Of a stretch of DNA of 64,000 nt, positions 1 through 64,000 are shown piece after piece. Each line of letters begins with the position of its first letter. The stretch's first letter is position 1. The translations under genes and the position numbers were made by a program. Location of the stretch: NCBI GenBank assembly GCA_017441505.1, contig JAFRXL010000043.1, forward strand, positions 62,001 to 126,000. Direction: 5' to 3'. Below the pieces are notes generated by a model, which saw only the letters and a list, made by a program, of their open reading frames with translations, searched no databases and had not been told where the DNA came from. The DNA comes from Ruminococcus sp. Lineage in GTDB: Bacteria; Bacillota; Clostridia; Oscillospirales; Ruminococcaceae.

Positions 1-2459
1 ACGGCGATTCTGCTCTTGATACGGACTCTATTGAGCGTAACAGGGGAATTACTATTTTTGCTCATCAGGCTGAATTTGACATTGATGATACGCATATATC
101 TCTTCTTGATACTCCGGGACATATCGATTTTTCCGCTGAAACCGAACGAACAATGAGGGTGCTTGATTATGCTGTACTCGTCATAAGCGGTACTGACGGG
201 ATACAAAGTCACACAATGACACTCTGGAAGCTCCTAAGCAGATATGAAGTGCCGGTTTTTATTTTTATAAATAAAATGGACCTTATTGGTGCTGACAGAA
301 AATCAGTTCTTGAAAAAATTCAGAACAGACTCTCAGATATGTGTACTGATTTCAGCGGAACAGAGGCTCAGATAATTGAAAACACTGCTATGTGCAGTGA
401 CGAATATATGGAGAAGTATCTATCTGAAGGCACTTTGAGTGACGATGATATTGTCAAAGCGATAAAACAGCGTCAGGTTTTTCCGTGCTGTTTCGGCTCT
501 GCACTGAAAATGGACGGTATCGATCGGTTTATGGAGCTTATCGGACGTTATACCACTGAGCCTGAAAGAACAAGCGAGTTCGGGGCAATGGTCTATAAGA
601 TCTCATACGACCCGAAAGGAAGCCGTCTTACACATTTAAAAGTAGTTAATGGTGAGCTGAAAATGCGTGCTGAACTTACATATACCGATCAGGACGGAAA
701 TGAGATCACAGGCAAAGTCAGCTCGCTCAGGATATATTCGGGTGAAAAATTCAGGAACGCTGAAAGTGCAACAGCAGGAGAGGTGTGTGCTGTGACCGGA
801 CTGCCTTCGACATTTGCAGGTCAGGGACTCGGCAGCATAAGGAATTCAGATAGGGCTCTACTCGAACCTGTTATGACATATAATGTTGCGATACCGGATG
901 AAATCAATATTCACGAAGCACTTAAAGATATGCGTCGCCTTGAAGATGAGGACCCTCAGCTGCATATACTCTGGAACGAGCAGCTGAGAGAGATACATAT
1001 ACAGCTGATGGGAGCTGTACAACTTGAAGTTCTTACAGAGATGATAAAGCAGCGTTTTGGTTATAAAGTTGAATTCCTTGACGGTGCTATTGCTTACAAA
1101 GAGACTATTAAGAATATAGTTGAGGGAGTAGGGCACTACGAGCCGCTCAAACACTATGCGGAGGTTCATGTTCTTCTTGAACCTCTTGAACGTGGCAGCG
1201 GAGTAAAAATCGACACTATCGTACCGGAAGATGAACTTGACCGCAACTGGCAGAGACTTATACTCACTCACTTTGAAGAAAAAGAACATATCGGAGTACT
1301 TACAGGTTCGCCTATAACTGATATAAAAATTACACTTGCTGCCGGAAAAGCTCACGTAAAGCATACTGAGGGAGGAGATTTCCGTCAGGCCACCTACAGG
1401 GCTATACGTCAGGGACTTCGCAATGCGGAGAGCGTATTGCTCGAACCGTATTATGATTATGAGATAGAGATACCCTCCGACTGTGTAGGCAGGGTGATCT
1501 CCGATCTGCAGCATATGTCGGCAGAGTTCAGCTCACCTGAGATAACAGGGGATATGGCAGTTATTTCCGGTACAGCTCCGGTATCTGAGATGAACGGTTA
1601 TCAGCAGGAACTTATAAGCTTTACAAAGGGACGTGGCAGACTAAGCTGCTCGGTTGGCGGATACTGTGAGTGCCATGACGCTGAAAGAGTCATAGAGCAG
1701 ATAGGTTATGACTGTGACGGCGATACCGAAAACAGTGCGGACTCCATATTTTGCTCGCACGGAGCAGGCTATATGGTCAAATGGAATGAAGTTCCGGACT
1801 ATATGCATCTTCCTTCATGTCTGAAAGACGATGATGAGCATGAGGATGAGGAAGTCAGGATAGGCAAAGCAAAGCGGTTTATAGAAAATGCAGTCTCAGA
1901 AAAAGAGCTCATGGAGATTTTTGAGCGGACATATGGCAAAATCAATGTCGACCCACGAAGAGCTTTCAAAAAGAGCAAGGCTGTGTCCATAGAAAATAAG
2001 CAGGTCAAGCTCCCGAATTACGAGGGTCCGGACTACCTTCTTGTCGACGGTTACAACATTATTTTTGCTTGGGACGACCTGAAAAAAATCTCCGAAGAAA
2101 ATCTTGATGCCGCAAGAGCAGAGCTGGTCAATATGATGTGCAATTATCAGGGATATGCCGGCTGTGAGCTGATACTCGTTTTTGACGCTTATAAAGTCAA
2201 GGGCAAGCACAGGGAAGTCGAACGTCACTCAAATATCAATATCGTCTATACTAAGGAGTCCGAAACAGCCGATTCCTACATAGAGCGTGTCACGCATGAG
2301 CTCTCAAAGAAGCATCGTGTGCGTGTTGCTACCTCTGACGGACAGGAGCAGATGATAATACTCGGTAACGGAGCACTGCGTATCTCGGCAACCGATCTCA
2401 GAAAAAGATATGAATCAGCTATGGGAGCTATAAGAGAGTATATTGAATCGATGAAATAA
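1..2459 (+). CDS. TetM/EF-G-like translational GTPase fused to a Rae1/YacP NYN endonuclease domain (5' partial)
   Basis: The reading frame is open from base 3, so the start codon and P-loop lie before the window. Seen: the switch I sequence RGITI, G3 DTPGH (about 113-127) and G4 NKMD (about 273-284), then EF-G-like domains II to V as in TetM/TetO ribosomal protection proteins. After an acidic linker (about 1815-2020) comes a roughly 140-residue NYN domain with VDGYN (about 2042-2056), VFDA, TKESETAD and VATSDGQEQ. These match the YacP/Rae1 family, whose Bacillus member is known to cut mRNA in the ribosomal A site. TetM-type GTPases also act at the factor/A-site region, so a joint ribosome-rescue or stall-surveillance role is inferred, not shown. 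It is not a canonical tetracycline-resistance gene. A rho-independent terminator follows. Confidence 0.85.
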   Translation, partial: GDSALDTDSIERNRGITIFAHQAEFDIDDTHISLLDTPGHIDFSAETERTMRVLDYAVLVISGTDGIQSHTMTLWKLLSRYEVPVFIFINKMDLIGADRKSVLEKIQNRLSDMCTDFSGTEAQIIENTAMCSDEYMEKYLSEGTLSDDDIVKAIKQRQVFPCCFGSALKMDGIDRFMELIGRYTTEPERTSEFGAMVYKISYDPKGSRLTHLKVVNGELKMRAELTYTDQDGNEITGKVSSLRIYSGEKFRNAESATAGEVCAVTGLPSTFAGQGLGSIRNSDRALLEPVMTYNVAIPDEINIHEALKDMRRLEDEDPQLHILWNEQLREIHIQLMGAVQLEVLTEMIKQRFGYKVEFLDGAIAYKETIKNIVEGVGHYEPLKHYAEVHVLLEPLERGSGVKIDTIVPEDELDRNWQRLILTHFEEKEHIGVLTGSPITDIKITLAAGKAHVKHTEGGDFRQATYRAIRQGLRNAESVLLEPYYDYEIEIPSDCVGRVISDLQHMSAEFSSPEITGDMAVISGTAPVSEMNGYQQELISFTKGRGRLSCSVGGYCECHDAERVIEQIGYDCDGDTENSADSIFCSHGAGYMVKWNEVPDYMHLPSCLKDDDEHEDEEVRIGKAKRFIENAVSEKELMEIFERTYGKINVDPRRAFKKSKAVSIENKQVKLPNYEGPDYLLVDGYNIIFAWDDLKKISEENLDAARAELVNMMCNYQGYAGCELILVFDAYKVKGKHREVERHSNINIVYTKESETADSYIERVTHELSKKHRVRVATSDGQEQMIILGNGALRISATDLRKRYESAMGAIREYIESMK

Positions 2460-2494
2460 GGAAACATCTTTGATTTATATTACAATAGTGAAAT

Positions 2495-2518
2495 GGCAGT
2501 CCGCAAGGGCTGCCTTTT
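2495..2518 (+). terminator. Rho-independent terminator after the GTPase-NYN gene
   Basis: An 8-bp stem (GGCAGTCC with GGGCTGCC, one G-U pair) and a GCAA loop are followed by TTTT, 36 bases after the stop codon. Confidence 0.8.
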
Positions 2519-2610
2519 GTATATAATGCAATATGAAAAAAACATATAACCGGCATATAAAAGTTAAATGAAAAAAATTCAAAAAAATAGTGGAAATTTT
2601 ATTTTTAATA

Positions 2611-2619
2611 TGTTATAAT
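2611..2619 (+). promoter_or_regulatory. Extended -10 promoter of the oad operon
   Basis: TGTTATAAT is an extended -10 (TGnTATAAT). A weak -35, TGGAAA at 2591-2596, lies 17 bp upstream. The start codon of the first operon gene is about 120 bases downstream, leaving a long leader with no recognised riboswitch. Confidence 0.55.
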
Positions 2620-2737
2620 TAATTTTGATTGGTTTATTTGCAATGGTGCAGTAAACCTTTAAATGCTGTCTATACATTAAATATAGAAAAGTATAAGAAC
2701 GATCTGCGATGCAGATATACTATGAGGAGGTTAGTTC

Positions 2738-4135
2738 ATGAAAAAAGTTCAACTGACAGAAACTGTTCTTCGTGATGCCAATCAGTCACTGATGGCTACA
2801 CGACTGCCTTATGCAGACTACGAGGGCATCCTTGCTGATATGGATAAGGCTGGCTACTATTCTATTGAGTGCTGGGGAGGAGCAACATTTGACTCTTGTC
2901 TCCGCTACCTTAACGAAGATCCGTGGGAGAGACTTCGCAATCTCAGAAAAAATCTTCCTAATACAAGACTCCAGATGCTTTTAAGAGGTCAGAATCTTCT
3001 TGGCTATAAGCACTATCATGATGACGTTGTGGAGAAGTTCATCGAGCTTTCTATCAAGAATGGTATCGATGTTATCCGTATTTTTGACGCTCTTAATGAC
3101 TTCAGAAATATAGAGACTGCTCTCAATGCTACAAAGAAGTACGCTACAAAGAAGACTATAGCATCAGGCTGTATCTCATACACACAGAGCCCTGTACATA
3201 CAGTAGATAAGTATATCGAAATGTGTAAAGAACTCAAGACTATGGGATTTGATACTATCTGTCTCAAGGATATGGCTGGTACAATGTCTCCATACGAAGC
3301 TGAGCACCTTATCAAGGGCATCAAGGACGCTATCGGTGATATGACACTTATCCTTCATACACACTGCACAACAGGTATGGCATATATGACTCTTACCAAG
3401 GCTATCGAGTCCGGTATAGACGTTATCGATACAGCTACATCATGTTTCTCAGGCGGCACTTCACAGCCTGCAACAGAGACAATGTTCTATGCTCTCCAGC
3501 AGTACGGAATTGAGTCCGGACTTAATGAGGACATTATAAATAAGGTAAACGACTACTTCAAGCCGATCAAGCAGAAGTACATAGACAATGGTCAGATCAA
3601 TCCAAAGAGCCTTGCTACAGATGCTCAGGCACTTGTATATAAGGTACCGGGCGGTATGCTTTCAAATATGATCGCTAACCTTACTGATATGCACGCAATG
3701 GATAAGTTCGATGAAGCACTTGCTGAGATACCTAAGGTAAGAGCTGATATGGGTTATCCTCCGCTTGTAACTCCGCTTTCACAGATGGTAGGAAATCAGG
3801 CTGTTACAAACGTGCTCGTTGGCGAGAGATATAAGAACATCTCTAAGGAAATAAAGAATTACATCAAGGGTGAGTACGGTAATCCGCCTGCACCTATCGC
3901 TCAGGAACTTGTAGATAAGGTTCTTGGCGACAGCCAGCCTGTTGACTGCCGTATCGAAGACCAGAAGCGTACAGGTGAGGAATTCAAGGCTTCTAAGGAT
4001 GCTCTTGGCGACCTTTGCCGCAGCGAAGAAGATGTAATGAGCTATATCTGCTATCCGGATCAGACTATCAACTTCCTCAAGAATCGTAAAGCACAGGAAG
4101 AAAATGAAGCTGTTTACACTATCGAGGAAATGTAA
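2738..4135 (+). CDS. oadA: Oxaloacetate decarboxylase alpha subunit, carboxyltransferase part
   Basis: A 465-residue carboxyltransferase of the OadA/PycB family. It moves the carboxyl group of oxaloacetate to biotin in the first step of the Na+-pumping decarboxylase. Visible motifs are the N-terminal ETVLRDANQS (DRDAHQS-type metal and substrate site), LKDMAG with the catalytic-site lysine, and HTHCTTG with metal-binding histidines. Unlike enterobacterial OadA it has no C-terminal biotin domain. That domain is a separate gene two places downstream, as in other Firmicutes. Its ribosome binding site is GAGGAGG. Gene order alpha, gamma, biotin carrier, beta supports the assignment. A methylmalonyl-CoA or pyruvate carboxyltransferase role is possible but less likely next to OadB. 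Confidence 0.88.
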   Translation: MKKVQLTETVLRDANQSLMATRLPYADYEGILADMDKAGYYSIECWGGATFDSCLRYLNEDPWERLRNLRKNLPNTRLQMLLRGQNLLGYKHYHDDVVEKFIELSIKNGIDVIRIFDALNDFRNIETALNATKKYATKKTIASGCISYTQSPVHTVDKYIEMCKELKTMGFDTICLKDMAGTMSPYEAEHLIKGIKDAIGDMTLILHTHCTTGMAYMTLTKAIESGIDVIDTATSCFSGGTSQPATETMFYALQQYGIESGLNEDIINKVNDYFKPIKQKYIDNGQINPKSLATDAQALVYKVPGGMLSNMIANLTDMHAMDKFDEALAEIPKVRADMGYPPLVTPLSQMVGNQAVTNVLVGERYKNISKEIKNYIKGEYGNPPAPIAQELVDKVLGDSQPVDCRIEDQKRTGEEFKASKDALGDLCRSEEDVMSYICYPDQTINFLKNRKAQEENEAVYTIEEM

Positions 4136-4150
4136 GGAGGCAGCAATATT

Positions 4151-4564
4151 ATGTTTGAAAAGATCACTCTTGCTGCTGAGGCTGCTACAGAAGCTGCTAC
4201 CGAAGCGTCATCAAAAGGCGACGAACTCTCAATAGGTGATGCTGCTATAACAGCTATATTTGGATATGCCGTAGTATTTTTCGGACTTGTTATACTTATG
4301 GCAGTACTTTACTGCACAGGAGCATATTTTAAATCCAAGGATGAAAAGGCTAAAAAAGCTGCTGAGGAAGCAAAGAAGGCTCAGCCGGCAGCAGAAAAGC
4401 CTGCACCGGCAGCCGAGCAGAAACTTGCTCCTGGTTCAGCCGGACACGTAAAGCTTTTTGATGTTCCGGATAAAGAGGCTGCAATGATAATGGCTATCGT
4501 TGCCGACAAAATGCAGACTCCTCTCAATGAACTTCACTTTATTTCCATTAAGGAGGTCAAATAA
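4151..4564 (+). CDS. oadG: OadG-like gamma subunit of the sodium-pump decarboxylase
   Basis: A 137-residue protein with one membrane helix near residues 34-53 (YAVVFFGLVILMAVLYC), followed by a charged Lys/Ala-rich stretch, an Ala/Pro linker and a conserved C-terminal segment. OadG family proteins are small one-pass membrane subunits that hold the alpha subunit onto the beta subunit. An Ala/Glu-rich segment before the helix is unusual in composition. It is 15 bases after oadA and 2 bases before the biotin carrier gene, so the genes are probably translationally coupled. Assignment rests on topology and operon position more than on sequence motifs. Confidence 0.75.
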   Translation: MFEKITLAAEAATEAATEASSKGDELSIGDAAITAIFGYAVVFFGLVILMAVLYCTGAYFKSKDEKAKKAAEEAKKAQPAAEKPAPAAEQKLAPGSAGHVKLFDVPDKEAAMIMAIVADKMQTPLNELHFISIKEVK

Positions 4565-4566
4565 CA

Positions 4567-4965
4567 ATGAAGTATAAAGTAACACTCAACGGTAAGACAT
4601 ATGAGGTAGAGGTAGAAAAAGGCAAGGCAGTTCTTCTTGATGAATATGAGGCACTTGCTCCTGCACCTGCGGCAGCAGCTGCTCCGGCTGCGGCGGCAGC
4701 ACCGGCACCGGCAGCCGCTCCTGCACCTGCTGCACCGGTAAATCTTGCAGCAGGCGAAACAGTTGCAGCTCCTATGCCAGGAAATATCATAAGAGTCGAT
4801 GTTGCTCAGGGAGATACTGTAAAAGCCGGACAGATACTCATTATCCTTGAAGCTATGAAAATGGAGAACGAGATCGTTGCTCCTAAGGATGGTACAGTCG
4901 CTCAGGTGGTAACAAGCAAGGGTGCGGTAGTTGATACAGGTGCACCACTGGTTGTTATAGCATAA
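4567..4965 (+). CDS. Biotin carboxyl carrier protein of the decarboxylase complex
   Basis: A 132-residue biotinyl protein. The biotin attachment motif EAMKMEN is clear, with the modified lysine between the two methionines, inside a C-terminal lipoyl/biotinyl fold starting near VAAPMPGNI. Between a short N-terminal segment and the biotin domain lies a low-complexity Ala/Pro linker of about 35 residues that lets the arm swing between the carboxyltransferase and the membrane pump. It corresponds to MmdC/GcdC-type subunits. Its ribosome binding site AAGGAGG overlaps the end of oadG. Confidence 0.88.
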   Translation: MKYKVTLNGKTYEVEVEKGKAVLLDEYEALAPAPAAAAAPAAAAAPAPAAAPAPAAPVNLAAGETVAAPMPGNIIRVDVAQGDTVKAGQILIILEAMKMENEIVAPKDGTVAQVVTSKGAVVDTGAPLVVIA

Positions 4966-4977
4966 GGAGGGCGGCAT

Positions 4978-6198
4978 ATGGATATTCTTGAAACCCTTGA
5001 GACCCTGTGGAACGGTTCCGGATTCAAGAGCCTTTTTACAGGTGACGGTTGGAAGAACCTTATTATGATCGCTGTATCATGCGTTCTTCTTTATCTTGGA
5101 ATCAAAAAGAAGTTTGAACCGCTTCTTCTTGTAGGTATCGCATTCGGATGTCTTCTTGTAAATCTCTCATACTTCGTTGGCGGAGACACAGCTGATGCTC
5201 TGTATCACCTTGATCTGTGGGATCATTTCCTTGATGAAAGTCATCCGGATTATCACAGTTACGGAGCAATAATGTCACACGGCGGTCTGCTCGATATACT
5301 TTACATAGGCGTTAAAGCCGGCGTATATCCTTCACTCATTTTCATGGGTGTCGGAGCTATGACAGATTTCGGTCCGCTTATATCAAATCCAAAGAGCCTT
5401 CTTCTTGGTGCAGCAGCTCAGATGGGTGTATTTATGGCATTCTTCGGAGCGATATGCTTAGGATTTACCGGACAGGAAGCCGCTTCGATAGGAATCATCG
5501 GCGGTGCTGACGGTCCTACAGCGATATTCCTTACAACAAAACTTGCTCCTCATCTTCTCGGAGCTATAGCTATCGCAGCTTACTCATACATGGCACTTAT
5601 CCCACTTATACAGCCTTTCTTTATGAATCTTCTTACTACTGAGAAGGAAAGAAAGATCAAAATGGAACAGGCAAGACAGGTATCTAAGACAGAGAAGATC
5701 ATCTTCCCTATACTTGTTGCAATGTTCGTAATACTTCTTCTCCCGTCAACAGCTCCGCTTGTAGGATGCCTCATGCTTGGTAACCTCTGGAGAGAGTGCG
5801 GAGTTACAGAAAGACTTTCCGATACAGTTCAGAATGCTCTTATGAACATCGTAACTGTATTCCTCGGAATCTCAGTTGGTGCAACAACTGCTGCTGACAG
5901 ATTCCTTTCACCTGAAACTATCAAGATCATCGTTCTTGGACTTACAGCATTCTGCTTCTCAACAATAGGCGGACTTCTTGTAGGTAAGCTCATGTGCAAG
6001 CTTTCAGGCGGAAAGATCAATCCGCTTATCGGTTCTGCCGGAGTTTCCGCAGTACCTATGGCAGCAAGAGTATCACAAATGGAAGGTCAGAAAGCTAATC
6101 CTTCAAACTTCCTTCTCATGCACGCTATGGGACCGAATGTTGCAGGTGTTATCGGTTCAGCTATCGCTGCCGGATTCCTTCTTGCAGTATTCAAGTGA
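4978..6198 (+). CDS. oadB: Oxaloacetate decarboxylase beta subunit, Na+ pump
   Basis: A 406-residue polytopic membrane protein that decarboxylates carboxybiotin and exports Na+. The family hallmark GGADGPTAIF is present (about 5502-5531), along with the late conserved segments GSAGVSAVPMAARV and NFLLMHAMGPNVAGV. Hydrophobic helices run the length of the protein, and the size is typical of the family. It is the last gene of the operon, with an AAGGAGGG ribosome binding site and a strong terminator 33 bases after its stop. The complex would couple oxaloacetate turnover to a sodium gradient in a fermenting anaerobe. Confidence 0.92.
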   Translation: MDILETLETLWNGSGFKSLFTGDGWKNLIMIAVSCVLLYLGIKKKFEPLLLVGIAFGCLLVNLSYFVGGDTADALYHLDLWDHFLDESHPDYHSYGAIMSHGGLLDILYIGVKAGVYPSLIFMGVGAMTDFGPLISNPKSLLLGAAAQMGVFMAFFGAICLGFTGQEAASIGIIGGADGPTAIFLTTKLAPHLLGAIAIAAYSYMALIPLIQPFFMNLLTTEKERKIKMEQARQVSKTEKIIFPILVAMFVILLLPSTAPLVGCLMLGNLWRECGVTERLSDTVQNALMNIVTVFLGISVGATTAADRFLSPETIKIIVLGLTAFCFSTIGGLLVGKLMCKLSGGKINPLIGSAGVSAVPMAARVSQMEGQKANPSNFLLMHAMGPNVAGVIGSAIAAGFLLAVFK

Positions 6199-6230
6199 TA
6201 AAGGACTTATATGTCAAAATAATAATATTT

Positions 6231-6264
6231 CTCCGGCAGTATCGTCTGCCGGAGATTATTTTTT
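6231..6264 (+). terminator. Terminator of the oad operon
   Basis: A perfect 9-bp stem CTCCGGCAG/CTGCCGGAG with a TATCGT loop, followed by a T-rich run. Confidence 0.9.
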
Positions 6265-6343
6265 TACTATAAAATGTATGTTCTTGCTGCCTTACAAAAT
6301 ACGACTGTTAACTTTGTGCAATATGTAGAAATTTGGTGAACGG

Positions 6344-6372
6344 TTGACTTTTATCGGGAGAAGTATTATAAT
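6344..6372 (+). promoter_or_regulatory. Strong sigma-A-type promoter driving the 6.4-7.2 kb region
   Basis: TTGACT at 6344-6349, a 17-base spacer, and TATAAT at 6367-6372. Predicted transcription start is near 6379. No convincing gene begins for about 900 bases, which makes this promoter notable. Confidence 0.7.
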
Positions 6373-6378
6373 ATAATA

Positions 6379-7240
6379 CATAGAGATATAAAAAATTAAT
6401 GTGTAGAATGAACAGAGAGAGGAAAAACAAAGCTGAAATGTGATATTTAAGAATCGGCGCAGCTGATTTCCTTTAAGTTCTAAATATTTTTTGAACAGAT
6501 GCTTTATCTTCATCATACCGAGCGGTTACGGATGAGAACGTCTGATGAAATGTCGATGAGTACGGACAAGTGCAGCGATAATGACATTAGCGGAGGGTAA
6601 TTATATCATGGTCAAAGAATAACCGGAAATAACAGGAAATGCAGTGGCGTCTTTTGTTGTTTATCCAGAAAAAAACAAGTAGAAAAAGAAACAAGACACA
6701 AAACATTCCGTGTACAAATCAAGAAAAATAAAAGTGCACGGATAAGAACAAAAGAAATTTATCCGGCATAAATAAATTTGCTGATAAGTTGTTTTGAAAG
6801 CATCGTTTTTCGGACTGCATTCAGCCGTATAAACTGTACGGCAGGCAGCTCCGGAATGAAAGGAAAGTTCATTATACTTATGGACTTTCCCTTTAAAGAT
6901 GTCTTCAGATCGCATTTTTTGCAGAGAACTGTAACGCTTCATTGCAAGAAGTTTTGCAGAGCTGCCGCATAGTGACAGCCGATAGTGAATATCGCACTTT
7001 GCAGAAATTATGCTTTCATCAGCTTTCGGAAAAAAGTTTTCGCCGGAACTCAAAAGAAAGAGCACAAAACAAAAACAAGAAGCAAAATAAAGAAGCTTCA
7101 GAAAAAAATAAAAACTCGTTTAATGTAGTAGAACAAGAAATTAAAAGAAATACTGATACGCTTTTTGCGTACATCATTTATGAGTCAGAGGATAGAAAAA
7201 AACACCTTTGACTTTAATTTTGCAGTATGACTGCAAAAAT
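6379..7240 (+). ncRNA. Candidate long structured RNA or long leader, family not identified
   Basis: This gene-free stretch has a near-consensus promoter at its 5' side and a chain of hairpins: AATGTC/GACATT (6549-6588), CCGTGTAC/GTGCACGG (about 6708-6740, one G-U), GGATAA/TTATCC (about 6739-6764), a two-part stem 6811-6853 around GCCGTA/TACGGC, GGAAAGTT/GACTTTCC (6862-6890), CGATA/TATCG (6980-6994), TACGC/GCGTA (7157-7171) and a 9-bp stem TTTTGCAGT/ACTGCAAAA (7218-7238). Loops and joins are A-rich. The short ORFs here have no good ribosome binding sites and odd composition. It could be an independent RNA or a leader of the VanY-like gene downstream. I matched it to no known RNA family. Confidence 0.4.
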
Positions 7241-7288
7241 TTACCGGATCATACCGGATGTGTCAGAACAAAATCGGAGGATATGAAA

Positions 7289-8266
7289 ATGGCGAAGAGA
7301 AGGATCAGATGGGGGCGTGTCCTTGCGGCTATGATAGGGCTCTCCTGCTCTATTTTTATAGCTGACGGAATAAAAAGAGATATGCACCGATCCAATACCA
7401 GCAATATAAAGGTTGAAGGCGATTTCGTCGGAGATCAGATGTCTGATAGTAAAACAGAAAATCAATCAGATGAAACATTACAGCTTGGTCTTATTAACAC
7501 AAATATGCCGTCAACCATAACTGAAGGAGTTCAGAACCTCGGTTTTTCAGAGCTTAGCATTCCTGATTCAAAGCTTTCTACAGGTATGCTTGCTATCATT
7601 AATAACGAACATCCGGCAGGTACTTCTTCTGACCAGAAGAGAGTCAATCTGCTTAAATATAAGAACGAATTCTATAGTCTCGTAAGTGAAAATGTTAAGC
7701 TTAATGAAGAAGCAGCTGAAGCTTTAAACAATATGATGGCTGCTTATAATGAAGCTACTGGTCTTTCAGATTTCATTGTATATGGCACTAATGATACATA
7801 TACAGGAGACGGTTCGTCCTGCCCAGAGTATTTCCCTGAATCAGCAGCCGGAAATACTATCGATCTTGCCCTGAATGCCGGCGGCAGCATCATTGCCTTT
7901 GACGGCTATGATACAGAGGGCTGGATCATTGACAATTGTGAAAAGTACGGATTTATCGTAAGGTATCCAGAGGGAAAAGAAGCAAAGACTAAACATGATT
8001 TTTGTCCGTGGCATCTGAGATATGTCGGCGGTATTCATGCTGCTATAATGGATGAAAAGAATATGTGCCTTGAAGAATACATCGATTTTCTTAAAGGATT
8101 TAGCTTTGACAAGTCTTTTTCTTATGCTTATAATGGTGTTAACTACGAAATATACACTTCACCAGCTAAGAATAGTGCTGAACCGGCACGAGTTCCTGTT
8201 TCCGGTACGTATACGGTTTCCGGAGATAATATCGGAACATTTATTATTACAACTGTAAAAAACTGA
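7289..8266 (+). CDS. Membrane-anchored VanY-like (M15B) protein with degraded active site
   Basis: A 325-residue protein with an N-terminal membrane anchor (about residues 9-26) and a C-terminal D-alanyl-D-alanine carboxypeptidase-like (VanY, M15B) domain. Start 7289 is chosen because GGAGG at 7276-7280 is 8 bases upstream; an ATG at 7283 is too close. The family pattern SxHxxGxxxD reads PESAAGNTID here: the zinc-binding His is Ser185 while Asp192 is kept. The family EPWHLRYVG reads CPWHLRYVG, so the catalytic Glu is Cys239 while His242 is kept. Loss of one zinc ligand and the general base suggests a peptidoglycan-binding pseudoenzyme, or an unusual metal site. A terminator follows. Confidence 0.7.
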   Translation: MAKRRIRWGRVLAAMIGLSCSIFIADGIKRDMHRSNTSNIKVEGDFVGDQMSDSKTENQSDETLQLGLINTNMPSTITEGVQNLGFSELSIPDSKLSTGMLAIINNEHPAGTSSDQKRVNLLKYKNEFYSLVSENVKLNEEAAEALNNMMAAYNEATGLSDFIVYGTNDTYTGDGSSCPEYFPESAAGNTIDLALNAGGSIIAFDGYDTEGWIIDNCEKYGFIVRYPEGKEAKTKHDFCPWHLRYVGGIHAAIMDEKNMCLEEYIDFLKGFSFDKSFSYAYNGVNYEIYTSPAKNSAEPARVPVSGTYTVSGDNIGTFIITTVKN

Positions 8267-8286
8267 ACGAGTGTTAAGTTATTTCA

Positions 8287-8312
8287 AGCAGCCTGCGGGC
8301 TGCTCTTTTTTT
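8287..8312 (+). terminator. Terminator after the VanY-like gene
   Basis: AGCAGCC/GGCTGCT stem with a TGCG loop, then a run of T. Confidence 0.88.
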
Positions 8313-8321
8313 ATTTAATTG

Positions 8322-8350
8322 TAATATGAGAATGTCATCCTGAATACTAT
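8322..8350 (+). promoter_or_regulatory. Possible sigma-E-like sporulation promoter
   Basis: TAATATG, 14 bases, then AATACTAT, resembling the mother-cell sigma-E pattern (ATATT, N14, CATACAAT). The arrangement closely parallels the one before spoIIIAA (23205-23233). The predicted start would fall almost at the ribosome binding site. This is inference only. Confidence 0.3.
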
Positions 8351-8370
8351 CTTTATAGGAGGCGATGATA

Positions 8371-9129
8371 TTGGATAAGAATCAGCTTGAACGTTATAAA
8401 CGTGAGATGATGAATCTGTATGATAAGCGTATAACACCGGATAATAAAGCACCGGCTGATGAAAATTTTGCAGAAAATGATGTAGCAGCTCCCGACGAGA
8501 AAAGTGTTAAAGAAACTGAGCCAACAGGTCCGAATGATTCAGTTAGTAAGGATTTGACTCCGAATAATGAAAACGACAGTTCTGTAAATCCTGATACTGA
8601 AGAAGAGTTCGATTCACGGTATCCGGAGCCTGACCTTTCTGAGCTTGATACCGATTTCGGTACACAAAGTTCAGAAAATGTATATCCTCCGGACTATGCT
8701 GATGAGGAAAGTCTTGGCAATTCTGTCGGATATATAATCGTTAATGTCCGGACCGGTTATGAGTCCTCAGCTGTTGAGGGGGCGACAGTTATGGTCACAG
8801 CCATTGTTGACGGTACAAGACTTGTTCTTGCTTCCGGTTTGACTGACCAGAGCGGAACTACTCCAAAATTTTCAGTTCCTGTTCCCGATCTTTCACATTC
8901 TCAGCAGCCTTCTCCTGATAAAAGACCATATAATCTTTTTGATGTCAGTGTAACTGCTGATGGCTTTTTTAATGCAAGAAGTGTAGATGTTCCGGTTTTT
9001 TCGGGCATCACGTCGGTACAGAATTTCAGCATGATACCGGTCCCGCTTTTAATGAATGGTTATGATGAGACTGTGACCATATACAATCAGGAACCTGATT
9101 ACCGCTCGTCAAACGCTGAGGAGGTGTAG
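8371..9129 (+). CDS. Acidic protein with a carboxypeptidase-regulatory-like beta-sandwich domain
   Basis: About 252 residues. Start TTG at 8371 is preferred because AGGAGG (8357-8362) is 8 bases upstream, whereas the ATG at 8365 is only 2 bases away. The first ~110 residues are charged and probably disordered, rich in Asp, Glu, Asn and Pro. A domain of about 110 residues follows (VGYIIVNVRTGYESSAVEGA onwards), resembling the carboxypeptidase regulatory-like or transthyretin-like fold. I see no signal peptide or membrane helix. The next gene starts one base after the stop, so the two are coupled. Its partner is a SpoIID-like peptidoglycan-binding protein, suggesting a cell-wall or spore-envelope role, which is inferred. 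Molecular function is unknown. Confidence 0.7.
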   Translation: MDKNQLERYKREMMNLYDKRITPDNKAPADENFAENDVAAPDEKSVKETEPTGPNDSVSKDLTPNNENDSSVNPDTEEEFDSRYPEPDLSELDTDFGTQSSENVYPPDYADEESLGNSVGYIIVNVRTGYESSAVEGATVMVTAIVDGTRLVLASGLTDQSGTTPKFSVPVPDLSHSQQPSPDKRPYNLFDVSVTADGFFNARSVDVPVFSGITSVQNFSMIPVPLLMNGYDETVTIYNQEPDYRSSNAEEV

Positions 9130-9130
9130 A

Positions 9131-10525
9131 ATGCTTACAGGAACTCCATTTATACCGGAGTCTATCACGGTACATCTCGGTACGCCCGACTCTAATGCTG
9201 CAAACGTAACTCTGAGTTTTTCTTCCTATGTAAAAAATGTTGCTTCAAGTGAGATATTTCCTACTTGGCCGGAGGCTGCTCTGAGAGCAAATATATATGC
9301 TATCACTACTTTTGCATTGAACAGAGTGTACACTGAGTGGTACCGTTCAAGAGGGTATGACTTTGATATAACCTCAACCACTCAGTTTGACCAGAAATTT
9401 ATCAATGGCAGAGAGTACTTTCAGAATATAAGCTATCTTGTCGATGAACTTTTCAATGATTATGTAAGAAGGCAGGGGAGTGTTGAACCTCTGTTTACAT
9501 CCTTTTGTAACGGTACTACTACAACTTGTTCCGGACTTTCACAGTGGGGAACGGTTACATTGGCAAACAGGGGATTGACTCCATATGAGATATTGCAGTA
9601 TTATTATGGCAGCGACATAGATATAGTAAAAAATGCACCGGTAAAGACGAATCTTCCGTCTTACCCGGGAATAGTATTGAAATTCGGATCAGCCGGAAAT
9701 GACGTGCGTTCTGTGCAGATCTATCTCAACCGCATCTCTGGTAATTATCCTGCGATACCTAAAATTCCATCTGCTGACGGTATTTACGATCAGGAGACAG
9801 AAAATGCTGTAAGGGTCTTTCAGGAGGTTTTCGGACTTCAGGTCACAGGTGCTGTAGATCAGGCTACTTGGTACAGGATAACCTATATCTATACAAGTGT
9901 CAAGCGGATAGCTGAGCTTGATTCTGAGGGAGTCCGCTACGATGAGATTGAGACTCAGTATACAGAGGACTTGAAAATCGGTATGCAGAGTATAGAAGTC
10001 AGCATACTTCAATACTATCTTGCAGTTATCGGAGCGTATTATGCTGCTGTTGAACCTGTGGAGATAACCGGCTATTTCGGAGAAAAGACTGAAAGATCGG
10101 TAAAATCATTCCAGCGAGTATTTGGACTTCCTCAGACCGGAGAAGTTGACCGTGCTACACGAAATGACCTGTACAGAGCGTATCAGGGTATTGTTGATTC
10201 TGTACCGCCTAAATATACCGCAGTTGCACTGTATCCTGGGACTGTTCTGCGTGAGGGAGTATCAGGCGAGTCTGTAAAAATAATACAGGAATATCTAACA
10301 TATATAAATCGTACATACAATAACATACCGGCAGTAAATAATACCGGATATTTCGGACCTCTGACCCGACAGTCAGTAACAGCATTCCAGCGTCAGTTCG
10401 GAATAGATGCTACAGGAATAGTGGGTGCGGTCACATGGGATAAGATAGCGGAGGTGTACTCCGATCTGCGTTACGGATTTGATAAACGTCCGTATCAGAA
10501 TCCCGGATACACAATTACAGGTTAA
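9131..10525 (+). CDS. SpoIID/LytB-like domain protein with three peptidoglycan-binding-like repeats
   Basis: 464 residues without an evident signal peptide. Residues ~1-165 resemble the SpoIID/LytB domain in layout (PESITVHLGTP near the start, GLSQWGTVTLANRGLTPYEIL and YYGSDIDIV near its end). Three PG_binding_1-like repeats follow, each with a leading RxG-type turn, helices, a GxFxxxTxxAVxxFQ-like core and a GxVxxxTW ending (about residues 185-255, 280-345 and 370-440). Such repeats bind peptidoglycan in cortex-lytic and spore-coat proteins. The ribosome binding site GAGGAGG overlaps the end of the upstream gene. Function is inferred as wall or cortex binding; no enzymatic residues were assigned. 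Confidence 0.75.
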   Translation: MLTGTPFIPESITVHLGTPDSNAANVTLSFSSYVKNVASSEIFPTWPEAALRANIYAITTFALNRVYTEWYRSRGYDFDITSTTQFDQKFINGREYFQNISYLVDELFNDYVRRQGSVEPLFTSFCNGTTTTCSGLSQWGTVTLANRGLTPYEILQYYYGSDIDIVKNAPVKTNLPSYPGIVLKFGSAGNDVRSVQIYLNRISGNYPAIPKIPSADGIYDQETENAVRVFQEVFGLQVTGAVDQATWYRITYIYTSVKRIAELDSEGVRYDEIETQYTEDLKIGMQSIEVSILQYYLAVIGAYYAAVEPVEITGYFGEKTERSVKSFQRVFGLPQTGEVDRATRNDLYRAYQGIVDSVPPKYTAVALYPGTVLREGVSGESVKIIQEYLTYINRTYNNIPAVNNTGYFGPLTRQSVTAFQRQFGIDATGIVGAVTWDKIAEVYSDLRYGFDKRPYQNPGYTITG

Positions 10526-10535
10526 GGAGGACAAA

Positions 10536-11054
10536 ATGTCATATACAGATATTCAGAAGAAAGAGCATATTCGGGAGCTTCAGACGTATCTTTATGCTAT
10601 TTCTTTGTTCAATGATAAAATACCGCAGGTTTTGCCTACCGGCATATACAATAATGATACCTCATTGGCTGTAAGAGCCTTCCAGAGGGAGTATGGACTG
10701 CCTGAGACCGGTGATACCGATCCTGCTACATGGAACAGGATAATTAAAGTTTACAAGGCGTATCAGCATTCTTCACCGGATGCATATCATGCATTTCCGT
10801 CAGCATCATACATTGTCCATGACGGCGACAAAGGTCCGCTTATTTATATAATACAGGCGATGCTTAATAACATAAGCAATAGCTACGATAATTTTCCGTC
10901 TTTTGAAGTATGCGGTAATTATAATCAGGAGACGATTAAGGCTGTCAAGCTTTTTCAGAAACAGGTAGGACTTACAGAGACCGGTGATGTGAACAGCAAT
11001 ACATGGAATATGCTCGTCCATTGCTGCGAACATATCGACCATACGTTACATTAA
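10536..11054 (+). CDS. Small protein of two peptidoglycan-binding-like domains
   Basis: 172 residues starting at 10536, where AAGGAGG lies 6 to 8 bases upstream. The protein consists almost entirely of two PG_binding_1-like repeats (about residues 10-70 and 90-165) with the core sequences TSLAVRAFQREYGLPETGDTD and TIKAVKLFQKQVGLTETGDV, the first given here in shortened sense only. No signal peptide or membrane helix is visible. It is 10 bases after the SpoIID-like gene and clearly a duplication of that protein's repeats. It probably works with the two upstream products at a peptidoglycan surface, perhaps in sporulation. Confidence 0.72.
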   Translation: MSYTDIQKKEHIRELQTYLYAISLFNDKIPQVLPTGIYNNDTSLAVRAFQREYGLPETGDTDPATWNRIIKVYKAYQHSSPDAYHAFPSASYIVHDGDKGPLIYIIQAMLNNISNSYDNFPSFEVCGNYNQETIKAVKLFQKQVGLTETGDVNSNTWNMLVHCCEHIDHTLH

Positions 11055-11060
11055 TAAAAT

Positions 11061-11426
11061 GAGCCTCCGCTTGAATGTGGTGTTTATATGGAAGAGTATG
11101 CGTATTTATCGGGGCAAACCTTTCTGAAGAAAGGTTCTTCCCCGAACCCCTTTCCAAAGACTTTCAGAATGATTTTTCCCCATATATGGTACTCCCATAG
11201 TTCATTTGCTATGGGAGTTTTTTACTCTCTGGGAGTACCCTATATGGGGAAAAATGAAGCCGAAAGTTTTAGGAAGTGAGTTTGAGGGTGACTCCCCACA
11301 GTGTGGGGAGATGTCACGCAGTGACAGAGGGGACCGCCTCTGTCAGAGGAACCCTTTTTCAAAAGGGTTTCCCTCAATGGATATACGTAAATCTTCCGTA
11401 TAAATACCGCATTCAAGCGGAGGCTC
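11061..11426. repeat. Multi-hairpin palindromic element between convergent genes
   Basis: The ends are inverted copies: GAGCCTCCGCTTGAATG at 11061-11077 pairs with CATTCAAGCGGAGGCTC at 11410-11426. Less perfect pairing extends about 20 more bases inward. Inside are several nested stems: AACCTTT/AAAGGTT within GGGG/CCCC (11111-11143), a long stem 11171-11195 with 11238-11264 enclosing CTCCCATAG/CTATGGGAG, CTCCCCACA/TGTGGGGAG (about 11292-11310), GTCAC/GTGAC, CCTCTG/CAGAGG and AACCCTTTT/AAAAGGGTT. No ORF has coding character. It may be a MITE-like or REP-like repeat and also a bidirectional terminator. It fills the 11055-11457 gap. Confidence 0.7.
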
Positions 11427-11457
11427 TATTAGTAATATGAAAGGAGATTGAAAAAGT

Positions 11458-12816
11458 TTACTTATTCTTTTTTACTTCATCGAGAGTTATAGTAACAGTT
11501 TTTTCTTCATCATTTCTGATGAATGTGAGTTTAATTTTGTCGCCAGCCTGATGAGTATTTTTCTGAGCGTTAAGCTCTTCTGAGGTTTTTACTTCAACAT
11601 CGTCGATACCGGTGATGATGTCGCCGGGTTTGAGACCAGCCTTTTCAGCAGCACTGTCCTCGCTTACAGCTGTTACATAGACACCTATAGGGAGATTGTA
11701 CATTTTTGATACAGTTTCGGTTACATCCTGACAGCTTATACCAAACTGAGGTTTGCCAGTAACGTAGCCATATTCCATGAGGTCGTCGACGATTTTGGAT
11801 ACTATATCAGAAGGGATAGCAAATCCGATACCTTCGATAGTAGCTCCGGAAGAGTAAGAATTGCTCATCTTTGAAGAATTTATACCAATTACCTGACCAT
11901 ACTTATTGATAAGCGGACCGCCGGAATTGCCTGAGTTTATAGCGGCATCTGTCTGGATAAGGCTCATATTTTTATCATTTATAGTTATCTTACGGTCAAG
12001 ACCGGAAACGATACCTCTTGTTACAGTATTCATAAGGTCGAAACCGAGCGGGTTACCAATAGCAACAACGTCCTCACCGAGTTTAAGATTATCACTCTTG
12101 CCGAACTCGGCTGGAGTAAGGTCTTCATCAGCGTCTATTTTAAGGACAGCGAGGTCATAGTCGGTATCATAGCCGACTATTTCAGCGTCGTAACTTTTCT
12201 CATCATCAAGCAGAACTGAAATGCTTTCAGCCTTTCCTGCACCGTGCTCGCTGTCGTAGATAACGTGAGCATTTGTAACGATATATCCGTCAGTTGTTAT
12301 TACAACACCTGTACCGGTACCTGTAGCTGATGAGTCGTTGTTGCCTCCGAATTCACCAAATCCGAAGTAGTAGCTTCCCTGATTATTTGGTACTGAGAAA
12401 GTAGATTCGATACCGACAACAGAAGGCATAACTTTTTCAGCAATTTCTTCTGTGGTAAGAATTTTGTTTCCGTTTTCAGCGGCATCTATAAGGCTGAGTG
12501 CACTTGCTGAAAGGGCATTCATTTCTTTATCAAGGGGAGTAACTTTTTCATTTTCATCTTTTGAAGAAGATGCTGATGTGGAAGCTGATGCAGGGTCTTT
12601 TATTTCGAGAGTACGGTAGCAAGCGATCGAACCTCCGGAAACGAGTGCCATAGCAAGAACAAAAGCAGCAGCTTTAGCACCGGTGTGCTTTTTCTGTTTT
12701 ACAGGAGCAGGTGCACTCTGAATATTGTTGTATGGAGCTGTGTATGGATTTGACTCATAGTGAGCGAGCTCCTCGTTGTTGAAGTTTTTATTATTATCGT
12801 TATAATTGTTCATCAT
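11458..12816 (-). CDS. htrA: HtrA/DegP-type membrane serine protease
   Basis: About 452 residues. The start at 12816 (ATG) is chosen over GTG 12825 because AAGGA upstream is about 11 bases away from it and only 2 from the GTG. The protein has an Asn-rich cytoplasmic N-terminus, one membrane helix (AAAFVLAMALVSGGSIACY), then a trypsin-like domain with the triad His in VTNAHV, Asp in YDLAVLK and Ser in GNSGGPL, then a C-terminal PDZ domain (YVTAVSEDSAAEKAGLKPGD). This is the usual architecture of surface HtrA proteases that degrade misfolded exported proteins. It converges on the peptidoglycan-binding cluster across the palindromic element. Confidence 0.93.
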   Translation of the reverse strand: MMNNYNDNNKNFNNEELAHYESNPYTAPYNNIQSAPAPVKQKKHTGAKAAAFVLAMALVSGGSIACYRTLEIKDPASASTSASSSKDENEKVTPLDKEMNALSASALSLIDAAENGNKILTTEEIAEKVMPSVVGIESTFSVPNNQGSYYFGFGEFGGNNDSSATGTGTGVVITTDGYIVTNAHVIYDSEHGAGKAESISVLLDDEKSYDAEIVGYDTDYDLAVLKIDADEDLTPAEFGKSDNLKLGEDVVAIGNPLGFDLMNTVTRGIVSGLDRKITINDKNMSLIQTDAAINSGNSGGPLINKYGQVIGINSSKMSNSYSSGATIEGIGFAIPSDIVSKIVDDLMEYGYVTGKPQFGISCQDVTETVSKMYNLPIGVYVTAVSEDSAAEKAGLKPGDIITGIDDVEVKTSEELNAQKNTHQAGDKIKLTFIRNDEEKTVTITLDEVKKNK

Positions 12817-12843
12817 AATATTCACATTCCTTTTCAGATATTT

Positions 12844-12863
12844 TCCTGAGTTCCTTTCCTCAG
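12844..12863 (-). promoter_or_regulatory. Hairpin in the htrA leader
   Basis: CCTGAG/CTCAGG with an 8-base loop lies 28 bases upstream of the htrA start, downstream of a TATAAT on the minus strand (12875-12880). It could affect translation. No matching -35 was found. The rest of 12880-13011 shows nothing recognisable. Confidence 0.4.
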
Positions 12864-13011
12864 GCTATGGTCATATTATACGTGGCTAATGTGAAATTAA
12901 TTTGGAGCGTTTGTATTATTTTTGGTAATATCAGGTGAAGATTCTATCACTTATCTGAAGAATATGTGAACGAATGTGATAATAATTGTCTCTCTGCTGT
13001 CACGATCCTAT

Positions 13012-13046
13012 CATAAAAATAAGACCAACTGAAAATACAGCTGGTC
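13012..13046 (-). terminator. Terminator of the GH5 gene
   Basis: On the minus strand, GACCAGCTG/CAGTTGGTC with a TATTTT loop is followed by CTTATTTTTAT. Confidence 0.85.
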
Positions 13047-13058
13047 TCAGGTTATTTT

Positions 13059-15140
13059 TTATTTAGCACCGCTAATGATGCCTTGTAATATTGTATTGTT
13101 CCAACTAAGCGAATTACGGTCGATTATACCATACGCACCGTCTCCGCTTATCAGACCATTATCCCAGACAAAGCACTTTATACCATGTTTTTTAGCTTCG
13201 CTGATATAGTAATTGTAATATGAACTGCGGGTATTGTCGTCAGCACTTTTAACGCATCCGAACTCATCGATAATTACAGGTATGCCTTTGCTTACGAACT
13301 TAGTATCAAGTTCAGAGAACTTGTTAGCAAGTTCAGACTTACCGTTATCAGTTAATGTAGTTTCTGTACCGTCACTGAATTTCCACGGAGCATAGTAGTG
13401 GACCGACACAATAACATTGCCGCTGTTAGCAGGCACAACAATATCATTAATTGCAGCAGTATCAGCTGACGCAGCATATGAAGTAAGGATAAGGGTTCTG
13501 TCAGCGTTTTTACCTCCGCTTGCACGGACTGTATCAACAAAGTCCTTTTCATATTTTTTTATGACATTACGTTCCTCTGCGGTACCGCCCATCCATTCGT
13601 TAGCACTTCCGATAGTACGAGGTTCATTCATGCCTTCAAAAAGGAGTCTGTCGTCATAATCAGCAAATTTTTCAGATATTTGCTTCCAAATAGCTTTAAG
13701 TCTTGCTGAATCAGAGGGATATTCGCTGTTTGTCGGGTTGAACCAGATATAGTCATCGTGATGTATATTGATTATAACAAACATACCCTCGCTGTAAGCG
13801 TAATCAACAACTTCCTTGACACGGTCAAGCCATTTAGCATCGATCGTATCACCTTGCATATGTTCGCTCCAAGTGACAGGTATACGAATAGAATTGAAGC
13901 CTGCATTTTTTACAGCCATAACAAGTTCTTTGCTTGCTTTAGGGTTTCCCCAGCCTGTTTCAGATTCGAGACCTTTTTTATCAGTGTTGTAGACTTCGAG
14001 TGTATTTCCGAGATTCCAGCCTACATTTATCTGCTTAACTATTTCAGAGGCTGAACGGAAATCACTGTTTTTATTTTCTTTTACAGGCTCCTCTTTAATA
14101 GTAACAGGCTTAACATAGCTGCCATCGCTCTGACTGTATTTTACACTTATTGAATCTAAAGTTATATTAGGCTGTTCGCTCCACCAGTAGCCCAATTTAA
14201 TTTCACTGTCTTTTGAGTAATATGCTTTGGCATTATCATTGACGAACCATGTAAGGCTAAGAGTTGAGCTGTCAGTGAATACGGCAGTATCGGGTGACTG
14301 ATAATATCCGTCTCCGGAACCGATACCGAAAGCACCATTGAATTTTCTGAAGCTTCCGGATGTGCTTATGTTATAAGTAATTACCTCCGGAACACAGCCT
14401 TCGGGGATAAGGTCGCCGGCAGGAACAGAGATAATATTTGAACCTTCTGTATAGCCGGTGCTTATGCCGACATTTTTTGAGTTTGTGCCGTCAACGGGAA
14501 CATCTCTTTTGCGTGTGAAAGTACATATAACGCTGTCGACACGTATATTAGGAGCATTTCCCCACCAGTAGCCGAAAAGTACTTCGCCGCCGGAAGTGAT
14601 ATAATTTTGTATTTCAGATGGGACATCCCATTTTATTTCTCCATAGGTACCTTGCGTAGGAGCTGAAAAGTCGCTTGACTGATACCAGCCTTTATCAGTT
14701 GCAGCTGGACAGTCGCCGTTTACGGATATACCGCATCCGCCTTTGAACTCACCGATATTGCTTCCGTTATCGGAATAAATGACAAAAGTAAAAGAAGATA
14801 CAACATCGCCCTCTTCGATAAGGTCGGCGAGGGGTATCTTTATAGTATTGCTGCCAGATGTATATGGAATTGTCTGATTTACAGTTACCTGAGTGCCACA
14901 TTCAGCAGTTACAGTTTCAACGGGACTGATATGCTGTGCGATAGTTTCGGGCTCGATAGTATTTTTTTCAGTGGCAATTGTTGTTGCTTCATTGGAAGTC
15001 ACATTATTGTCCTCCTCTTCGGCTCCGGAAGTCGAAGCATTACTTATTTTTGAGGAAACAGAAGAGCTGTTTTTGCTTCCGCATCCTGTAAAAGAGAGTG
15101 CCATGACCGGAACAGTGAGGAGAGCTGCGATTTTTTTCAT
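13059..15140 (-). CDS. Lipoprotein GH5 endoglucanase with two tandem carbohydrate-binding-like modules
   Basis: 693 residues from ATG 15140, which follows GGGAGG; the longer upstream reading is rejected. The lipobox LSFTGC puts the lipidated Cys at residue 20. A Ser/Thr/Glu linker leads to two homologous ~120-140-residue modules (about 72-212 and 222-338), each ending in GYWW, PNI and a DS(V/I) strand. The GH5 barrel (about 362-693) has GWNLGNT, NIHHD, acid/base Glu506 in MNEP and nucleophile Glu625 in IDEFG, most like the cellulase subfamilies. The modules look like aromatic-rich binding domains but I could not name their CBM family. There is no dockerin, so the enzyme is tethered to the membrane rather than a cellulosome. 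Confidence 0.88.
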   Translation of the reverse strand: MKKIAALLTVPVMALSFTGCGSKNSSSVSSKISNASTSGAEEEDNNVTSNEATTIATEKNTIEPETIAQHISPVETVTAECGTQVTVNQTIPYTSGSNTIKIPLADLIEEGDVVSSFTFVIYSDNGSNIGEFKGGCGISVNGDCPAATDKGWYQSSDFSAPTQGTYGEIKWDVPSEIQNYITSGGEVLFGYWWGNAPNIRVDSVICTFTRKRDVPVDGTNSKNVGISTGYTEGSNIISVPAGDLIPEGCVPEVITYNISTSGSFRKFNGAFGIGSGDGYYQSPDTAVFTDSSTLSLTWFVNDNAKAYYSKDSEIKLGYWWSEQPNITLDSISVKYSQSDGSYVKPVTIKEEPVKENKNSDFRSASEIVKQINVGWNLGNTLEVYNTDKKGLESETGWGNPKASKELVMAVKNAGFNSIRIPVTWSEHMQGDTIDAKWLDRVKEVVDYAYSEGMFVIINIHHDDYIWFNPTNSEYPSDSARLKAIWKQISEKFADYDDRLLFEGMNEPRTIGSANEWMGGTAEERNVIKKYEKDFVDTVRASGGKNADRTLILTSYAASADTAAINDIVVPANSGNVIVSVHYYAPWKFSDGTETTLTDNGKSELANKFSELDTKFVSKGIPVIIDEFGCVKSADDNTRSSYYNYYISEAKKHGIKCFVWDNGLISGDGAYGIIDRNSLSWNNTILQGIISGAK

Positions 15141-15184
15141 AAGAACCTCCCTGCTGTGTTTTGGAAATAAAACATCCACTACTT

Positions 15185-15213
15185 ATTATACCACTGATCA
15201 AGAAAGTATTCAA
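15185..15213 (-). promoter_or_regulatory. Promoter of the GH5 gene
   Basis: On the minus strand, TTGAAT (15208-15213), a 17-base spacer and TATAAT (15185-15190), 45 bases before the start codon. The remaining ~240 bases up to the AraC gene are AT-rich and could hold activator sites. Confidence 0.65.
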
Positions 15214-15427
15214 TACAGTGAATATACGAAATAATTGTTTATAAGTTGTAGGTTTTTTATAAAAGTGCTGAAAAACTGTTTCGGAAAAAATTTCGGGAGT
15301 ACATAAAAGTACAGAATAAAGCTGTATGATTCGAGATTAATAATTTATATATGTATATTAATTATTAATATGCAATCTTCAAGACGCTATCCTGTGCAGA
15401 ATATCCACCTTATCTGCACATTGTGGG

Positions 15428-15456
15428 TTGTAACATATTGTTAACAATTGTATAAT
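15428..15456 (+). promoter_or_regulatory. Plus-strand promoter-like sequence facing the AraC gene, overlapping a palindrome
   Basis: TTGTAA (15428-15433), 17 bases, TATAAT (15451-15456), pointing into the 3' end of the minus-strand AraC gene. The spacer contains the perfect palindrome ATTGTTAACAAT (15437-15448). It could make an antisense transcript, or the palindrome could be an operator. Confidence 0.3.
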
Positions 15457-15497
15457 GATTATAGAAACAATAAAAAACATAGGGGAAGTGCGGATTT

Positions 15498-16304
15498 TTA
15501 TTGGTTATTTTCAATAATATGCCTCTTTCGATACTGACCGGGAGAGAGGCCGATATTAGAACGAAATATCCTTACAAAATATGAAACATTATCTCCATAA
15601 CCAACAAGACGGGATATGTCCTTGATCGGAAAACGTGTCGTTTTCAGGAGCTCAGATGCTTTATTCAGCCTTGCGGAAAGTATGTCTTTCGACACACTGT
15701 TGCCGAAAAAATTGCTGTAAATATGCTGAAATCTTGAACGGCTCAATGACAGTTCAGCTGCCATATCATCAACGGTATAATCTCTGCTTGGCCAGCGGTA
15801 TATCGATTCTCTTATCCACATAAGCTTTTCAGAGTAGACATTCGATGTTCTTTTTGCAGTTTTAGCGGTCTTTTCGATCTCTTCGTTGAGCTTATACAAA
15901 AGCAGACGGAATAAAAGATCAACAGAAGTTGTGCGGTGATTGTTTCTGGAATAAAATTCATAGCACATTTTTGTGACTATCTCAGAGCAGCTTTGAGTGT
16001 CAGAAAGAGCTATCGGCACATTTAAAGGAATTTTCAGATTGCTTAAAAGGTCGGCTTCTTCCTTATCAGGAATAAAATGCATCCAGTCATCAAAATATTC
16101 TTCGCAGTCTGCTGAATAGTATTGCGGAGTCTGTGGTGTATAGATTATAAATGTGTGGGCAGGAAAACGAAATTTCTGATCTTTTACTTTGAAGGCTACA
16201 GGAGATTTTATTATAAGGAGAAGCCAGTCGGCAGTTCCTTCAGGGCGTTCAATGTTAAAATCCTGCTCATGTCTGTGATTATAGCCGATCGCATCCATAT
16301 GCAT
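15498..16304 (-). CDS. AraC-family transcriptional regulator
   Basis: 268 residues from ATG 16304. The earlier ATG at 16316 directly touches the AAGG ribosome binding site and is unlikely. The N-terminal ~150 residues look like a cupin-type sensory domain (FRFPAHTFIIYTPQTPQYYS, DDWMHF). The C-terminal ~100 residues carry two helix-turn-helix motifs (VDDMAAELSLSRSRFQHIY and IKDISRLVGYGDNVSYFVRIFR), ending with the typical GLSPGQYRK. It lies between the GH5 gene and the divergent GH10/GH43 gene, so it may sense a plant-sugar signal and regulate one or both; this is inferred from position. Confidence 0.88.
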   Translation of the reverse strand: MHMDAIGYNHRHEQDFNIERPEGTADWLLLIIKSPVAFKVKDQKFRFPAHTFIIYTPQTPQYYSADCEEYFDDWMHFIPDKEEADLLSNLKIPLNVPIALSDTQSCSEIVTKMCYEFYSRNNHRTTSVDLLFRLLLYKLNEEIEKTAKTAKRTSNVYSEKLMWIRESIYRWPSRDYTVDDMAAELSLSRSRFQHIYSNFFGNSVSKDILSARLNKASELLKTTRFPIKDISRLVGYGDNVSYFVRIFRSNIGLSPGQYRKRHIIENNQ

Positions 16305-16338
16305 TGTAAAACACATCCTTGATATTATAATTACTATT

Positions 16339-16368
16339 ATAATAACATATTCGGATCGTCATTGTCAA
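16339..16368 (-). promoter_or_regulatory. Promoter of the AraC gene
   Basis: On the minus strand, TTGACA (16363-16368), 18 bases, TATTAT (16339-16344). It shares the short divergent region with the xylanase gene, for which I found no clear sigma-A promoter. Confidence 0.6.
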
Positions 16369-16477
16369 TGCATGGAGCGAAGATACGTTAATACCGCAAA
16401 ATTTGATAATCGTAAAGCATAAAATGGCGAGACAATAATTGAAAATTATTATAAAATTATTTAAAGGGGGAAATCAA

Positions 16478-19400
16478 ATGAAATTCAGGAGGATAGCATC
16501 AGCCGTTACTGCAGCAGCTTGCTGCGGTGGCTTAATAACAGTCGCTCCGGAAATGATTGATCGTACTTACGCTGCTGAGGTTGTGTACAACAGCTTCGAG
16601 ACCGACTATGAGGGCTGGTATCCGGTTTCGGATATGTCAGAACTTACAGCCGTTAAGGGTCAGGGTTATGAGAATACCCGTGGAATGAAGCTCACAGGAA
16701 GAACCTCTCCTTCAGACGGTGTTGCTTCTTCAAAGGGTTTTTACCTTGAAGGCGGTGTAGATTACGATTACAACATCAGGGTATTCAGTGAGACAGATGA
16801 AACTTTCCATGTTTCACTTCTCTATACCGATTATGAGACTAATGAATCTACAGAGATCGAGCTTATTTCAGAAGATGTAAAGGGCGGCGAGTGGACAAAC
16901 CTTTCAGAAAACTTCAAAGCTCCTGAAAACAGCTATGAATTCAAGATCACGATCACAACAGACTCTACAAATGATTTCATGTTCGATGAAGTTCTCATCA
17001 CAGAGCAGAGATCAGCTAATGTTGCTTATGCAGCTCCGTCCGGAAAGGGACTTAAAGATGAGTTCGCTAATTACTTCCGTGTAGGTAATATTCTTAATCG
17101 TGGTACAGTAAACAATAGTACTATAAAGGCAAGATTGCTCCTGGATCACAACGCTATCGAGTGTGAAAACGAGACAAAGCCAAGTGATACAATGGTCCAG
17201 AACGGTTCTACTGATACAAATATCAAGGTAAGCCTTAGCAATGCTGCTTCTATCATTGATTTCTGTATCAAGAATAACCTTGCATTCAGAGGTCATACTC
17301 TTGTATGGCACAGCCAGACTCCTGAATGGTTCTTCCATACCGGATTTAATACTAATAACGGCTATGTAAATGCAAGCACTATGAACCAGCGTATGGAGAG
17401 CTATATCAAGAATATGTTCAATGCATATGCTACTCAGTATCCTTCACTTAACCTTTATGCATATGATGTATGTAATGAGGTTGTATATGACGGAACTGCC
17501 AGAAACGGCGGTGCAAGACCTACATCCGGTAACGACAGATCATCATGGGTAGCTGTATATGGCGGCAACTCGTTCGTTGAGACTGCATTTAAATATGCAA
17601 GACAGTACGCTCCTAAGACCTGTAAGCTTTTCTATAACGATTATAACGAGTTCTCAGGCGATAAGCAGAACTGCATAATCAATACTATCCTTTCTCCTCT
17701 CAAGCAGAAGGGACTCATCGACGGCATGGGTATGCAGTCACATATGGACTGCTCTGCTTCTAACGCATGGGGCTGTACAGTTGACTATCTGAATGCTATG
17801 GATAAATACCTTGCTCTTGGTATCGAAGTTCAGGTAACTGAGCTTGACCTTTCTACATCAGGCGGTAAATATTCACTTCAGGATCAGGCAACAAAGTATA
17901 AGGCTATATTCCAGCACTGTGTTGACGTGAACTCAAGCGGAAAGTATCCCGGCAGAGTAACTCTTGTTCAGGTTTGGGGACCGGATGATAATAACTCTTG
18001 GGTAGGTACAGACAGAAATACAGGAAAGAGCAATGATCCGCTTCTTTACGATAAATCTAATCCTGCACAGCCTAAGCTTGCGTATAATGCGATAACAAGC
18101 ATTATCCCAGACAGCCAGTGGGGCGATGGTTCAAAGGTAAACGGTGAATTTGTTATCAAGCCGATCGAGCCGGATTCAAACGGTTACTATTTCCACCACA
18201 AGTTTGAAGGTTCAACTGAGGACTGGGAGACAAGATTCTGTGAAGAGATACTCACAAGCGGTCGTACAGCTTATGCAGGTTCAGAGGCTCTTCTCGTTAA
18301 GGGCAGAACAGCTGGCTGGAACGGTGCTAAGTATTCTATAAGCTCAAATCCGTTTGAGCCTGGTAAGGAATTCAGCTTCTCAGCAAACGTTATGTATCTT
18401 GACGGAAATAACGAGACAGATACATTCATGATGAAGCTTCAGTATACCGGTGCTGATAATGAGACATATTACGATGAGATCGCAAGCGGTACAGCTCCTA
18501 AGGGAGAATGGCTCCAGCTTGCAAATAAAAACTATAAGATACCAGAAGGTGCTACCGATATGGCTATCTATATCGAAACTGCATCAAATGATTCAGAGGA
18601 ATACAATAACTTCTATATAGATGAAGTTATCGGTGCTGTTGCTGGTACAGAAATTAAGGGTGCAGGACAGCCTGTAGTTCGCACTTTAATGCTCGGAGAT
18701 CTTGATTTCGATGGTGCTATAACCGGTTTTGACCTCGTTCTTCAGAGAAGAGGCGTTATAAAGGGCAGCTTTGCAGACGATCTTACTAAGAAAGCTGCTG
18801 ACGTTGACAAGAGCGGTAAAGTTGAGATAAACGATGTTGTTCTTCTCCAGCAGTATCTCCTCCGTAAGATAACTGAATTCCCGGTTGCTGAAAAAGTTAT
18901 AGACACTGGTGCTATGGAAAATCTTTTCAAAACTATCAGTGTAAATTCAAGCTGGAAGAAAGACGGCGAAAATAACCCTCTGTCTACTCAGCGTTACGGT
19001 GCTGACCCGGGCTGGATGGTTTACAAAGACAGACTTTACATCTACACAACTAATGATGCTCATGAAACATATTCTGATGGAAGACTTCAGATAAATACCT
19101 ATAACTCAGGTACTATCAACTGCGTATCTACAGCAGATATGGTAAACTGGACAGACCACGGTGCTATTCCGGTTGCAGACAGAAACGGCAGAACTTCTAA
19201 TGGTGCAGCAAAGTGGGCAGGAGCAGCTTGGGCTCCGGATGCTTGCTGGAAGACAATAAACGGCAAGGATAAATTCTTCCTCTATTTCGCAAACAGCGGC
19301 GGCGGTATCGGCGTTCTTACAGCTGACAGCCCGACAGGTCCTTGGACAGATCCGCTTGGCAAGGCTATGATCGACTGGAGCACTCCAGGCTGCTCAGGCG

Positions 19401-20389
19401 TTGTATGGATGTTTGACCCGGGCGTATACTATGATCCTGCAACAGACGAAGCTTATATAGCATTCGGCGGCGGTGTTGATAACAAGGACAAGGCTAATCC
19501 GCAAACAGGACGTATTGCAAAGCTCAGCAGTGATATGACTTCTATTGATGGTTCAGCTGTTACAATGAATACTCCTTATCTCTTTGAAGATTCAAGCCTT
19601 ATAAAGATCGGTGATACATGGTATTACTCATATTGTACAAACTGGAATGTTCCATGGAACAACACAACAAATGGTGTTTCATTCGGAAGCGGTGAGATAT
19701 GCTACATGACATCCAAGAATCCTCTTGGTCCTTGGACATCATCACAGCTCGCAGGTAAAGTCCTTCCGGGAACAGGTGCTGTTGATAATGGCGGTAACAA
19801 CCACCACTCAATTATCTACTTCAAGAATAAGTACTATGTAGCTTATCATACACGTCAGAAGGCTATCCGTATGGGACTTACATTCATCGATGGTGCTCAT
19901 CCAAATGACAGAAGCAAGGACAGCAAGGACGGTAACTATCGTTCAACTCATATCAATGAAGCATCATTCAATCCTTCAACAGGAAAGATCACTTGTAATA
20001 TTGATATGAAGGGCTGCTCACAGATAGAATCCCTCAATCCGTATACAAAGGTACAGGCTGAAACAATGTCCAACCAGTCCAAGAACATAAGCGTAAATGG
20101 TCTTATGGACACAACAGTTCATGGTTCTAAGGGCGAGTGGACAAAGGTCAGCGGTGTTAACTTCAATAACGGAAGCGACCAGATAACTATCAGAGCATCA
20201 GCTAAGAATGGTGCAGCTATCAAGATATGCACAGGCAGTGCAACAGGCGAAGCTATAGGCTATGCTGAGATTGAAGCTGGAAGCAATATGCAGGAAATAA
20301 CAGTTCCTGTAAATACAGTAAGCGGTACAAAGGATGTTTACTTTGTATTCAGCAATGACATCGATTTCGATTGGTGGCAGATAAAGTGA
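16478..20389 (+). CDS. Cellulosomal xylanase/arabinofuranosidase: CBM22-GH10-CBM22-dockerin-GH43-CBM6
   Basis: 1303 residues from ATG 16478 after AAGGGGG. Order: signal peptide to about residue 33 (cut near TYAAEV), CBM22-like module (~35-175), GH10 xylanase (~180-540) with WHSQTPEWF, acid/base Glu334 in CNEVVY and nucleophile Glu455 in TELDLS, second CBM22-like module (~568-720), type I dockerin (~738-804) with two Ca2+-loop repeats (GDLDFDGAITGFD and ADVDKSGKVEIND), GH43 five-blade propeller (~832-1177) with base Asp in RYGADP and acid Glu in LFEDS, and CBM6 (~1188-1303). It should cut the xylan backbone and remove side chains, probably arabinose, while bound to a scaffoldin. The dockerin is internal. 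Confidence 0.93.
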   Translation: MKFRRIASAVTAAACCGGLITVAPEMIDRTYAAEVVYNSFETDYEGWYPVSDMSELTAVKGQGYENTRGMKLTGRTSPSDGVASSKGFYLEGGVDYDYNIRVFSETDETFHVSLLYTDYETNESTEIELISEDVKGGEWTNLSENFKAPENSYEFKITITTDSTNDFMFDEVLITEQRSANVAYAAPSGKGLKDEFANYFRVGNILNRGTVNNSTIKARLLLDHNAIECENETKPSDTMVQNGSTDTNIKVSLSNAASIIDFCIKNNLAFRGHTLVWHSQTPEWFFHTGFNTNNGYVNASTMNQRMESYIKNMFNAYATQYPSLNLYAYDVCNEVVYDGTARNGGARPTSGNDRSSWVAVYGGNSFVETAFKYARQYAPKTCKLFYNDYNEFSGDKQNCIINTILSPLKQKGLIDGMGMQSHMDCSASNAWGCTVDYLNAMDKYLALGIEVQVTELDLSTSGGKYSLQDQATKYKAIFQHCVDVNSSGKYPGRVTLVQVWGPDDNNSWVGTDRNTGKSNDPLLYDKSNPAQPKLAYNAITSIIPDSQWGDGSKVNGEFVIKPIEPDSNGYYFHHKFEGSTEDWETRFCEEILTSGRTAYAGSEALLVKGRTAGWNGAKYSISSNPFEPGKEFSFSANVMYLDGNNETDTFMMKLQYTGADNETYYDEIASGTAPKGEWLQLANKNYKIPEGATDMAIYIETASNDSEEYNNFYIDEVIGAVAGTEIKGAGQPVVRTLMLGDLDFDGAITGFDLVLQRRGVIKGSFADDLTKKAADVDKSGKVEINDVVLLQQYLLRKITEFPVAEKVIDTGAMENLFKTISVNSSWKKDGENNPLSTQRYGADPGWMVYKDRLYIYTTNDAHETYSDGRLQINTYNSGTINCVSTADMVNWTDHGAIPVADRNGRTSNGAAKWAGAAWAPDACWKTINGKDKFFLYFANSGGGIGVLTADSPTGPWTDPLGKAMIDWSTPGCSGVVWMFDPGVYYDPATDEAYIAFGGGVDNKDKANPQTGRIAKLSSDMTSIDGSAVTMNTPYLFEDSSLIKIGDTWYYSYCTNWNVPWNNTTNGVSFGSGEICYMTSKNPLGPWTSSQLAGKVLPGTGAVDNGGNNHHSIIYFKNKYYVAYHTRQKAIRMGLTFIDGAHPNDRSKDSKDGNYRSTHINEASFNPSTGKITCNIDMKGCSQIESLNPYTKVQAETMSNQSKNISVNGLMDTTVHGSKGEWTKVSGVNFNNGSDQITIRASAKNGAAIKICTGSATGEAIGYAEIEAGSNMQEITVPVNTVSGTKDVYFVFSNDIDFDWWQIK

Positions 20390-20395
20390 TCGATA

Positions 20396-20429
20396 CTGTC
20401 CGGACTATCTGCACAATATGTTCGGACAG
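20396..20429 (+). other. Stem-loop just after the GH10/GH43 stop codon
   Basis: CTGTCCGGAC pairs with GTTCGGACAG (one G-U) around a 14-base loop. It lacks a U-tract, so it looks more like an RNA-stabilising or processing hairpin than a classical terminator. Confidence 0.55.
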
Positions 20430-20469
20430 ATTGATATAATTCCAAAATAATATTGTAAGGGACAAATCA

Positions 20470-20506
20470 GGAGAACAGCTGTACTTAATGGTACGGCTGT
20501 TTCTCC
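20470..20506 (+). other. Second stem-loop between the cellulosomal genes
   Basis: A ~15-bp stem with one bulge (GGAGAACAGCTGTAC with GTACGGCTGTTTCTCC) and a TTAATG loop, followed by CTATCC rather than a U-tract. It ends 46 bases before the esterase start. Confidence 0.55.
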
Positions 20507-20552
20507 TATCCTTATAATTCCCGATTTGTTTATTTTAGGAGTTGATGATTTT

Positions 20553-22451
20553 ATGAATTTTAAAGAAAATACAAAAAGATTTTTTTCAACAATTACTGCT
20601 TCAGCTTTACTGACTTGTGCAATGCCGGTCGTTATCAGCGACGCAGCTGCAAATGCTGCTGATGCGGGATATTTATTTCATGATTCATTTGAATCAGATT
20701 CGGACGGTTGGACAGGCAGAGGTGCCGCTAAAGTAGCATCAAGTTCATATTCGGCTTATGACGGCAGTTCTTCACTAAGCGTTGATGGCAGAACAGCCTC
20801 ATGGAATGGTGCTTCAAAAAAGCTTGACGAGACAACTTTTATTGCCGGAGAAGAGTATAGTTTCAGTGTAAATGCAATGTATGATGTTGGTGGAGCAAGT
20901 GACGAATTCAAGCTTACATTACAGTTTACAGACGCTTCTGGAAAGGTAGATTACAGCGAGATCGCTAAAGCTGAAGCGGCTCCGGGAGAATGGGTCCAGC
21001 TTGCAAATACTAACTATCATATACCTGAGGGTGCTACTGATCTTCTTTTTTATGTTGAGACTATAGACAGTGACGTAAGCTTTTACATCGATGAAGCTAT
21101 AGCTGCATCAGCAGGCAGCGTAATAAAAGGTGCAGGGAAGTTAAAGCAGGTCGTAAAAGGTGACTTGGATTTCGACGGCATTATTGACGGTTTCGATACT
21201 GCACTTATGAGAAGAGCACTTATAAAGGGCGGTTTCGACACTGGAAATAAGCTGAAAGCTGCCGATGTCAACGGTGACAAGAAGCTCGATATAGCTGACC
21301 TTGTACTTCATCAGCAGTATATGATCGGCAGGATCAATGAGTGGCCTGAGCCGCCTAAACCTGATAATAAGTGGGACGACTATCAAGAGACTGCTTCTGC
21401 TGACTGGATAAATTTCTATAAGAATTCAATTTACAGTATGGGCAATACATACAGGCTTACATCAAAGCTTGAAGCTGCTGAAAGCGGTAAATCCCTTACT
21501 GTAGGTTATCTTGGAGGTTCTATAACAGAGGGCAAGAACTATTCTTCACCATTCTCAGGTTATGTTCAAAAGACATTCGCTCAGGGCGGATTCAAGGAAG
21601 TAAACGCAGGTATGTCCGGTACTTCATCGGTTGTCGGACTCGTAAGAAGTGATAACGCACTTCTCAAGTATAACCCGGATATTATCTTCATTGAGTTCTC
21701 TGTAAACGACCATGAGGATATTATGTACAAGAAGAGCTTCGAGAGTCTCGTTAAGAAGTGTCTCTCACAGCCTAATGAGCCGGCTGTAATAATTCTTATC
21801 AACAGGGCAAAGGGCGGATTCTCAAGCCAGACTCAGATGGCAGCAATAGGTAAGGCATATGATGTGCCGATAATCAGCATGGATAATGCTCTTACCAAAG
21901 CATTCAACAGCGGCTTCTTAAAACCTGATGACTACTTTACTGATGAGTACCATCCACACGCAAAGGGCGGTCAGCTTGTTGCAGACTGTCTCGCATACTT
22001 CTTCAGACAGGCAATGCGTACAGAGAATCGTTCGGATTCCTACACTATCCCGAATAAGACTGCATATGGTTCTGAATATGCTGATTGCAGCAATGCAGAT
22101 ATAAATCAGCTCACTAATTTCAATTCCGGATCGTTCACAAAGTCTACAGGATATGGTACTTTGCCATACGGATATGTCCACCAGAAGGGCAGCAATAATC
22201 CTATGACATTCAAGACTACAGGAAAAGGTCTCATCATTGTATTCAAGGCAAACAGCTCTGGTATGGGCAGCATTAATGTTACTGTAAACGGAAAGACCAC
22301 TAAGGTCAACGGTAGTAAGCAGTACACATGGGGCGGACCTGATGCAGAACTTGGATATTATCAGGATACAACAGGTGAACTTAATGTATCGATAAGCATG
22401 GATAATCCGTCTTCTGATTTCACTATCTGGGGAATCGGACTGATAAAATAA
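20553..22451 (+). CDS. Cellulosomal carbohydrate esterase: CBM22-dockerin-SGNH hydrolase
   Basis: 632 residues from ATG 20553 (TAGGAG 11 bases upstream). Signal peptide to about residue 36; CBM22-like module (~38-190) closely similar to the second CBM22 of the upstream xylanase; dockerin (~197-262) with GDLDFDGIIDGFD and ADVNGDKKLDIAD; SGNH/GDSL esterase (~305-495) with nucleophile Ser323 in GGSIT, block II GMSGTSS, block III EFSVND, and Asp464/His467 in DEYH; and a C-terminal beta-rich module (~505-632). It most likely removes acetyl groups from xylan, complementing the upstream xylanase. The exact CE family is not certain. A strong terminator follows. Confidence 0.85.
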   Translation: MNFKENTKRFFSTITASALLTCAMPVVISDAAANAADAGYLFHDSFESDSDGWTGRGAAKVASSSYSAYDGSSSLSVDGRTASWNGASKKLDETTFIAGEEYSFSVNAMYDVGGASDEFKLTLQFTDASGKVDYSEIAKAEAAPGEWVQLANTNYHIPEGATDLLFYVETIDSDVSFYIDEAIAASAGSVIKGAGKLKQVVKGDLDFDGIIDGFDTALMRRALIKGGFDTGNKLKAADVNGDKKLDIADLVLHQQYMIGRINEWPEPPKPDNKWDDYQETASADWINFYKNSIYSMGNTYRLTSKLEAAESGKSLTVGYLGGSITEGKNYSSPFSGYVQKTFAQGGFKEVNAGMSGTSSVVGLVRSDNALLKYNPDIIFIEFSVNDHEDIMYKKSFESLVKKCLSQPNEPAVIILINRAKGGFSSQTQMAAIGKAYDVPIISMDNALTKAFNSGFLKPDDYFTDEYHPHAKGGQLVADCLAYFFRQAMRTENRSDSYTIPNKTAYGSEYADCSNADINQLTNFNSGSFTKSTGYGTLPYGYVHQKGSNNPMTFKTTGKGLIIVFKANSSGMGSINVTVNGKTTKVNGSKQYTWGGPDAELGYYQDTTGELNVSISMDNPSSDFTIWGIGLIK

Positions 22452-22460
22452 GCTGAATAA

Positions 22461-22497
22461 ATATCCTGCCGAAATTTTTTGGCAGGATATTTTGCAT
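22461..22497 (+). terminator. Terminator of the esterase gene
   Basis: ATATCCTGCC/GGCAGGATAT with a loop ending in a T run, then TTTGCATTTT. Confidence 0.88.
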
Positions 22498-22520
22498 TTT
22501 GTACCAATATATGCTATAAT
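22492..22520 (+). promoter_or_regulatory. Promoter of the uridine-kinase-like gene
   Basis: TTGCAT (22492-22497), 17 bases, TATAAT (22515-22520), 30 bases before the start codon, overlapping the tail of the preceding terminator. Confidence 0.65.
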
Positions 22521-22549
22521 AACATTATCAATTTTCTTAGGAGCAGAAT

Positions 22550-23158
22550 ATGTATAACGAAGTAATAAAAATTATAAGAGAAAAAGTTTCAAACGGAAAA
22601 ACAATTATTGTAGGTATTGACGGTGCAGGCGGTTCAGGTAAAAGTACAATATCCGAAAAGATAGCCGGCTCACTCAATGCCCGGAATATCGGTACCATAG
22701 TTTATCATATCGATGATTTTATTCACCCGAGAGCTGTCCGCTACAACAATGATTATCCTCAATGGGAGCAGTATTATTATTTGCAGTGGAGATACGACCA
22801 TTTTATTGATAAGGTAATAGCTCCGGTGAGAAACGGAGCAGCAGGCTGCGAAGCTGAGCTGTACGACAAGGAGAATGACAGCTATAAGGTAAGCTGCACG
22901 GATATATCTGATATTAAGGCAGTTATAGTGGAAGGAGTTTTTTTACAGCGTAAGGAGCTTTCAGGTCTATTTGACTATATGATCTACCTTGATGTGCCGA
23001 AAGAAACAAGGTTGGAGCGAGTTCTGAAACGTGACGGCTATATCGGAGATAGTTCAGACATTTTGAAAAAGTATAACGATAGGTATTTTCCGGCTGAGGA
23101 TTTCTATGAAAATGAGTATCATCCGTCAGAAACTGCCGATCATGTGATAAAAGTATGA
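22550..23158 (+). CDS. Uridine-kinase-like P-loop kinase
   Basis: 202 residues with Walker A GAGGSGKST at residues ~24-32 and the DDF motif (YHIDDFIHP) found in uridine/pantothenate kinase-like P-loop proteins. A later basic segment (RLERVLKRDGYI) looks like a lid. Substrate is unknown: Udk-like proteins of this size act on nucleosides or other small molecules. It is a single-gene unit with its own promoter and terminator. Confidence 0.75.
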   Translation: MYNEVIKIIREKVSNGKTIIVGIDGAGGSGKSTISEKIAGSLNARNIGTIVYHIDDFIHPRAVRYNNDYPQWEQYYYLQWRYDHFIDKVIAPVRNGAAGCEAELYDKENDSYKVSCTDISDIKAVIVEGVFLQRKELSGLFDYMIYLDVPKETRLERVLKRDGYIGDSSDILKKYNDRYFPAEDFYENEYHPSETADHVIKV

Positions 23159-23170
23159 GACTAAAGGTTT

Positions 23171-23204
23171 ATCCCCTGCAATTTGAGTGCAGGGGATATT
23201 TTTG
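23171..23204 (+). terminator. Terminator of the kinase gene
   Basis: ATCCCCTGCA/TGCAGGGGAT with a 7-base loop, then ATTTTTG. Confidence 0.88.
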
Positions 23205-23233
23205 TAATATTGCCTGTCCTTTGTGAATATGAT
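23205..23233 (+). promoter_or_regulatory. Possible sigma-E-like promoter of the spoIIIA operon
   Basis: TAATATT, 14 bases, AATATGAT, similar to the mother-cell sigma-E pattern that controls spoIIIA in Bacillus subtilis. No good sigma-A promoter is seen in this gap. The predicted leader is only about 15 bases. Confidence 0.4.
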
Positions 23234-23254
23234 TAAGTGAAGGGAGGCGGTACA

Positions 23255-24169
23255 ATGAACGAAAACAAAGCGTACTATCTGATTTCAGATCACCTTTCTC
23301 CGGCGTTAAAAAGTGTCCTTTTGGAGGTGCCTGAGAAATACAGAGAAGCTTTAACCGAGATACGTATAAGATGCCGCAGACCGATTGCATTTGTTTATCC
23401 CGGCAGGACTATGTTCATAACTAAAAAAGCTGAACTTACAAGTGACCCATATAATAAAGACTGCGTTCTGGTGCAGATAGATGAGATACATAATATAGTC
23501 GATAAACTCTGCCACTACTCTGTCCACAGCAGTATCCACGAGCTTCAGGAAGGCTTTTTTTCTATTGGTGAGGGAGTAAGAGTCGGAGTTTCAGGTAAGA
23601 TGACTTCGACTGAACGAAGTATACTAACTGATATAAACGGACTTAATTTTCGTATAGCAAGAGAAGTGAAGGGGAGTGCTCTGGAGCTTTTTGAACGAAT
23701 AAATAAGGGCAAAAGCAGTGTACTGATATGCGGCGGAGTAAACTCAGGAAAGACAACAATACTCAGGGACCTTTGCCGTATGTGTGGTAACTCATTCAAG
23801 ACAGTCCTCATTGATGAGAGAAATGAAATAGCAGCAGTAAACAGTGGGATAAGCTCAAACGATGTCGGCATACAGACCGATATTCTGACTTTTACCGGAC
23901 GAGCTGCTGGTATCAATATGGCTATACGTACTTTATCTCCTGAGATGATATTCTGTGACGAAATATCCACGTTCGAGGATGTTGATGCGATACTGAATGG
24001 TCACGGTTCAGGAGTAAGATTTGCTGCTACGATACATAGCGAGAGTTTTGAGGAGCTGAAGAAGCGTAATATTTCAGTACCTTTACTACAGTCCGGAGTG
24101 TTTGAGTATGCAGCGTTCTTAAAAAACGGACTTCATCCGGCAGAGATAAAAGAATTGAGGAGACTTTGA
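23255..24169 (+). CDS. spoIIIAA: Stage III sporulation protein AA, ATPase
   Basis: 304 residues from ATG 23255 (AGGGAGG just upstream; the GTG at 23237 is rejected). A secretion-type ATPase with Walker A in GGVNSGKTT and an acidic Walker B-like EMIFCDE, powering the mother-cell SpoIIIA-SpoIIQ channel that feeds the forespore. It is the first of eight contiguous spoIIIA genes. Its stop overlaps the ribosome binding region of spoIIIAB. Confidence 0.93.
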   Translation: MNENKAYYLISDHLSPALKSVLLEVPEKYREALTEIRIRCRRPIAFVYPGRTMFITKKAELTSDPYNKDCVLVQIDEIHNIVDKLCHYSVHSSIHELQEGFFSIGEGVRVGVSGKMTSTERSILTDINGLNFRIAREVKGSALELFERINKGKSSVLICGGVNSGKTTILRDLCRMCGNSFKTVLIDERNEIAAVNSGISSNDVGIQTDILTFTGRAAGINMAIRTLSPEMIFCDEISTFEDVDAILNGHGSGVRFAATIHSESFEELKKRNISVPLLQSGVFEYAAFLKNGLHPAEIKELRRL

Positions 24170-24171
24170 AA

Positions 24172-24675
24172 ATGCTTAGGATAATTGCAGCAATAATTTT
24201 TATTTCAGCTGGGACAACAGCCGGTGCATCAAGAGCTTATACGCTGAAATACAGGCTTGAAATATGTCAGAGCATAAAAATAATGTTAAGGGAGATAACG
24301 CTGTATATCCGCAGTACAGGGGCGGACGTTTACAGGATAGTGTCGGAGCTTAAAAAGGTAAAGTCTCTCGAACCGCTTTTATTTATTAACGAACTGCCGA
24401 CTGAGTTTGAACCCGACAGCGATTTCCGCAGTCAGTGGAGGAAGGCAATTAATGCTCAGACTGATATGCCCGAGGAAGAAAAAAAGATACTTCTCTCGCT
24501 TGGAGATATTATCGGAACAAGTGATATAGAAGGTCAGACAGCTGCAATAAATGGATTTCAGTCTGAACTTGACGAAATAGAGCAGGTACGTCGGGATATG
24601 TTTATAAAAAAGGGAAAGCTATACCGCAGTGTAGGTATGCTGTTCGGAGTTATGGCTGGTATTCTGGTAATTTAG
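24172..24675 (+). CDS. spoIIIAB: Stage III sporulation protein AB
   Basis: About 167 residues from ATG 24172 (GAGGAG 9 bases upstream; TTG 24166 is too near). N-terminal membrane helix, a soluble helical domain (LREITLYIRSTGADVY, the typical SpoIIIAB signature), and a C-terminal hydrophobic segment (VGMLFGVMAGILVI). Component of the SpoIIIA channel, related in fold to GspF-type secretion proteins. Confidence 0.9.
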   Translation: MLRIIAAIIFISAGTTAGASRAYTLKYRLEICQSIKIMLREITLYIRSTGADVYRIVSELKKVKSLEPLLFINELPTEFEPDSDFRSQWRKAINAQTDMPEEEKKILLSLGDIIGTSDIEGQTAAINGFQSELDEIEQVRRDMFIKKGKLYRSVGMLFGVMAGILVI

Positions 24676-24690
24676 TGGAGGTATAAGATA

Positions 24691-24888
24691 ATGGACATTG
24701 ATCTGATTTTTAAAATTGCCGGAACGGGAATAATCGTTGCAGTACTTAATCTTGTTCTGAAAAGAGCTGAACGTGAAGAACAGGCTATGATGACTACTCT
24801 TGCCGGACTTATAGTAGTACTTGTTGTTATAGTAAGAGAGATAGGTGAACTGTTTGACACAGTAAAATCGGTGTTCGGACTATGGTAG
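24691..24888 (+). CDS. spoIIIAC: Stage III sporulation protein AC
   Basis: 65 residues, two membrane helices. Size, sequence (FKIAGTGIIVAVLN) and position identify SpoIIIAC. Overlaps the next gene by 7 bases, indicating coupled translation. Confidence 0.9.
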   Translation: MDIDLIFKIAGTGIIVAVLNLVLKRAEREEQAMMTTLAGLIVVLVVIVREIGELFDTVKSVFGLW

Positions 24889-25271
24889 AGAATAGTTTTT
24901 CGGTGTCGGTATTTTGCGTGACAGCAGCTCTTACAGCGGTCCTGCTGAGACAGTATTGCCGTGAGCAGGCACTGCTTATTTCATTAGCAGCCTGTTCGGT
25001 CATTATTCTTGCATTTGTAGGATTTGTAGAGCCTATATACTCCGACATACGTGATATATTTGAGCAGGCAGGAGTTGCCGAGAGTTATATCTCGCTAATA
25101 TTCAAGGGATTTGCCATATGCTTCATCACTCAGATGACCTGCGAGATATGTAAGGACAGCGGCGAGGGAGCTATAGCGTCCGCAGCCGAAATATGGGGGA
25201 GAGGTGCATTAGTGATAATGTGTCTGCCTCTGATAAAGAAAATATTTGAGATAATAAATGAAATACCATGA
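24882..25271 (+). CDS. spoIIIAD: Stage III sporulation protein AD
   Basis: 129 residues, hydrophobic, with several membrane helices and the family-like stretch YISLIFKGFAICFITQMTCEICKDSGE. Overlaps spoIIIAC by 7 bases and spoIIIAE by 4. Confidence 0.9.
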   Translation: MVENSFSVSVFCVTAALTAVLLRQYCREQALLISLAACSVIILAFVGFVEPIYSDIRDIFEQAGVAESYISLIFKGFAICFITQMTCEICKDSGEGAIASAAEIWGRGALVIMCLPLIKKIFEIINEIP

Positions 25272-26356
25272 AAAAAATAATTATACTGATATTTGTGCTG
25301 ACTTTGATGCAGATGTTTTTAATGCCGATAAGGGCTCATTGTGAATACGAGGACAGAAAAGACGAGATAAGCGAAGAGCTTGATAGTATTCTTTCTGATA
25401 ATGGGACAGGTTTCAGTGTTCAAGATTTAGATGAAATGACGTTCAGCAGCTTATCTGAGCGACTGAAAAATACTGTCGCTGAGAAATTACTGATGCCTTT
25501 TCACGTATTAAAATTACTCCTTATCGTTATTATCCTGACCTCTTTACTAAGGCGGTTAGGCGAGGGGATACTCGACTCAGGCAATAAAATGTATGACCTT
25601 ATTTGCGTATTGACATCCGTGACTGTAATATCTGCCCCTATAATCGAAGTCTACAAAAATGCAATGGAAGTTATCGAACGAACAGGCAGCTTCATGACTG
25701 TTTTTGTACCGGTCTTTACAGGCATAACAGTTGCCTCCGGCGGAGTGCTTACGGGGAGTTTTTACAGTTTTACCATTTTAGGTGCGACAGAGGTGTTTAT
25801 TGCACTTGCAGGAAGTTTTCTCATGCCGCTGCTCAACATAAGTATAGTACTTTCAATATCCGGCAGCGTGTTCCGGACATCATCAAATGCTGAACTTATG
25901 GCTTGCATACGAAAGATAGTTACATGGGGACTTACCATTTTTATCTCGCTGTTTATAGGATTCATAATGTTGAAGAGCAATATCACTGCAAGCTCTGACG
26001 GTGCTGCAACGAAGACGGTCAAAACGCTCATATCCGGATTCGTACCGGTGGTAGGCAGTTCTGTATCGGATGCGTATTCTACTGTAAAAGCGAGCTTTGG
26101 CATAATAAGGTCGACCGCAGGTACAGCCGGATGTCTGGCAATTATTTTCATGATGCTGCCGCCGGTTATTGAGATAATCGTTTATCGTGCAATAATGTGC
26201 ATTATCGGATTTTTAGCAGAAATAATGTCAGCAGACCCGATAGTTTCTCTTCTTAAAGGAATAGACGGCGGACTTGCTATAGCTCAGAGCGTACTTGTGA
26301 GCTATACTGTTATGCTCACGTTATCGACGGCAATTATAATCCAGCAATTCGGTTAA
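25268..26356 (+). CDS. spoIIIAE: Stage III sporulation protein AE
   Basis: 362 residues with an N-terminal signal-like helix and six or more further membrane helices. This is the large polytopic SpoIIIA channel protein. The start ATG 25268 overlaps the spoIIIAD stop and has only a weak ribosome binding site, so translation is probably coupled. Confidence 0.9.
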   Translation: MKKIIILIFVLTLMQMFLMPIRAHCEYEDRKDEISEELDSILSDNGTGFSVQDLDEMTFSSLSERLKNTVAEKLLMPFHVLKLLLIVIILTSLLRRLGEGILDSGNKMYDLICVLTSVTVISAPIIEVYKNAMEVIERTGSFMTVFVPVFTGITVASGGVLTGSFYSFTILGATEVFIALAGSFLMPLLNISIVLSISGSVFRTSSNAELMACIRKIVTWGLTIFISLFIGFIMLKSNITASSDGAATKTVKTLISGFVPVVGSSVSDAYSTVKASFGIIRSTAGTAGCLAIIFMMLPPVIEIIVYRAIMCIIGFLAEIMSADPIVSLLKGIDGGLAIAQSVLVSYTVMLTLSTAIIIQQFG

Positions 26357-26366
26357 GGAGCAGGAA

Positions 26367-26828
26367 ATGGAGACATTAAAAAGTTCGGTTATAGCGATGT
26401 GTGCATTAAGTGCGGTGAGCTTCATTATAGAGTACCTTACAGGCGGTACAAAGCTCAAAGACCAGATGAGATTCATGATAAAGCTTGTGACGATTATGGC
26501 GGTATTGCTGCCGTTTATTAAAAGCGGAGCAAATATTGAATTACCGGAAATAACGTCCGGAAATACATATTATGACGAAAATACCATAGAAATATATAAC
26601 GAAGAGCTAAGGCGTCAGACTTCATATAACGTTTCGGAAGTTCTTTTGGAGCAGATACGTTCACGTAATATTGATTGCAGTAAAATTGAGACTTATGTTA
26701 ATATTTTGGAAGACGGCAGCATAACTATTAGTAAGGTAACTATCATTGCTGATAATTTCAAAGGAGCAGAAAAAATAGTCAAAAATTGTCTTGGAGAAGA
26801 AACGGAGGTAGTAAATGGAGGTCAGTAA
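26367..26828 (+). CDS. spoIIIAF: Stage III sporulation protein AF
   Basis: 153 residues: two N-terminal membrane helices, then a soluble ring-building-motif-like domain. AAGGAGC ribosome binding site. Overlaps spoIIIAG by 14 bases. Confidence 0.88.
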   Translation: METLKSSVIAMCALSAVSFIIEYLTGGTKLKDQMRFMIKLVTIMAVLLPFIKSGANIELPEITSGNTYYDENTIEIYNEELRRQTSYNVSEVLLEQIRSRNIDCSKIETYVNILEDGSITISKVTIIADNFKGAEKIVKNCLGEETEVVNGGQ

Positions 26829-27342
26829 AAGTTTATCAGGTATCTTCACACGTAAGAAGACTAATTTAGCAGTTGTCATACTTTGCTCTGCCGGACTTTT
26901 GCTTGTTCTGATCTCATCACTTTTCCCTGATAAAAAGTCTGACAGCATTGAGCAGGATAGAAAGAGTGAATTCAGTGTGGACACTAATGAATATTGTTCT
27001 GACACTGAAAAACGTCTTGAAAGCTTTCTTGAAGCGATAGACGGAGCAGGTGAGGTCAGGGTCTATCTGACAGTAGGTACAGACGAAAGATATGTTTATG
27101 CAAAGGAGATGAAGCAAAGTCGTTCTGATAAGAAGAATGATGAGGAAGAAAAGTATGTTATCATAGGTGGAGGCGGTGAGAAAAATGCACTTATAGAGAC
27201 TATACAAGCTCCGCAGATAACCGGAGCAGTCGTTGCTTGTACCGGATGCAGCAGTCCGCAGGTAAAAGAGAGGATATACAGATCAGTATCAGCTGCACTT
27301 GGTCTGCCAACAGCGAAGATATACGTTACAAAACTTAAATAA
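26815..27342 (+). CDS. spoIIIAG: Stage III sporulation protein AG
   Basis: 175 residues: one membrane helix (TNLAVVILCSAGLLLVLISSLF), then a soluble domain with the conserved SpoIIIAG stretch GAGEVRVYLTVGTDERYVYA and a C-terminal AALGLPTAKIYV. SpoIIIAG forms the large membrane ring of the feeding channel. Confidence 0.92.
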   Translation: MEVSKSLSGIFTRKKTNLAVVILCSAGLLLVLISSLFPDKKSDSIEQDRKSEFSVDTNEYCSDTEKRLESFLEAIDGAGEVRVYLTVGTDERYVYAKEMKQSRSDKKNDEEEKYVIIGGGGEKNALIETIQAPQITGAVVACTGCSSPQVKERIYRSVSAALGLPTAKIYVTKLK

Positions 27343-27358
27343 TTCGGAGGAAAATACT

Positions 27359-27904
27359 ATGAAAAAGCCAACATTGATCATCAGAAAAAAACATATAATC
27401 ATGAGCTGTCTTACACTTATGCTTGCAACAGCAGTTTACATAAATTACACGACAGCTCCGATGTCCAAAAAAGACGCTAAAAAAACTGACACCGACAGCG
27501 AAACACAGATAACATACGGAGAGACAGAATTTGTAAATGCTGAGGCTGATACAGCGTCAGATTATTTTGCTCAGGCAAGACTTGATAAGCTCAATAATCG
27601 TGACGAAGCAGTCCAGACTCTGCAAATGACTATCGGCGGCGGTGACATAACCGAAGATGAAATGGTAATGAAGGCTTTGGACGCTGTTGAAGTTTCAAAG
27701 CTTATCGAAGCCGAAGGTACGATAGAATCCCTTATAAAAGCACAGGGTTTTGAGGACTGTGTTGCATACCTTGACGGCGATGCAGCAAAGATAGTTGTCA
27801 AGACAGAAGGCTTAGATAAGGGACAGGCGGCAATGATAAAGGATATAATCCTTGGCGAGACAAAAGTTTCTCCAGAAAATATCAGAATTTTTGAGGTAAA
27901 GTAG
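27359..27904 (+). CDS. spoIIIAH: Stage III sporulation protein AH
   Basis: 181 residues from ATG 27359 (GGAGG 7 bases upstream; the upstream in-frame ATG within spoIIIAG is rejected). One membrane helix, then a soluble domain ending in the SpoIIIAH-like QGFEDCVAYLDGDAAKIVV segment that binds SpoIIQ in the forespore. Last gene of the operon; no terminator is seen before the next promoter. Confidence 0.92.
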   Translation: MKKPTLIIRKKHIIMSCLTLMLATAVYINYTTAPMSKKDAKKTDTDSETQITYGETEFVNAEADTASDYFAQARLDKLNNRDEAVQTLQMTIGGGDITEDEMVMKALDAVEVSKLIEAEGTIESLIKAQGFEDCVAYLDGDAAKIVVKTEGLDKGQAAMIKDIILGETKVSPENIRIFEVK

Positions 27905-27933
27905 TTGAACATTTCGTTTTTTTTTGGTATAAT
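27905..27933 (+). promoter_or_regulatory. Promoter of the housekeeping super-operon
   Basis: TTGAAC, 17 bases, TATAAT. An imperfect GAGTGT/ACACTC hairpin (about 27942-27979) lies in the leader before the first gene. Confidence 0.65.
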
Positions 27934-28007
27934 ATATGAGTAAGAGTGTTTTTGCATCTTTAATTAAAAATGTTACACTCAAAAATGGCGAAACGGAGGT
28001 CTAAATT

Positions 28008-28343
28008 ATGGAGGTTTCAAAAGAAGTTGTAAAAAGCAGATTAAAAATATCTGATGATGTTATAATAACTATTGCAAGACTTGCCGCCCTTGACGTTAAG
28101 GGCGTAGCAGGTCTGGGCGGTGAAATAAATAAACTGAGCAAGATCAGTAAAAGCGGTCCTATAAAGATCAGCATGATGGGCGACGTTGCAGCTATCGATA
28201 TAAGCATCAAAGTCAAAAACGGTGAAAAGGTATGCAATATTGCTCAGGACGTTCAGACAGCTGTCAAAGAGAACGTTCAGAATATGACCGGTGTAACAGT
28301 AGCAAGGGTCAACGTTATAATAAGCGGAGTAGTTTTTGAGTAA
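28008..28343 (+). CDS. Asp23/Gls24 family envelope stress protein
   Basis: 111 residues matching the Asp23/Gls24 (YqhY-type) family: ISDDVIITIARLAALDVKGVAGL near the start and VQTAVKENVQNMTGVTVARVNV at the end. In Firmicutes this gene usually precedes nusB and is tied to lipid or envelope metabolism. CGGAGG ribosome binding site. First gene of the super-operon. Confidence 0.9.
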   Translation: MEVSKEVVKSRLKISDDVIITIARLAALDVKGVAGLGGEINKLSKISKSGPIKISMMGDVAAIDISIKVKNGEKVCNIAQDVQTAVKENVQNMTGVTVARVNVIISGVVFE

Positions 28344-28364
28344 AACTATAAAAGGAGTGGTTAA

Positions 28365-28781
28365 ATGACAAGACGTGAAATAAGAGATAGTGCTTTTAAA
28401 CTGGTGTTTGAGCAGCTTTTACGTGACGATGATATTAATGAGCTTTATGCTATCGCTGAGGAAATAGATGAGATAACTGTAAATGATGATGTCAAGAAGA
28501 TAGTTGAGGGTACAATCGAGCATTCTGCTGAGCTTGACGAGATAATCTCAGGCTACAGCAAATCAAGAAGTATTTCCCGTATATCAAAGCTTAATCTTGC
28601 TATACTCAGAATAGCACTCTATGAGTCTATTTATGATGAAAACACACCTATGAATGCGGCTATAAGCGAGGCAATAAAACTCTCAATGGTGTATACATAT
28701 CAGGAAGATACATCATTTATAAACGGCGTTCTTGGTGCATTTTCAAGAGATCACGGCAAGAAAGAGGACGAAAATGCCTGA
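28365..28781 (+). CDS. nusB: Transcription antitermination protein NusB
   Basis: 138 residues, all-helical NusB fold with the N-terminal TRREIRDSAFKLVFEQL and SRISKLNLAILRIALYE motifs. It binds rRNA boxA with S10. Its stop overlaps the start of the next gene by 8 bases. Confidence 0.93.
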   Translation: MTRREIRDSAFKLVFEQLLRDDDINELYAIAEEIDEITVNDDVKKIVEGTIEHSAELDEIISGYSKSRSISRISKLNLAILRIALYESIYDENTPMNAAISEAIKLSMVYTYQEDTSFINGVLGAFSRDHGKKEDENA

Positions 28782-29727
28782 TTTTCTTGGGATAGATACG
28801 AGCAACTACACGACCTCGGTCGCTGTCTATGACAGTGAGGCAAATAAAGTGTATCAGACCAAAAAACTGCTCCCTGTAAAGCAGGGGGAGCTTGGCTTGC
28901 GTCAGAGCGATGCTGTGTTTCATCATACAAAGCAGCTTCCGGATATGGTGGAGCTTCTTTTTGCTGAGCATGATTTTGCTCCGGAGGCTGTATCGGTTTC
29001 AGTAAGACCGAGGAATATCGAAGGCTCGTATATGCCGTGTTTTTTGTGCGGCGAGGGCTTTGCAAGGTCATATGCAGCTATCTGCAAAAAAACTGTGTAT
29101 AAGACCTCTCATCAGGTCGGACATATCCTTGCAGCTCTTTATTCAGCAGAAAGACTTGACCTTGTCGGCAAAAAATTCATAGCATTTCATGTCAGCGGCG
29201 GTACTACAGATTGTCTGCTGTGTGAACCTGATGAAGATGAGGTCATAAAGATAACTGAGATCGGTACTTCTCTTGACCTTAAAGCAGGACAGGCTGTTGA
29301 CAGGGTCGGAGTTATGCTCGGACTAAAATTCCCATGCGGTATCGAACTTGAAAAAATGGCAGTCAAAGCTGATAAACATACAAAAATAAAACCTACACTC
29401 AAAGGTATAAATTGCTGTCTGTCCGGAGTTGAAAATAAGTGCAGGAATATGCTCGATAAGGGCGAAAGACCGGAAAATATCGCTGCATATTGCCTTGACT
29501 ATATTTCTGAGACGATAATTGGTATGACTAAAAAAGCCATCGGGGAGTATGGTGATATTCCTTTGGTATTTGCAGGCGGTGTCATGTCCGACAGGATAAT
29601 CCGTGACAAGATAGTATCAAATTTTGAAAATGCGGAGTTTGCAGCTCCGGAGTTTTCCTGTGACAACGCTGCCGGAGTAGCTATTTTTGGTCATCTGAAA
29701 CATAATGGAGTAAAGAAATGCCTGTAA
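28774..29727 (+). CDS. Divergent TsaD/Kae1-like (peptidase M22) protein
   Basis: 317 residues from ATG 28774, overlapping nusB. ASKHA-fold protein of the TsaD/Kae1 group: FLGIDTSNYTTS phosphate loop, HxxxH metal pair in SHQVGH, HVSGGTTD, and a final CDNAAGVA with the metal-binding Asp. The TsaD segment GPGLLGS is replaced by RPRNIEGSY, and the GEAFDK region is altered, so this is a paralogue rather than the t6A synthase itself. In B. subtilis folD sits at this place. Function is unknown; tsaB and tsaE are encoded 20 kb away in this window. Confidence 0.8.
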   Translation: MPDFLGIDTSNYTTSVAVYDSEANKVYQTKKLLPVKQGELGLRQSDAVFHHTKQLPDMVELLFAEHDFAPEAVSVSVRPRNIEGSYMPCFLCGEGFARSYAAICKKTVYKTSHQVGHILAALYSAERLDLVGKKFIAFHVSGGTTDCLLCEPDEDEVIKITEIGTSLDLKAGQAVDRVGVMLGLKFPCGIELEKMAVKADKHTKIKPTLKGINCCLSGVENKCRNMLDKGERPENIAAYCLDYISETIIGMTKKAIGEYGDIPLVFAGGVMSDRIIRDKIVSNFENAEFAAPEFSCDNAAGVAIFGHLKHNGVKKCL

Positions 29728-30908
29728 TTACAGTATCGCAGATAAACCGATATATCGGATTCAAATTAAAGGGCGACAAGAATCTTCAGGGAGTGATGAT
29801 AAAAGGAGAGATCTCTGATTTTGTTCATCACTTCAGAAGCGGTCATATGTATTTTATGCTCAAAGACAGCGAGAGTGCAATTAAAGCTGTAATGTTCGCA
29901 TCAGCGGCATCAAGGCTGAAATTCACTCCTGAGGACGGCATGGCTGTTGTTTGTTCAGGCAGTATATCGGTATACGAGCGTGACGGAGCTTATCAGCTTT
30001 ACGTGAATGACATTATCCCTGAGGGTGCAGGAAAAAAAGGTGCCGCACTTGAACAGCTTAAAAAGAAATTAGCTGCTGAGGGTATCTTTGACAGCTCACA
30101 TAAACGGGCTATACCTTTTATGCCGAAAAAAATCGGTGCTGTGACCTCTTTGAACGGTGCAGCTATACGTGACATCATCAATGTCATATCACGCCGTTAC
30201 CCTATCGGAGAGATATATGCGGTCAATGCGACGGTTCAGGGAGAAAGTGCTCCGGATTCAATATGCAGAGGCATCTTTAAAGCGGAGACAGCCGGATGTG
30301 ACGTTATAATAGTCGGAAGAGGCGGAGGTTCTTCTGAGGACCTTAGTGCCTTCAACACCGAGAAAGTTGCTCGTGCGATATACAACTGCAAAGTTTCTGT
30401 AATATCTGCTGTGGGTCATGAAACCGACTTTTCAATAGCTGACCTTGCCGCAGACCTTCGTGCACCTACACCGTCAGCCGCAGCTGAACTTGCAGTTCCT
30501 TCGATAGAAAGCCTCTACGAACGAATAGAAAAGCTGAATGAACGTGTTGAGCGTGCTGCATTGTCTGTATTTGACCGAGCGACTGATAAGTTTATTTCTC
30601 TGAATTCAAGGCTGTCGGTACAGTCGCCAAAAAACAGACTGCATCTTAATTCAGAAAAGCTTGAGAATCTTCATAGCAGACTAAAAACTGCGTATGAACG
30701 CTGCCTTGAAAAAAAAGAAAAAGAAGTCAGCGAGAAGATGACCAGACTTGACGGTCTCAGCCCTTTAAAAATACTGTCAAGGGGCTATTCACTGACTTAT
30801 AAAGATGAAAAACTGATCAGAAATTCTGACGATATTGAGATCGGTGATGAGCTAAATATGCGTTTTGGCAGCGGCGGTGCAAAAGTTAAAGTTATCGAAA
30901 AATGGTGA
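29718..30908 (+). CDS. xseA: Exodeoxyribonuclease VII large subunit
   Basis: 396 residues with the N-terminal OB fold (VMIKGEISDFVHHFRSGHMYF), the catalytic domain motifs GAVTSLNGAAIRD, GRGGGSSEDL and SAVGHETDFSIAD, and a coiled-coil C-terminal region. Forms ssDNA exonuclease VII with XseB. Overlaps the upstream gene by 10 bases. Confidence 0.95.
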   Translation: MPVITVSQINRYIGFKLKGDKNLQGVMIKGEISDFVHHFRSGHMYFMLKDSESAIKAVMFASAASRLKFTPEDGMAVVCSGSISVYERDGAYQLYVNDIIPEGAGKKGAALEQLKKKLAAEGIFDSSHKRAIPFMPKKIGAVTSLNGAAIRDIINVISRRYPIGEIYAVNATVQGESAPDSICRGIFKAETAGCDVIIVGRGGGSSEDLSAFNTEKVARAIYNCKVSVISAVGHETDFSIADLAADLRAPTPSAAAELAVPSIESLYERIEKLNERVERAALSVFDRATDKFISLNSRLSVQSPKNRLHLNSEKLENLHSRLKTAYERCLEKKEKEVSEKMTRLDGLSPLKILSRGYSLTYKDEKLIRNSDDIEIGDELNMRFGSGGAKVKVIEKW

Positions 30909-30913
30909 GGTAT

Positions 30914-31126
30914 ATGAAAGATAAAGCTACATTTGAGGAGAATATGGATCAGCTCGGAAAGATAGTTTCAGAGCTTGAAAAAGGCAATATTCCTCTTGAA
31001 AAAGCTGTCGAGCTTTATGGCGAAGGTGTAAAGCTGTCCGCTGTATGCAAGAAGCAGCTTGATGAGGCTCATATAAAAATTACGGAGGATGACGCTGATA
31101 AAGTGTCAGATAAACATAATGAATGA
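30914..31126 (+). CDS. xseB: Exodeoxyribonuclease VII small subunit
   Basis: 70 residues from ATG 30914 (GTGAGG just upstream; the earlier GTG-like frame start overlapping xseA is not needed). Helical XseB signature TFEENMDQLGKIVSELEKGN and PLEKAVELYGEG. Its stop overlaps ispA by 8 bases. Confidence 0.93.
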   Translation: MKDKATFEENMDQLGKIVSELEKGNIPLEKAVELYGEGVKLSAVCKKQLDEAHIKITEDDADKVSDKHNE

Positions 31127-32012
31127 CTTTAAAAATAAATTTAAGGAGTACATAAATTTTACTGAGGCTAACCTTAAAGAATACAATAAGCATAGCAAGG
31201 CAACTGAGGTTCAGAAAGTACTCATAGACGCTATGAACTATTCGCTTGAAGCCGGAGGTAAAAGGATACGTCCGGTACTTACTTATGCTTTTTGTGAAGC
31301 CTGCGGAGGAAATATGGATGTTGCAGCTGCACCGGCTGCTGCGATAGAAATGATACATACTTTCTCACTTATCCACGACGATCTTCCGGCTATGGACGAC
31401 GATGATTACCGCAGAGGTAAGCTTTCATGTCATAAGGCTTTTGATGAAGCTACGGCTATACTTGCCGGTGACGCTCTCTCGGTACTTCCGTTTGCAGTTA
31501 TTGCGGATGACAACAAGCTCTCGGATAAGCAGAAAATAAAGATCATCTCACAGCTTGCAAGAGCGGTCGGACGAAACGGAATGATCGGCGGACAGATAAT
31601 AGATATGCAGAACGAAAAACGTACTGATGTTGACGAAGCTAATCTCCGTAATATGTATAAGCACAAGACAGGTGAGCTCATATCTGTAGCCTGTATAATG
31701 GGATGCATATGTGCAGGTGCTGAGGACGAAAAAATAATTGAAGCAGCTGCTGAATACGGCTATAAACTTGGACTTGCTTTTCAGATAGTTGATGATATAC
31801 TTGACGTTACAAGTACTACAGAGGAGCTTGGAAAGCCTGTAGGAAGTGACGCTGAGGAAAATAAGACCACATTTGTTACTCTTTACGGAGTAGAAAAAGC
31901 TCAGAGTATAGCAGAAGAGATAACTAATGATGCTATGCTTTTACTTGAAAATTTTGAAAACAACAGTTTCCTAAAGGAGCTTACAAATATGCTCCTTAAT
32001 AGGAGAAATTAA
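31119..32012 (+). CDS. ispA: Polyprenyl (farnesyl/geranyl) diphosphate synthase
   Basis: 297 residues from ATG 31119. First Asp-rich motif DDLPAMDDDDYRRG and second DDILD, with the GGKRIRP substrate site. Condenses isopentenyl diphosphate to C15 prenyl diphosphate, next to dxs of the same isoprenoid pathway. Confidence 0.94.
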   Translation: MNDFKNKFKEYINFTEANLKEYNKHSKATEVQKVLIDAMNYSLEAGGKRIRPVLTYAFCEACGGNMDVAAAPAAAIEMIHTFSLIHDDLPAMDDDDYRRGKLSCHKAFDEATAILAGDALSVLPFAVIADDNKLSDKQKIKIISQLARAVGRNGMIGGQIIDMQNEKRTDVDEANLRNMYKHKTGELISVACIMGCICAGAEDEKIIEAAAEYGYKLGLAFQIVDDILDVTSTTEELGKPVGSDAEENKTTFVTLYGVEKAQSIAEEITNDAMLLLENFENNSFLKELTNMLLNRRN

Positions 32013-32035
32013 CATAAAGGAGCTGTACGGTCGGC

Positions 32036-33967
32036 TTGATACAGCCTTCCGTTTCGTATAAAATGAAAGACGATACAAATTTGGAAAAGAAGGTCACTTT
32101 GTCCTCTCTCAGACTTCCGGAAGATCTGAAAAATCTTTCCTTGAAGCAGTGCAGCGGACTGTGCACCGAAATAAGGAACCTTCTGATAGATACAGTCTCG
32201 AAAAACGGCGGACATCTTGCGTCGAATCTCGGTGTAGTTGAGCTGACTATGTCCATACACAGAAATTTCAACTCGCCGGAAGATAAGATAGTATGGGATG
32301 TAGGTCACCAGTCCTACACTCATAAAATACTGACAGGCAGACTTGAAGAATTTAAAACAATAAGGTGCCGCAGCGGTATTTCCGGATTTCCTAAGCCTGA
32401 AGAGAGCGTACATGATACATATATAAGCGGTCACAGTACGACATCAGTTTCAGTTGCCTGCGGAATAGCTGAGGCAATGAAGCTGCAAGGAAAGGACAAC
32501 TATACGATTGCGGTCATTGGTGACGGAGCGATGACCGGAGGTATGTTCTATGAGGCAATGAACAACTGCGGCAGATGTAAGGATGACAATCTGATAGTCA
32601 TTCTTAATGACAATAATATGTCAATTTCAAAGAGCGTCGGCTCGGTCGCTAAGTATCTTACTTCACTTCGTAACACTGAGAGGTACCTGAATACCAAAAA
32701 GACTGTAGAGAACATACTTGAAAAAATTCCGACTGTCGGTGAGCCTATATACAAGGGTTTGAAGAATGTTAAAAGCTCCATGAAGAATAAAATGTTTGAA
32801 GAAAGCACTCTGTTCGAGGACATGGGACTTGTATATTTAGGACCTGTAAATGGGCATAATCTCACTGAGCTTGATGAAGTTATGCACATGGCTAAGACCT
32901 ATCACAGACCGGTGCTGATACACGTAAAGACCGTAAAGGGCAAGGGATACCTTCCGGCAGAGAAAAATCCGGGAGAATACCACGGAATATCTAAATTTGA
33001 CATAGTTACAGGCAATCCGGAGGTCTCTGCGGACGAATGCTATTCTACTGTATTCGGAAAAGAACTTGTCGATATAGCTGAAAAAGACGATAGGTTAGTC
33101 GCTATAACAGCCGCTATGAAGTATGGTACAGGACTTCAGTTCTTCCATCACAGATTTCCGGAAAGATTTTATGATGTCGGTATAGCTGAGGAGCACGCTG
33201 TTACTTTTGCCGGTGGACTTGCTTCAATGGGACAAATACCAGTTTTTGCCGTATATTCTACATTTTTGCAGAGGTCATACGATCAGCTCGTACATGACAT
33301 AGCGATAGGAAAGCTGCACATTGTACTCGGAATAGACAGAGCCGGCGTAGTAGGTGAGGACGGTGAAACTCATCAGGGACTTCTCGATGTACCTATGCTT
33401 ACATCTATCCCGAATACCGTGATATATTCTCCTTCATGCTATGATGAGCTGAAAATTTGTCTGCACAAAGCACTCTATGATGAAAAGGGACTTGCGGCAG
33501 TCCGCTATCCAAGAGGAACAGGTCCTGCGAACAGCTGCAACTGGGATAAAGATGCAGATTATTGCTTTATGGACAAAAGCAATAATGATATACTTATAAT
33601 TACTTACGGCAGAATAATAAGTGAGGCTATCAAAGCTAAGAAGATACTCGAAAAGGACGGCATTAAATGCAGTATACTTAAACTGACGAAGATATATCCT
33701 ATAGCGGATGATATTATCAGTGGTATATCCGATTACAAGCATATCGTCTTTTTTGAGGAGAGTATGGGCAGCGGAAGTATTTCCGAGAAGATCGGTGAGA
33801 AGCTTCTTGAATGCGGATATTCGGGCGATTACAGCCGCATAACAGCTAACGGATTTGTAAAGCAGGGTTCTGTGAAGGACTGTCTTGCGGAACTTGGACT
33901 TACCTGCGAAAAAATGGTCGAACATATCAGAACAAGGAGCGGAAACGATGCCAAGGCTGGACAGTAA
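32036..33967 (+). CDS. dxs: 1-deoxy-D-xylulose-5-phosphate synthase
   Basis: About 643 residues if TTG 32036 is used (AGGAG 13 bases upstream); an ATG at 32063 is the alternative and would trim 9 residues. Clear thiamine-diphosphate motif GDGAMTGG followed by the LNDNNMSIS stretch, plus the transketolase pyrimidine-binding domain with EEHAVTFAGGLA and the conserved DRAGVVGEDGETHQG. First committed step of the non-mevalonate isoprenoid pathway. Confidence 0.94.
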   Translation: MIQPSVSYKMKDDTNLEKKVTLSSLRLPEDLKNLSLKQCSGLCTEIRNLLIDTVSKNGGHLASNLGVVELTMSIHRNFNSPEDKIVWDVGHQSYTHKILTGRLEEFKTIRCRSGISGFPKPEESVHDTYISGHSTTSVSVACGIAEAMKLQGKDNYTIAVIGDGAMTGGMFYEAMNNCGRCKDDNLIVILNDNNMSISKSVGSVAKYLTSLRNTERYLNTKKTVENILEKIPTVGEPIYKGLKNVKSSMKNKMFEESTLFEDMGLVYLGPVNGHNLTELDEVMHMAKTYHRPVLIHVKTVKGKGYLPAEKNPGEYHGISKFDIVTGNPEVSADECYSTVFGKELVDIAEKDDRLVAITAAMKYGTGLQFFHHRFPERFYDVGIAEEHAVTFAGGLASMGQIPVFAVYSTFLQRSYDQLVHDIAIGKLHIVLGIDRAGVVGEDGETHQGLLDVPMLTSIPNTVIYSPSCYDELKICLHKALYDEKGLAAVRYPRGTGPANSCNWDKDADYCFMDKSNNDILIITYGRIISEAIKAKKILEKDGIKCSILKLTKIYPIADDIISGISDYKHIVFFEESMGSGSISEKIGEKLLECGYSGDYSRITANGFVKQGSVKDCLAELGLTCEKMVEHIRTRSGNDAKAGQ

Positions 33968-34733
33968 ACTCGTTGAAAAAGGCATAGCAAGAAGCCGTGA
34001 GCGAGCTAAGGAAATGATAAAAGCCGGTAATGTTACAGTTAACGGCAATATTGTTACAAAATCAGCTTATGAGGTCAGCGATGAAGATGAAATCGCATCT
34101 TCAGAACAGGAGCTGTACGTCGGTCGGGGAGCTCTTAAACTCGAAAAAGCTGTCAATACGTTCAATATCGACCTCTCATCAAGAGTCTGTCTTGATATCG
34201 GAGCCTCTACAGGCGGTTTCACGGATTATATGCTGAAACAGGGAGCAAGCAAAGTGTACGCAGTAGATGTCGGTCACGACCAGCTTGCAGAATCGCTCAG
34301 AAATAACATAAAAGTCGTGAATATGGAAGGAACCGACATACGTAAGTTATCGGCAGAGGATTTTGATTCTTCAATAGATTTTGTGTGTACCGACGTGAGT
34401 TTCATTTCCCTGAAGCTTATTATTCCTAAAATACTTGAGCTTGCCTCGGATAATGCAGATATAGTCCTTTTGATAAAACCTCAGTTTGAAGCAGGGAGAA
34501 AAGACATCGGAAAAGGCGGTATAGTCAAGGACAAAAAAGTACATATCCGTGTTCTGACGGATATTGATTCGTTTATACAGCAGCAGGGAGCTGCTGCGAG
34601 TGAATATACTTTTTCACCTGTAAAGGGCGGAAGCGGTAATATCGAATATCTTGTGCATATAATAAAAAAAGCGGGAGCTCCTGTATTACATGATTTTAAG
34701 GAGCTTGTTGAACGCTCCTTTAAAGAATTATAA
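33948..34733 (+). CDS. tlyA: TlyA family rRNA 2'-O-methyltransferase
   Basis: 261 residues from ATG 33948 (AAGGAGC upstream), overlapping the end of dxs by 20 bases. N-terminal S4 RNA-binding domain (RLDSKLVEKGIARSRERAKEMI) and an FtsJ-like methyltransferase domain (DIGASTGGFTDYML). TlyA proteins methylate 16S and 23S rRNA and affect capreomycin sensitivity in mycobacteria. Confidence 0.92.
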   Translation: MPRLDSKLVEKGIARSRERAKEMIKAGNVTVNGNIVTKSAYEVSDEDEIASSEQELYVGRGALKLEKAVNTFNIDLSSRVCLDIGASTGGFTDYMLKQGASKVYAVDVGHDQLAESLRNNIKVVNMEGTDIRKLSAEDFDSSIDFVCTDVSFISLKLIIPKILELASDNADIVLLIKPQFEAGRKDIGKGGIVKDKKVHIRVLTDIDSFIQQQGAAASEYTFSPVKGGSGNIEYLVHIIKKAGAPVLHDFKELVERSFKEL

Positions 34734-34744
34734 GAGGTGTAAAA

Positions 34745-35599
34745 ATGAAAGCGGTTTTGTATCCGAATTTTCAAAAAAAGAACGCACTTCCCTGTGCCCG
34801 CAAAGCTTGTGATATTCTTCACAATGCCGGAGTAGAGGTGAGTGTTAGTGATGATTTTAAAGAAGAATTTTCTGATAAGTCATATGTGATATATGAAAGC
34901 ATCGGGGATGCTGTAAAGACCGCTGATTTTGTAATTGCTATCGGCGGTGACGGTACTATATTAAGGTGTGCAAAGAAGCTGATAGGCAGCAATACAAAGC
35001 TTCTTGGGATAAACACGGGTACTCTCGGATTTATGGCTGGACTTGAAGCCGACCAGCTTGATAAGCTTGTTTTGCTGACTACCGGAGATTACGAAATATC
35101 CGAGCGAATGACACTCGATGTTGTGTTCCATGAGAGCTCCGGAGATACTGTGCATACTGCACTTAATGAGGTATCCGGACGCTCCGGAAGTTTCAGGATA
35201 TGTGATTTTGAGGTCTATTCAGAAGACTATCTTGTGGGAAAATACCGTGCTGACGGAGTTCTTTTCAGCACTCCTTCCGGCTCGACTGCATATGCACTTT
35301 CAGCCGGAGGTCCTGTTGTTGAACCGGATCTTGAGTGCATCGAGATGAATCTTATATGTCCTCACTCGCTTTTTTCAAGGGCAACTATGTTTTCACCTTG
35401 GAGAAAGCTTCGTCTTACAAATAAGACAGCAGGGAATGAAGAGATGATAATAAATGTTGACGGCGAACTTCATTTCAGTCTGCATGAAAACGAGTCTATC
35501 GATATAAGCAGAGGAAAGTATAATATAAAATTCATAAATCTTATAGGAAATTCTTTTCACGAGTCTGTATGCAGGAAGTTGTGCAGACCAATAAAATAA
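34745..35599 (+). CDS. nadK: NAD kinase
   Basis: 284 residues with the GGDGT motif (AIGGDGTILR), and the SGSTAYALSAGGP and NVDGE segments. Makes NADP from NAD. Between tlyA and argR, the usual clostridial position. Confidence 0.94.
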   Translation: MKAVLYPNFQKKNALPCARKACDILHNAGVEVSVSDDFKEEFSDKSYVIYESIGDAVKTADFVIAIGGDGTILRCAKKLIGSNTKLLGINTGTLGFMAGLEADQLDKLVLLTTGDYEISERMTLDVVFHESSGDTVHTALNEVSGRSGSFRICDFEVYSEDYLVGKYRADGVLFSTPSGSTAYALSAGGPVVEPDLECIEMNLICPHSLFSRATMFSPWRKLRLTNKTAGNEEMIINVDGELHFSLHENESIDISRGKYNIKFINLIGNSFHESVCRKLCRPIK

Positions 35600-35614
35600 A
35601 GCTGGTGAGATAAA

Positions 35615-36058
35615 ATGAAAAACAGGAGACATGATGCTATTCTTGACATAATAGCTGAACAGCCTGTTTCAACTCAGGAAGAGCTTATAAATATACTTGC
35701 TGAGAAAGGCATAAAAACAACTCAGGCTACATTATCAAGAGACATACAAGAGCTTTCATTAGTAAAAAAGCGTGACGAGCGTGGAAGATTCAGATATAGT
35801 CTGCCGCCCACGGCATTGGCTGAAAAGTCGATTTTTGAAGAAGCTGTTATCTCGGTCGACTATGCCATGAATACGATAGTATTAAAGTGCAGAGCCGGAA
35901 TGGCTCAGGGAACTTGTGCAGCTATAGACTCTGTTGAGCATCAGGGGATAGTCGGTACTATCGCCGGTGATGATACGATATTTATACTTGTCAGAAGTGA
36001 AGCTGACGCTAAAAAATTATCCAAGAAATTCAAGAGCGAGTTATTTCCCGGGAGGTAA
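35615..36058 (+). CDS. argR: Arginine repressor
   Basis: 147 residues: winged helix (ELINILAEKGIKTTQATLSRDIQEL) and a hexamerising, arginine-binding C-terminal domain with GTIAGDDTIF. Represses arginine biosynthesis genes. I did not see an ARG-box in this window. Confidence 0.93.
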   Translation: MKNRRHDAILDIIAEQPVSTQEELINILAEKGIKTTQATLSRDIQELSLVKKRDERGRFRYSLPPTALAEKSIFEEAVISVDYAMNTIVLKCRAGMAQGTCAAIDSVEHQGIVGTIAGDDTIFILVRSEADAKKLSKKFKSELFPGR

Positions 36059-36067
36059 ATCTGAGGA

Positions 36068-37729
36068 ATGTTAAAAGAAATATACATTCAGAATCTTGCA
36101 GTTATCAAAGAAGCTGTTATACCGCTTACAGACGATCTGAATATTTTTACCGGTGAGACCGGTGCCGGAAAATCAATACTTATCAACGGAATAAATGCTG
36201 TTATAGGACAGCGTATCACTAAAGATATAGTCCGCAGCGGCTGCGATAAAGCTGTTATAACAGCTCTGTTCACCGAGCTTTCTCCGGAGATATGCGGCAA
36301 GCTTGATGAATTGGGAATATCCCATGATAACGAAGAAATAACAGTAACAAGGGAAATAAGTGCCGACGGCGGAAGTGTGTCACGAATAAACAGCAGGACA
36401 GCGTCTGCGGCAATGCTGAAAGAAATAGGCTCAATGCTCATAAATATACACGGTCAGCACGACAATCAGATATTGCTTGACAGTGAAAAGCATATGTCTA
36501 TACTGGACAGCTTTGGTGACGATGACAGTCTGCTTGAAGATTACCGTGATTCTTTTCACGAGCTGCAAAAGACTGCAAGACAGCTTGGTGAATTGAAGAA
36601 GCTTGAAAAAAACAATATCGAACGCAGAAGATACCTCAACGAAATAATAGATGATATTGGTGAGCTTGAACTTGAAGAGGGTGAAGACGAGCGTCTTGAA
36701 AAGGAGTATGAGACAGCTAAGAACTCCGAAAAGACTATAATCGCCATAAAAAATGCAGTTCAGGCTATAACCGGTGACGATGCGGCAAATGACATGATAG
36801 TTTCTGCCGAACAGGAAATTGCCGGCTGCACAGATTCCTCGGAAAGAATTAATGTCATTTACGAGAGACTTTCTGCTGCTGAAATAGAGCTTGCCGATAT
36901 AGCTTCTGAGCTTGAAGCTCTTGCAGATAAGATAGAGCTTGACGGTCAGAGACTTGAATATCTCGGTACACGTCTGAACAGTATAAATAAGCTAAAAAGA
37001 AAGTACGCTGAGGATTGCAGCGGACTTGTAAAAATGTATGACGATGCCTGCCGTGAGATAATACAGCTTGAAAGCTCAGCTGATGAAATAAATGAGCTCA
37101 ATTCAAAAAAGGAGCAGCTGCTCCACGACGTTACCGAAAAGGCAAAGCTTCTGTATGAGCACAGAGAAAAGGTCGCAAAGAAGTTTACCGAACAAGTAAC
37201 GGCTGAACTTGAATTTCTCAATATGTCCGGAGTTGTAATAAAAGTCAGACATGAAAAAGGCAAGCTGACTGTAAACGGAATGGACACAATCGAATTCCTT
37301 ATCTCAGCAAATAAAGGTGAAGAGCCTAAACCGATCTCAAAGATAGCTTCCGGAGGCGAACTTTCAAGAATTATGCTCGCACTTAAAAGTGTCATTGCCA
37401 AAAAGGACAGCATCCCGACTATGATATTTGACGAGATAGATACCGGAGTAAGCGGAAAAGCAGCTCAGAAGATAGGCATAAAACTTAAAGAAATAGGCAA
37501 AGTAAGACAGGTCATCTGCGTTACTCATCTTTCACAGATAGCAGTAATGGCTGATAATCATCTTATGATAGAAAAGCACGTTATCAACGACCGCACCGAA
37601 ACTAATGTCACTCAGCTCGATATGAACGGCAGGATCTCAGAGATCGCCAGAATAATGGGCGGAGATGAGCCGTCAGCACTCATGCTTGATAATGCTCGTG
37701 CGGAGATAGAACGTGCATCAAAATATTAA
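36068..37729 (+). CDS. recN: DNA repair protein RecN
   Basis: 553 residues, SMC-like: N-terminal Walker A GETGAGKS, a central coiled coil, signature SGGELSRIMLA, Walker B PTMIFDEIDTGVSG, and IMGGDEP near the C-terminus. Acts at double-strand breaks. Confidence 0.95.
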   Translation: MLKEIYIQNLAVIKEAVIPLTDDLNIFTGETGAGKSILINGINAVIGQRITKDIVRSGCDKAVITALFTELSPEICGKLDELGISHDNEEITVTREISADGGSVSRINSRTASAAMLKEIGSMLINIHGQHDNQILLDSEKHMSILDSFGDDDSLLEDYRDSFHELQKTARQLGELKKLEKNNIERRRYLNEIIDDIGELELEEGEDERLEKEYETAKNSEKTIIAIKNAVQAITGDDAANDMIVSAEQEIAGCTDSSERINVIYERLSAAEIELADIASELEALADKIELDGQRLEYLGTRLNSINKLKRKYAEDCSGLVKMYDDACREIIQLESSADEINELNSKKEQLLHDVTEKAKLLYEHREKVAKKFTEQVTAELEFLNMSGVVIKVRHEKGKLTVNGMDTIEFLISANKGEEPKPISKIASGGELSRIMLALKSVIAKKDSIPTMIFDEIDTGVSGKAAQKIGIKLKEIGKVRQVICVTHLSQIAVMADNHLMIEKHVINDRTETNVTQLDMNGRISEIARIMGGDEPSALMLDNARAEIERASKY

Positions 37730-37747
37730 AGTACAGGTAGTGATAAA

Positions 37748-38284
37748 TTGAAGATATACTCTACAAGACACGGTCAGACTGACTATAATAAAAAGGATAT
37801 TATCCTCGGTACAACGAATATCGAGCTCAATGAAACAGGCATTTCACAAGCTGAGGAGCTTGCAGAAAAAGTTGCCGAGCTGAATGATATTGACGTTATT
37901 ATATCCTCGCCAATGAAGAGGTCGCTTAGAACTGCTAAAACGGTCGGTGAGCGTATCGGAATAGAAGTTCTGACGGATGAAAGACTTCGTGAATGGGATT
38001 ACGGTGAGTACGAAGGCAGGTCACGCTATACCGAGGGATTCGCAGAGAATAAAGTGAATTACGGCGTTAGAATGGGCAAAACGGGTGAATCTCTTTTACA
38101 GCTTTCACACAGGGTCTATTCTGCTCTTGATGATGTCATAAAGAAGTACAGCGATAAAAATGTACTTATAGTCAGTCACGGCGGTGTTTGCAGGGTAATT
38201 GAGACTTACTTCAATGATATGACGACAGAAGAGTTTTCCGGTTGGTTCATGGAAAACTGTCAGCTTATAAAATACGAGACTTAA
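37748..38284 (+). CDS. Histidine phosphatase (phosphoglycerate mutase-like) family protein
   Basis: 178 residues, probable TTG start at 37748. Catalytic RHG motif TRHGQTDYN and the second His in SHGGVCR. Substrate unknown; family members dephosphorylate sugars or nucleotides such as alpha-ribazole phosphate. 18 bases after recN. Confidence 0.87.
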   Translation: MKIYSTRHGQTDYNKKDIILGTTNIELNETGISQAEELAEKVAELNDIDVIISSPMKRSLRTAKTVGERIGIEVLTDERLREWDYGEYEGRSRYTEGFAENKVNYGVRMGKTGESLLQLSHRVYSALDDVIKKYSDKNVLIVSHGGVCRVIETYFNDMTTEEFSGWFMENCQLIKYET

Positions 38285-38300
38285 AAATAAGGGGGCTTAT

Positions 38301-40271
38301 ATGAAGATCGGAGTCGATTACTATCCGGAGCAGTGGGATAGGTCAATGTGGGAAAATGATATTGAATTAATGGCAAAATCCGGCGTTAAGCTGGTAAGAG
38401 TAGGGGAGTTTGCATGGTCAAGATTTGAGCCTGAGGATAATTATTTTACATTCGATTGGCTCGATGAAGTTATAGCTCTGTGTAAGAAAAACAATATTGA
38501 TGTTGTTATGTCTCTTCCGACGAATTGTCCGCCTTTGTGGCTATATCAGAAGTATCCTGATATAGTACAGGTAGGTCTTGACGGAAACAAGCTTCAGACC
38601 GGTATCCGTGGACACAGATGTATTAATTCTCCTATTTTCATGAAATATGCCAAGAGAATAACGGAGAGGATAGTGCGTCATTACGCTGACGAATCTGCGA
38701 TTGTTGCATGGCAGATAGACAACGAGCTTGAAGCATACCAGTGTACCTGTGATGAATGTAAAAAGCTTTTCCGCAGCTGGCTCATTGACAAACACGACTC
38801 TATAGATAACGTAAATAAAGTGTTTGGCAACAGCGTATGGAGCGGTGAATACGTTAATCCGTCCCAGATCGAACCTCCGACAGCTTATCCGAAAGAGTGG
38901 CAGAATCCGGCTTTATGTCTTGAATTCCAGCGATTCAGTTCAGAGTGTACAGCAAGGTTTGTAAAAGACCTTGCTATAATGATAAAGCATGAAATATCCC
39001 GTGCAAAGGTCACCACAAATCTCTGTTTCAGTGATAACACTCCGGATGTGTATAAGTTGTTTGATGAAGTCGACTTTGTTTCTTATGACAACTACCCGCC
39101 GGTAGAGATCTCTTCTGATCCGGACAGAATACATTCTCATGCATTTGTACTTGATCTCATGAGAGGCATAAAGAACCGCAATTTCTGGATAATGGAGCAG
39201 CTCAGCGGAGCTACAGGATGCTGGGGACCTATGCAGAAAACCACACGTCCCGGACAGTTAATGGGGTATTCTCTTCAGGCAATTGCTCACGGAGCTGAAA
39301 ATGTACTGCATTTCCGCTGGAGGACAGCTGCGACTGGTGCTGAGATGTTTGTACAGGGGCTTATAGATCACAGTAATCAGCCCGGACGCAGACTGAGAGA
39401 GTTCACAGACCTTTGCAATATAGTTTCAAAAATAGGAGTTCTTGATACAACAGTCATAGTATCGGAAATTGCAATACTTTATTCACCAGAGAATGAATGG
39501 GCATTAGATATGCAGCCTCAGGCTGAGAATTTCAGATATATCGATCAGTTGAAGTACTTCCATGCAGCATTTTCAAGATACGGTGCTAACGTTGATATCG
39601 TTTCACCTGAAGATGATCTCTCAAGGTACAAGGTAGTTATTGCTCCGGAGATGTTTGTCTATAAGAAGTCAGCAGCTGAGAATATCTATCGTTTTGCAAT
39701 TAAGGGAGGTACTCTTGTACTAACAACTCGAAGCGGCGTTAAGGACTCAAACAACAATTGTATCACTCAGCCGCTGCCGACCGTATACAGAGATCTTGTA
39801 GGTGCAGAAATATCTGAATATGACCCTATTGGCAGAAGTGAACAGGTAATAGTCGACTTTGCCGGCAATAAATTTGAATGTCATCAGTGGTGTGATATAC
39901 TTACGCTTATAACAGCCAAGGCATATGCAGAGTATGATGACGATTTCTATCGCAGCTGTCCGGCAGTTACAATGAACAGGTATTGCAACGGCGTTATCTA
40001 TTACGTCGGAACTGTATGCAAAATGGACTTTTACGAAAGTTTTGCAGGAAATATAATGCGTCAGACCGGCATACCAAGACTGAAAGGACTTCCTCGTGGA
40101 GTTGAGGTAACAACAAGATCAAATGGAATGGACGATTTCATTTTATTCTTTAATAATTCAGAAGAGATAGTTACTATCGACCTTCCGAAATCTATGTACA
40201 GTATTGTTGATTCAAGAGGTAAGGATGAGATAGTACTGAAACCGTTCGGATTTGATGCAGTAAAAAAATAG
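38301..40271 (+). CDS. GH42 beta-galactosidase
   Basis: 656 residues, cytoplasmic (no signal peptide). GH42 pattern: YYPEQW near the N-terminus, acid/base Glu in WQIDNEL, nucleophile Glu in WIMEQLSG, and a Cys-rich metal-like site CTCDECKK. Probably cleaves galacto-oligosaccharides imported from plant material. It sits inside the housekeeping operon between a phosphatase and dtd, an unusual place for a carbohydrate enzyme. Confidence 0.92.
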   Translation: MKIGVDYYPEQWDRSMWENDIELMAKSGVKLVRVGEFAWSRFEPEDNYFTFDWLDEVIALCKKNNIDVVMSLPTNCPPLWLYQKYPDIVQVGLDGNKLQTGIRGHRCINSPIFMKYAKRITERIVRHYADESAIVAWQIDNELEAYQCTCDECKKLFRSWLIDKHDSIDNVNKVFGNSVWSGEYVNPSQIEPPTAYPKEWQNPALCLEFQRFSSECTARFVKDLAIMIKHEISRAKVTTNLCFSDNTPDVYKLFDEVDFVSYDNYPPVEISSDPDRIHSHAFVLDLMRGIKNRNFWIMEQLSGATGCWGPMQKTTRPGQLMGYSLQAIAHGAENVLHFRWRTAATGAEMFVQGLIDHSNQPGRRLREFTDLCNIVSKIGVLDTTVIVSEIAILYSPENEWALDMQPQAENFRYIDQLKYFHAAFSRYGANVDIVSPEDDLSRYKVVIAPEMFVYKKSAAENIYRFAIKGGTLVLTTRSGVKDSNNNCITQPLPTVYRDLVGAEISEYDPIGRSEQVIVDFAGNKFECHQWCDILTLITAKAYAEYDDDFYRSCPAVTMNRYCNGVIYYVGTVCKMDFYESFAGNIMRQTGIPRLKGLPRGVEVTTRSNGMDDFILFFNNSEEIVTIDLPKSMYSIVDSRGKDEIVLKPFGFDAVKK

Positions 40272-40281
40272 GAGCAATATA

Positions 40282-40716
40282 ATGAAAATTGTACTTCAAA
40301 GAGTTACATCCGCATCAGTCAAAGTCGACGGAAAGGTGACGGGAAGCATCGATAATGGATACCTGCTTCTTTTCGGAGTAGGACACGATGACACCGAGGA
40401 TGATTGCCGCAGACTTGCTGATAAGATAATAAATCTCAGGATTTTTTCTGATGAAAATGATAAAATAAATCTTGACCTTAATACAGTTAAAGGTTCACTT
40501 CTTGTAGTGCCTCAGTTCACGTTATATGCCGACTGCCGCAAGGGTAATCGTCCGAACTTCATACAGGCTGCCAAGCCTGCTGAGGCGGACAGATTATTTC
40601 AGTTTTTCGTTGAGTATTGCCGCAGCAAGGGCGTAAGGACTGAAACAGGCGTGTTCGGAGCTGATATGAAAGTCGAGCTTCTGAATGACGGTCCGTTTAC
40701 AATAGTACTTGAATAG
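40282..40716 (+). CDS. dtd: D-aminoacyl-tRNA deacylase
   Basis: 144 residues with PQFTLYAD (family SQFTLY site), NRPNF, and the C-terminal NDGPFT motif. Recycles mischarged D-aminoacyl-tRNAs. Last gene of the super-operon. Confidence 0.94.
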   Translation: MKIVLQRVTSASVKVDGKVTGSIDNGYLLLFGVGHDDTEDDCRRLADKIINLRIFSDENDKINLDLNTVKGSLLVVPQFTLYADCRKGNRPNFIQAAKPAEADRLFQFFVEYCRSKGVRTETGVFGADMKVELLNDGPFTIVLE

Positions 40717-40720
40717 GAAT

Positions 40721-40764
40721 AAAAAATCACCTCAGGGCAAATAATACCTTTGAGGTGATTTTTT
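40721..40764 (+). terminator. Terminator whose right arm is the ribosome binding site of the PBP gene
   Basis: A 14-bp stem AAAAAATCACCTCA/TGAGGTGATTTTTT with a 16-base loop terminates the super-operon. The right arm carries GAGGTGAT (40752-40759), a near-perfect Shine-Dalgarno, and the PBP start ATG follows at 40765. Confidence 0.85.
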
Positions 40765-42372
40765 ATGCGTAAAACAGCTGATAATAGAGTGCTTGTGCTT
40801 GCAGTTGTATTTATAGTGCTATTTTTGGTGATATGCTTTCACTATTTTGATCTTGCAGTATCACGGAAACACGTTGAGACAGCGTATGAGCGAGCTGAAT
40901 TAACCATAGTTGCCGGAGAGCCGCAAGGTACTATTTTTGACAGGAATATGAAACATTTAGTGAATACCGAGTACACTTATAAAGCCGTTATAGTCCCATA
41001 TTCTGCCGATAAGGAAAGTCTGAAGAAGTATGTATATGATACTAAATATCTTGAGAGGGAGTACAAAAAAGGGAGTCCGTTTGTAATTGAATGCAAAAGC
41101 AGTATGCCGGAAAGTGCTGGAATAACAGTTTTCAGAACAGCTGTACGCAATGACAAAAAGAAAGTTGCGGAGCATATTTTAGGCTATACATCGGAAGATG
41201 TTGGTGTAGCAGGTATCGAAGCAGCGTATGATAGGATACTGAGGAAAAATGATATTCCAAACAGCGTTACTTATAATACAGACGGTTTTGGCAGAGTACT
41301 TATAGGTGACAGCAAGAAAGTCCAAAATAGTGATGCCGACAAGAGCGGTGTGGTGACCACGCTCGATAAGGACATTCAGAAAATATGTGAAAAAAGCGGA
41401 AGTAATATAGATAAGGGTGCAATTGTGGTAAGTGATATATCGAATGGTGATATTCTTGCAATGGCAAGCTTTCCGAGGTATGATACTTCTAACATCACTT
41501 CTGCTTTGAGTGACAAGAGGAGTCCGATGATAAACCGTGCACTTTATTCTTACGGGGTTGGCTCTATTTTTAAGCTGGTAACTGCCTGCGAGGCGATAGA
41601 AGAGGGACGAAAAAACTATTCCTACAAGTGCCGTGGACTAATAAATGTCAAGGGACAATGTTTTAATTGCCATAAAGCGGACGGTCACGGAATTGAATAT
41701 CTCACGTCTGCGATAAGAGATTCATGCAACACGTATTTTATATCACTGAGCCGTATGTTGGATGCGAAAAAATTTCGTGCATTGGCGTATGATTTTGGTT
41801 TTGGAAAAGAGAATCATTTATGCCGAGGCATAATTGGAGCATCCGGCGTTCTTCCGACTGATGATGAACTTTCAGTTCCGGCTGAACTTGCTAATTTCTC
41901 TTTCGGACAAGGCAAATTGACTGCCACTCCGCTCCAGATAAATCAGTTCACCTGCTGTATCGCAAACTCAGGAGAAATGCCGCATTTAAGACTTATAAAA
42001 GGTTTAACTACTGACGGAGAAATAGTTATCGATGAGAAAGCACCTCAGTTTACAAAGGTTATAAGCAAAGAGACTGCGGAAGGAATAAGGCATATGATGA
42101 CAGCGGCGATACGTGATAATGAAAACTCGAATGCACAGTCTGCTTTTGTGGACATAGCCGCAAAAACCTCGACTGCACAGACCGGAAGATTTTCGCCGGA
42201 AGGTGACGAGTACTGTCATGCGTGGATAACCGGATTCTTTCCGGCATATGCTCCAAAATATGCAGTTACAGTTCTTGTAGAAGACGGAGGGTACGGCAAT
42301 GAGACAGCGGCACCTATTTTCAAGGATATAGCTGAAAAAATCACGTTATTAGAGAAAAAACGGAGCGACTAA
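40765..42372 (+). CDS. Class B penicillin-binding protein (transpeptidase)
   Basis: 535 residues: short N-terminus, membrane helix (VLVLAVVFIVLFLVICF), small dimerisation-like domain, transpeptidase domain with active Ser in SIFK, SxN motif SCN, and a KTS in place of the usual KTG box. It forms peptide cross-links and may belong to an SpoVD/PbpA-like group; the exact role is not known. Upstream hairpin overlaps its ribosome binding site. Convergent with radA. Confidence 0.88.
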   Translation: MRKTADNRVLVLAVVFIVLFLVICFHYFDLAVSRKHVETAYERAELTIVAGEPQGTIFDRNMKHLVNTEYTYKAVIVPYSADKESLKKYVYDTKYLEREYKKGSPFVIECKSSMPESAGITVFRTAVRNDKKKVAEHILGYTSEDVGVAGIEAAYDRILRKNDIPNSVTYNTDGFGRVLIGDSKKVQNSDADKSGVVTTLDKDIQKICEKSGSNIDKGAIVVSDISNGDILAMASFPRYDTSNITSALSDKRSPMINRALYSYGVGSIFKLVTACEAIEEGRKNYSYKCRGLINVKGQCFNCHKADGHGIEYLTSAIRDSCNTYFISLSRMLDAKKFRALAYDFGFGKENHLCRGIIGASGVLPTDDELSVPAELANFSFGQGKLTATPLQINQFTCCIANSGEMPHLRLIKGLTTDGEIVIDEKAPQFTKVISKETAEGIRHMMTAAIRDNENSNAQSAFVDIAAKTSTAQTGRFSPEGDEYCHAWITGFFPAYAPKYAVTVLVEDGGYGNETAAPIFKDIAEKITLLEKKRSD

Positions 42373-42382
42373 ACTCGCTCCG
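42361..42382. terminator. Bidirectional terminator between pbp and radA
   Basis: Palindromic CGGAGCGA/TCGCTCCG overlaps the PBP stop codon, with T-rich DNA on the radA side and AAAAAA on the other. Confidence 0.7.
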
Positions 42383-42387
42383 AATTA

Positions 42388-43755
42388 TTACTTTATTACA
42401 GAAAAAGCTTGTTTCAAAGTAGATGCAGGTATTATTTTTATTTTATGCTCACTGATATTTACAGCAGACTCGGACTGCTTAGGTATTATGCAGGTATTGA
42501 ATCCCATTCTTTCGGCTTCATTTATACGCTGAGTGATATGAGAAACCGAGCGTATCTCTCCGCCAAGACCTATTTCACCGAAAGCGATAACGTCCTCGCT
42601 TATAGGTTTATCCATTATACCAGAGTATAGTGCGAGTGCGACAGGTAAGTCTCCTGCTGGTTCGTCAAGCCGGAATCCGCCAACGATATTGAGGTAAACA
42701 TCAAGTGAGCCCATGAAAATACCGAGCCTTTTTTCAAGTACGGCAATAATGATGCTTAGTCTGTTGAAGTCAAAACCTGTGGTCATTCTTCTTGGAGCAG
42801 AGTAACTTGTTTTTGACGCAAGAGCCTGAACTTCTGCAAGAATAGGTCGGCTTCCCTCCATAACGCAGGCAACGCAAGTACCTGACACATTATGCGGTCG
42901 TCCTGAGAGAAGCATCTGTGAGGGATTGGCAACTTCCGCAAGACCCTTATCTCTCATCTCAAAAACGCCTATCTCATTAGTCGAGCCAAAGCGGTTTTTT
43001 ACAGCTCTTAGAATACGATAGCTCTGATGACGCTCACCCTCAAAGTAGAGAACAGCATCAACGATATGCTCCATGACCTTAGGACCTGCAATTGCACCGT
43101 CCTTATTAACGTGACCTACTATCACCATAGGGATTTCCTGACTTTTTGCAGTATGCATGAAAAGATTTGTACACTCACGAACTTGAGTGATACTTCCGGG
43201 ACTTGAAGTGATGCTGTTTATGCTCATTGTCTGAATGGAATCGATTATAGCAATATCCGGAGCACTTGAAGCTATAGTTGAAGCAACAGCTTCCGCATCA
43301 GTTGAGGTAAGTATATAGAGGTTTTCAGTATCAACACCCAGTCTCTTGGCACGCAGTTTTATTTGTCGTGCGGATTCTTCTCCTGAGACGTAGAGTATCG
43401 AGTGGTCTTCGCCAAGATACTGACATATCTGGAGCAGGATAGTACTTTTACCGATACCTGGTTCGCCTCCGAGAAGCACAATAGAACCTTTGACAAGTCC
43501 GCCGCCGAGAACTCTGTTAAGCTCGCCGACACCCGTATCGTACCTTACATCGTCATCAACACCGATCTCTTCGAGTTCAAGAATTTTTTCAGACAGGTCG
43601 ACTATCTGCTGAGATGATGTTTTAGTTTTATTTGAGGTGACTGTTTCTTCCTCTTCAAAGCTGTTCCATGCACCGCATGAAGGACACTTGCCGTTCCATT
43701 TAGAGCTTTCGTACCCGCATTGATTACAGGTATAAATATAACGTGATTTAGCCAT
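42388..43755 (-). CDS. radA: DNA repair protein RadA
   Basis: 455 residues: N-terminal C4 zinc finger (CNQCGYESSKWNGKCPSCG), RecA-like domain with Walker A GGEPGIGKST, the RadA KNRFG motif, and a C-terminal Lon-like domain. Helicase in recombination. Confidence 0.95.
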   Translation of the reverse strand: MAKSRYIYTCNQCGYESSKWNGKCPSCGAWNSFEEEETVTSNKTKTSSQQIVDLSEKILELEEIGVDDDVRYDTGVGELNRVLGGGLVKGSIVLLGGEPGIGKSTILLQICQYLGEDHSILYVSGEESARQIKLRAKRLGVDTENLYILTSTDAEAVASTIASSAPDIAIIDSIQTMSINSITSSPGSITQVRECTNLFMHTAKSQEIPMVIVGHVNKDGAIAGPKVMEHIVDAVLYFEGERHQSYRILRAVKNRFGSTNEIGVFEMRDKGLAEVANPSQMLLSGRPHNVSGTCVACVMEGSRPILAEVQALASKTSYSAPRRMTTGFDFNRLSIIIAVLEKRLGIFMGSLDVYLNIVGGFRLDEPAGDLPVALALYSGIMDKPISEDVIAFGEIGLGGEIRSVSHITQRINEAERMGFNTCIIPKQSESAVNISEHKIKIIPASTLKQAFSVIK

Positions 43756-43766
43756 AATTACATATT

Positions 43767-44813
43767 TTACTGGAAAGCCGCAACGATAGAAGCATCATTA
43801 AGGAGATACTTTCTTCCGCATTCCATAAGACGATCTGATTTTTCATAATTCTTTAAAGGCTTGCCTGTCATGTTCCAGCACTGCTTATTAGAATCGACAG
43901 TAAAGAACACCATATTTTTAAAATCAAATCCTATCTGACCTAAAGACCCGTATGTACCCTCTAATTCGGCAACAGTATCGTCTTTCAGATAAAAAATCCT
44001 GCAAGTTTTGTCCTGATCTATTCCCTCTGATATAATTAGTTCAGGTATATCATTTCCGTCGAGGTCAGCGAGTTCAAAACCGGCATAATCATCATACTGC
44101 TGAGCTAATTCGGTAAGCTTTGCTGTATACAGAGCCTTTTCGTTTTCAGTGAGTACAGCTCCCCAGCTTTCGGTAGAGTGCAATACTGTATCAGCAGATT
44201 CGATAGTATATTTGCGTCCAATATCAAGAGAAGCAAAGCCGGTAATGGCAGTTATCGCATCGTTATACTCACGCATAGAGACTTCATTTTTATTTATTTC
44301 ATAGGTAATAGTTGCACCGGATGATGCGGAACCTGAATTGTTATAGAAACTCAATTTTTCTTTATAGGCACCGTTGTCGATAGTTCGATACTCACCGATA
44401 ACAAAACCGTCACCGTCGTGCTCATTGCTCAAAATACCTGAATCAGGATAGAATGTGAATTGACCATAGCTGCCGTTGTCGCCGAGCTCGCTTACAGAAC
44501 CGTCTGAAAATGTGTAGACTTTGCAGGCTGTATTCCTTTCAAAATTTGGTGAAAGGATAAGCTCCGGAGTTCCGTCATTGTTGAGGTCCCTCAGGTCAAA
44601 TCTTGAATTTTCACTTGAATAGTCCGGAGAGCCTTTAAAAGTTTCGATAGTTGATAGATACGGCTGCTGCCAGTCGAAAGAAATGCTTTTTGAAGCCACT
44701 CTTTCAGGAGTGTCTTTTTCACTGTCCGAGCTGTTTTTACTGTTTGAGCATCCAATGAGTGTCAAAGAGATAGTGGTTGCTGAAGCCAAAGAAACAAAAG
44801 AAAAAATTTTCAC
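43767..44813 (-). CDS. Lipoprotein with a duplicated Asp-rich calcium-loop-like motif
   Basis: 348 residues, lipobox LIGC, AGGAGG ribosome binding site. Two repeated halves each contain a D-x-D/N-x-D-type loop followed by PELI: LRDLNNDGTPELILS and ELADLDGNDIPELIIS, reminiscent of FG-GAP or EF-hand-like calcium loops. Function unknown; located beside radA but with a minimal gap, and could form part of its transcript. Confidence 0.65.
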   Translation of the reverse strand: MKIFSFVSLASATTISLTLIGCSNSKNSSDSEKDTPERVASKSISFDWQQPYLSTIETFKGSPDYSSENSRFDLRDLNNDGTPELILSPNFERNTACKVYTFSDGSVSELGDNGSYGQFTFYPDSGILSNEHDGDGFVIGEYRTIDNGAYKEKLSFYNNSGSASSGATITYEINKNEVSMREYNDAITAITGFASLDIGRKYTIESADTVLHSTESWGAVLTENEKALYTAKLTELAQQYDDYAGFELADLDGNDIPELIISEGIDQDKTCRIFYLKDDTVAELEGTYGSLGQIGFDFKNMVFFTVDSNKQCWNMTGKPLKNYEKSDRLMECGRKYLLNDASIVAAFQ

Positions 44814-44941
44814 TGAAAATCCTCCTGATAAAACATTTTTCGTAATTTATTTTATCACAATTGTCAATATAAGTCAATTAAGATATTATTACAAATCAAA
44901 AATACCGATAGAAAATGTTGCTGATGACATAGAGGAATCTA

Positions 44942-44970
44942 TTGACATATCACTGACTACATGGTAAAAT
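44942..44970 (+). promoter_or_regulatory. Promoter of maf
   Basis: TTGACA (44942-44947), 17 bases, TAAAAT (44965-44970). Start codon 32 bases downstream. Confidence 0.7.
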
Positions 44971-45002
44971 ATATTATGTAAAATGGAAAGGAATGTGCAC
45001 TA

Positions 45003-45572
45003 ATGGAAATTATTCTTGCATCCGCTTCACCAAGAAGAAGGGAGCTTTTTAAATACATAGCTTCTGATTTTAAAGCTGTGTCTCTGGATATTGATGAAAC
45101 TATACCTGCCGGTATCGCACCTGACAAAGCTTCTGAGTACCTTGCAGTGCTGAAAGCAAGAGCAGCTGCTGAAAAATTTACGGATGCTCTTATAATTGGT
45201 TGTGATACAACAGTTATATGTGACGGAAATATATTGGGAAAGCCTCATGACAAACAGCAGTGTATTGAATGTATAAGTATGCTGTCTGGAAAAACTCATA
45301 AAGTAATAACCGGATGTGCTATCATAGATGGGACAAAGGAAGTTTCTTTTTCAGAATCAACAGATGTAACTTTCAGGGAGCTCTCTGATAAAGAAATAAA
45401 TGACTACGCTGATACCGACGAGCCTTACGACAAAGCCGGCGGATACGGAATACAGGGGCAGGGGGCGGAGCTTATCCGCTCAATAAACGGCGACTTTTTT
45501 AATGTCGTTGGCTTACCTGTAGCAAGGTTATTTAATGAGATGAAAAATTTTTATTATAAAGGAGAATTATAA
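45003..45572 (+). CDS. maf: Maf-family nucleoside triphosphate pyrophosphatase
   Basis: 189 residues with ASASPRRREL, the GCDTTV segment and KAGGYGIQG. House-cleaning NTP pyrophosphatase linked to septum inhibition. Overlaps the next start by 1 base. Confidence 0.93.
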   Translation: MEIILASASPRRRELFKYIASDFKAVSLDIDETIPAGIAPDKASEYLAVLKARAAAEKFTDALIIGCDTTVICDGNILGKPHDKQQCIECISMLSGKTHKVITGCAIIDGTKEVSFSESTDVTFRELSDKEINDYADTDEPYDKAGGYGIQGQGAELIRSINGDFFNVVGLPVARLFNEMKNFYYKGEL

Positions 45573-46843
45573 TGAACTCAACTGCTTTTCATAATGCTGA
45601 TATTTTGTTGCCAAAGTCAGATGTAGATCACTACAAATGGTCAGTTATTGCTTGTGACCAGTATACAAGTGAGCCAGAATACTGGAATGACGTTTATTCA
45701 ACTGTAGGTTCAGCACCTTCTACTTTGAACCTCATTCTTCCTGAGCTTTATCTGGAAGATGATGATGTAAACGAGCGTATCGAAAATATACACGATACAA
45801 TGAATAAGTACATTTCAGAGGGTAATTTTGACGAGTACAAGAACGCTATGGTATATGTAGAAAGAGTGCAGAGCAACGGTATTCTTCGTCAGGGAATAGT
45901 TGGAGCTATAGACCTTGAAAAGTACGATTTTTCAAAGGGCAGCACATCGGAAGTACGTGCAACTGAAGCTACAGTTATCGAGCGAATCCCACCTCGTATA
46001 AAGGTAAGAAATGGAGCTCCGCTCGAATTGCCGCATATAATGATACTTATCGATGATCCAGATAATACAGTAATTGAACCGCTTGCAGCTGATAAGGATT
46101 CTATGAAGAAGCTTTATGATACTGAGCTCATGAAGAACGGCGGAAGCATCAAAGGATTTTTGCTTGACGATGCAAAGCAGGAGCAGGTCGACAAGGCACT
46201 TACATTACTTGCTGATCCTGAAAAGTTCTGTCAGAAGTACTCACTCGACAATACTCCGGTACTTCTTTACGCTATGGGTGACGGTAATCATTCTTTGGCT
46301 ACTGCAAAGGAGTTCTACGAGCAGTTAAAGAAGTCCTCACCTGAGACTGATTTTTCAAATCATCCAGCAAGATTTGCTCTTGCAGAGATAGTAAATCTCC
46401 ATAGTGATGCTCTTAAATTTGAGGCTATACATCGTCTTGTATTTGATGTGGACTGTGATAAGCTCATCGGCGAAATGACTCAGACTCTCGGACTTTCTGA
46501 AACAGAAACTTCTGACCAGTATGTTATCTGTTCATACAATGGAGCTCAGAAGAAATACTTCATCCATAATAAGAGTTCTAATCTTTCAGTTGGTTCAGTA
46601 CAGAATTTCCTTGATAAATATATAAAGGAGAATAACGGAAAAATAGACTATATCCACGGAGCAGACACTGTTGTATCACTTGCTGAAAAGCACTCCGGAC
46701 TTGGATTCATTCTTCCTGATATGGATAAATCCCAGTTGTTCCCGACTGTTATCAAGGACGGTGCTCTCCCAAGAAAAACATTCTCTATGGGACACGCTGA
46801 GGATAAGCGTTTCTACATGGAAGCACGTAAAATTACTAAATAA
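45572..46843 (+). CDS. DUF1015 family protein
   Basis: 423 residues, matching the DUF1015 family by ACDQYTSEPEYW, VYVERVQSNGILRQGIVGAIDLE, and the central MGDGNHSLATAKEFYE. Function is not established. In an operon with maf. Confidence 0.8.
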   Translation: MNSTAFHNADILLPKSDVDHYKWSVIACDQYTSEPEYWNDVYSTVGSAPSTLNLILPELYLEDDDVNERIENIHDTMNKYISEGNFDEYKNAMVYVERVQSNGILRQGIVGAIDLEKYDFSKGSTSEVRATEATVIERIPPRIKVRNGAPLELPHIMILIDDPDNTVIEPLAADKDSMKKLYDTELMKNGGSIKGFLLDDAKQEQVDKALTLLADPEKFCQKYSLDNTPVLLYAMGDGNHSLATAKEFYEQLKKSSPETDFSNHPARFALAEIVNLHSDALKFEAIHRLVFDVDCDKLIGEMTQTLGLSETETSDQYVICSYNGAQKKYFIHNKSSNLSVGSVQNFLDKYIKENNGKIDYIHGADTVVSLAEKHSGLGFILPDMDKSQLFPTVIKDGALPRKTFSMGHAEDKRFYMEARKITK

Positions 46844-46850
46844 ACGCAAA

Positions 46851-46877
46851 ATAGCTGCCAGACGGCAGCTATTTTTA
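46851..46877. terminator. Bidirectional terminator between DUF1015 and tcdA genes
   Basis: ATAGCTGCC/GGCAGCTAT with an AGAC loop, T-runs on both sides. Confidence 0.85.
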
Positions 46878-47615
46878 TATCCTGTTTTTTCTGTCAAATC
46901 CAATAATATCTTTTATAACTTCACCGGCGATTATCAGTCCGACCACAGAAGGTACAAATGCATTAGAGCCCGGAGTTGCCCTTCTGCCTGTTTTATCATT
47001 GGGTTCTGATGTACCGTCAGTGATAGGGGAGAGTGGTTCTTCTTTAGAGTAAACGACCTTTAGTTTTTTGACTCCTCTGCGTTTAAGCTGATAACGCATT
47101 ACCTTTGCAAGCGGACAGACCGATGTTTTATATATGTCCGTCACTTCAAAAGCAGTCGGGTCAACTTTGTTGCCGGCTCCCATAGACGAAATTATCGGTA
47201 CACCTGCTTCTTTGGACTGCATCACGAGTTCAATTTTACCTGTAACTGTGTCAATAGCATCAACGACGTAATCATAATTACTGAAATCAAACTGCTCAGC
47301 CGTATCAGGCATAAAGAAAGTCCTGTACACATTGACCTTGCAGTCGGGATTTATATCAAGTACACGTTCTTTAGCGACATCCACCTTGTATTTACCTATG
47401 GTACTTCTTGTGGCGATTATCTGTCTGTTCAGATTTGAAAGACATACTGTGTCGTTGTCGACGAGGTCGAGTTCACCGACACCTGATCTTGCCAATGCTT
47501 CAACGACGTAACCGCCAACACCTCCAACACCAAAGACAGCTACTCTTGCCTTTGCGAGTTTTTTTATCGCATCACTTCCGAATATAAGCTGAGTACGTGA
47601 AAATGCTTCGCACAT
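46875..47615 (-). CDS. tcdA: tRNA threonylcarbamoyladenosine dehydratase
   Basis: 246 residues from ATG 47615 (AAGGAGC upstream). E1-like Rossmann domain with GVGGVGGYVVEALARSGVG and the DNDTVCLSNLNRQ segment. Converts t6A37 of tRNA to its cyclic form. Confidence 0.9.
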   Translation of the reverse strand: MCEAFSRTQLIFGSDAIKKLAKARVAVFGVGGVGGYVVEALARSGVGELDLVDNDTVCLSNLNRQIIATRSTIGKYKVDVAKERVLDINPDCKVNVYRTFFMPDTAEQFDFSNYDYVVDAIDTVTGKIELVMQSKEAGVPIISSMGAGNKVDPTAFEVTDIYKTSVCPLAKVMRYQLKRRGVKKLKVVYSKEEPLSPITDGTSEPNDKTGRRATPGSNAFVPSVVGLIIAGEVIKDIIGFDRKNRI

Positions 47616-47649
47616 ATTATTGCTCCTTATGTCATATTTTACCTGAAAA

Positions 47650-47672
47650 AGCCCAGCATTTAGCTGAGCTTT
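47650..47672 (-). terminator. Terminator of the ECF S-component gene
   Basis: On the minus strand AGCTCAGC/GCTGGGCT with a TAAAT loop, then TTTTCA. Confidence 0.75.
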
Positions 47673-47699
47673 TTTCAATATTCCGAACTCCGGTGTGAA

Positions 47700-48224
47700 T
47701 TAGCGGAGTTTATTTTGTGTTATTTTAGGTATTCTCTTAATGATAGCTTCATATACAACTACAGAGCTTGCAATTCCCATTATACCTTGAGCTGCATTTC
47801 CAACTATACCAAGAGATGCAACAGCAATTGAACCGTATAGGATAGCTTCAAAAGTAAAGTAACCGACCATCATTATTATTTCTGCCACTATTGCACCAAA
47901 GATCTTACCTGTCAGAGAATCCTTATTTTTGGAAATTACGTGATACACATTATATGAAGCAACTGCCATAGCTCCTTTAATTATCAATGTTGCCAGAGCA
48001 TAAACGATATATCCGGAAAAAATGTCAGCAAGTGCAGAACCGATTCCGGCAGCTGCTGCACCATAAACTGGTCCGAGTAGCCATGCCGATATATTAACAA
48101 GACAGTCACCCAAATTAACGTAGCCCTTTGTAGGAGTTGGTATTCTTATTATCATTGTTGAAACCGTAGTAAATGCCGTTAGCAGTGCTGTCAGAGTAAT
48201 TAATTTTGTTTTCTTTGAATTCAT
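47700..48224 (-). CDS. ECF transporter substrate-binding (S) component
   Basis: 174 residues with six hydrophobic segments and the S-component features NLGDCLVNISAWLLGPVYGAAAAGIGSALADI. The substrate is not clear; the pattern resembles vitamin-precursor (thiamine or pyridoxine-type) S-components. Energising EcfA/EcfT subunits are not in the window. Perfect GAGGTGAT ribosome binding site; no riboswitch seen. Confidence 0.8.
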   Translation of the reverse strand: MNSKKTKLITLTALLTAFTTVSTMIIRIPTPTKGYVNLGDCLVNISAWLLGPVYGAAAAGIGSALADIFSGYIVYALATLIIKGAMAVASYNVYHVISKNKDSLTGKIFGAIVAEIIMMVGYFTFEAILYGSIAVASLGIVGNAAQGIMGIASSVVVYEAIIKRIPKITQNKLR

Positions 48225-48273
48225 AAGAAATCACCTCATTATTTTTATTTCAGCCAGCTGTTTTACATATAAT

Positions 48274-48302
48274 AATATACCACAGCAAATCAAGTTTGTC
48301 AA
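48274..48302 (-). promoter_or_regulatory. Promoter of the ECF S-component gene
   Basis: On the minus strand, TTGACA (48297-48302), 17 bases, TATATT (48274-48279). Confidence 0.65.
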
Positions 48303-48365
48303 CAATAAAGGCAGAAACGCAGATATATCAAGAATCTATATTCAGTTATCGAATAGTCGGTGACA

Positions 48366-48396
48366 AAATAAGCGGGGGACTAAGATTTTGTCCCCC
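48366..48396 (-). terminator. Terminator of the fhs-upp operon
   Basis: On the minus strand GGGGGAC/GTCCCCC with a 9-base loop, then GCTTATTTT. Confidence 0.85.
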
Positions 48397-48403
48397 AACA
48401 TTA

Positions 48404-49033
48404 TTATTTTGTACCAAAAATTCTGTCACCGGCATCTCCGACACCAGGAACGATGTATTTATCTTCGTTAAGACCTTCGTCCATAACGCCTGCATAGATG
48501 TCAACGTCAGGATGAGCGTTCTTTATAGCTTCAACGCCCTCAGGTGAGCAAATTACGCACATGAATTTTATATTCTTAGCTCCCTCAGCTTTAAGGAGGT
48601 TGATAGCGGCAACTGCCGAATTACCGGTAGCGAGCATAGGGTCAACAATAATAGCGTCACGCTCTGCGATGTCCTCAGGAAGCTTTGAATAGTACTGTAC
48701 AGATTCCTTTGTTGCAGGGTCTCTGAAAAGACCGATATGACCTATCTTTGCAGCAGGAACAAGCTTTGTAACGCCGTCTACCATACCGAGACCGGCTCTG
48801 AGGATCGGAATGAAAGCGAGTTTTCTGCCGGAAATAATTTTTGTCTTAGCAACAGCAAGCGGAGTTTCAAGTTCGATCTCCTTTAAAGGGAGGTCTCTTG
48901 TAGCTTCATAGCAAATGAACATAGCTATTTCTGATACAAGTTCACGGAATTCTTTTGTACCTGTATTTTTATCTCTGAGAAGAGATATTTTATGCTGTAC
49001 AAGCGGATGATCGATAATATGTAATTCTGCCAT
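48404..49033 (-). CDS. upp: Uracil phosphoribosyltransferase
   Basis: 209 residues with the PRPP-binding [12 protein letters not shown] and [10 protein letters not shown] motifs. Salvages uracil to UMP. Last gene of the fhs operon. Confidence 0.95.
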
Positions 49034-49051
49034 TTTAGTCAGATCCTTTCA

Positions 49052-49486
49052 TTATTTATTTTCAATAGCGGTAATCAGGTCAACACGTCTTTGGTGACGA
49101 CCGCCTTCAAAACCTGTAGTAAGGAATACTTCAGCGAGTTCGCAGGCAAGTCCGGGACCCATTGTTCTTGCACCCATACACATCACATTTGAATCGTTAT
49201 GAAGTCTTGTGAAGCGTGTTGAGAAAGAATCGGCACACAAAGCAGCTCTGATACCTTTGATCTTATTAGCAGCGATAGACATTCCAATGCCTGTACCGCA
49301 AATAAGTATACCTCTTTCACATTTACCGGATGTTATCTGCTCGCAGACTTTTTCAGCCATATCAGGGTAATCGCACGGTTCACCGTCAGTACCCATATCG
49401 CAGAATTCAAATCCTTTTTCGCTGAGTGTCTGGATGATTGTTTTTTTCAGATCAACTCCAGCATGATCGCAGCCTATAGCTATCAT
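49052..49486 (-). CDS. rpiB: Ribose-5-phosphate isomerase B
   Basis: 144 residues with IAIGCDHAGVDLKK, CGTGIGMSIAANK and the C-terminal HQRRVDLI. Interconverts ribose-5-P and ribulose-5-P. Confidence 0.94.
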   Translation of the reverse strand: MIAIGCDHAGVDLKKTIIQTLSEKGFEFCDMGTDGEPCDYPDMAEKVCEQITSGKCERGILICGTGIGMSIAANKIKGIRAALCADSFSTRFTRLHNDSNVMCMGARTMGPGLACELAEVFLTTGFEGGRHQRRVDLITAIENK

Positions 49487-49514
49487 ATGACATACTCCTA
49501 TCTATAAATAAATT

Positions 49515-50213
49515 TTACTTTTTAAGCTTTTCTTCCATATCCTTTTCTGCCTTGACTTTTTGGAGATAGGATACTTCAAGTTCGTCAGGAGAGATACCTT
49601 TTCTTGAAGCTCCGGCAAGACAAACGCCGACTGCATTCTGCAATCTTCCTTGCGGAGGTGCAATTACCAGCATAGGTGAGCGATAATTCGTGAAGAAATC
49701 CGCAACACCATCGCCGCACAAGAGTACCTCTTCGCCGTTGAAAGCGAGGAACTGAGCAAGTTCGTCGGTAGAGATTATCTGCTCAGCCGTTATTTGTTCG
49801 ATACTGTAACCGTCGCACTTGTAGGTGCAGGTGTAAACAAGATCGCCCCTTGCTTTCATTATAGCACATATAGTACCTTTATGTGCTATATTATTGCAGG
49901 CGAGACCTTCAAGAGTAGATACACCGCAGCATTTTATGTCAAGTCCGAAGCACAGAGCTTTTACAGCAGCTACACCGATCCTGAGTCCGGTATAAGACCC
50001 GGGACCATTTGCAACTGCAATAAGCTCAACGTCTTTAAGCTCCTTACCTGTCTGAATTAAAATGTCTTTTACTATTGGCATGATGACCTGAGAATGTGTT
50101 TTTTGAGTGTATAAAGTTTTTTGAGCAAGTATCACTTCTGATACTGTATCAAAAAGAGCCGCCGAAGCAGTTTTTCCGGAAGTGTCAATTCCAAGAATCA
50201 GCAAATCTGCCAC
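49515..50213 (-). CDS. tsaB: t6A biosynthesis protein TsaB
   Basis: About 232 residues if the GTG at 50213, behind GAGGA, is used; a longer ATG start lies at 50246. ASKHA-fold: LILGIDTSGKTASAALFD and GPGSYTGLRIGVA. Partner of TsaD/TsaE in tRNA t6A synthesis. Overlaps tsaE by 29 bases. Confidence 0.92.
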   Translation of the reverse strand: MADLLILGIDTSGKTASAALFDTVSEVILAQKTLYTQKTHSQVIMPIVKDILIQTGKELKDVELIAVANGPGSYTGLRIGVAAVKALCFGLDIKCCGVSTLEGLACNNIAHKGTICAIMKARGDLVYTCTYKCDGYSIEQITAEQIISTDELAQFLAFNGEEVLLCGDGVADFFTNYRSPMLVIAPPQGRLQNAVGVCLAGASRKGISPDELEVSYLQKVKAEKDMEEKLKK

Positions 50214-50634
50214 CGTCCTCAATAATAATTTCACGTTCCATATCACTTATAGTATTGATAGTGATATAAATTGTATTTTTGGGAAGAAACTCCTCTATAT
50301 TCTCGGACCACTCAACAGCAGCGACATTTTCCTCAAAAGGGTAGTCATAGAAGCCCGTCGATTCGAGGTCATCGCCGTTTTCGATGCGGTACATATCGAA
50401 ATGATAGAGCGTCATACCGTCGCCGTGATATTCGTTAACAAGTGCGAAAGTAGGAGATGTAACGTTGTCGCCGAGTCCCATTCCGACAGCGATACCACGG
50501 GTGAAAGTAGTTTTTCCGGCACCAAGACCGCCTTTATACGCTATCATATCGCCGGCTTTCAGCAGTGAACCGAGCTTTTCAGCGGTTCTGATAGTTTCTT
50601 CCGGAGAAGTTGTCTTTATTTTTATCATGTTCAC
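50185..50634 (-). CDS. tsaE: t6A biosynthesis ATPase TsaE
   Basis: 149 residues (GTG 50634, or ATG 50628). Walker A GGLGAGKTT and the TSPTFALVNEY and HFDMYR signatures. 5 bases after fhs. Confidence 0.93.
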   Translation of the reverse strand: MNMIKIKTTSPEETIRTAEKLGSLLKAGDMIAYKGGLGAGKTTFTRGIAVGMGLGDNVTSPTFALVNEYHGDGMTLYHFDMYRIENGDDLESTGFYDYPFEENVAAVEWSENIEEFLPKNTIYITINTISDMEREIIIEDGGRFADSWN

Positions 50635-50639
50635 ACCGA

Positions 50640-52319
50640 TCAGAAAAGTCCTGTGATATTGCCGTTGTTCTCGCAGTCTATATCGAGAGCAGCAGGATGT
50701 TTAGGAAGTCCCGGCATTGTGAGAATGTCACCTGTATAGATAACGATGAATCCGGCACCTGATGAAAGTTTTGCATCACGGACTGTTATATTGAAGTTCT
50801 TAGGTTTTCCGAGAAGAGCCGGATTATCGGACAATGAATACTGAGTTTTAGCGACGCATACCGGAAGGTCACGGAAACCGATAGCTTCAATTTCCTTGAT
50901 AGCCTTTTCAGCCTGAGCTGTGAAAGTAACTCCGTCAGCACGGTAAATTTCTCTTGCGATAGTCTCGACTTTTTCCTTTATTGAAAGTTCTGTATCGTAT
51001 ATAGGCTTGAATTCTGACTCATTAGCTGAACAGAACTGTATAGTATCGCAAACTTTATTAGCGAGGTCCACACCGCCTTCGCCGCCTTTTGCGAATACTT
51101 CACACATTGAGACTTCAACTCCCATTTCAGAGCAGAAGTCCTCGACGAATTTTATCTCATTAGCTGTATCAGTGGAGAACTTATTTATAGCAACTACAAC
51201 AGGAAGATGATACTTATGCATATTTTCAATGTGAGTTTTAAGGTTAACTATGCCCTTTTCAAGTGCCCACATATTTTCCTTAGCGAGGTCATTTTTCTGG
51301 ACACCGCCGTTATATTTAAGAGCTTTTATGGTAGCAACGAGTACTACGCAAGCCGGAGTAAGTCCGCCGTATCTGCATTTGATGTCGAAGAATTTCTCAG
51401 CACCGAGGTCAGAGCCGAAGCCAGCCTCAGTAATGCAGTAATCGCCGAGTTTGAGAGCAAGCTTTGTAGCTCTTATGGAGTTGCATCCGTGAGCTATATT
51501 TGCAAACGGACCGCCATGAATAAATGCCGGATTATTCTCAAGTGTCTGAACAAGATTTGGCTTCAAAGCGTCTTTAAGGAGAGCTGTCATAGCACCGCAG
51601 GCACCTATCTGACGGGCAAATACAGGCTCACCGGAATAATTATAAGCTACAAGGATGTTTCCTATTCTTTCTTTGAGGTCGGCAATATCAGCAGCGAGAC
51701 ACAATATAGCCATTATCTCTGAAGCAACGGTTATGTTGAACCCGTCTTCTCTTGGAACTCCGTTAGCCTTGCCGCCCAAACCGACAACGATATTTCTCAA
51801 AGCACGGTCGTTCATATCGAGACAGCGTTTGAACATTATTCTTCTTGGGTCGATACCGAGGTCATTTCCCTGCTGCATATGATTGTCTATCATAGCACAG
51901 AGGAGGTTATTTGCAGCAGTGATAGCGTGCATATCACCTGTGAAATGGAGGTTTATGTCCTCCATAGGTACTACCTGAGCGTAACCGCCTCCGGCAGCTC
52001 CGCCCTTCATACCGAAGACAGGACCGAGTGAAGGCTCACGAAGAGCGAGCACAGCGTTTTTGCCAATGCGACCCATAGCCTCTGAAAGACCGACGCTTAC
52101 GGTAGTTTTTCCTTCTCCGGCAGGAGTTGGATTTATAGCAGTAACGAGTATGAGCTTACCGTCCTCACGGTTTTCAAGCTTGGAATAGAGTTCTTCTGAA
52201 AGCTTAGCTTTATAGTGACCATATGGTTCAAGGTCTTCCTCATCTATACCAAGACTTGAAGCTATCTCGTTAATTTTTTTCATTTTTGCACTCTGAGCAA
52301 TTTCAATATCTGTTAACAT
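50640..52319 (-). CDS. fhs: Formate-tetrahydrofolate ligase
   Basis: 559 residues with ATP site [10 protein letters not shown] and the [17 protein letters not shown] and [13 protein letters not shown] segments. Supplies 10-formyl-THF. First gene of the operon; no folD in the window. Confidence 0.96.
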
Positions 52320-52352
52320 GAAAGTTTCCTCCGTTCAAAAGTGTATATAAGT

Positions 52353-52381
52353 ATTATAACATCATTCAGATAAAAATGCAA
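52353..52381 (-). promoter_or_regulatory. Promoter of the fhs operon
   Basis: On the minus strand, TTGCAT (52376-52381), 17 bases, TATAAT (52353-52358). Confidence 0.7.
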
Positions 52382-52412
52382 GACAAATAAATATGTGTTC
52401 AAGAAAAATTTA

Positions 52413-52447
52413 AGAGCCGCATCGGCAGTGTATGCAGAAGCGGCTCT
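52413..52447 (-). terminator. Terminator of the second AraC gene
   Basis: On the minus strand AGAGCCGC/GCGGCTCT with a 19-base loop, then TAAATTTTTC. Confidence 0.8.
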
Positions 52448-52470
52448 GTAAAATTCAAATCTGATGAGTT

Positions 52471-53334
52471 TTAATCTCTCCATTTTTTTCTGTAAGAGAA
52501 GCAGGTGAGATTTTCAGCTTTTTTAAATTGTCTTGCAAAGTAGCTCTGATCGTTGAAACCGCATAGATGAGCGATCTCCTCGATCGATTTATCGGAGAAT
52601 CTGAGAAGCTGTTTGCCGTAGTTGATGCGTGAAGTTATAATATGCTGGAATATAGTCATACCGTAGATCTTTTTATATTCACGGGTGAGATAAAATTTAC
52701 TGATATAAAATTCGGAAGAAAGCTTTTCGAGCGAGAGATCCTCGCAGAAGTGATCGTCGATATAAGCGTGTACAGCAGCTAATTTCTGTTTCAGAGCAGA
52801 ATCATACTTCTGGCTGTCATTATTAGCTGTGAGAGCAATAGTAAGAAGATCAACTAAAAGCTTGGACGTATTAGCCTCTGAATCCGGTGTCTTAGTCTCA
52901 TTGATGTCAATTATCTCATTTATAGCTGAGACAACACGGTCGAAAGCAGAAGGACGGAAAACGTTCTTTGATTGTGTCAGAAAATACTCATAGTATTGTT
53001 CTGAAGTAGCACCATTGAAATGTACCCACAGAACTTCCCAAGGGTCTTTGCTGCTGCTTTTGTAGAAATGTGACTGACGGCAGTCAATAAAGAAGCAGTC
53101 CCCTTTGGAGAGAGTAAAAGAATCGTTTCCGATGGTCAGTTCTCCCTTACCGCTGATAACAGCTACCATAAGGAAGGATTCAAGGTTTTGCCTCTGAGAA
53201 GAAGCAGCGTCTTCAGTTTTCAGACATCCGGTCTCCTGAATATAAAAGAAGGTGTTTTTAGCAGCCGGACCCGGAGTACTGATAATACGCTTAGAGAGCT
53301 TGTTCTTAAAGCATTGTGTATCAGTTTTTTCCAT
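52471..53334 (-). CDS. AraC-family transcriptional regulator
   Basis: 287 residues: N-terminal cupin-like sensing domain (GKGELTIGNDSFTLSKGDCFFID and WVHFNG) and C-terminal double helix-turn-helix (LEKLSSEFYISKFYLTREYKKIYG and IEEIAHLCGFNDQSYFARQFKK). AAGGAG ribosome binding site. No adjacent sugar gene gives a target. Confidence 0.9.
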   Translation of the reverse strand: MEKTDTQCFKNKLSKRIISTPGPAAKNTFFYIQETGCLKTEDAASSQRQNLESFLMVAVISGKGELTIGNDSFTLSKGDCFFIDCRQSHFYKSSSKDPWEVLWVHFNGATSEQYYEYFLTQSKNVFRPSAFDRVVSAINEIIDINETKTPDSEANTSKLLVDLLTIALTANNDSQKYDSALKQKLAAVHAYIDDHFCEDLSLEKLSSEFYISKFYLTREYKKIYGMTIFQHIITSRINYGKQLLRFSDKSIEEIAHLCGFNDQSYFARQFKKAENLTCFSYRKKWRD

Positions 53335-53402
53335 ATTATAAACTCCTTAACAATTTTTTGCATATCGGTGCCTAATCGACAGCATTTGGGATTGTCACAC
53401 AT

Positions 53403-53431
53403 ATTATAACATAGAAAAAATTGTTTGTCTA
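53403..53431 (-). promoter_or_regulatory. Promoter of the second AraC gene
   Basis: On the minus strand, TAGACA (53426-53431), 17 bases, TATAAT (53403-53408). Confidence 0.65.
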
Positions 53432-53479
53432 TAGTTTTTCAGAAAAAATTGAAAAAAATCGCATAATATTGCTTGTTAT

Positions 53480-53737
53480 TCAATGAAAAAGCACGAACAG
53501 GATGCCGGCGGCAGATAATAATAAGCCGGATATGATAACAATTCGTGCAATTCTTAGTGAAAATTTACGTTTTGTATATTTTAGTCCCGATCTTGAAAGG
53601 TATCGGTTAGCTTCATCACGCAGGAACTGGTCAGGTATCTCACGCATTTCCGGTCTGAGATAAAGAATAGCTTTTTCAAAATATACAGAGTCAGGATTAT
53701 TTATCTCGATTATTTTTTTGGTCACACCTTTTATCAT
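53480..53737 (-). CDS. Small membrane protein, function unknown
   Basis: 85 residues; an N-terminal soluble part (~60 residues, basic towards its end) and a C-terminal membrane helix (IARIVIISGLLLSAAGILFVLF). AGGAGGG ribosome binding site supports it as real. No family recognised. Confidence 0.7.
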   Translation of the reverse strand: MIKGVTKKIIEINNPDSVYFEKAILYLRPEMREIPDQFLRDEANRYLSRSGLKYTKRKFSLRIARIVIISGLLLSAAGILFVLFH

Positions 53738-53788
53738 AAGCCCCTCCTGAAAAATGATACATTTATAGGATAGGCAAAAAAAGGATAT

Positions 53789-54610
53789 TTATTCACCCGA
53801 ACGAGAAATATTTCTTATGTAGTGGAAAAGGTATTGCTGAGCTATACCGGCATATTGACTTGCAAAATCAGGGAAACCGTTTGGATAATATTCAGCAAGA
53901 ACACGTTTTATCCATACATCGACAGGAAAAGCGTCGGTGCGGTACATACCGAAAAGCAGCACACACTCAGCAACCTTAGGACCTACTCCCTTTATCTTTT
54001 TCAGCTCAGTTCTTGCCTGATCTATTGGCATTTCAGCTATTGCGGCAAGGTCAGTCTCTCCGCTGCTGACTTTTTGTGCAGCATCGCATAAATATTTTGC
54101 ACGAAATCCGCTTCTGAGGTAAGAAAGTGAATCCGGAGTTTCCTGAGAAAGCTGCTGAGGTTCAGGGAAAAGACTGTTATAATTATCGCAGAGTCTGTCG
54201 ATGATACCTTTTATGCGTGGGATATTATTATTCTGCGAGATTATAAATGAAATGAGGCATTCCCAGCTGTTCTGACGAAGCAGTCTGATGCCGCCGGCAA
54301 AAGAGCAGGCTTTTGAAAGAGTTTCGTCCTCTGAAAAAGTCCTTTTCAACTCGGAGTAGTTGGTGTTGAAGTCAAAGTAGTCCACCCATTTATTCAAAAA
54401 GTCATTTTCTGAGGTGTTATGGAATATAAAGTTCCCGTTATCGGTTTGGGACACGGTGAGGTCGTCGTTCAGGAATCTGCCAGTATATGTAGTTATATAG
54501 TCTGAGTCTATTTTTTTCCACCTGAAAGCCTGACCGCAGTCGAGGGTTTCATCAAGGTCGAGGTCGGGTTCTGATACGATTATGTCCTTACCTTTTATGC
54601 TGTAATCCAT
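53789..54610 (-). CDS. ogg: 8-oxoguanine DNA glycosylase (OGG1 type)
   Basis: 273 residues from ATG 54610 (AAGGAG upstream; the ATG at 54652 is rejected). N-terminal LDCGQAFRWKK, helix-hairpin-helix KGVGPKVAECVLLF with the catalytic lysine, and the catalytic Asp in PVDVWIKRV. Removes oxidised guanine from DNA. Confidence 0.92.
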   Translation of the reverse strand: MDYSIKGKDIIVSEPDLDLDETLDCGQAFRWKKIDSDYITTYTGRFLNDDLTVSQTDNGNFIFHNTSENDFLNKWVDYFDFNTNYSELKRTFSEDETLSKACSFAGGIRLLRQNSWECLISFIISQNNNIPRIKGIIDRLCDNYNSLFPEPQQLSQETPDSLSYLRSGFRAKYLCDAAQKVSSGETDLAAIAEMPIDQARTELKKIKGVGPKVAECVLLFGMYRTDAFPVDVWIKRVLAEYYPNGFPDFASQYAGIAQQYLFHYIRNISRSGE

Positions 54611-54658
54611 GTTTTTACTCCTTAATTTTTTAAAAAAAGATAAAAAGTACATTGGTAC

Positions 54659-54703
54659 TTGATTTTTCTATTAAATTATACTAAAATATTAAGTATATTA
54701 CAA
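54659..54703. promoter_or_regulatory. Overlapping divergent promoters of ogg and the TPM lipoprotein
   Basis: Plus strand: TTGATT (54659-54664), 17 bases, TAAAAT (54682-54687). Minus strand: TTGTAA (54698-54703), 17 bases, TATAAT (54675-54680). The two core promoters interlock, so polymerase can hold only one at a time. Confidence 0.6.
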
Positions 54704-54721
54704 GAGTAAGGATTGATTTTT

Positions 54722-55684
54722 TTGAAAAAATTTTCAGTGATGATTTTTCTTGCTGCATTAACAGTTGCAGCAGGCGGATGCTCATTAAAGAAAACTGACA
54801 AAGCTCCTGATGAGCCTGTTTCGGTCACAGAAGTGGAAACTACAATTACAGCAGAAACAGTCACTTCAGCACCGGCATCGGAGACAACAACTGCTCCGGC
54901 AGTACCCGATGATAAGCTTGAACCTGCTTCCGGAAAGTATTTATATGACCTTGCACACCTTATAGATGATAATTCCGAAAAGGAAATAAATGCCTATCTT
55001 GAAAAGCTCTACCGTCAGTATATGCTGAATGCGGCAGTAGTTACCGTAAGTGACCTGCACGATAAAGCTGCGTATACATATGCAGCAGAAGCTTATTTTG
55101 AAATATATAGCGGTGAGGGTAACGGACTTTTGTTCCTTATAAATAATGATACTTTTGAAGATCACCTCTACAAGACCGGCAGCTGTACGCATATTATAAC
55201 AGACACCGACGAAAAGTCACTTTTATTTACAGCTACAGAAAATATAGTCGGCGGCGACTATATCTCTGCTATACAGAGTATAATGAAACTGGGAGAAAAG
55301 TGTCCGTCACACGTATTTGACAACGCTTCTGTTTTTTCAGCAGACGATATAAAAGCCATAGAAACAGCACTTTCAGCTAATACTCAGACAAATATAGCAA
55401 TAGTTGCAGAGGACTCCATTCCTGCCGGAAAAGATCAGAAGAAATATGCAGAGGAGTTGTTCAAAAGGCACTTTGCTGACGGCAAAGGAGTGCTCTTCCT
55501 TATTGACACGGCTAAAAAGACCTTAACATATCATTCAGATGCAGCTTTGTCACCTGAACTTGATGCTGCACTGAAAAAAGCAGCTCCGCTGGCTGCCAAG
55601 GGAGATATTGCAGGTGCTGCCAAAACTCTGACTCAGCCTGTTTCTACAGAAAAGAAGGAGACAGAGACCAAGCCAGCACAATAA
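54722..55684 (+). CDS. Lipoprotein with two TPM-like domains
   Basis: 320 residues; start TTG 54722 with AAGGA 9 bases upstream (the TTG at 54713 touches it). Lipobox VAAGGC, a Thr/Glu/Ala linker, then a TPM-like (YgcG) domain (LYDLAHLIDDNSEKEINAYLEKL, GEGNGLLFLIN) and a second, more divergent copy (FSADDIKAIETAL, DGKGVLFLIDT). The TPM family is named for TLP18.3, Psb32 and MOLO-1; function here is unknown. Confidence 0.72.
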   Translation: MKKFSVMIFLAALTVAAGGCSLKKTDKAPDEPVSVTEVETTITAETVTSAPASETTTAPAVPDDKLEPASGKYLYDLAHLIDDNSEKEINAYLEKLYRQYMLNAAVVTVSDLHDKAAYTYAAEAYFEIYSGEGNGLLFLINNDTFEDHLYKTGSCTHIITDTDEKSLLFTATENIVGGDYISAIQSIMKLGEKCPSHVFDNASVFSADDIKAIETALSANTQTNIAIVAEDSIPAGKDQKKYAEELFKRHFADGKGVLFLIDTAKKTLTYHSDAALSPELDAALKKAAPLAAKGDIAGAAKTLTQPVSTEKKETETKPAQ

Positions 55685-55718
55685 TACCTTATACGACAAA
55701 AAACGTCATTTTATAAAA

Positions 55719-55746
55719 TTGACAAATGATCTTATTCTGTTATAAT
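55719..55746 (+). promoter_or_regulatory. Promoter of the alarmone synthetase gene
   Basis: TTGACA (55719-55724), 16 bases, TATAAT (55741-55746). Confidence 0.72.
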
Positions 55747-55790
55747 TAATTAGAAGCAGGAAATATTTCAGAGAAAGGATAGACTATAGC

Positions 55791-56483
55791 ATGAGTGAAA
55801 TGGATTTTTTTAAACAGACTTTTGATAACCTTCCGGCAGTTGTTCCAAGCGGCGAAGATATGCGTGAACACATTGCAGAAGTGTTGTATGATTTTATGCA
55901 GCTCCAGCATTTATATGATTCCGCTATAGAAGTTGTCCGTACATATCTTAACTGCATCGATAACGAATTCAGTGTTAAATTCCAGAGAAATCCGATACAT
56001 AATATAGAAAGCAGACTTAAATCTCCACAATCGATAATTGGAAAACTACAGAAAAAGGAGCTTCCGCTGACTACAGAAGCGGCTAAGAAAAATCTGCTCG
56101 ATATTGCAGGAATACGTCTTACCTGCTACTACATCACAGACATATACACTATAGTCGAGATGCTTTCAAGACGTGACGATTTTACCGTAATAAAACGTAA
56201 AGACTATATAAAGTCGCCTAAACCGAGCGGCTACCGCAGTTATCATCTTATCGTAAATGTACCGGTATATCTCTCTACCTACAAGACCTATGCTCCCGTA
56301 GAGATACAGATTAGAACAATTGCTATGGACTTCTGGGCAAGTCTTGAACATCAGCTTAGATACAAAACATCAGCTGAGATAACTCCGGAAATTTCAGAAG
56401 AACTTCGTGAATGTGCAGAGAGGATCGCTGAAACTGATATTCAGATGCAGAGGATATTTATGGAGATAAATGAGCTTGATTAA
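55791..56483 (+). CDS. relQ: Small alarmone synthetase, RelQ type
   Basis: 230 residues. (p)ppGpp synthetase domain: RLKSPQSIIGKL, DIAGIRLTCYY, the substrate stretch KPSGYRSYHLIV and EIQIRTIAMDFWASLEHQLRYK. No hydrolase or regulatory domains, as in SAS proteins that make ppGpp without ribosomes. Confidence 0.92.
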   Translation: MSEMDFFKQTFDNLPAVVPSGEDMREHIAEVLYDFMQLQHLYDSAIEVVRTYLNCIDNEFSVKFQRNPIHNIESRLKSPQSIIGKLQKKELPLTTEAAKKNLLDIAGIRLTCYYITDIYTIVEMLSRRDDFTVIKRKDYIKSPKPSGYRSYHLIVNVPVYLSTYKTYAPVEIQIRTIAMDFWASLEHQLRYKTSAEITPEISEELRECAERIAETDIQMQRIFMEINELD

Positions 56484-56531
56484 AAATGATTTTATAAGAC
56501 ATTTAGTTACATTGAAAAACAGTATTCTCCG

Positions 56532-56560
56532 TTCACATCTTTAGTTTATAGTGATATAAT
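56532..56560 (+). promoter_or_regulatory. Promoter of the DUF6514-type gene
   Basis: TTCACA (56532-56537), 17 bases, TATAAT (56555-56560). Confidence 0.65.
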
Positions 56561-56586
56561 ATAGGAAAAGAAAGGAGCGATACTAT

Positions 56587-56889
56587 ATGTTTGGTATAGT
56601 CAGAAGAATGAAAAGAGAAGTAAGCGACAGAACCGTTTATATGGAAATATATGGTTCAAACAAGGTGATATACCGTGTGACTGCCGGAAAAATGAACTAT
56701 TTTGGTGATACGGTATATACATACGGCGTAGAAGCTGAAGACCACAGAACAGGTGAAAAAGAAGAGATAGCGGATTTTTCGAGAAATGTTGAGGATGCAG
56801 TCGATTTTACCGAAATGATGATAAACAGCAGGATGCGTCCGAAACAAATATACAGTAAAGCACTCAACTATCTTTGCATTTCTATATAA
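56587..56889 (+). CDS. DUF6514-like small protein
   Basis: 100 residues, with the features of the DUF6514 group (TYGVEAEDHRTGEKEEIADFSRNVEDAVDFTEMM). No membrane helix. AAGGAGC ribosome binding site and own promoter. Function unknown. Confidence 0.65.
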   Translation: MFGIVRRMKREVSDRTVYMEIYGSNKVIYRVTAGKMNYFGDTVYTYGVEAEDHRTGEKEEIADFSRNVEDAVDFTEMMINSRMRPKQIYSKALNYLCISI

Positions 56890-56907
56890 CTTTTTTTATC
56901 AGGACTA

Positions 56908-56936
56908 TGGACAAATCGTTTTTTTTGTGTTACAAT
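56908..56936 (+). promoter_or_regulatory. Promoter of the ydbC-like gene
   Basis: TGGACA (56908-56913), 17 bases, TACAAT (56931-56936). Confidence 0.6.
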
Positions 56937-56986
56937 TAGTAATTGAGCGATGCAGACATACTGCAAATATAGAAAGGAGAATAAAA

Positions 56987-57220
56987 ATGGCAGAGCTTAA
57001 ATACGAGATCACAGAAAAAATAGGAGTTCTTTCAGAGAACGCTAAGGGTTGGACTAAGGAGCTTAATATGGTAAGCTGGAATGAGCACGATCCTAAGTAC
57101 GATATTCGTGAGTGGGCACCGGATCATTCAAGAATGGGTAAGGGTGTAACTCTTACTGCTGACGAGCTTGCAGAGCTTAAAGAGCTTCTGAAAGATGTTG
57201 ATCTTGATTCATTTGAATAA
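56987..57220 (+). CDS. YdbC/PC4-like single-stranded DNA-binding protein
   Basis: 77 residues from ATG 56987 (AAAGGAG). LSENAKGWTKELNMVSWNEHDPKYDIREWAPDHSRMGKG is the PC4/YdbC pattern. The family binds ssDNA. The upstream ATG-like extension is rejected because the ribosome binding site fixes this start. Confidence 0.85.
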   Translation: MAELKYEITEKIGVLSENAKGWTKELNMVSWNEHDPKYDIREWAPDHSRMGKGVTLTADELAELKELLKDVDLDSFE

Positions 57221-57227
57221 TTTTTAA

Positions 57228-57256
57228 TGAGCACCTTCTTGGGGTGCTTATTTTTA
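57228..57256 (+). terminator. Terminator of the ydbC-like gene
   Basis: AGCACC/GGTGCT with a short loop, then TTATTTTTAT. Confidence 0.75.
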
Positions 57257-57266
57257 TAATAAAAAC

Positions 57267-57295
57267 TTTACATAAATAAAACATTATGATATAAT
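57267..57295 (+). promoter_or_regulatory. Promoter of the acidic lipoprotein
   Basis: TTTACA (57267-57272), 17 bases, TATAAT (57290-57295). Confidence 0.6.
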
Positions 57296-57328
57296 TATAA
57301 AAGTAACTTGTTTAAGGAGCAGATAATC

Positions 57329-57853
57329 ATGAAAAAATCAATATTTTTGAGTATAATAGCGTGTATGCTCGTACTGAGCGGATGCAAGAATGACGGTAAA
57401 AGCTCATCAAGCAGCTCGTCATCTAAGTCATCTGAAAGTGAAACGACTATAGTCAGTGAAGAAAACGAAGATGCTCAGGAAGACGAAAATCCGGAAGATA
57501 ACAGTAACTCTGAGAAGAGCAATGACAATAAAACAAGCGAGAGCAAAGAAGATGACTCAGCATCAGTTAGTTCAGCAAATAATGAAGATAAGCCGATAAA
57601 AGAAGCTTATAAACCTGCTGAAAAGACAAATGATCCGTCTGCTGACACTTATGCCGAGCAGGCTGCACCGGAAAAAAATAATGATAAAGTGCCGACAGAA
57701 GCTGAGAATGAGACAAATTTACCGGAAAAAATTATTGAGAGAACTCCTGCTACAGAGCCCAGAGCAGTTGAGCCTGTAACCGAAGCAGAGCCGGAAGTGA
57801 TAACTCCGAATGATTCAGAGCCGATAGAGCTCCCTATGATACCGATCGACTAA
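57329..57853 (+). CDS. Acidic, low-complexity lipoprotein
   Basis: 174 residues from ATG 57329 (AAGGAGC). Lipobox VLSGC, then a poly-Ser stretch and a long Glu/Asp/Ser/Asn/Pro-rich, presumably disordered region with no recognisable domain. 18 bases before the response regulator. It may be a surface-exposed spacer or wall-interacting protein; function unknown. Confidence 0.65.
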   Translation: MKKSIFLSIIACMLVLSGCKNDGKSSSSSSSSKSSESETTIVSEENEDAQEDENPEDNSNSEKSNDNKTSESKEDDSASVSSANNEDKPIKEAYKPAEKTNDPSADTYAEQAAPEKNNDKVPTEAENETNLPEKIIERTPATEPRAVEPVTEAEPEVITPNDSEPIELPMIPID

Positions 57854-57871
57854 CATTTGAGGTGCAAAAGA

Positions 57872-58534
57872 ATGCCGCATATTTTAGTAGTAGACGATGA
57901 TAAACATATACGTGAGATGCTCGAAGAAGTGCTTGTACGTGAGGGATACCATGTCAGCACAGCTAAAACAGGAGCCGAAGCACTGATTCAGCTGACAAAG
58001 GATAACCCGGACCTTGTACTGCTTGACCTAATGCTGCCTGACCTTGACGGAGAAGAGATAATCAAGTACATAAAGGATATACCTGTAATAGCCGTAAGTG
58101 CAAAGATAGCCGTATCCTCAAAGGTGGATGTGCTGCTGAGCGGAGCTTCTGATTACATCACAAAGCCTTTTGAGATAGACGAACTGCTTGCGAGAGTTCA
58201 GGTCCAGCTCAGAAAATCGCAGTCCGGAAGAGATAATACAAGTATCACTTTTAAAGACCTTGAGTTATTAAGCGAAACACTGACTGTAAAAGTCGGCGGT
58301 ACTGATGTGAGACTTACAAGAACAGAATGTGCGATACTCAAACTGCTGATTCTAAACGGCGGTGAACCGGTAGGACGCTCTACAATACTTGATAAAATAA
58401 GCGATGAAACTCCGGACTGCACAGAACGTTCGCTCAAACAGCATATCAGCAATATCCGTAAAAAGCTCCAGGCTGTTAACGGTACTGATTATATAGAAGC
58501 AATATATGGTATAGGATTCCGGATGAAATCTTGA
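57872..58534 (+). CDS. OmpR-family response regulator
   Basis: 220 residues from ATG 57872 (GAGGTG upstream). Receiver domain with DDD at the N-terminus, phospho-Asp in LLDLMLPD, and the KPF motif; C-terminal winged helix (LTRTECAILKLLILNGG and SLKQHISNIRKKL). Likely partner of the histidine kinase 1.7 kb downstream. Confidence 0.93.
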   Translation: MPHILVVDDDKHIREMLEEVLVREGYHVSTAKTGAEALIQLTKDNPDLVLLDLMLPDLDGEEIIKYIKDIPVIAVSAKIAVSSKVDVLLSGASDYITKPFEIDELLARVQVQLRKSQSGRDNTSITFKDLELLSETLTVKVGGTDVRLTRTECAILKLLILNGGEPVGRSTILDKISDETPDCTERSLKQHISNIRKKLQAVNGTDYIEAIYGIGFRMKS

Positions 58535-58585
58535 CGAAATCCTGACGATTGCTTTACCAGTTTCTTGACTTTCTTGTGTTATAAT
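58531..58585 (+). promoter_or_regulatory. TTGAC direct repeats and -10 before the ABC transporter genes
   Basis: TTGAC at 58531, CTGAC at 58542 and TTGAC at 58565, that is spacings of 11 and 23 bases, with TATAAT at 58580-58585. No -35 sits 17 bases upstream. Direct repeats with an 11-base period are typical OmpR-family operators, so this could be an activator-dependent promoter. Confidence 0.4.
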
Positions 58586-58615
58586 GAATACAGAAATTAA
58601 AAAGGAGGTCTGAAA

Positions 58616-59530
58616 ATGGACTATATACTAAAAACTCATGACCTGCATAAGTCATATAGAAAGTTCAATGCACTGAACGGACTTACAATGAGCGTTCCAA
58701 AAGGTTCTATTTATGGATTAGTAGGAATGAACGGTGCAGGAAAAACAACACTTATACGTATTGCAGCAGGTTTGCAGTACCCTACCAGCGGTGACCTTGA
58801 ATTATTCGGTACAAGCTGTTTTGACGACAAAATAGTCGATGCAAGAAAAAGGATAGGCACTATAGTTGAAACGCCGTCACTTCATCCTGAAATGACAGCA
58901 GAAGAGAATCTGAAAATGCAGTTTATTTCCAAAGGACTGCCCAACTACGATGAGATACCCAAACTGCTTGAATTTGTTGGACTGAAAGATACCGGCACTA
59001 AAAAAGCTAAGAAATTCTCGCTCGGTATGAGACAAAGACTGTCCATAGCCATGACGCTTTGCGGTGACCCGGATATGCTGATATTGGATGAACCGATAAA
59101 CGGACTTGATCCTCAGGGAATTATCGAAGTCCGTGAACTCATACTGAAACTGAACAGGGAAAAGGACGTAACTATACTTATATCGAGCCACATACTCGAT
59201 GAACTTTCACGTCTTGCAACTCATTACTGCTTTATTGACAAAGGTGTTGCGGTAAAGGAGATAAGTGCAGAGGAACTCGAAAGGTCATGTAATAAGTCGC
59301 TTTATATTGAAGTAAAGGGAACAGGAAATATGTCAGTCATACTTGACAGACTTGGATATGAATACAAGCTGATGACCGACAGAGCCGCCGATATTTTTGG
59401 AGATGTCGATATAACTCCACTTGTTATGGAGTTACACAAAAATGGTATGGACATTTCTAAAATAAACGAAAAGGAAGAAAGTCTTGAAAGCTTCTTCCTG
59501 TCAGTAGTAGGAGGCGGTCATAATGATTAA
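58616..59530 (+). CDS. ABC transporter ATP-binding protein
   Basis: 304 residues: Walker A GMNGAGKTT, signature FSLGMRQRL, Walker B LILDEPINGLDP and the H-loop SSHILDEL. Of the bacitracin/lantibiotic-immunity type. Overlaps the permease by 8 bases. Confidence 0.92.
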   Translation: MDYILKTHDLHKSYRKFNALNGLTMSVPKGSIYGLVGMNGAGKTTLIRIAAGLQYPTSGDLELFGTSCFDDKIVDARKRIGTIVETPSLHPEMTAEENLKMQFISKGLPNYDEIPKLLEFVGLKDTGTKKAKKFSLGMRQRLSIAMTLCGDPDMLILDEPINGLDPQGIIEVRELILKLNREKDVTILISSHILDELSRLATHYCFIDKGVAVKEISAEELERSCNKSLYIEVKGTGNMSVILDRLGYEYKLMTDRAADIFGDVDITPLVMELHKNGMDISKINEKEESLESFFLSVVGGGHND

Positions 59531-60248
59531 TTTACTTCGCAGCAATATGATGAGACTAAGAAAGTTCAGGGCATTCAAAATAGAGATAATATGTGTCTTT
59601 ATTATGGGAATAGTCACAGTATTTCTTGAAAAAATGAATGAAGATTCCTTTACTCATCCTTATGGAGAAAGCTATTTTCAAATGATATATATGCTGTTGC
59701 TTGTTGTTTCAATGATAGTGGGAGGTTATATTTCAAAGGATTACGTTGATAATACGATAAGAAACAAAATTTCAATCGGACATAAGAGGTTAGATATTTT
59801 TATTGCTAATCATATAACTACGTTTTACATCTATTTTTTGACAGTAGTGACATGGACAATATCTTATTTATTTTTTGGAAGCTTTATACTGAATACAGAT
59901 AAAATAGATAAAGAAGCGTTAGGTGTTGGCATAATAGTCATGTTGTTTGCAGTAATCTCATTTTCTGGTATATCCGTATTCTTTTGTATGACTGTAAAAA
60001 ACTCTTTTGGCGGAGCATTGACAGGTGCTTTCTTCTATGTAACAATGTTTGTTCAGATATTTGAGGATATTTTTGATTCAAAAATATTTGATTTCTTTAT
60101 AGATTTTTTTCCTAATCTACAGATGGCTTATTTATCTCCATTTGAATGTGACGAAAAACCGCTTTTGCACATAATTTATTCTATAATAATATTTGTCGTT
60201 TCTTTTGCAGGCGGCTATAGAATATTCAGAAAAACTGATCTTAATTAA
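59523..60248 (+). CDS. ABC-2 type permease
   Basis: 241 residues, six predicted membrane segments. Pairs with the upstream ATPase; like lantibiotic-immunity or peptide-export permeases, but the substrate is unknown. Confidence 0.8.
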   Translation: MINLLRSNMMRLRKFRAFKIEIICVFIMGIVTVFLEKMNEDSFTHPYGESYFQMIYMLLLVVSMIVGGYISKDYVDNTIRNKISIGHKRLDIFIANHITTFYIYFLTVVTWTISYLFFGSFILNTDKIDKEALGVGIIVMLFAVISFSGISVFFCMTVKNSFGGALTGAFFYVTMFVQIFEDIFDSKIFDFFIDFFPNLQMAYLSPFECDEKPLLHIIYSIIIFVVSFAGGYRIFRKTDLN

Positions 60249-60259
60249 GGAGGAGTATC

Positions 60260-61126
60260 ATGATATACGGTCTGTTGGCAGTTATAATAATAATTCTGAG
60301 CATAAAAATATATCTGCTGAAAAAAGCGGCAAGAGAAATATCAGATTCATTTGCTGACAGACTTCATACTGATACCAATGTACCTATCGGTATATCCAGC
60401 AGAGACAGAGACATGAGATATTTAGCTGACAGCATAAATACTCAGCTGAAAGTACTCAGACGTGAACATCACAAGTATACTGTCGGTGACCGTGAACTGA
60501 AAACGGCTATAATAAATATATCGCACGACATCAGAACTCCGCTGACTGCTATAAGCGGTTATCTTGACATAATGAAGGAAATGGACAAGTCCGAAGAGAT
60601 AGAAAAATATCTTGATATTCTTGAGGAGCGTTCCGCTGTGATGAAACAGCTTACCGAGGAGATGTTCAGTTACTCAGTAGCACTTTCGGACGGCGTAAAT
60701 AAAGATAAGACTGAATTTTCGGTCAATCAGCTGCTTGAAGATACAATAATAGGCTACTACGGAGCAATAAGTGAAAAGGGGATAGAACCTGTTATTGAAA
60801 TATCATCGAACAAACAGTTGAGAACATTGAACCGTTCTTCATTGGGAAGAGTATTTTCAAATCTTATCAATAATGCAATAAGATACAGCGACGGCGACCT
60901 GTCGATAAAGATGGATTACGAAGGTACTATATTTTTCTCCAATAGTGCTCCCACACTGACAAGCGTACAGGTCGAAAAGCTCTTTGACCGTTTCTATACG
61001 GTGGAGTCGTCAAGGAATTCAACAGGTCTTGGACTCGCAATTGCAAGAACCCTGCTCGAACAAATGAATGGAACTATCAAAGCAGAATTTGATAATGGTA
61101 TCCTGACGTTTGTTGTAAATATTTGA
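60260..61126 (+). CDS. Sensor histidine kinase with a very short N-terminus
   Basis: 288 residues: one N-terminal membrane helix (~3-20) and no sizeable extracellular domain, HAMP-like linker, phospho-His in NISHDIRTPL, N-box NLINNAIRYS, and G2 box TGLGLAIART. Lacking an external sensor, it may read the state of the co-encoded transporter, as in intramembrane-sensing kinases. Confidence 0.9.
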   Translation: MIYGLLAVIIIILSIKIYLLKKAAREISDSFADRLHTDTNVPIGISSRDRDMRYLADSINTQLKVLRREHHKYTVGDRELKTAIINISHDIRTPLTAISGYLDIMKEMDKSEEIEKYLDILEERSAVMKQLTEEMFSYSVALSDGVNKDKTEFSVNQLLEDTIIGYYGAISEKGIEPVIEISSNKQLRTLNRSSLGRVFSNLINNAIRYSDGDLSIKMDYEGTIFFSNSAPTLTSVQVEKLFDRFYTVESSRNSTGLGLAIARTLLEQMNGTIKAEFDNGILTFVVNI

Positions 61127-61132
61127 TCGTAG

Positions 61133-61178
61133 AAAAGCTCCTCGCTTGAAGCCGGCACTTCATAATGAGGAGCTTTTT
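61133..61178 (+). terminator. Terminator of the kinase operon
   Basis: AAAAGCTCCTC/GAGGAGCTTTTT with a loop of about 23 bases. Confidence 0.8.
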
Positions 61179-61189
61179 GATATAGAAAA

Positions 61190-61213
61190 ACTGCCGGAGG
61201 ACATTCCGGCAGT
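61190..61213 (-). terminator. Terminator of the GH16 gene
   Basis: On the minus strand ACTGCCGGA/TCCGGCAGT around a short loop, then TTTTTC. Confidence 0.85.
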
Positions 61214-61245
61214 TACATTATAGAGGTATCTAATGAAGATTTTGT

Positions 61246-62634
61246 TTACTTTATTTCTTCAAGACGAACATTTGTGAGGTAAACAGTTGCTGTTGAACCT
61301 CTGTTACCGAGGTTGAACTCAAGTCTGCCTGTCGGATCGTCTTTATTGGTCATTTCAAACTCGTATTCATAAGATTTTCTTTCTGTTGTGATACCGACAG
61401 TTGTATCCTGCAAGTATCTTATCCAGCCAGCGTTAGGAGCGGAGACACATACGATAATATCACGTTCCTCGTCAGCCCAAGCGTCAAATGTTACTTTGTA
61501 TTTTTTGCCCTTCATTATAGGCATCTCAGGCTGAACAAGCTGAACTGAGTAATCAACTGTACCCTGATTCTGAGTAGTGATAACTATCATATTATCTTTT
61601 ATTTCAGCATTACCCTCGCCGCCTTCAAAGAGCATGAATTTCCAGTCTTCATCAGAATCGAGGTCTTCGTCTTTTGCAAAATCACCATTGTAAACATAGT
61701 TGCCGTCAGCAAGAGGTTCACGTAATTTTGCCTCTGGTTTGGTAACATTTGTATCATATTCCGGCTTCTGATATACTCGAACATAATCGATCTCAAATTC
61801 GGCATTATCGAAGTTAGTAGTTTCATCAGGATCACCCGGCCATGTACCGCCGACTGCCAGATTCATTTGTACAAAGAAAGGCTGATTAAAAGGAGCTGGA
61901 TATTCCTTTTCATTTCCGTTAGCATCACCTGAGAACCAGTCGTTAGCAGTAAGAGTGAGTTCATCGTCAATATAGAAACGTATTTCACCGGGTTCCCATT
62001 CTACAGAGTAATCATGGAAACTATCAGCGTATGAACCGTTTTGAAGGACACGGGTTCCCTGCTGTTCACCGTGAGGCTCACCGTAGTGAAGGGTGCTGTA
62101 CGCAGTATCGACACTGCTTCCGAGCACTTCCATAATATCGATCTCACCGCATTTCGGCCACTGACCGTACAAGCTTTCGTCCTTAGGCATCATCCATATA
62201 GCAGGCCATAAGCCTTTGCCTTCCGGAACTTTAGCTCTTGCAACGACTTTTCCATATAAAAAGTCTTTTTTATTCTGAGATTTTATCTTACCGGATGTAT
62301 AGTATGGTTTACCGTTTTGTTCAGTTTTGATAGCTTTAAGTACAAGTTTTCCGTCTCTGATAAATACGTTATCAGTTGACTCTGTATATTCCTGTAATTC
62401 CTGATTAGTCCAACCCGGTTCATGAGGATCATAGCTCCATATGGAGTCGTCAAGTTCCTCGCCGTCGAACTCGTCATTCCAAAGAAGATCATATCCTGTG
62501 ATCTGAGGGATACTGTAATTTGACTGTGCATTCTCAGATTTACTATCAGAATTTGAAGATGAGCTTGTAATATTTCCGCATCCTGTCAGCATTACAATTG
62601 CAGACATGATCGATATAAGTTGCATTTTTTTCAT
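61246..62634 (-). CDS. Lipoprotein GH16 beta-glucanase with a C-terminal CBM4-like module
   Basis: 462 residues, lipobox MLTGC, Ser/Asn linker. GH16 domain (~45-290) with the catalytic GEIDIMEV (ExDxxE). C-terminal ~150 residues look like CBM4_9 (NYVYNGDFAK and YKVTFDAWA). Expected to cut beta-1,3- or mixed-linked glucans (laminarinase or lichenase type) at the cell surface. AGGAG ribosome binding site. Confidence 0.9.
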   Translation of the reverse strand: MKKMQLISIMSAIVMLTGCGNITSSSSNSDSKSENAQSNYSIPQITGYDLLWNDEFDGEELDDSIWSYDPHEPGWTNQELQEYTESTDNVFIRDGKLVLKAIKTEQNGKPYYTSGKIKSQNKKDFLYGKVVARAKVPEGKGLWPAIWMMPKDESLYGQWPKCGEIDIMEVLGSSVDTAYSTLHYGEPHGEQQGTRVLQNGSYADSFHDYSVEWEPGEIRFYIDDELTLTANDWFSGDANGNEKEYPAPFNQPFFVQMNLAVGGTWPGDPDETTNFDNAEFEIDYVRVYQKPEYDTNVTKPEAKLREPLADGNYVYNGDFAKDEDLDSDEDWKFMLFEGGEGNAEIKDNMIVITTQNQGTVDYSVQLVQPEMPIMKGKKYKVTFDAWADEERDIIVCVSAPNAGWIRYLQDTTVGITTERKSYEYEFEMTNKDDPTGRLEFNLGNRGSTATVYLTNVRLEEIK

Positions 62635-62743
62635 AAAGACTTCTCCTTATTGATGTTGTGGTTGTTTTTATGTTAATATTATAACCGCATTTACCATAAA
62701 AACATACCATTTTTAAGACATTTATGATAATTTCTTGACCTTA

Positions 62744-62772
62744 TTGACTTTTTATAGGATACAATTTATAAT
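62744..62772 (+). promoter_or_regulatory. Promoter of cobT
   Basis: TTGACT (62744-62749), 17 bases, TATAAT (62767-62772). The leader of about 25 bases leaves no room for a cobalamin riboswitch. Confidence 0.72.
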
Positions 62773-62803
62773 TATATATGTATTATTATTCTGGAGGATA
62801 CCA

Positions 62804-63853
62804 ATGGAACGCATCAGACATATAACTCACACTAACAAAGCAATTGCAGATGAAGCTAAAAGAAACTGGGACAGTATTGCAAAGCCGCTCGGCAGCTTTG
62901 GAGTTCTGGAGGATATGATAATAAAGATAGCATCAATACAGGAAACGCCGTATCCTGATATATCAAAGCGGATAGCAGTTGTTATGTGCGGAGATCACGG
63001 AGTAGTTGCCGAAGGAGTTACACAATGCGGAAGCGAAGTAACTGCGGAGTGTGCAGATGCAATAGCTGATGGACGGTCTAATATAAATGCAGTTGCAAAG
63101 CAGTATGGGATAGATGTTATCGCAGCAGACGTTGGTATATCCGGAAAAGTCCGAAGCAGACGTGTTATAAATAAAAAAATAGCATCCGGTACAGAAAATA
63201 TAGTATGCGGACCTGCAATGACATTGGAGCAGGCGACAGAAGCTGTCAAAACGGGTATAGATATAGTTGGTGAACTGAAGTCAAAAGGATATAAATTAAT
63301 AATAACCGGTGAAATGGGGATAGGGAATACTACTCCGGCATCGGCTATAGCCACGGTACTTCTTGAAAAAGATGTCAGGGAGGTTACCGGAAGAGGTGCA
63401 GGACTTACTTCTGAGGGACTTGAAAGAAAGATAACAGCAATAGAAAAAGCAATAAAGGTCAACAGACCTGATAGAAATGAACCTTTAGAACTGCTCAGCA
63501 AAATCGGAGGATATGAGATAGCTGCCATGACCGGTCTGTTTTTAGGCGGAGCATATTATCATGTTCCTGTCATAATTGACGGCGTAATATCGGCAGCAGC
63601 GGCAGCTATAGCATATAAGATAGAACCTGTATCAGCTGAGTATATGCTGGCAAGTCACTGTTCAGAGGAGCCGGCTTCTCTGGGATTCTTAAAAATGATA
63701 GGAGCACGGCCTGTGATAGATGCCGGACTGCGGCTTGGAGAGGGTACTGGAGGAGTTCTGCTGACTGCTCTGCTTGACGGTGCAATGGCACTCTATAATA
63801 ATTCACACAAATTTGAAGATACAGGAATAGAAAGGTATGTACCACTGAAATGA
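62804..63853 (+). CDS. cobT: Nicotinate-nucleotide-dimethylbenzimidazole phosphoribosyltransferase
   Basis: 349 residues from ATG 62804 (GGAGG upstream; the earlier in-frame ATG is rejected). Conserved WDSIAKPLGSFG, CGDHGVVAEGVT, GEMGIGNTTPA and the C-terminal EGTGG. Activates the lower ligand of cobalamin. Stop overlaps the next ATG (ATGA). Confidence 0.94.
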   Translation: MERIRHITHTNKAIADEAKRNWDSIAKPLGSFGVLEDMIIKIASIQETPYPDISKRIAVVMCGDHGVVAEGVTQCGSEVTAECADAIADGRSNINAVAKQYGIDVIAADVGISGKVRSRRVINKKIASGTENIVCGPAMTLEQATEAVKTGIDIVGELKSKGYKLIITGEMGIGNTTPASAIATVLLEKDVREVTGRGAGLTSEGLERKITAIEKAIKVNRPDRNEPLELLSKIGGYEIAAMTGLFLGGAYYHVPVIIDGVISAAAAAIAYKIEPVSAEYMLASHCSEEPASLGFLKMIGARPVIDAGLRLGEGTGGVLLTALLDGAMALYNNSHKFEDTGIERYVPLK

Positions 63854-64000
63854 CAGTATTGATAACAGGCGGTTCTAAGTGCGGCAAATCCAGCTTTGCG
63901 GAGAAGATATTCGATAGTATAAAAGGCAGAAAGATATATCTTGCCACGATGAAGCCTTACGGTGAAGAAGCTGAGAAAGCAATAGCACGTCACAGGATAT
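63850..64000 (+). CDS. cobU: Adenosylcobinamide kinase/guanylyltransferase (3' partial)
   Basis: The visible 50 residues begin MTVLITGGSKCGKSSFAE, a CobU Walker A, with the KIYLATMKP segment following. Runs off the window. ATGA overlap with cobT indicates coupling. Confidence 0.88.
   Translation, partial: MTVLITGGSKCGKSSFAEKIFDSIKGRKIYLATMKPYGEEAEKAIARHRI

Follow-up and report, generated by a model that had tools for sequence, protein, structure and literature searches.

The 64,000-nucleotide stretch of Ruminococcus sp. DNA analysed in this study (the window) opens inside a gene whose product joins an EF-G-like translational GTPase to a YacP/Rae1-type NYN domain. In Clostridia this fusion substitutes for the free-standing Rae1, and a genome carries one form or the other. 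Our general interpretation, which we hold to be evenly poised between right and wrong, is that the fusion is a chromosomal, stably inherited, ribosome-directed mRNA endonuclease which has taken over the job of free Rae1/YacP in many Clostridia, with the GTPase half delivering or gating the cutter. The initial annotation, which read the protein as a TetM/EF-G-like factor joined to a YacP/Rae1 NYN domain, had named both halves correctly, as judged by Pfam and by a PDB match.

An uninterrupted frame occupies window positions 3-2459 (+) and is the 3' portion of an 860-codon gene that starts 124 bases upstream of the window. The N-terminus, which was missing from the initial annotation, was recovered as 42 upstream codons (L002:7877-8002), completing the gene (L002:7877-10459, which is G000:C19:61877-64459); codons 43-860 lie inside the window. 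Five EF-G-type domains were placed by Pfam on the full protein (GTP_EFTU 6-226, EF-G_D2 235-315, EFG_III 330-400, EFG_IV 404-517 and EFG_C 520-601), followed by a conserved tail, a linker and the YacP/Rae1 NYN domain. The profile search agreed with the proposed assignment of the C-terminal domain to NYN/YacP (NYN_YacP 721-857, E 6.9e-48, 163 bits against a curated cut-off of 24.6). The features within the window, in window coordinates, are as follows.

1..2459, + strand: fused translational GTPase-NYN gene, codons 43-860 and stop (open frame, Pfam)
3..554, + strand: G domain, residues 43-226 of 6-226, the P-loop lying upstream of the window (Pfam)
579..821, + strand: EF-G domain II, residues 235-315 (Pfam)
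864..1076, + strand: EF-G domain III, residues 330-400 (Pfam)
1086..1427, + strand: EF-G domain IV, residues 404-517 (Pfam)
1344..1382, + strand: domain-IV tip loop, residues 490-502, of the HTxGGDF type and not the Tet SPVSTPADF type (conservation)
1434..1679, + strand: EF-G domain V, residues 520-601 (Pfam)
1653..1835, + strand: conserved C-terminal tail of the GTPase subfamily, residues 593-653, also on unfused relatives (comparison)
1836..2024, + strand: variable linker, mostly of low confidence in the L120 model (comparison, AlphaFold2 model)
2031..2447, + strand: YacP/Rae1-type NYN domain, residues 719-857, with Asp 724, 770, 799 and 821 and 39 residues past the TSD motif (Pfam, PDB match, conservation)

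The source assembly was 79.55% complete, and the one YacP domain found in it was the fused one. The closest named relative, L120, was 98% identical and came from a Ruminococcus sp. MAG from sheep rumen. On this pair alone, dS being saturated in other pairs, dN/dS came to 0.031 in domains I-V and to 0.008 in the NYN part, which points to strong purifying selection on both halves. An AlphaFold2 model was made for L120 (42 sequences, mean pLDDT 78, pTM 0.53). In this model the GTPase half took the EF-G fold, the tail was folded to about residue 650, the NYN domain formed a separate fold, and the linker was poorly ordered, of low confidence with two helices; the relative placing of the two halves was left loose because the pTM was low. 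All 50 Foldseek matches listed for the model belonged to EF-G, EF-G2 or related factors (the best with E 3e-53 and a TM-score of 0.45 over the query), and a separate NYN match was absent from these 50. Linker length in the fused proteins ranged from 68 to 134 residues (median 78, n=119).

The architecture has been in print since 2015. The available portion of Atkinson 2015 (PMC4342817) describes, in ten Clostridiales, 'Tet' proteins that carry a YacP-like NYN domain. The window protein belongs to that set as described there: it comes from the same bacterial group, the Clostridia, and has the same architecture, a YacP-like NYN domain placed after EF-G/Tet-type domains. In that portion the proteins are grouped with the Tet resistance proteins and a resistance mechanism is supposed for them, whereas the present analysis places the GTPase in a sister clade with another tip and finds Rae1 replaced. 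The initial annotation had stated that such fusions occur in related Clostridia and are not experimentally described. Their occurrence was borne out, and a search of the open-access literature found no experiments on the GTPase-NYN fusion, but the architecture itself had already been reported. New here are the replacement of free Rae1, the sister-clade position of the GTPase, the C-terminal loss and the lack of a Tet-like leader.

The fusion was found again in 80 loci kept from 284 relatives, and 129 of the 393 class genomes carried it. As it recurs across many assemblies it is no artefact, and the assembly error that the initial annotation had allowed for can be set aside. The 393 class genomes were scanned for the YacP domain (250 matched) and for the GTPase tail (165 matched), and the results were joined per genome. 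The 165 tail-bearing genomes comprised 129 with the fusion in a long frame, 27 with an unfused GTPase and nine that were set aside for cut, short or broken frames (G044, G156, G172, G185, G190, G203, G206, G235 and G295); the tail was absent from 228. Genome G190 had been a candidate for the unfused group on its frame of 618 aa, but it aligned across residues 5-856 and was therefore set aside. Genome G071 was scored as fused, with an NYN match spanning positions 1-75 only.

An intact free-standing YacP besides the fusion was found in a single fused genome (1/129, G284), against a free-standing YacP frame in 112 of the 255 unfused or tail-less genomes; one further, G261, was a contig-edge fragment under the cut-off, and its removal reduced 113 to 112. 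It is from these counts that replacement of Rae1 by the fusion is concluded. The Fisher p value of 8e-24, computed with 113, is descriptive only because the genomes are related. Weak second NYN matches in G120, G174 and G208 (E ~5e-4, below the cut-off) were not counted as YacP. In the phylum sample all 30 fused genomes had a single YacP match. In the class sample the fusion spanned 25 families and kept both of its halves intact, and four families (f22, f23, f27 and f47) each held fused genomes together with tail-less genomes carrying a free YacP. Relics of both forms were observed, and they point in both directions: G370 had the fused gene plus frame-broken pieces of a free yacP, and G206 (7% contamination) had a free yacP plus a 57-residue piece of the fused gene.

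The C-terminal 146 residues of the window protein matched the solved B. subtilis YacP (5mq8, 5mq9) with E ~5e-28. The catalytic aspartates, which the initial annotation expected to be kept, were Asp 724, 770, 799 and 821 in full-protein numbering, and were conserved in all 122 fused proteins of the conservation table, from which two TypA rows were excluded, and in 29/29 free proteins. B. subtilis Rae1 shares the acidic NYN residues, and is likewise present once per genome; it differs in being free-standing, whereas the NYN domain of the window protein stands behind an EF-G-like GTPase and is 25-odd residues shorter at its C-terminus. The available portions of two reports describe the B. subtilis enzyme as one that cleaves mRNA within the A site (PMC12320835, PMC10100781).

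The stretch past the TSD motif was at most 45 residues in 74 of 121 fused proteins and 64-68 residues in all 27 free YacP proteins measured, proteins that lacked the TSD pattern, one fused and two free, being omitted. As the 27 were best-scoring matches, 49 further genomes were checked by profile coverage; they gave 48 free YacP frames, two of which ended at profile positions 146 and 149. In counts made by hand, coverage stopped by position 149 of 166 in 22 of the 80 long-frame rows listed, compared with 2 of 113 free rows (65 + 48). The window protein covered the profile to position 142 of 166 and did not have the full-length C-terminal stretch of free Rae1. That stretch is no strict definer of the NYN_YacP family, since other fused lineages retain it. 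At least three changes were required to explain the shortening on a tree of 42 fused rows, and the full Rae1 C-terminus was retained in many fused lineages. In B. subtilis, Rae1 R166P arose among loss-of-function suppressors (PMC6613710). Free Rae1 seems to need its own C-terminus and many fused proteins do not, as would be expected if docking is now performed by the GTPase half.

In the NYN tree fused and free domains were separated with two exceptions, the free domain of G209, which fell within the fused set (98/88), and the fused row L057, which adjoined the free set with weak support. Genome G209 (L236/L241, L028) has a free YacP of the fused lineage and an unfused GTPase of the other lineage. 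A simple fission of the fused gene was considered for G209 and rejected: the GTPase of this genome clusters with the unfused ones (88/77), which leaves the NYN domain as the only part derived from the fused lineage. The combination is either a natural partner swap or a coincidence.

On the GTPase side, the G-domain residues K20, T21, T59, H82, N132, K133 and D135 were invariant in 122/122 fused proteins. A tail of about 55 residues (GYxxC...SVFCxHGxGxxVxW...MH), which carries no Pfam name and is also found on unfused relatives, followed the EF-G-type domains. Its C599 (121/122), C626 (122/122) and H644 (119/122) were conserved, and these Cys and His residues might bind metal. In a tree of 59 sequences, the fused and unfused tail-bearing proteins formed one clade (100/99), which was sister to TetM/O/W/B(P) (100/99) and apart from three EF-G/EF-G-like rows; the Tet side comprised four Tet proteins, Tet(Q) and Otr(A) being left out. 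The unfused Ligilactobacillus salivarius protein fell amid the fused ones in this tree without a resolved position. In a tree of 46 rows with more unfused rows, the fused proteins formed a single group (91/85), which makes a single fusion event likely, and the fusion probably arose once. The unfused tail-bearing GTPases (L. salivarius megaplasmid, Paenibacillus and Clostridiaceae-like genomes) share the clade and the tail, and nine of ten have the HTxGGDFR tip motif, seen also in 121/122 fused proteins; they differ in stopping at the tail at about 640-670 residues, without an NYN domain, with or without a separate YacP in the genome.

EF-G-type factors bind the ribosomal factor site with domain IV in the A site. 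On a paused ribosome, the EF-G-like GTPase half of the fusion would dock in the factor-binding site and the A site and would withdraw upon GTP hydrolysis; the NYN domain on its long linker would then enter the vacated A site and cleave the mRNA in the manner of Rae1. Since domain IV and Rae1 are each expected to occupy the A site, the two halves must act in turn. A bolder reading, in our view less likely than not, is a GTP-gated A-site mRNA endonuclease: a tRNA-mimicking GTPase probes the ribosome, and the tethered Rae1 swings in to cut the mRNA only where a stalled ribosome leaves its A site open. Such an enzyme would be a housekeeping factor for translation surveillance in gut Clostridia, would have displaced free Rae1, and would count neither as an EF-G nor as a protein of tetracycline resistance. 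We infer the GTP gating, the order of events, the A-site cleavage, mRNA as the substrate of the fused enzyme and the triggering signal. Counted as support for the general interpretation were the replacement of free Rae1, the relics in G370 and G206, the catalytic residues of both enzymes in 122/122 proteins, the low dN/dS, the shortening of the Rae1 C-terminus, the short leaders without an attenuator, and the EF-G fold with a separate NYN domain in the model. The unfused GTPases without YacP, the presence of both forms in G284, the B. toyonensis resistance protein described below, and the full Rae1 C-terminus kept in many fused lineages were counted against it. The initial annotation had suggested a GTP-driven ribosome surveillance enzyme; surveillance of the Rae1 type is the best reading because the fusion occupies the place of free Rae1, while a GTP-driven cut would be a further step.

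If the general interpretation is right, many gut bacteria weld a ribosome-associated mRNA cutter to a translational GTPase, and the fusion offers a direct route to the question of how A-site cleavage stays confined to stalled ribosomes. In that case some of the proteins that automated annotation now names TetM/W/O/S-family resistance proteins may act in surveillance instead. As free Rae1 has been exchanged for the fusion in nature, complementation in B. subtilis can be used to test the question.

Alternatively, the fusion may be a tether only, with a GTPase that has its own ribosome function and an NYN domain that is simply Rae1 kept near ribosomes, without GTP gating; we regard this as rather doubtful. 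An unfused GTPase without any YacP match was found in 6 of 27 class genomes and 3 of 7 phylum genomes, so the GTPase exists independently of the nuclease, as a tether would allow. The length and poor order of the linker, and the free-standing NYN domain of the fused lineage in G209 beside a GTPase of the unfused kind, also fit a tether. Against it stand the persistence of the fusion over 25 families with both halves intact, and the C-terminal shortening of Rae1, which suggests that docking has shifted to the GTPase. The co-occurrence of unfused GTPase and YacP was tried as proof of a partnership and rejected: in the phylum sample it was at the background rate (4/7 compared with 229/398), and the class figure (21/27 vs 92/228, p 3e-4) was discarded because 14 of the 21 came from the single family f38.

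A protection protein against tetracycline or another ribosome drug, in which drug ejection would fall to the GTPase and the stalled mRNA would be dealt with by the RNase, as suggested in the available portion of Atkinson 2015 (PMC4342817), is unlikely. The sister position of the clade to the Tet proteins is in its favour, and PGAP calls some members TetM/TetW/TetO/TetS family. TetM, TetO, TetW and TetB(P) share the five EF-G-type domains and are the nearest outside group in the tree, but they differ from the fused protein in tip motif, tail, model score and leader. The Tet tip motif SP[VA]STPADF was found in 4/4 Tet proteins but in 0/122 fused and 0/10 unfused members. On the NCBIfam Tet model NF012153 the window protein scored 424 bits and the tail-bearing proteins 381-430 bits, compared with a cut-off of 775 and 878 for the TetM control; on the EF-G model TIGR00484 the window protein scored 321 bits against a cut-off of 659.4. 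Given the sister clade, the other tip and scores under both the Tet and EF-G cut-offs, the GTPase half is best classed as a subfamily of its own beside Tet, neither within the Tet clade nor EF-G. The term 'ribosomal-protection-type' used in the initial annotation thus holds broadly but not strictly, and its suggestion that the enzyme clears drug-stalled ribosomes found no support of its own here. Resistance-gene predictions of the kind seen at tet loci were missing from five tail-bearing loci, two of which were wholly unannotated.

The unfused GTPase on the L. salivarius megaplasmid (L079), near a copy of rpsN, is annotated as a TetM/TetW/TetO/TetS resistance protein. As it scored 381 bits on the Tet model, below the cut-off of 775, this is likely an over-annotation.

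A promoter-like site was found in 60 of 118 upstream regions of fused genes (13 after shuffling), with a median leader of 27 nt. A terminator-like hairpin lay between promoter and start in 2 of these 60 regions, and in 20 it lay only upstream of the promoter, whereas the TetM control had a hairpin about 40 nt before the start; the fused genes are thus predicted to be without a Tet-like attenuator leader, which is also at odds with drug protection. An attenuator had been considered, as terminator-like hairpins were present in 34 of 119 upstream regions compared with 85 of 524 background ORFs (p 0.003; the background includes spurious ORFs, and the sets of 119 and 118 may contain two TypA rows), and was rejected with only the 2 of 60 within the leader.

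A chromosomal TetM-like protein of B. toyonensis confers tetracycline resistance, its deletion lowering the MIC from 16 to 1 ug/ml, and is 647 aa long by the printed coordinates, according to the available portion of the report (PMC5209696). It might be an unfused member of the tail-bearing clade, since size and chromosomal location would fit, and would then count for drug protection; a drug role of the clade is possible for the same reason. A primer of the B. toyonensis gene matched 0 of 299 genomes of one order. In the follow-up the tail was present in 3 of 20 picked genomes, and the one tail-bearing genome that was read had a 653-residue protein with the HTxGGDF tip and no primer match above chance.

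That the fusion is an rRNA/tRNA maturation nuclease guided to the ribosome, an older proposal for YacP-like NYN domains quoted in the available portion of Atkinson 2015 (PMC4342817), is highly improbable: in the Listeria locus that was read, free yacP adjoins rlmB, a gene for an rRNA methylase, and yacO and rae1 of B. subtilis act in one pathway (PMC6613710), but B. subtilis Rae1 has mRNA targets (PMC10632193; PMC10100781, available portion), and the fused gene had no conserved neighbour across 107 loci, the commonest type (ABC-ATPase-like by its letters) occurring in 11.

With respect to mobile elements, a PADLOC search gave no match that would indicate an anti-phage role, and a scan for viral contigs gave no sign of phage origin. 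Of 1385 matching records in the plasmid collection, two spanned 80% or more of the query, one from Monoglobus (518 kb) and one from Agathobacter (252 kb). The phage collection contained two 'Bacteriophage sp.' records of human faecal origin and without annotation, MT835563.1 and MT835514.1, that encoded near-full-length fused proteins (51.6% and 45.9% identity); these are either true phage cargo or mislabelled bacterial DNA.

Upstream of the window, a 139-bp dispersed repeat (L002:7684-7822, or G000:C19:61684-61822) with 58 matches in the genome separates the fused gene's start from a promoter-like site; it is missing from the same position in the 98% identical L120. Further upstream, L002:1189-6804 contains a gene for an RtcB RNA ligase (E 4e-107), one with DUF2828/DUF7788 that is reminiscent of Ro60-type proteins, and two more genes, one of them with a WCX domain. 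These are possibly an RNA-repair cluster. In 4 of 107 loci, two of which came from the window species, RtcB-like genes were close to the fused gene. Downstream, window 2738-6198 carries genes for a PYC_OADA carboxyltransferase and an OAD_beta sodium-pump subunit, and by our own reading the small genes between these two resemble a biotin carrier and a gamma subunit.
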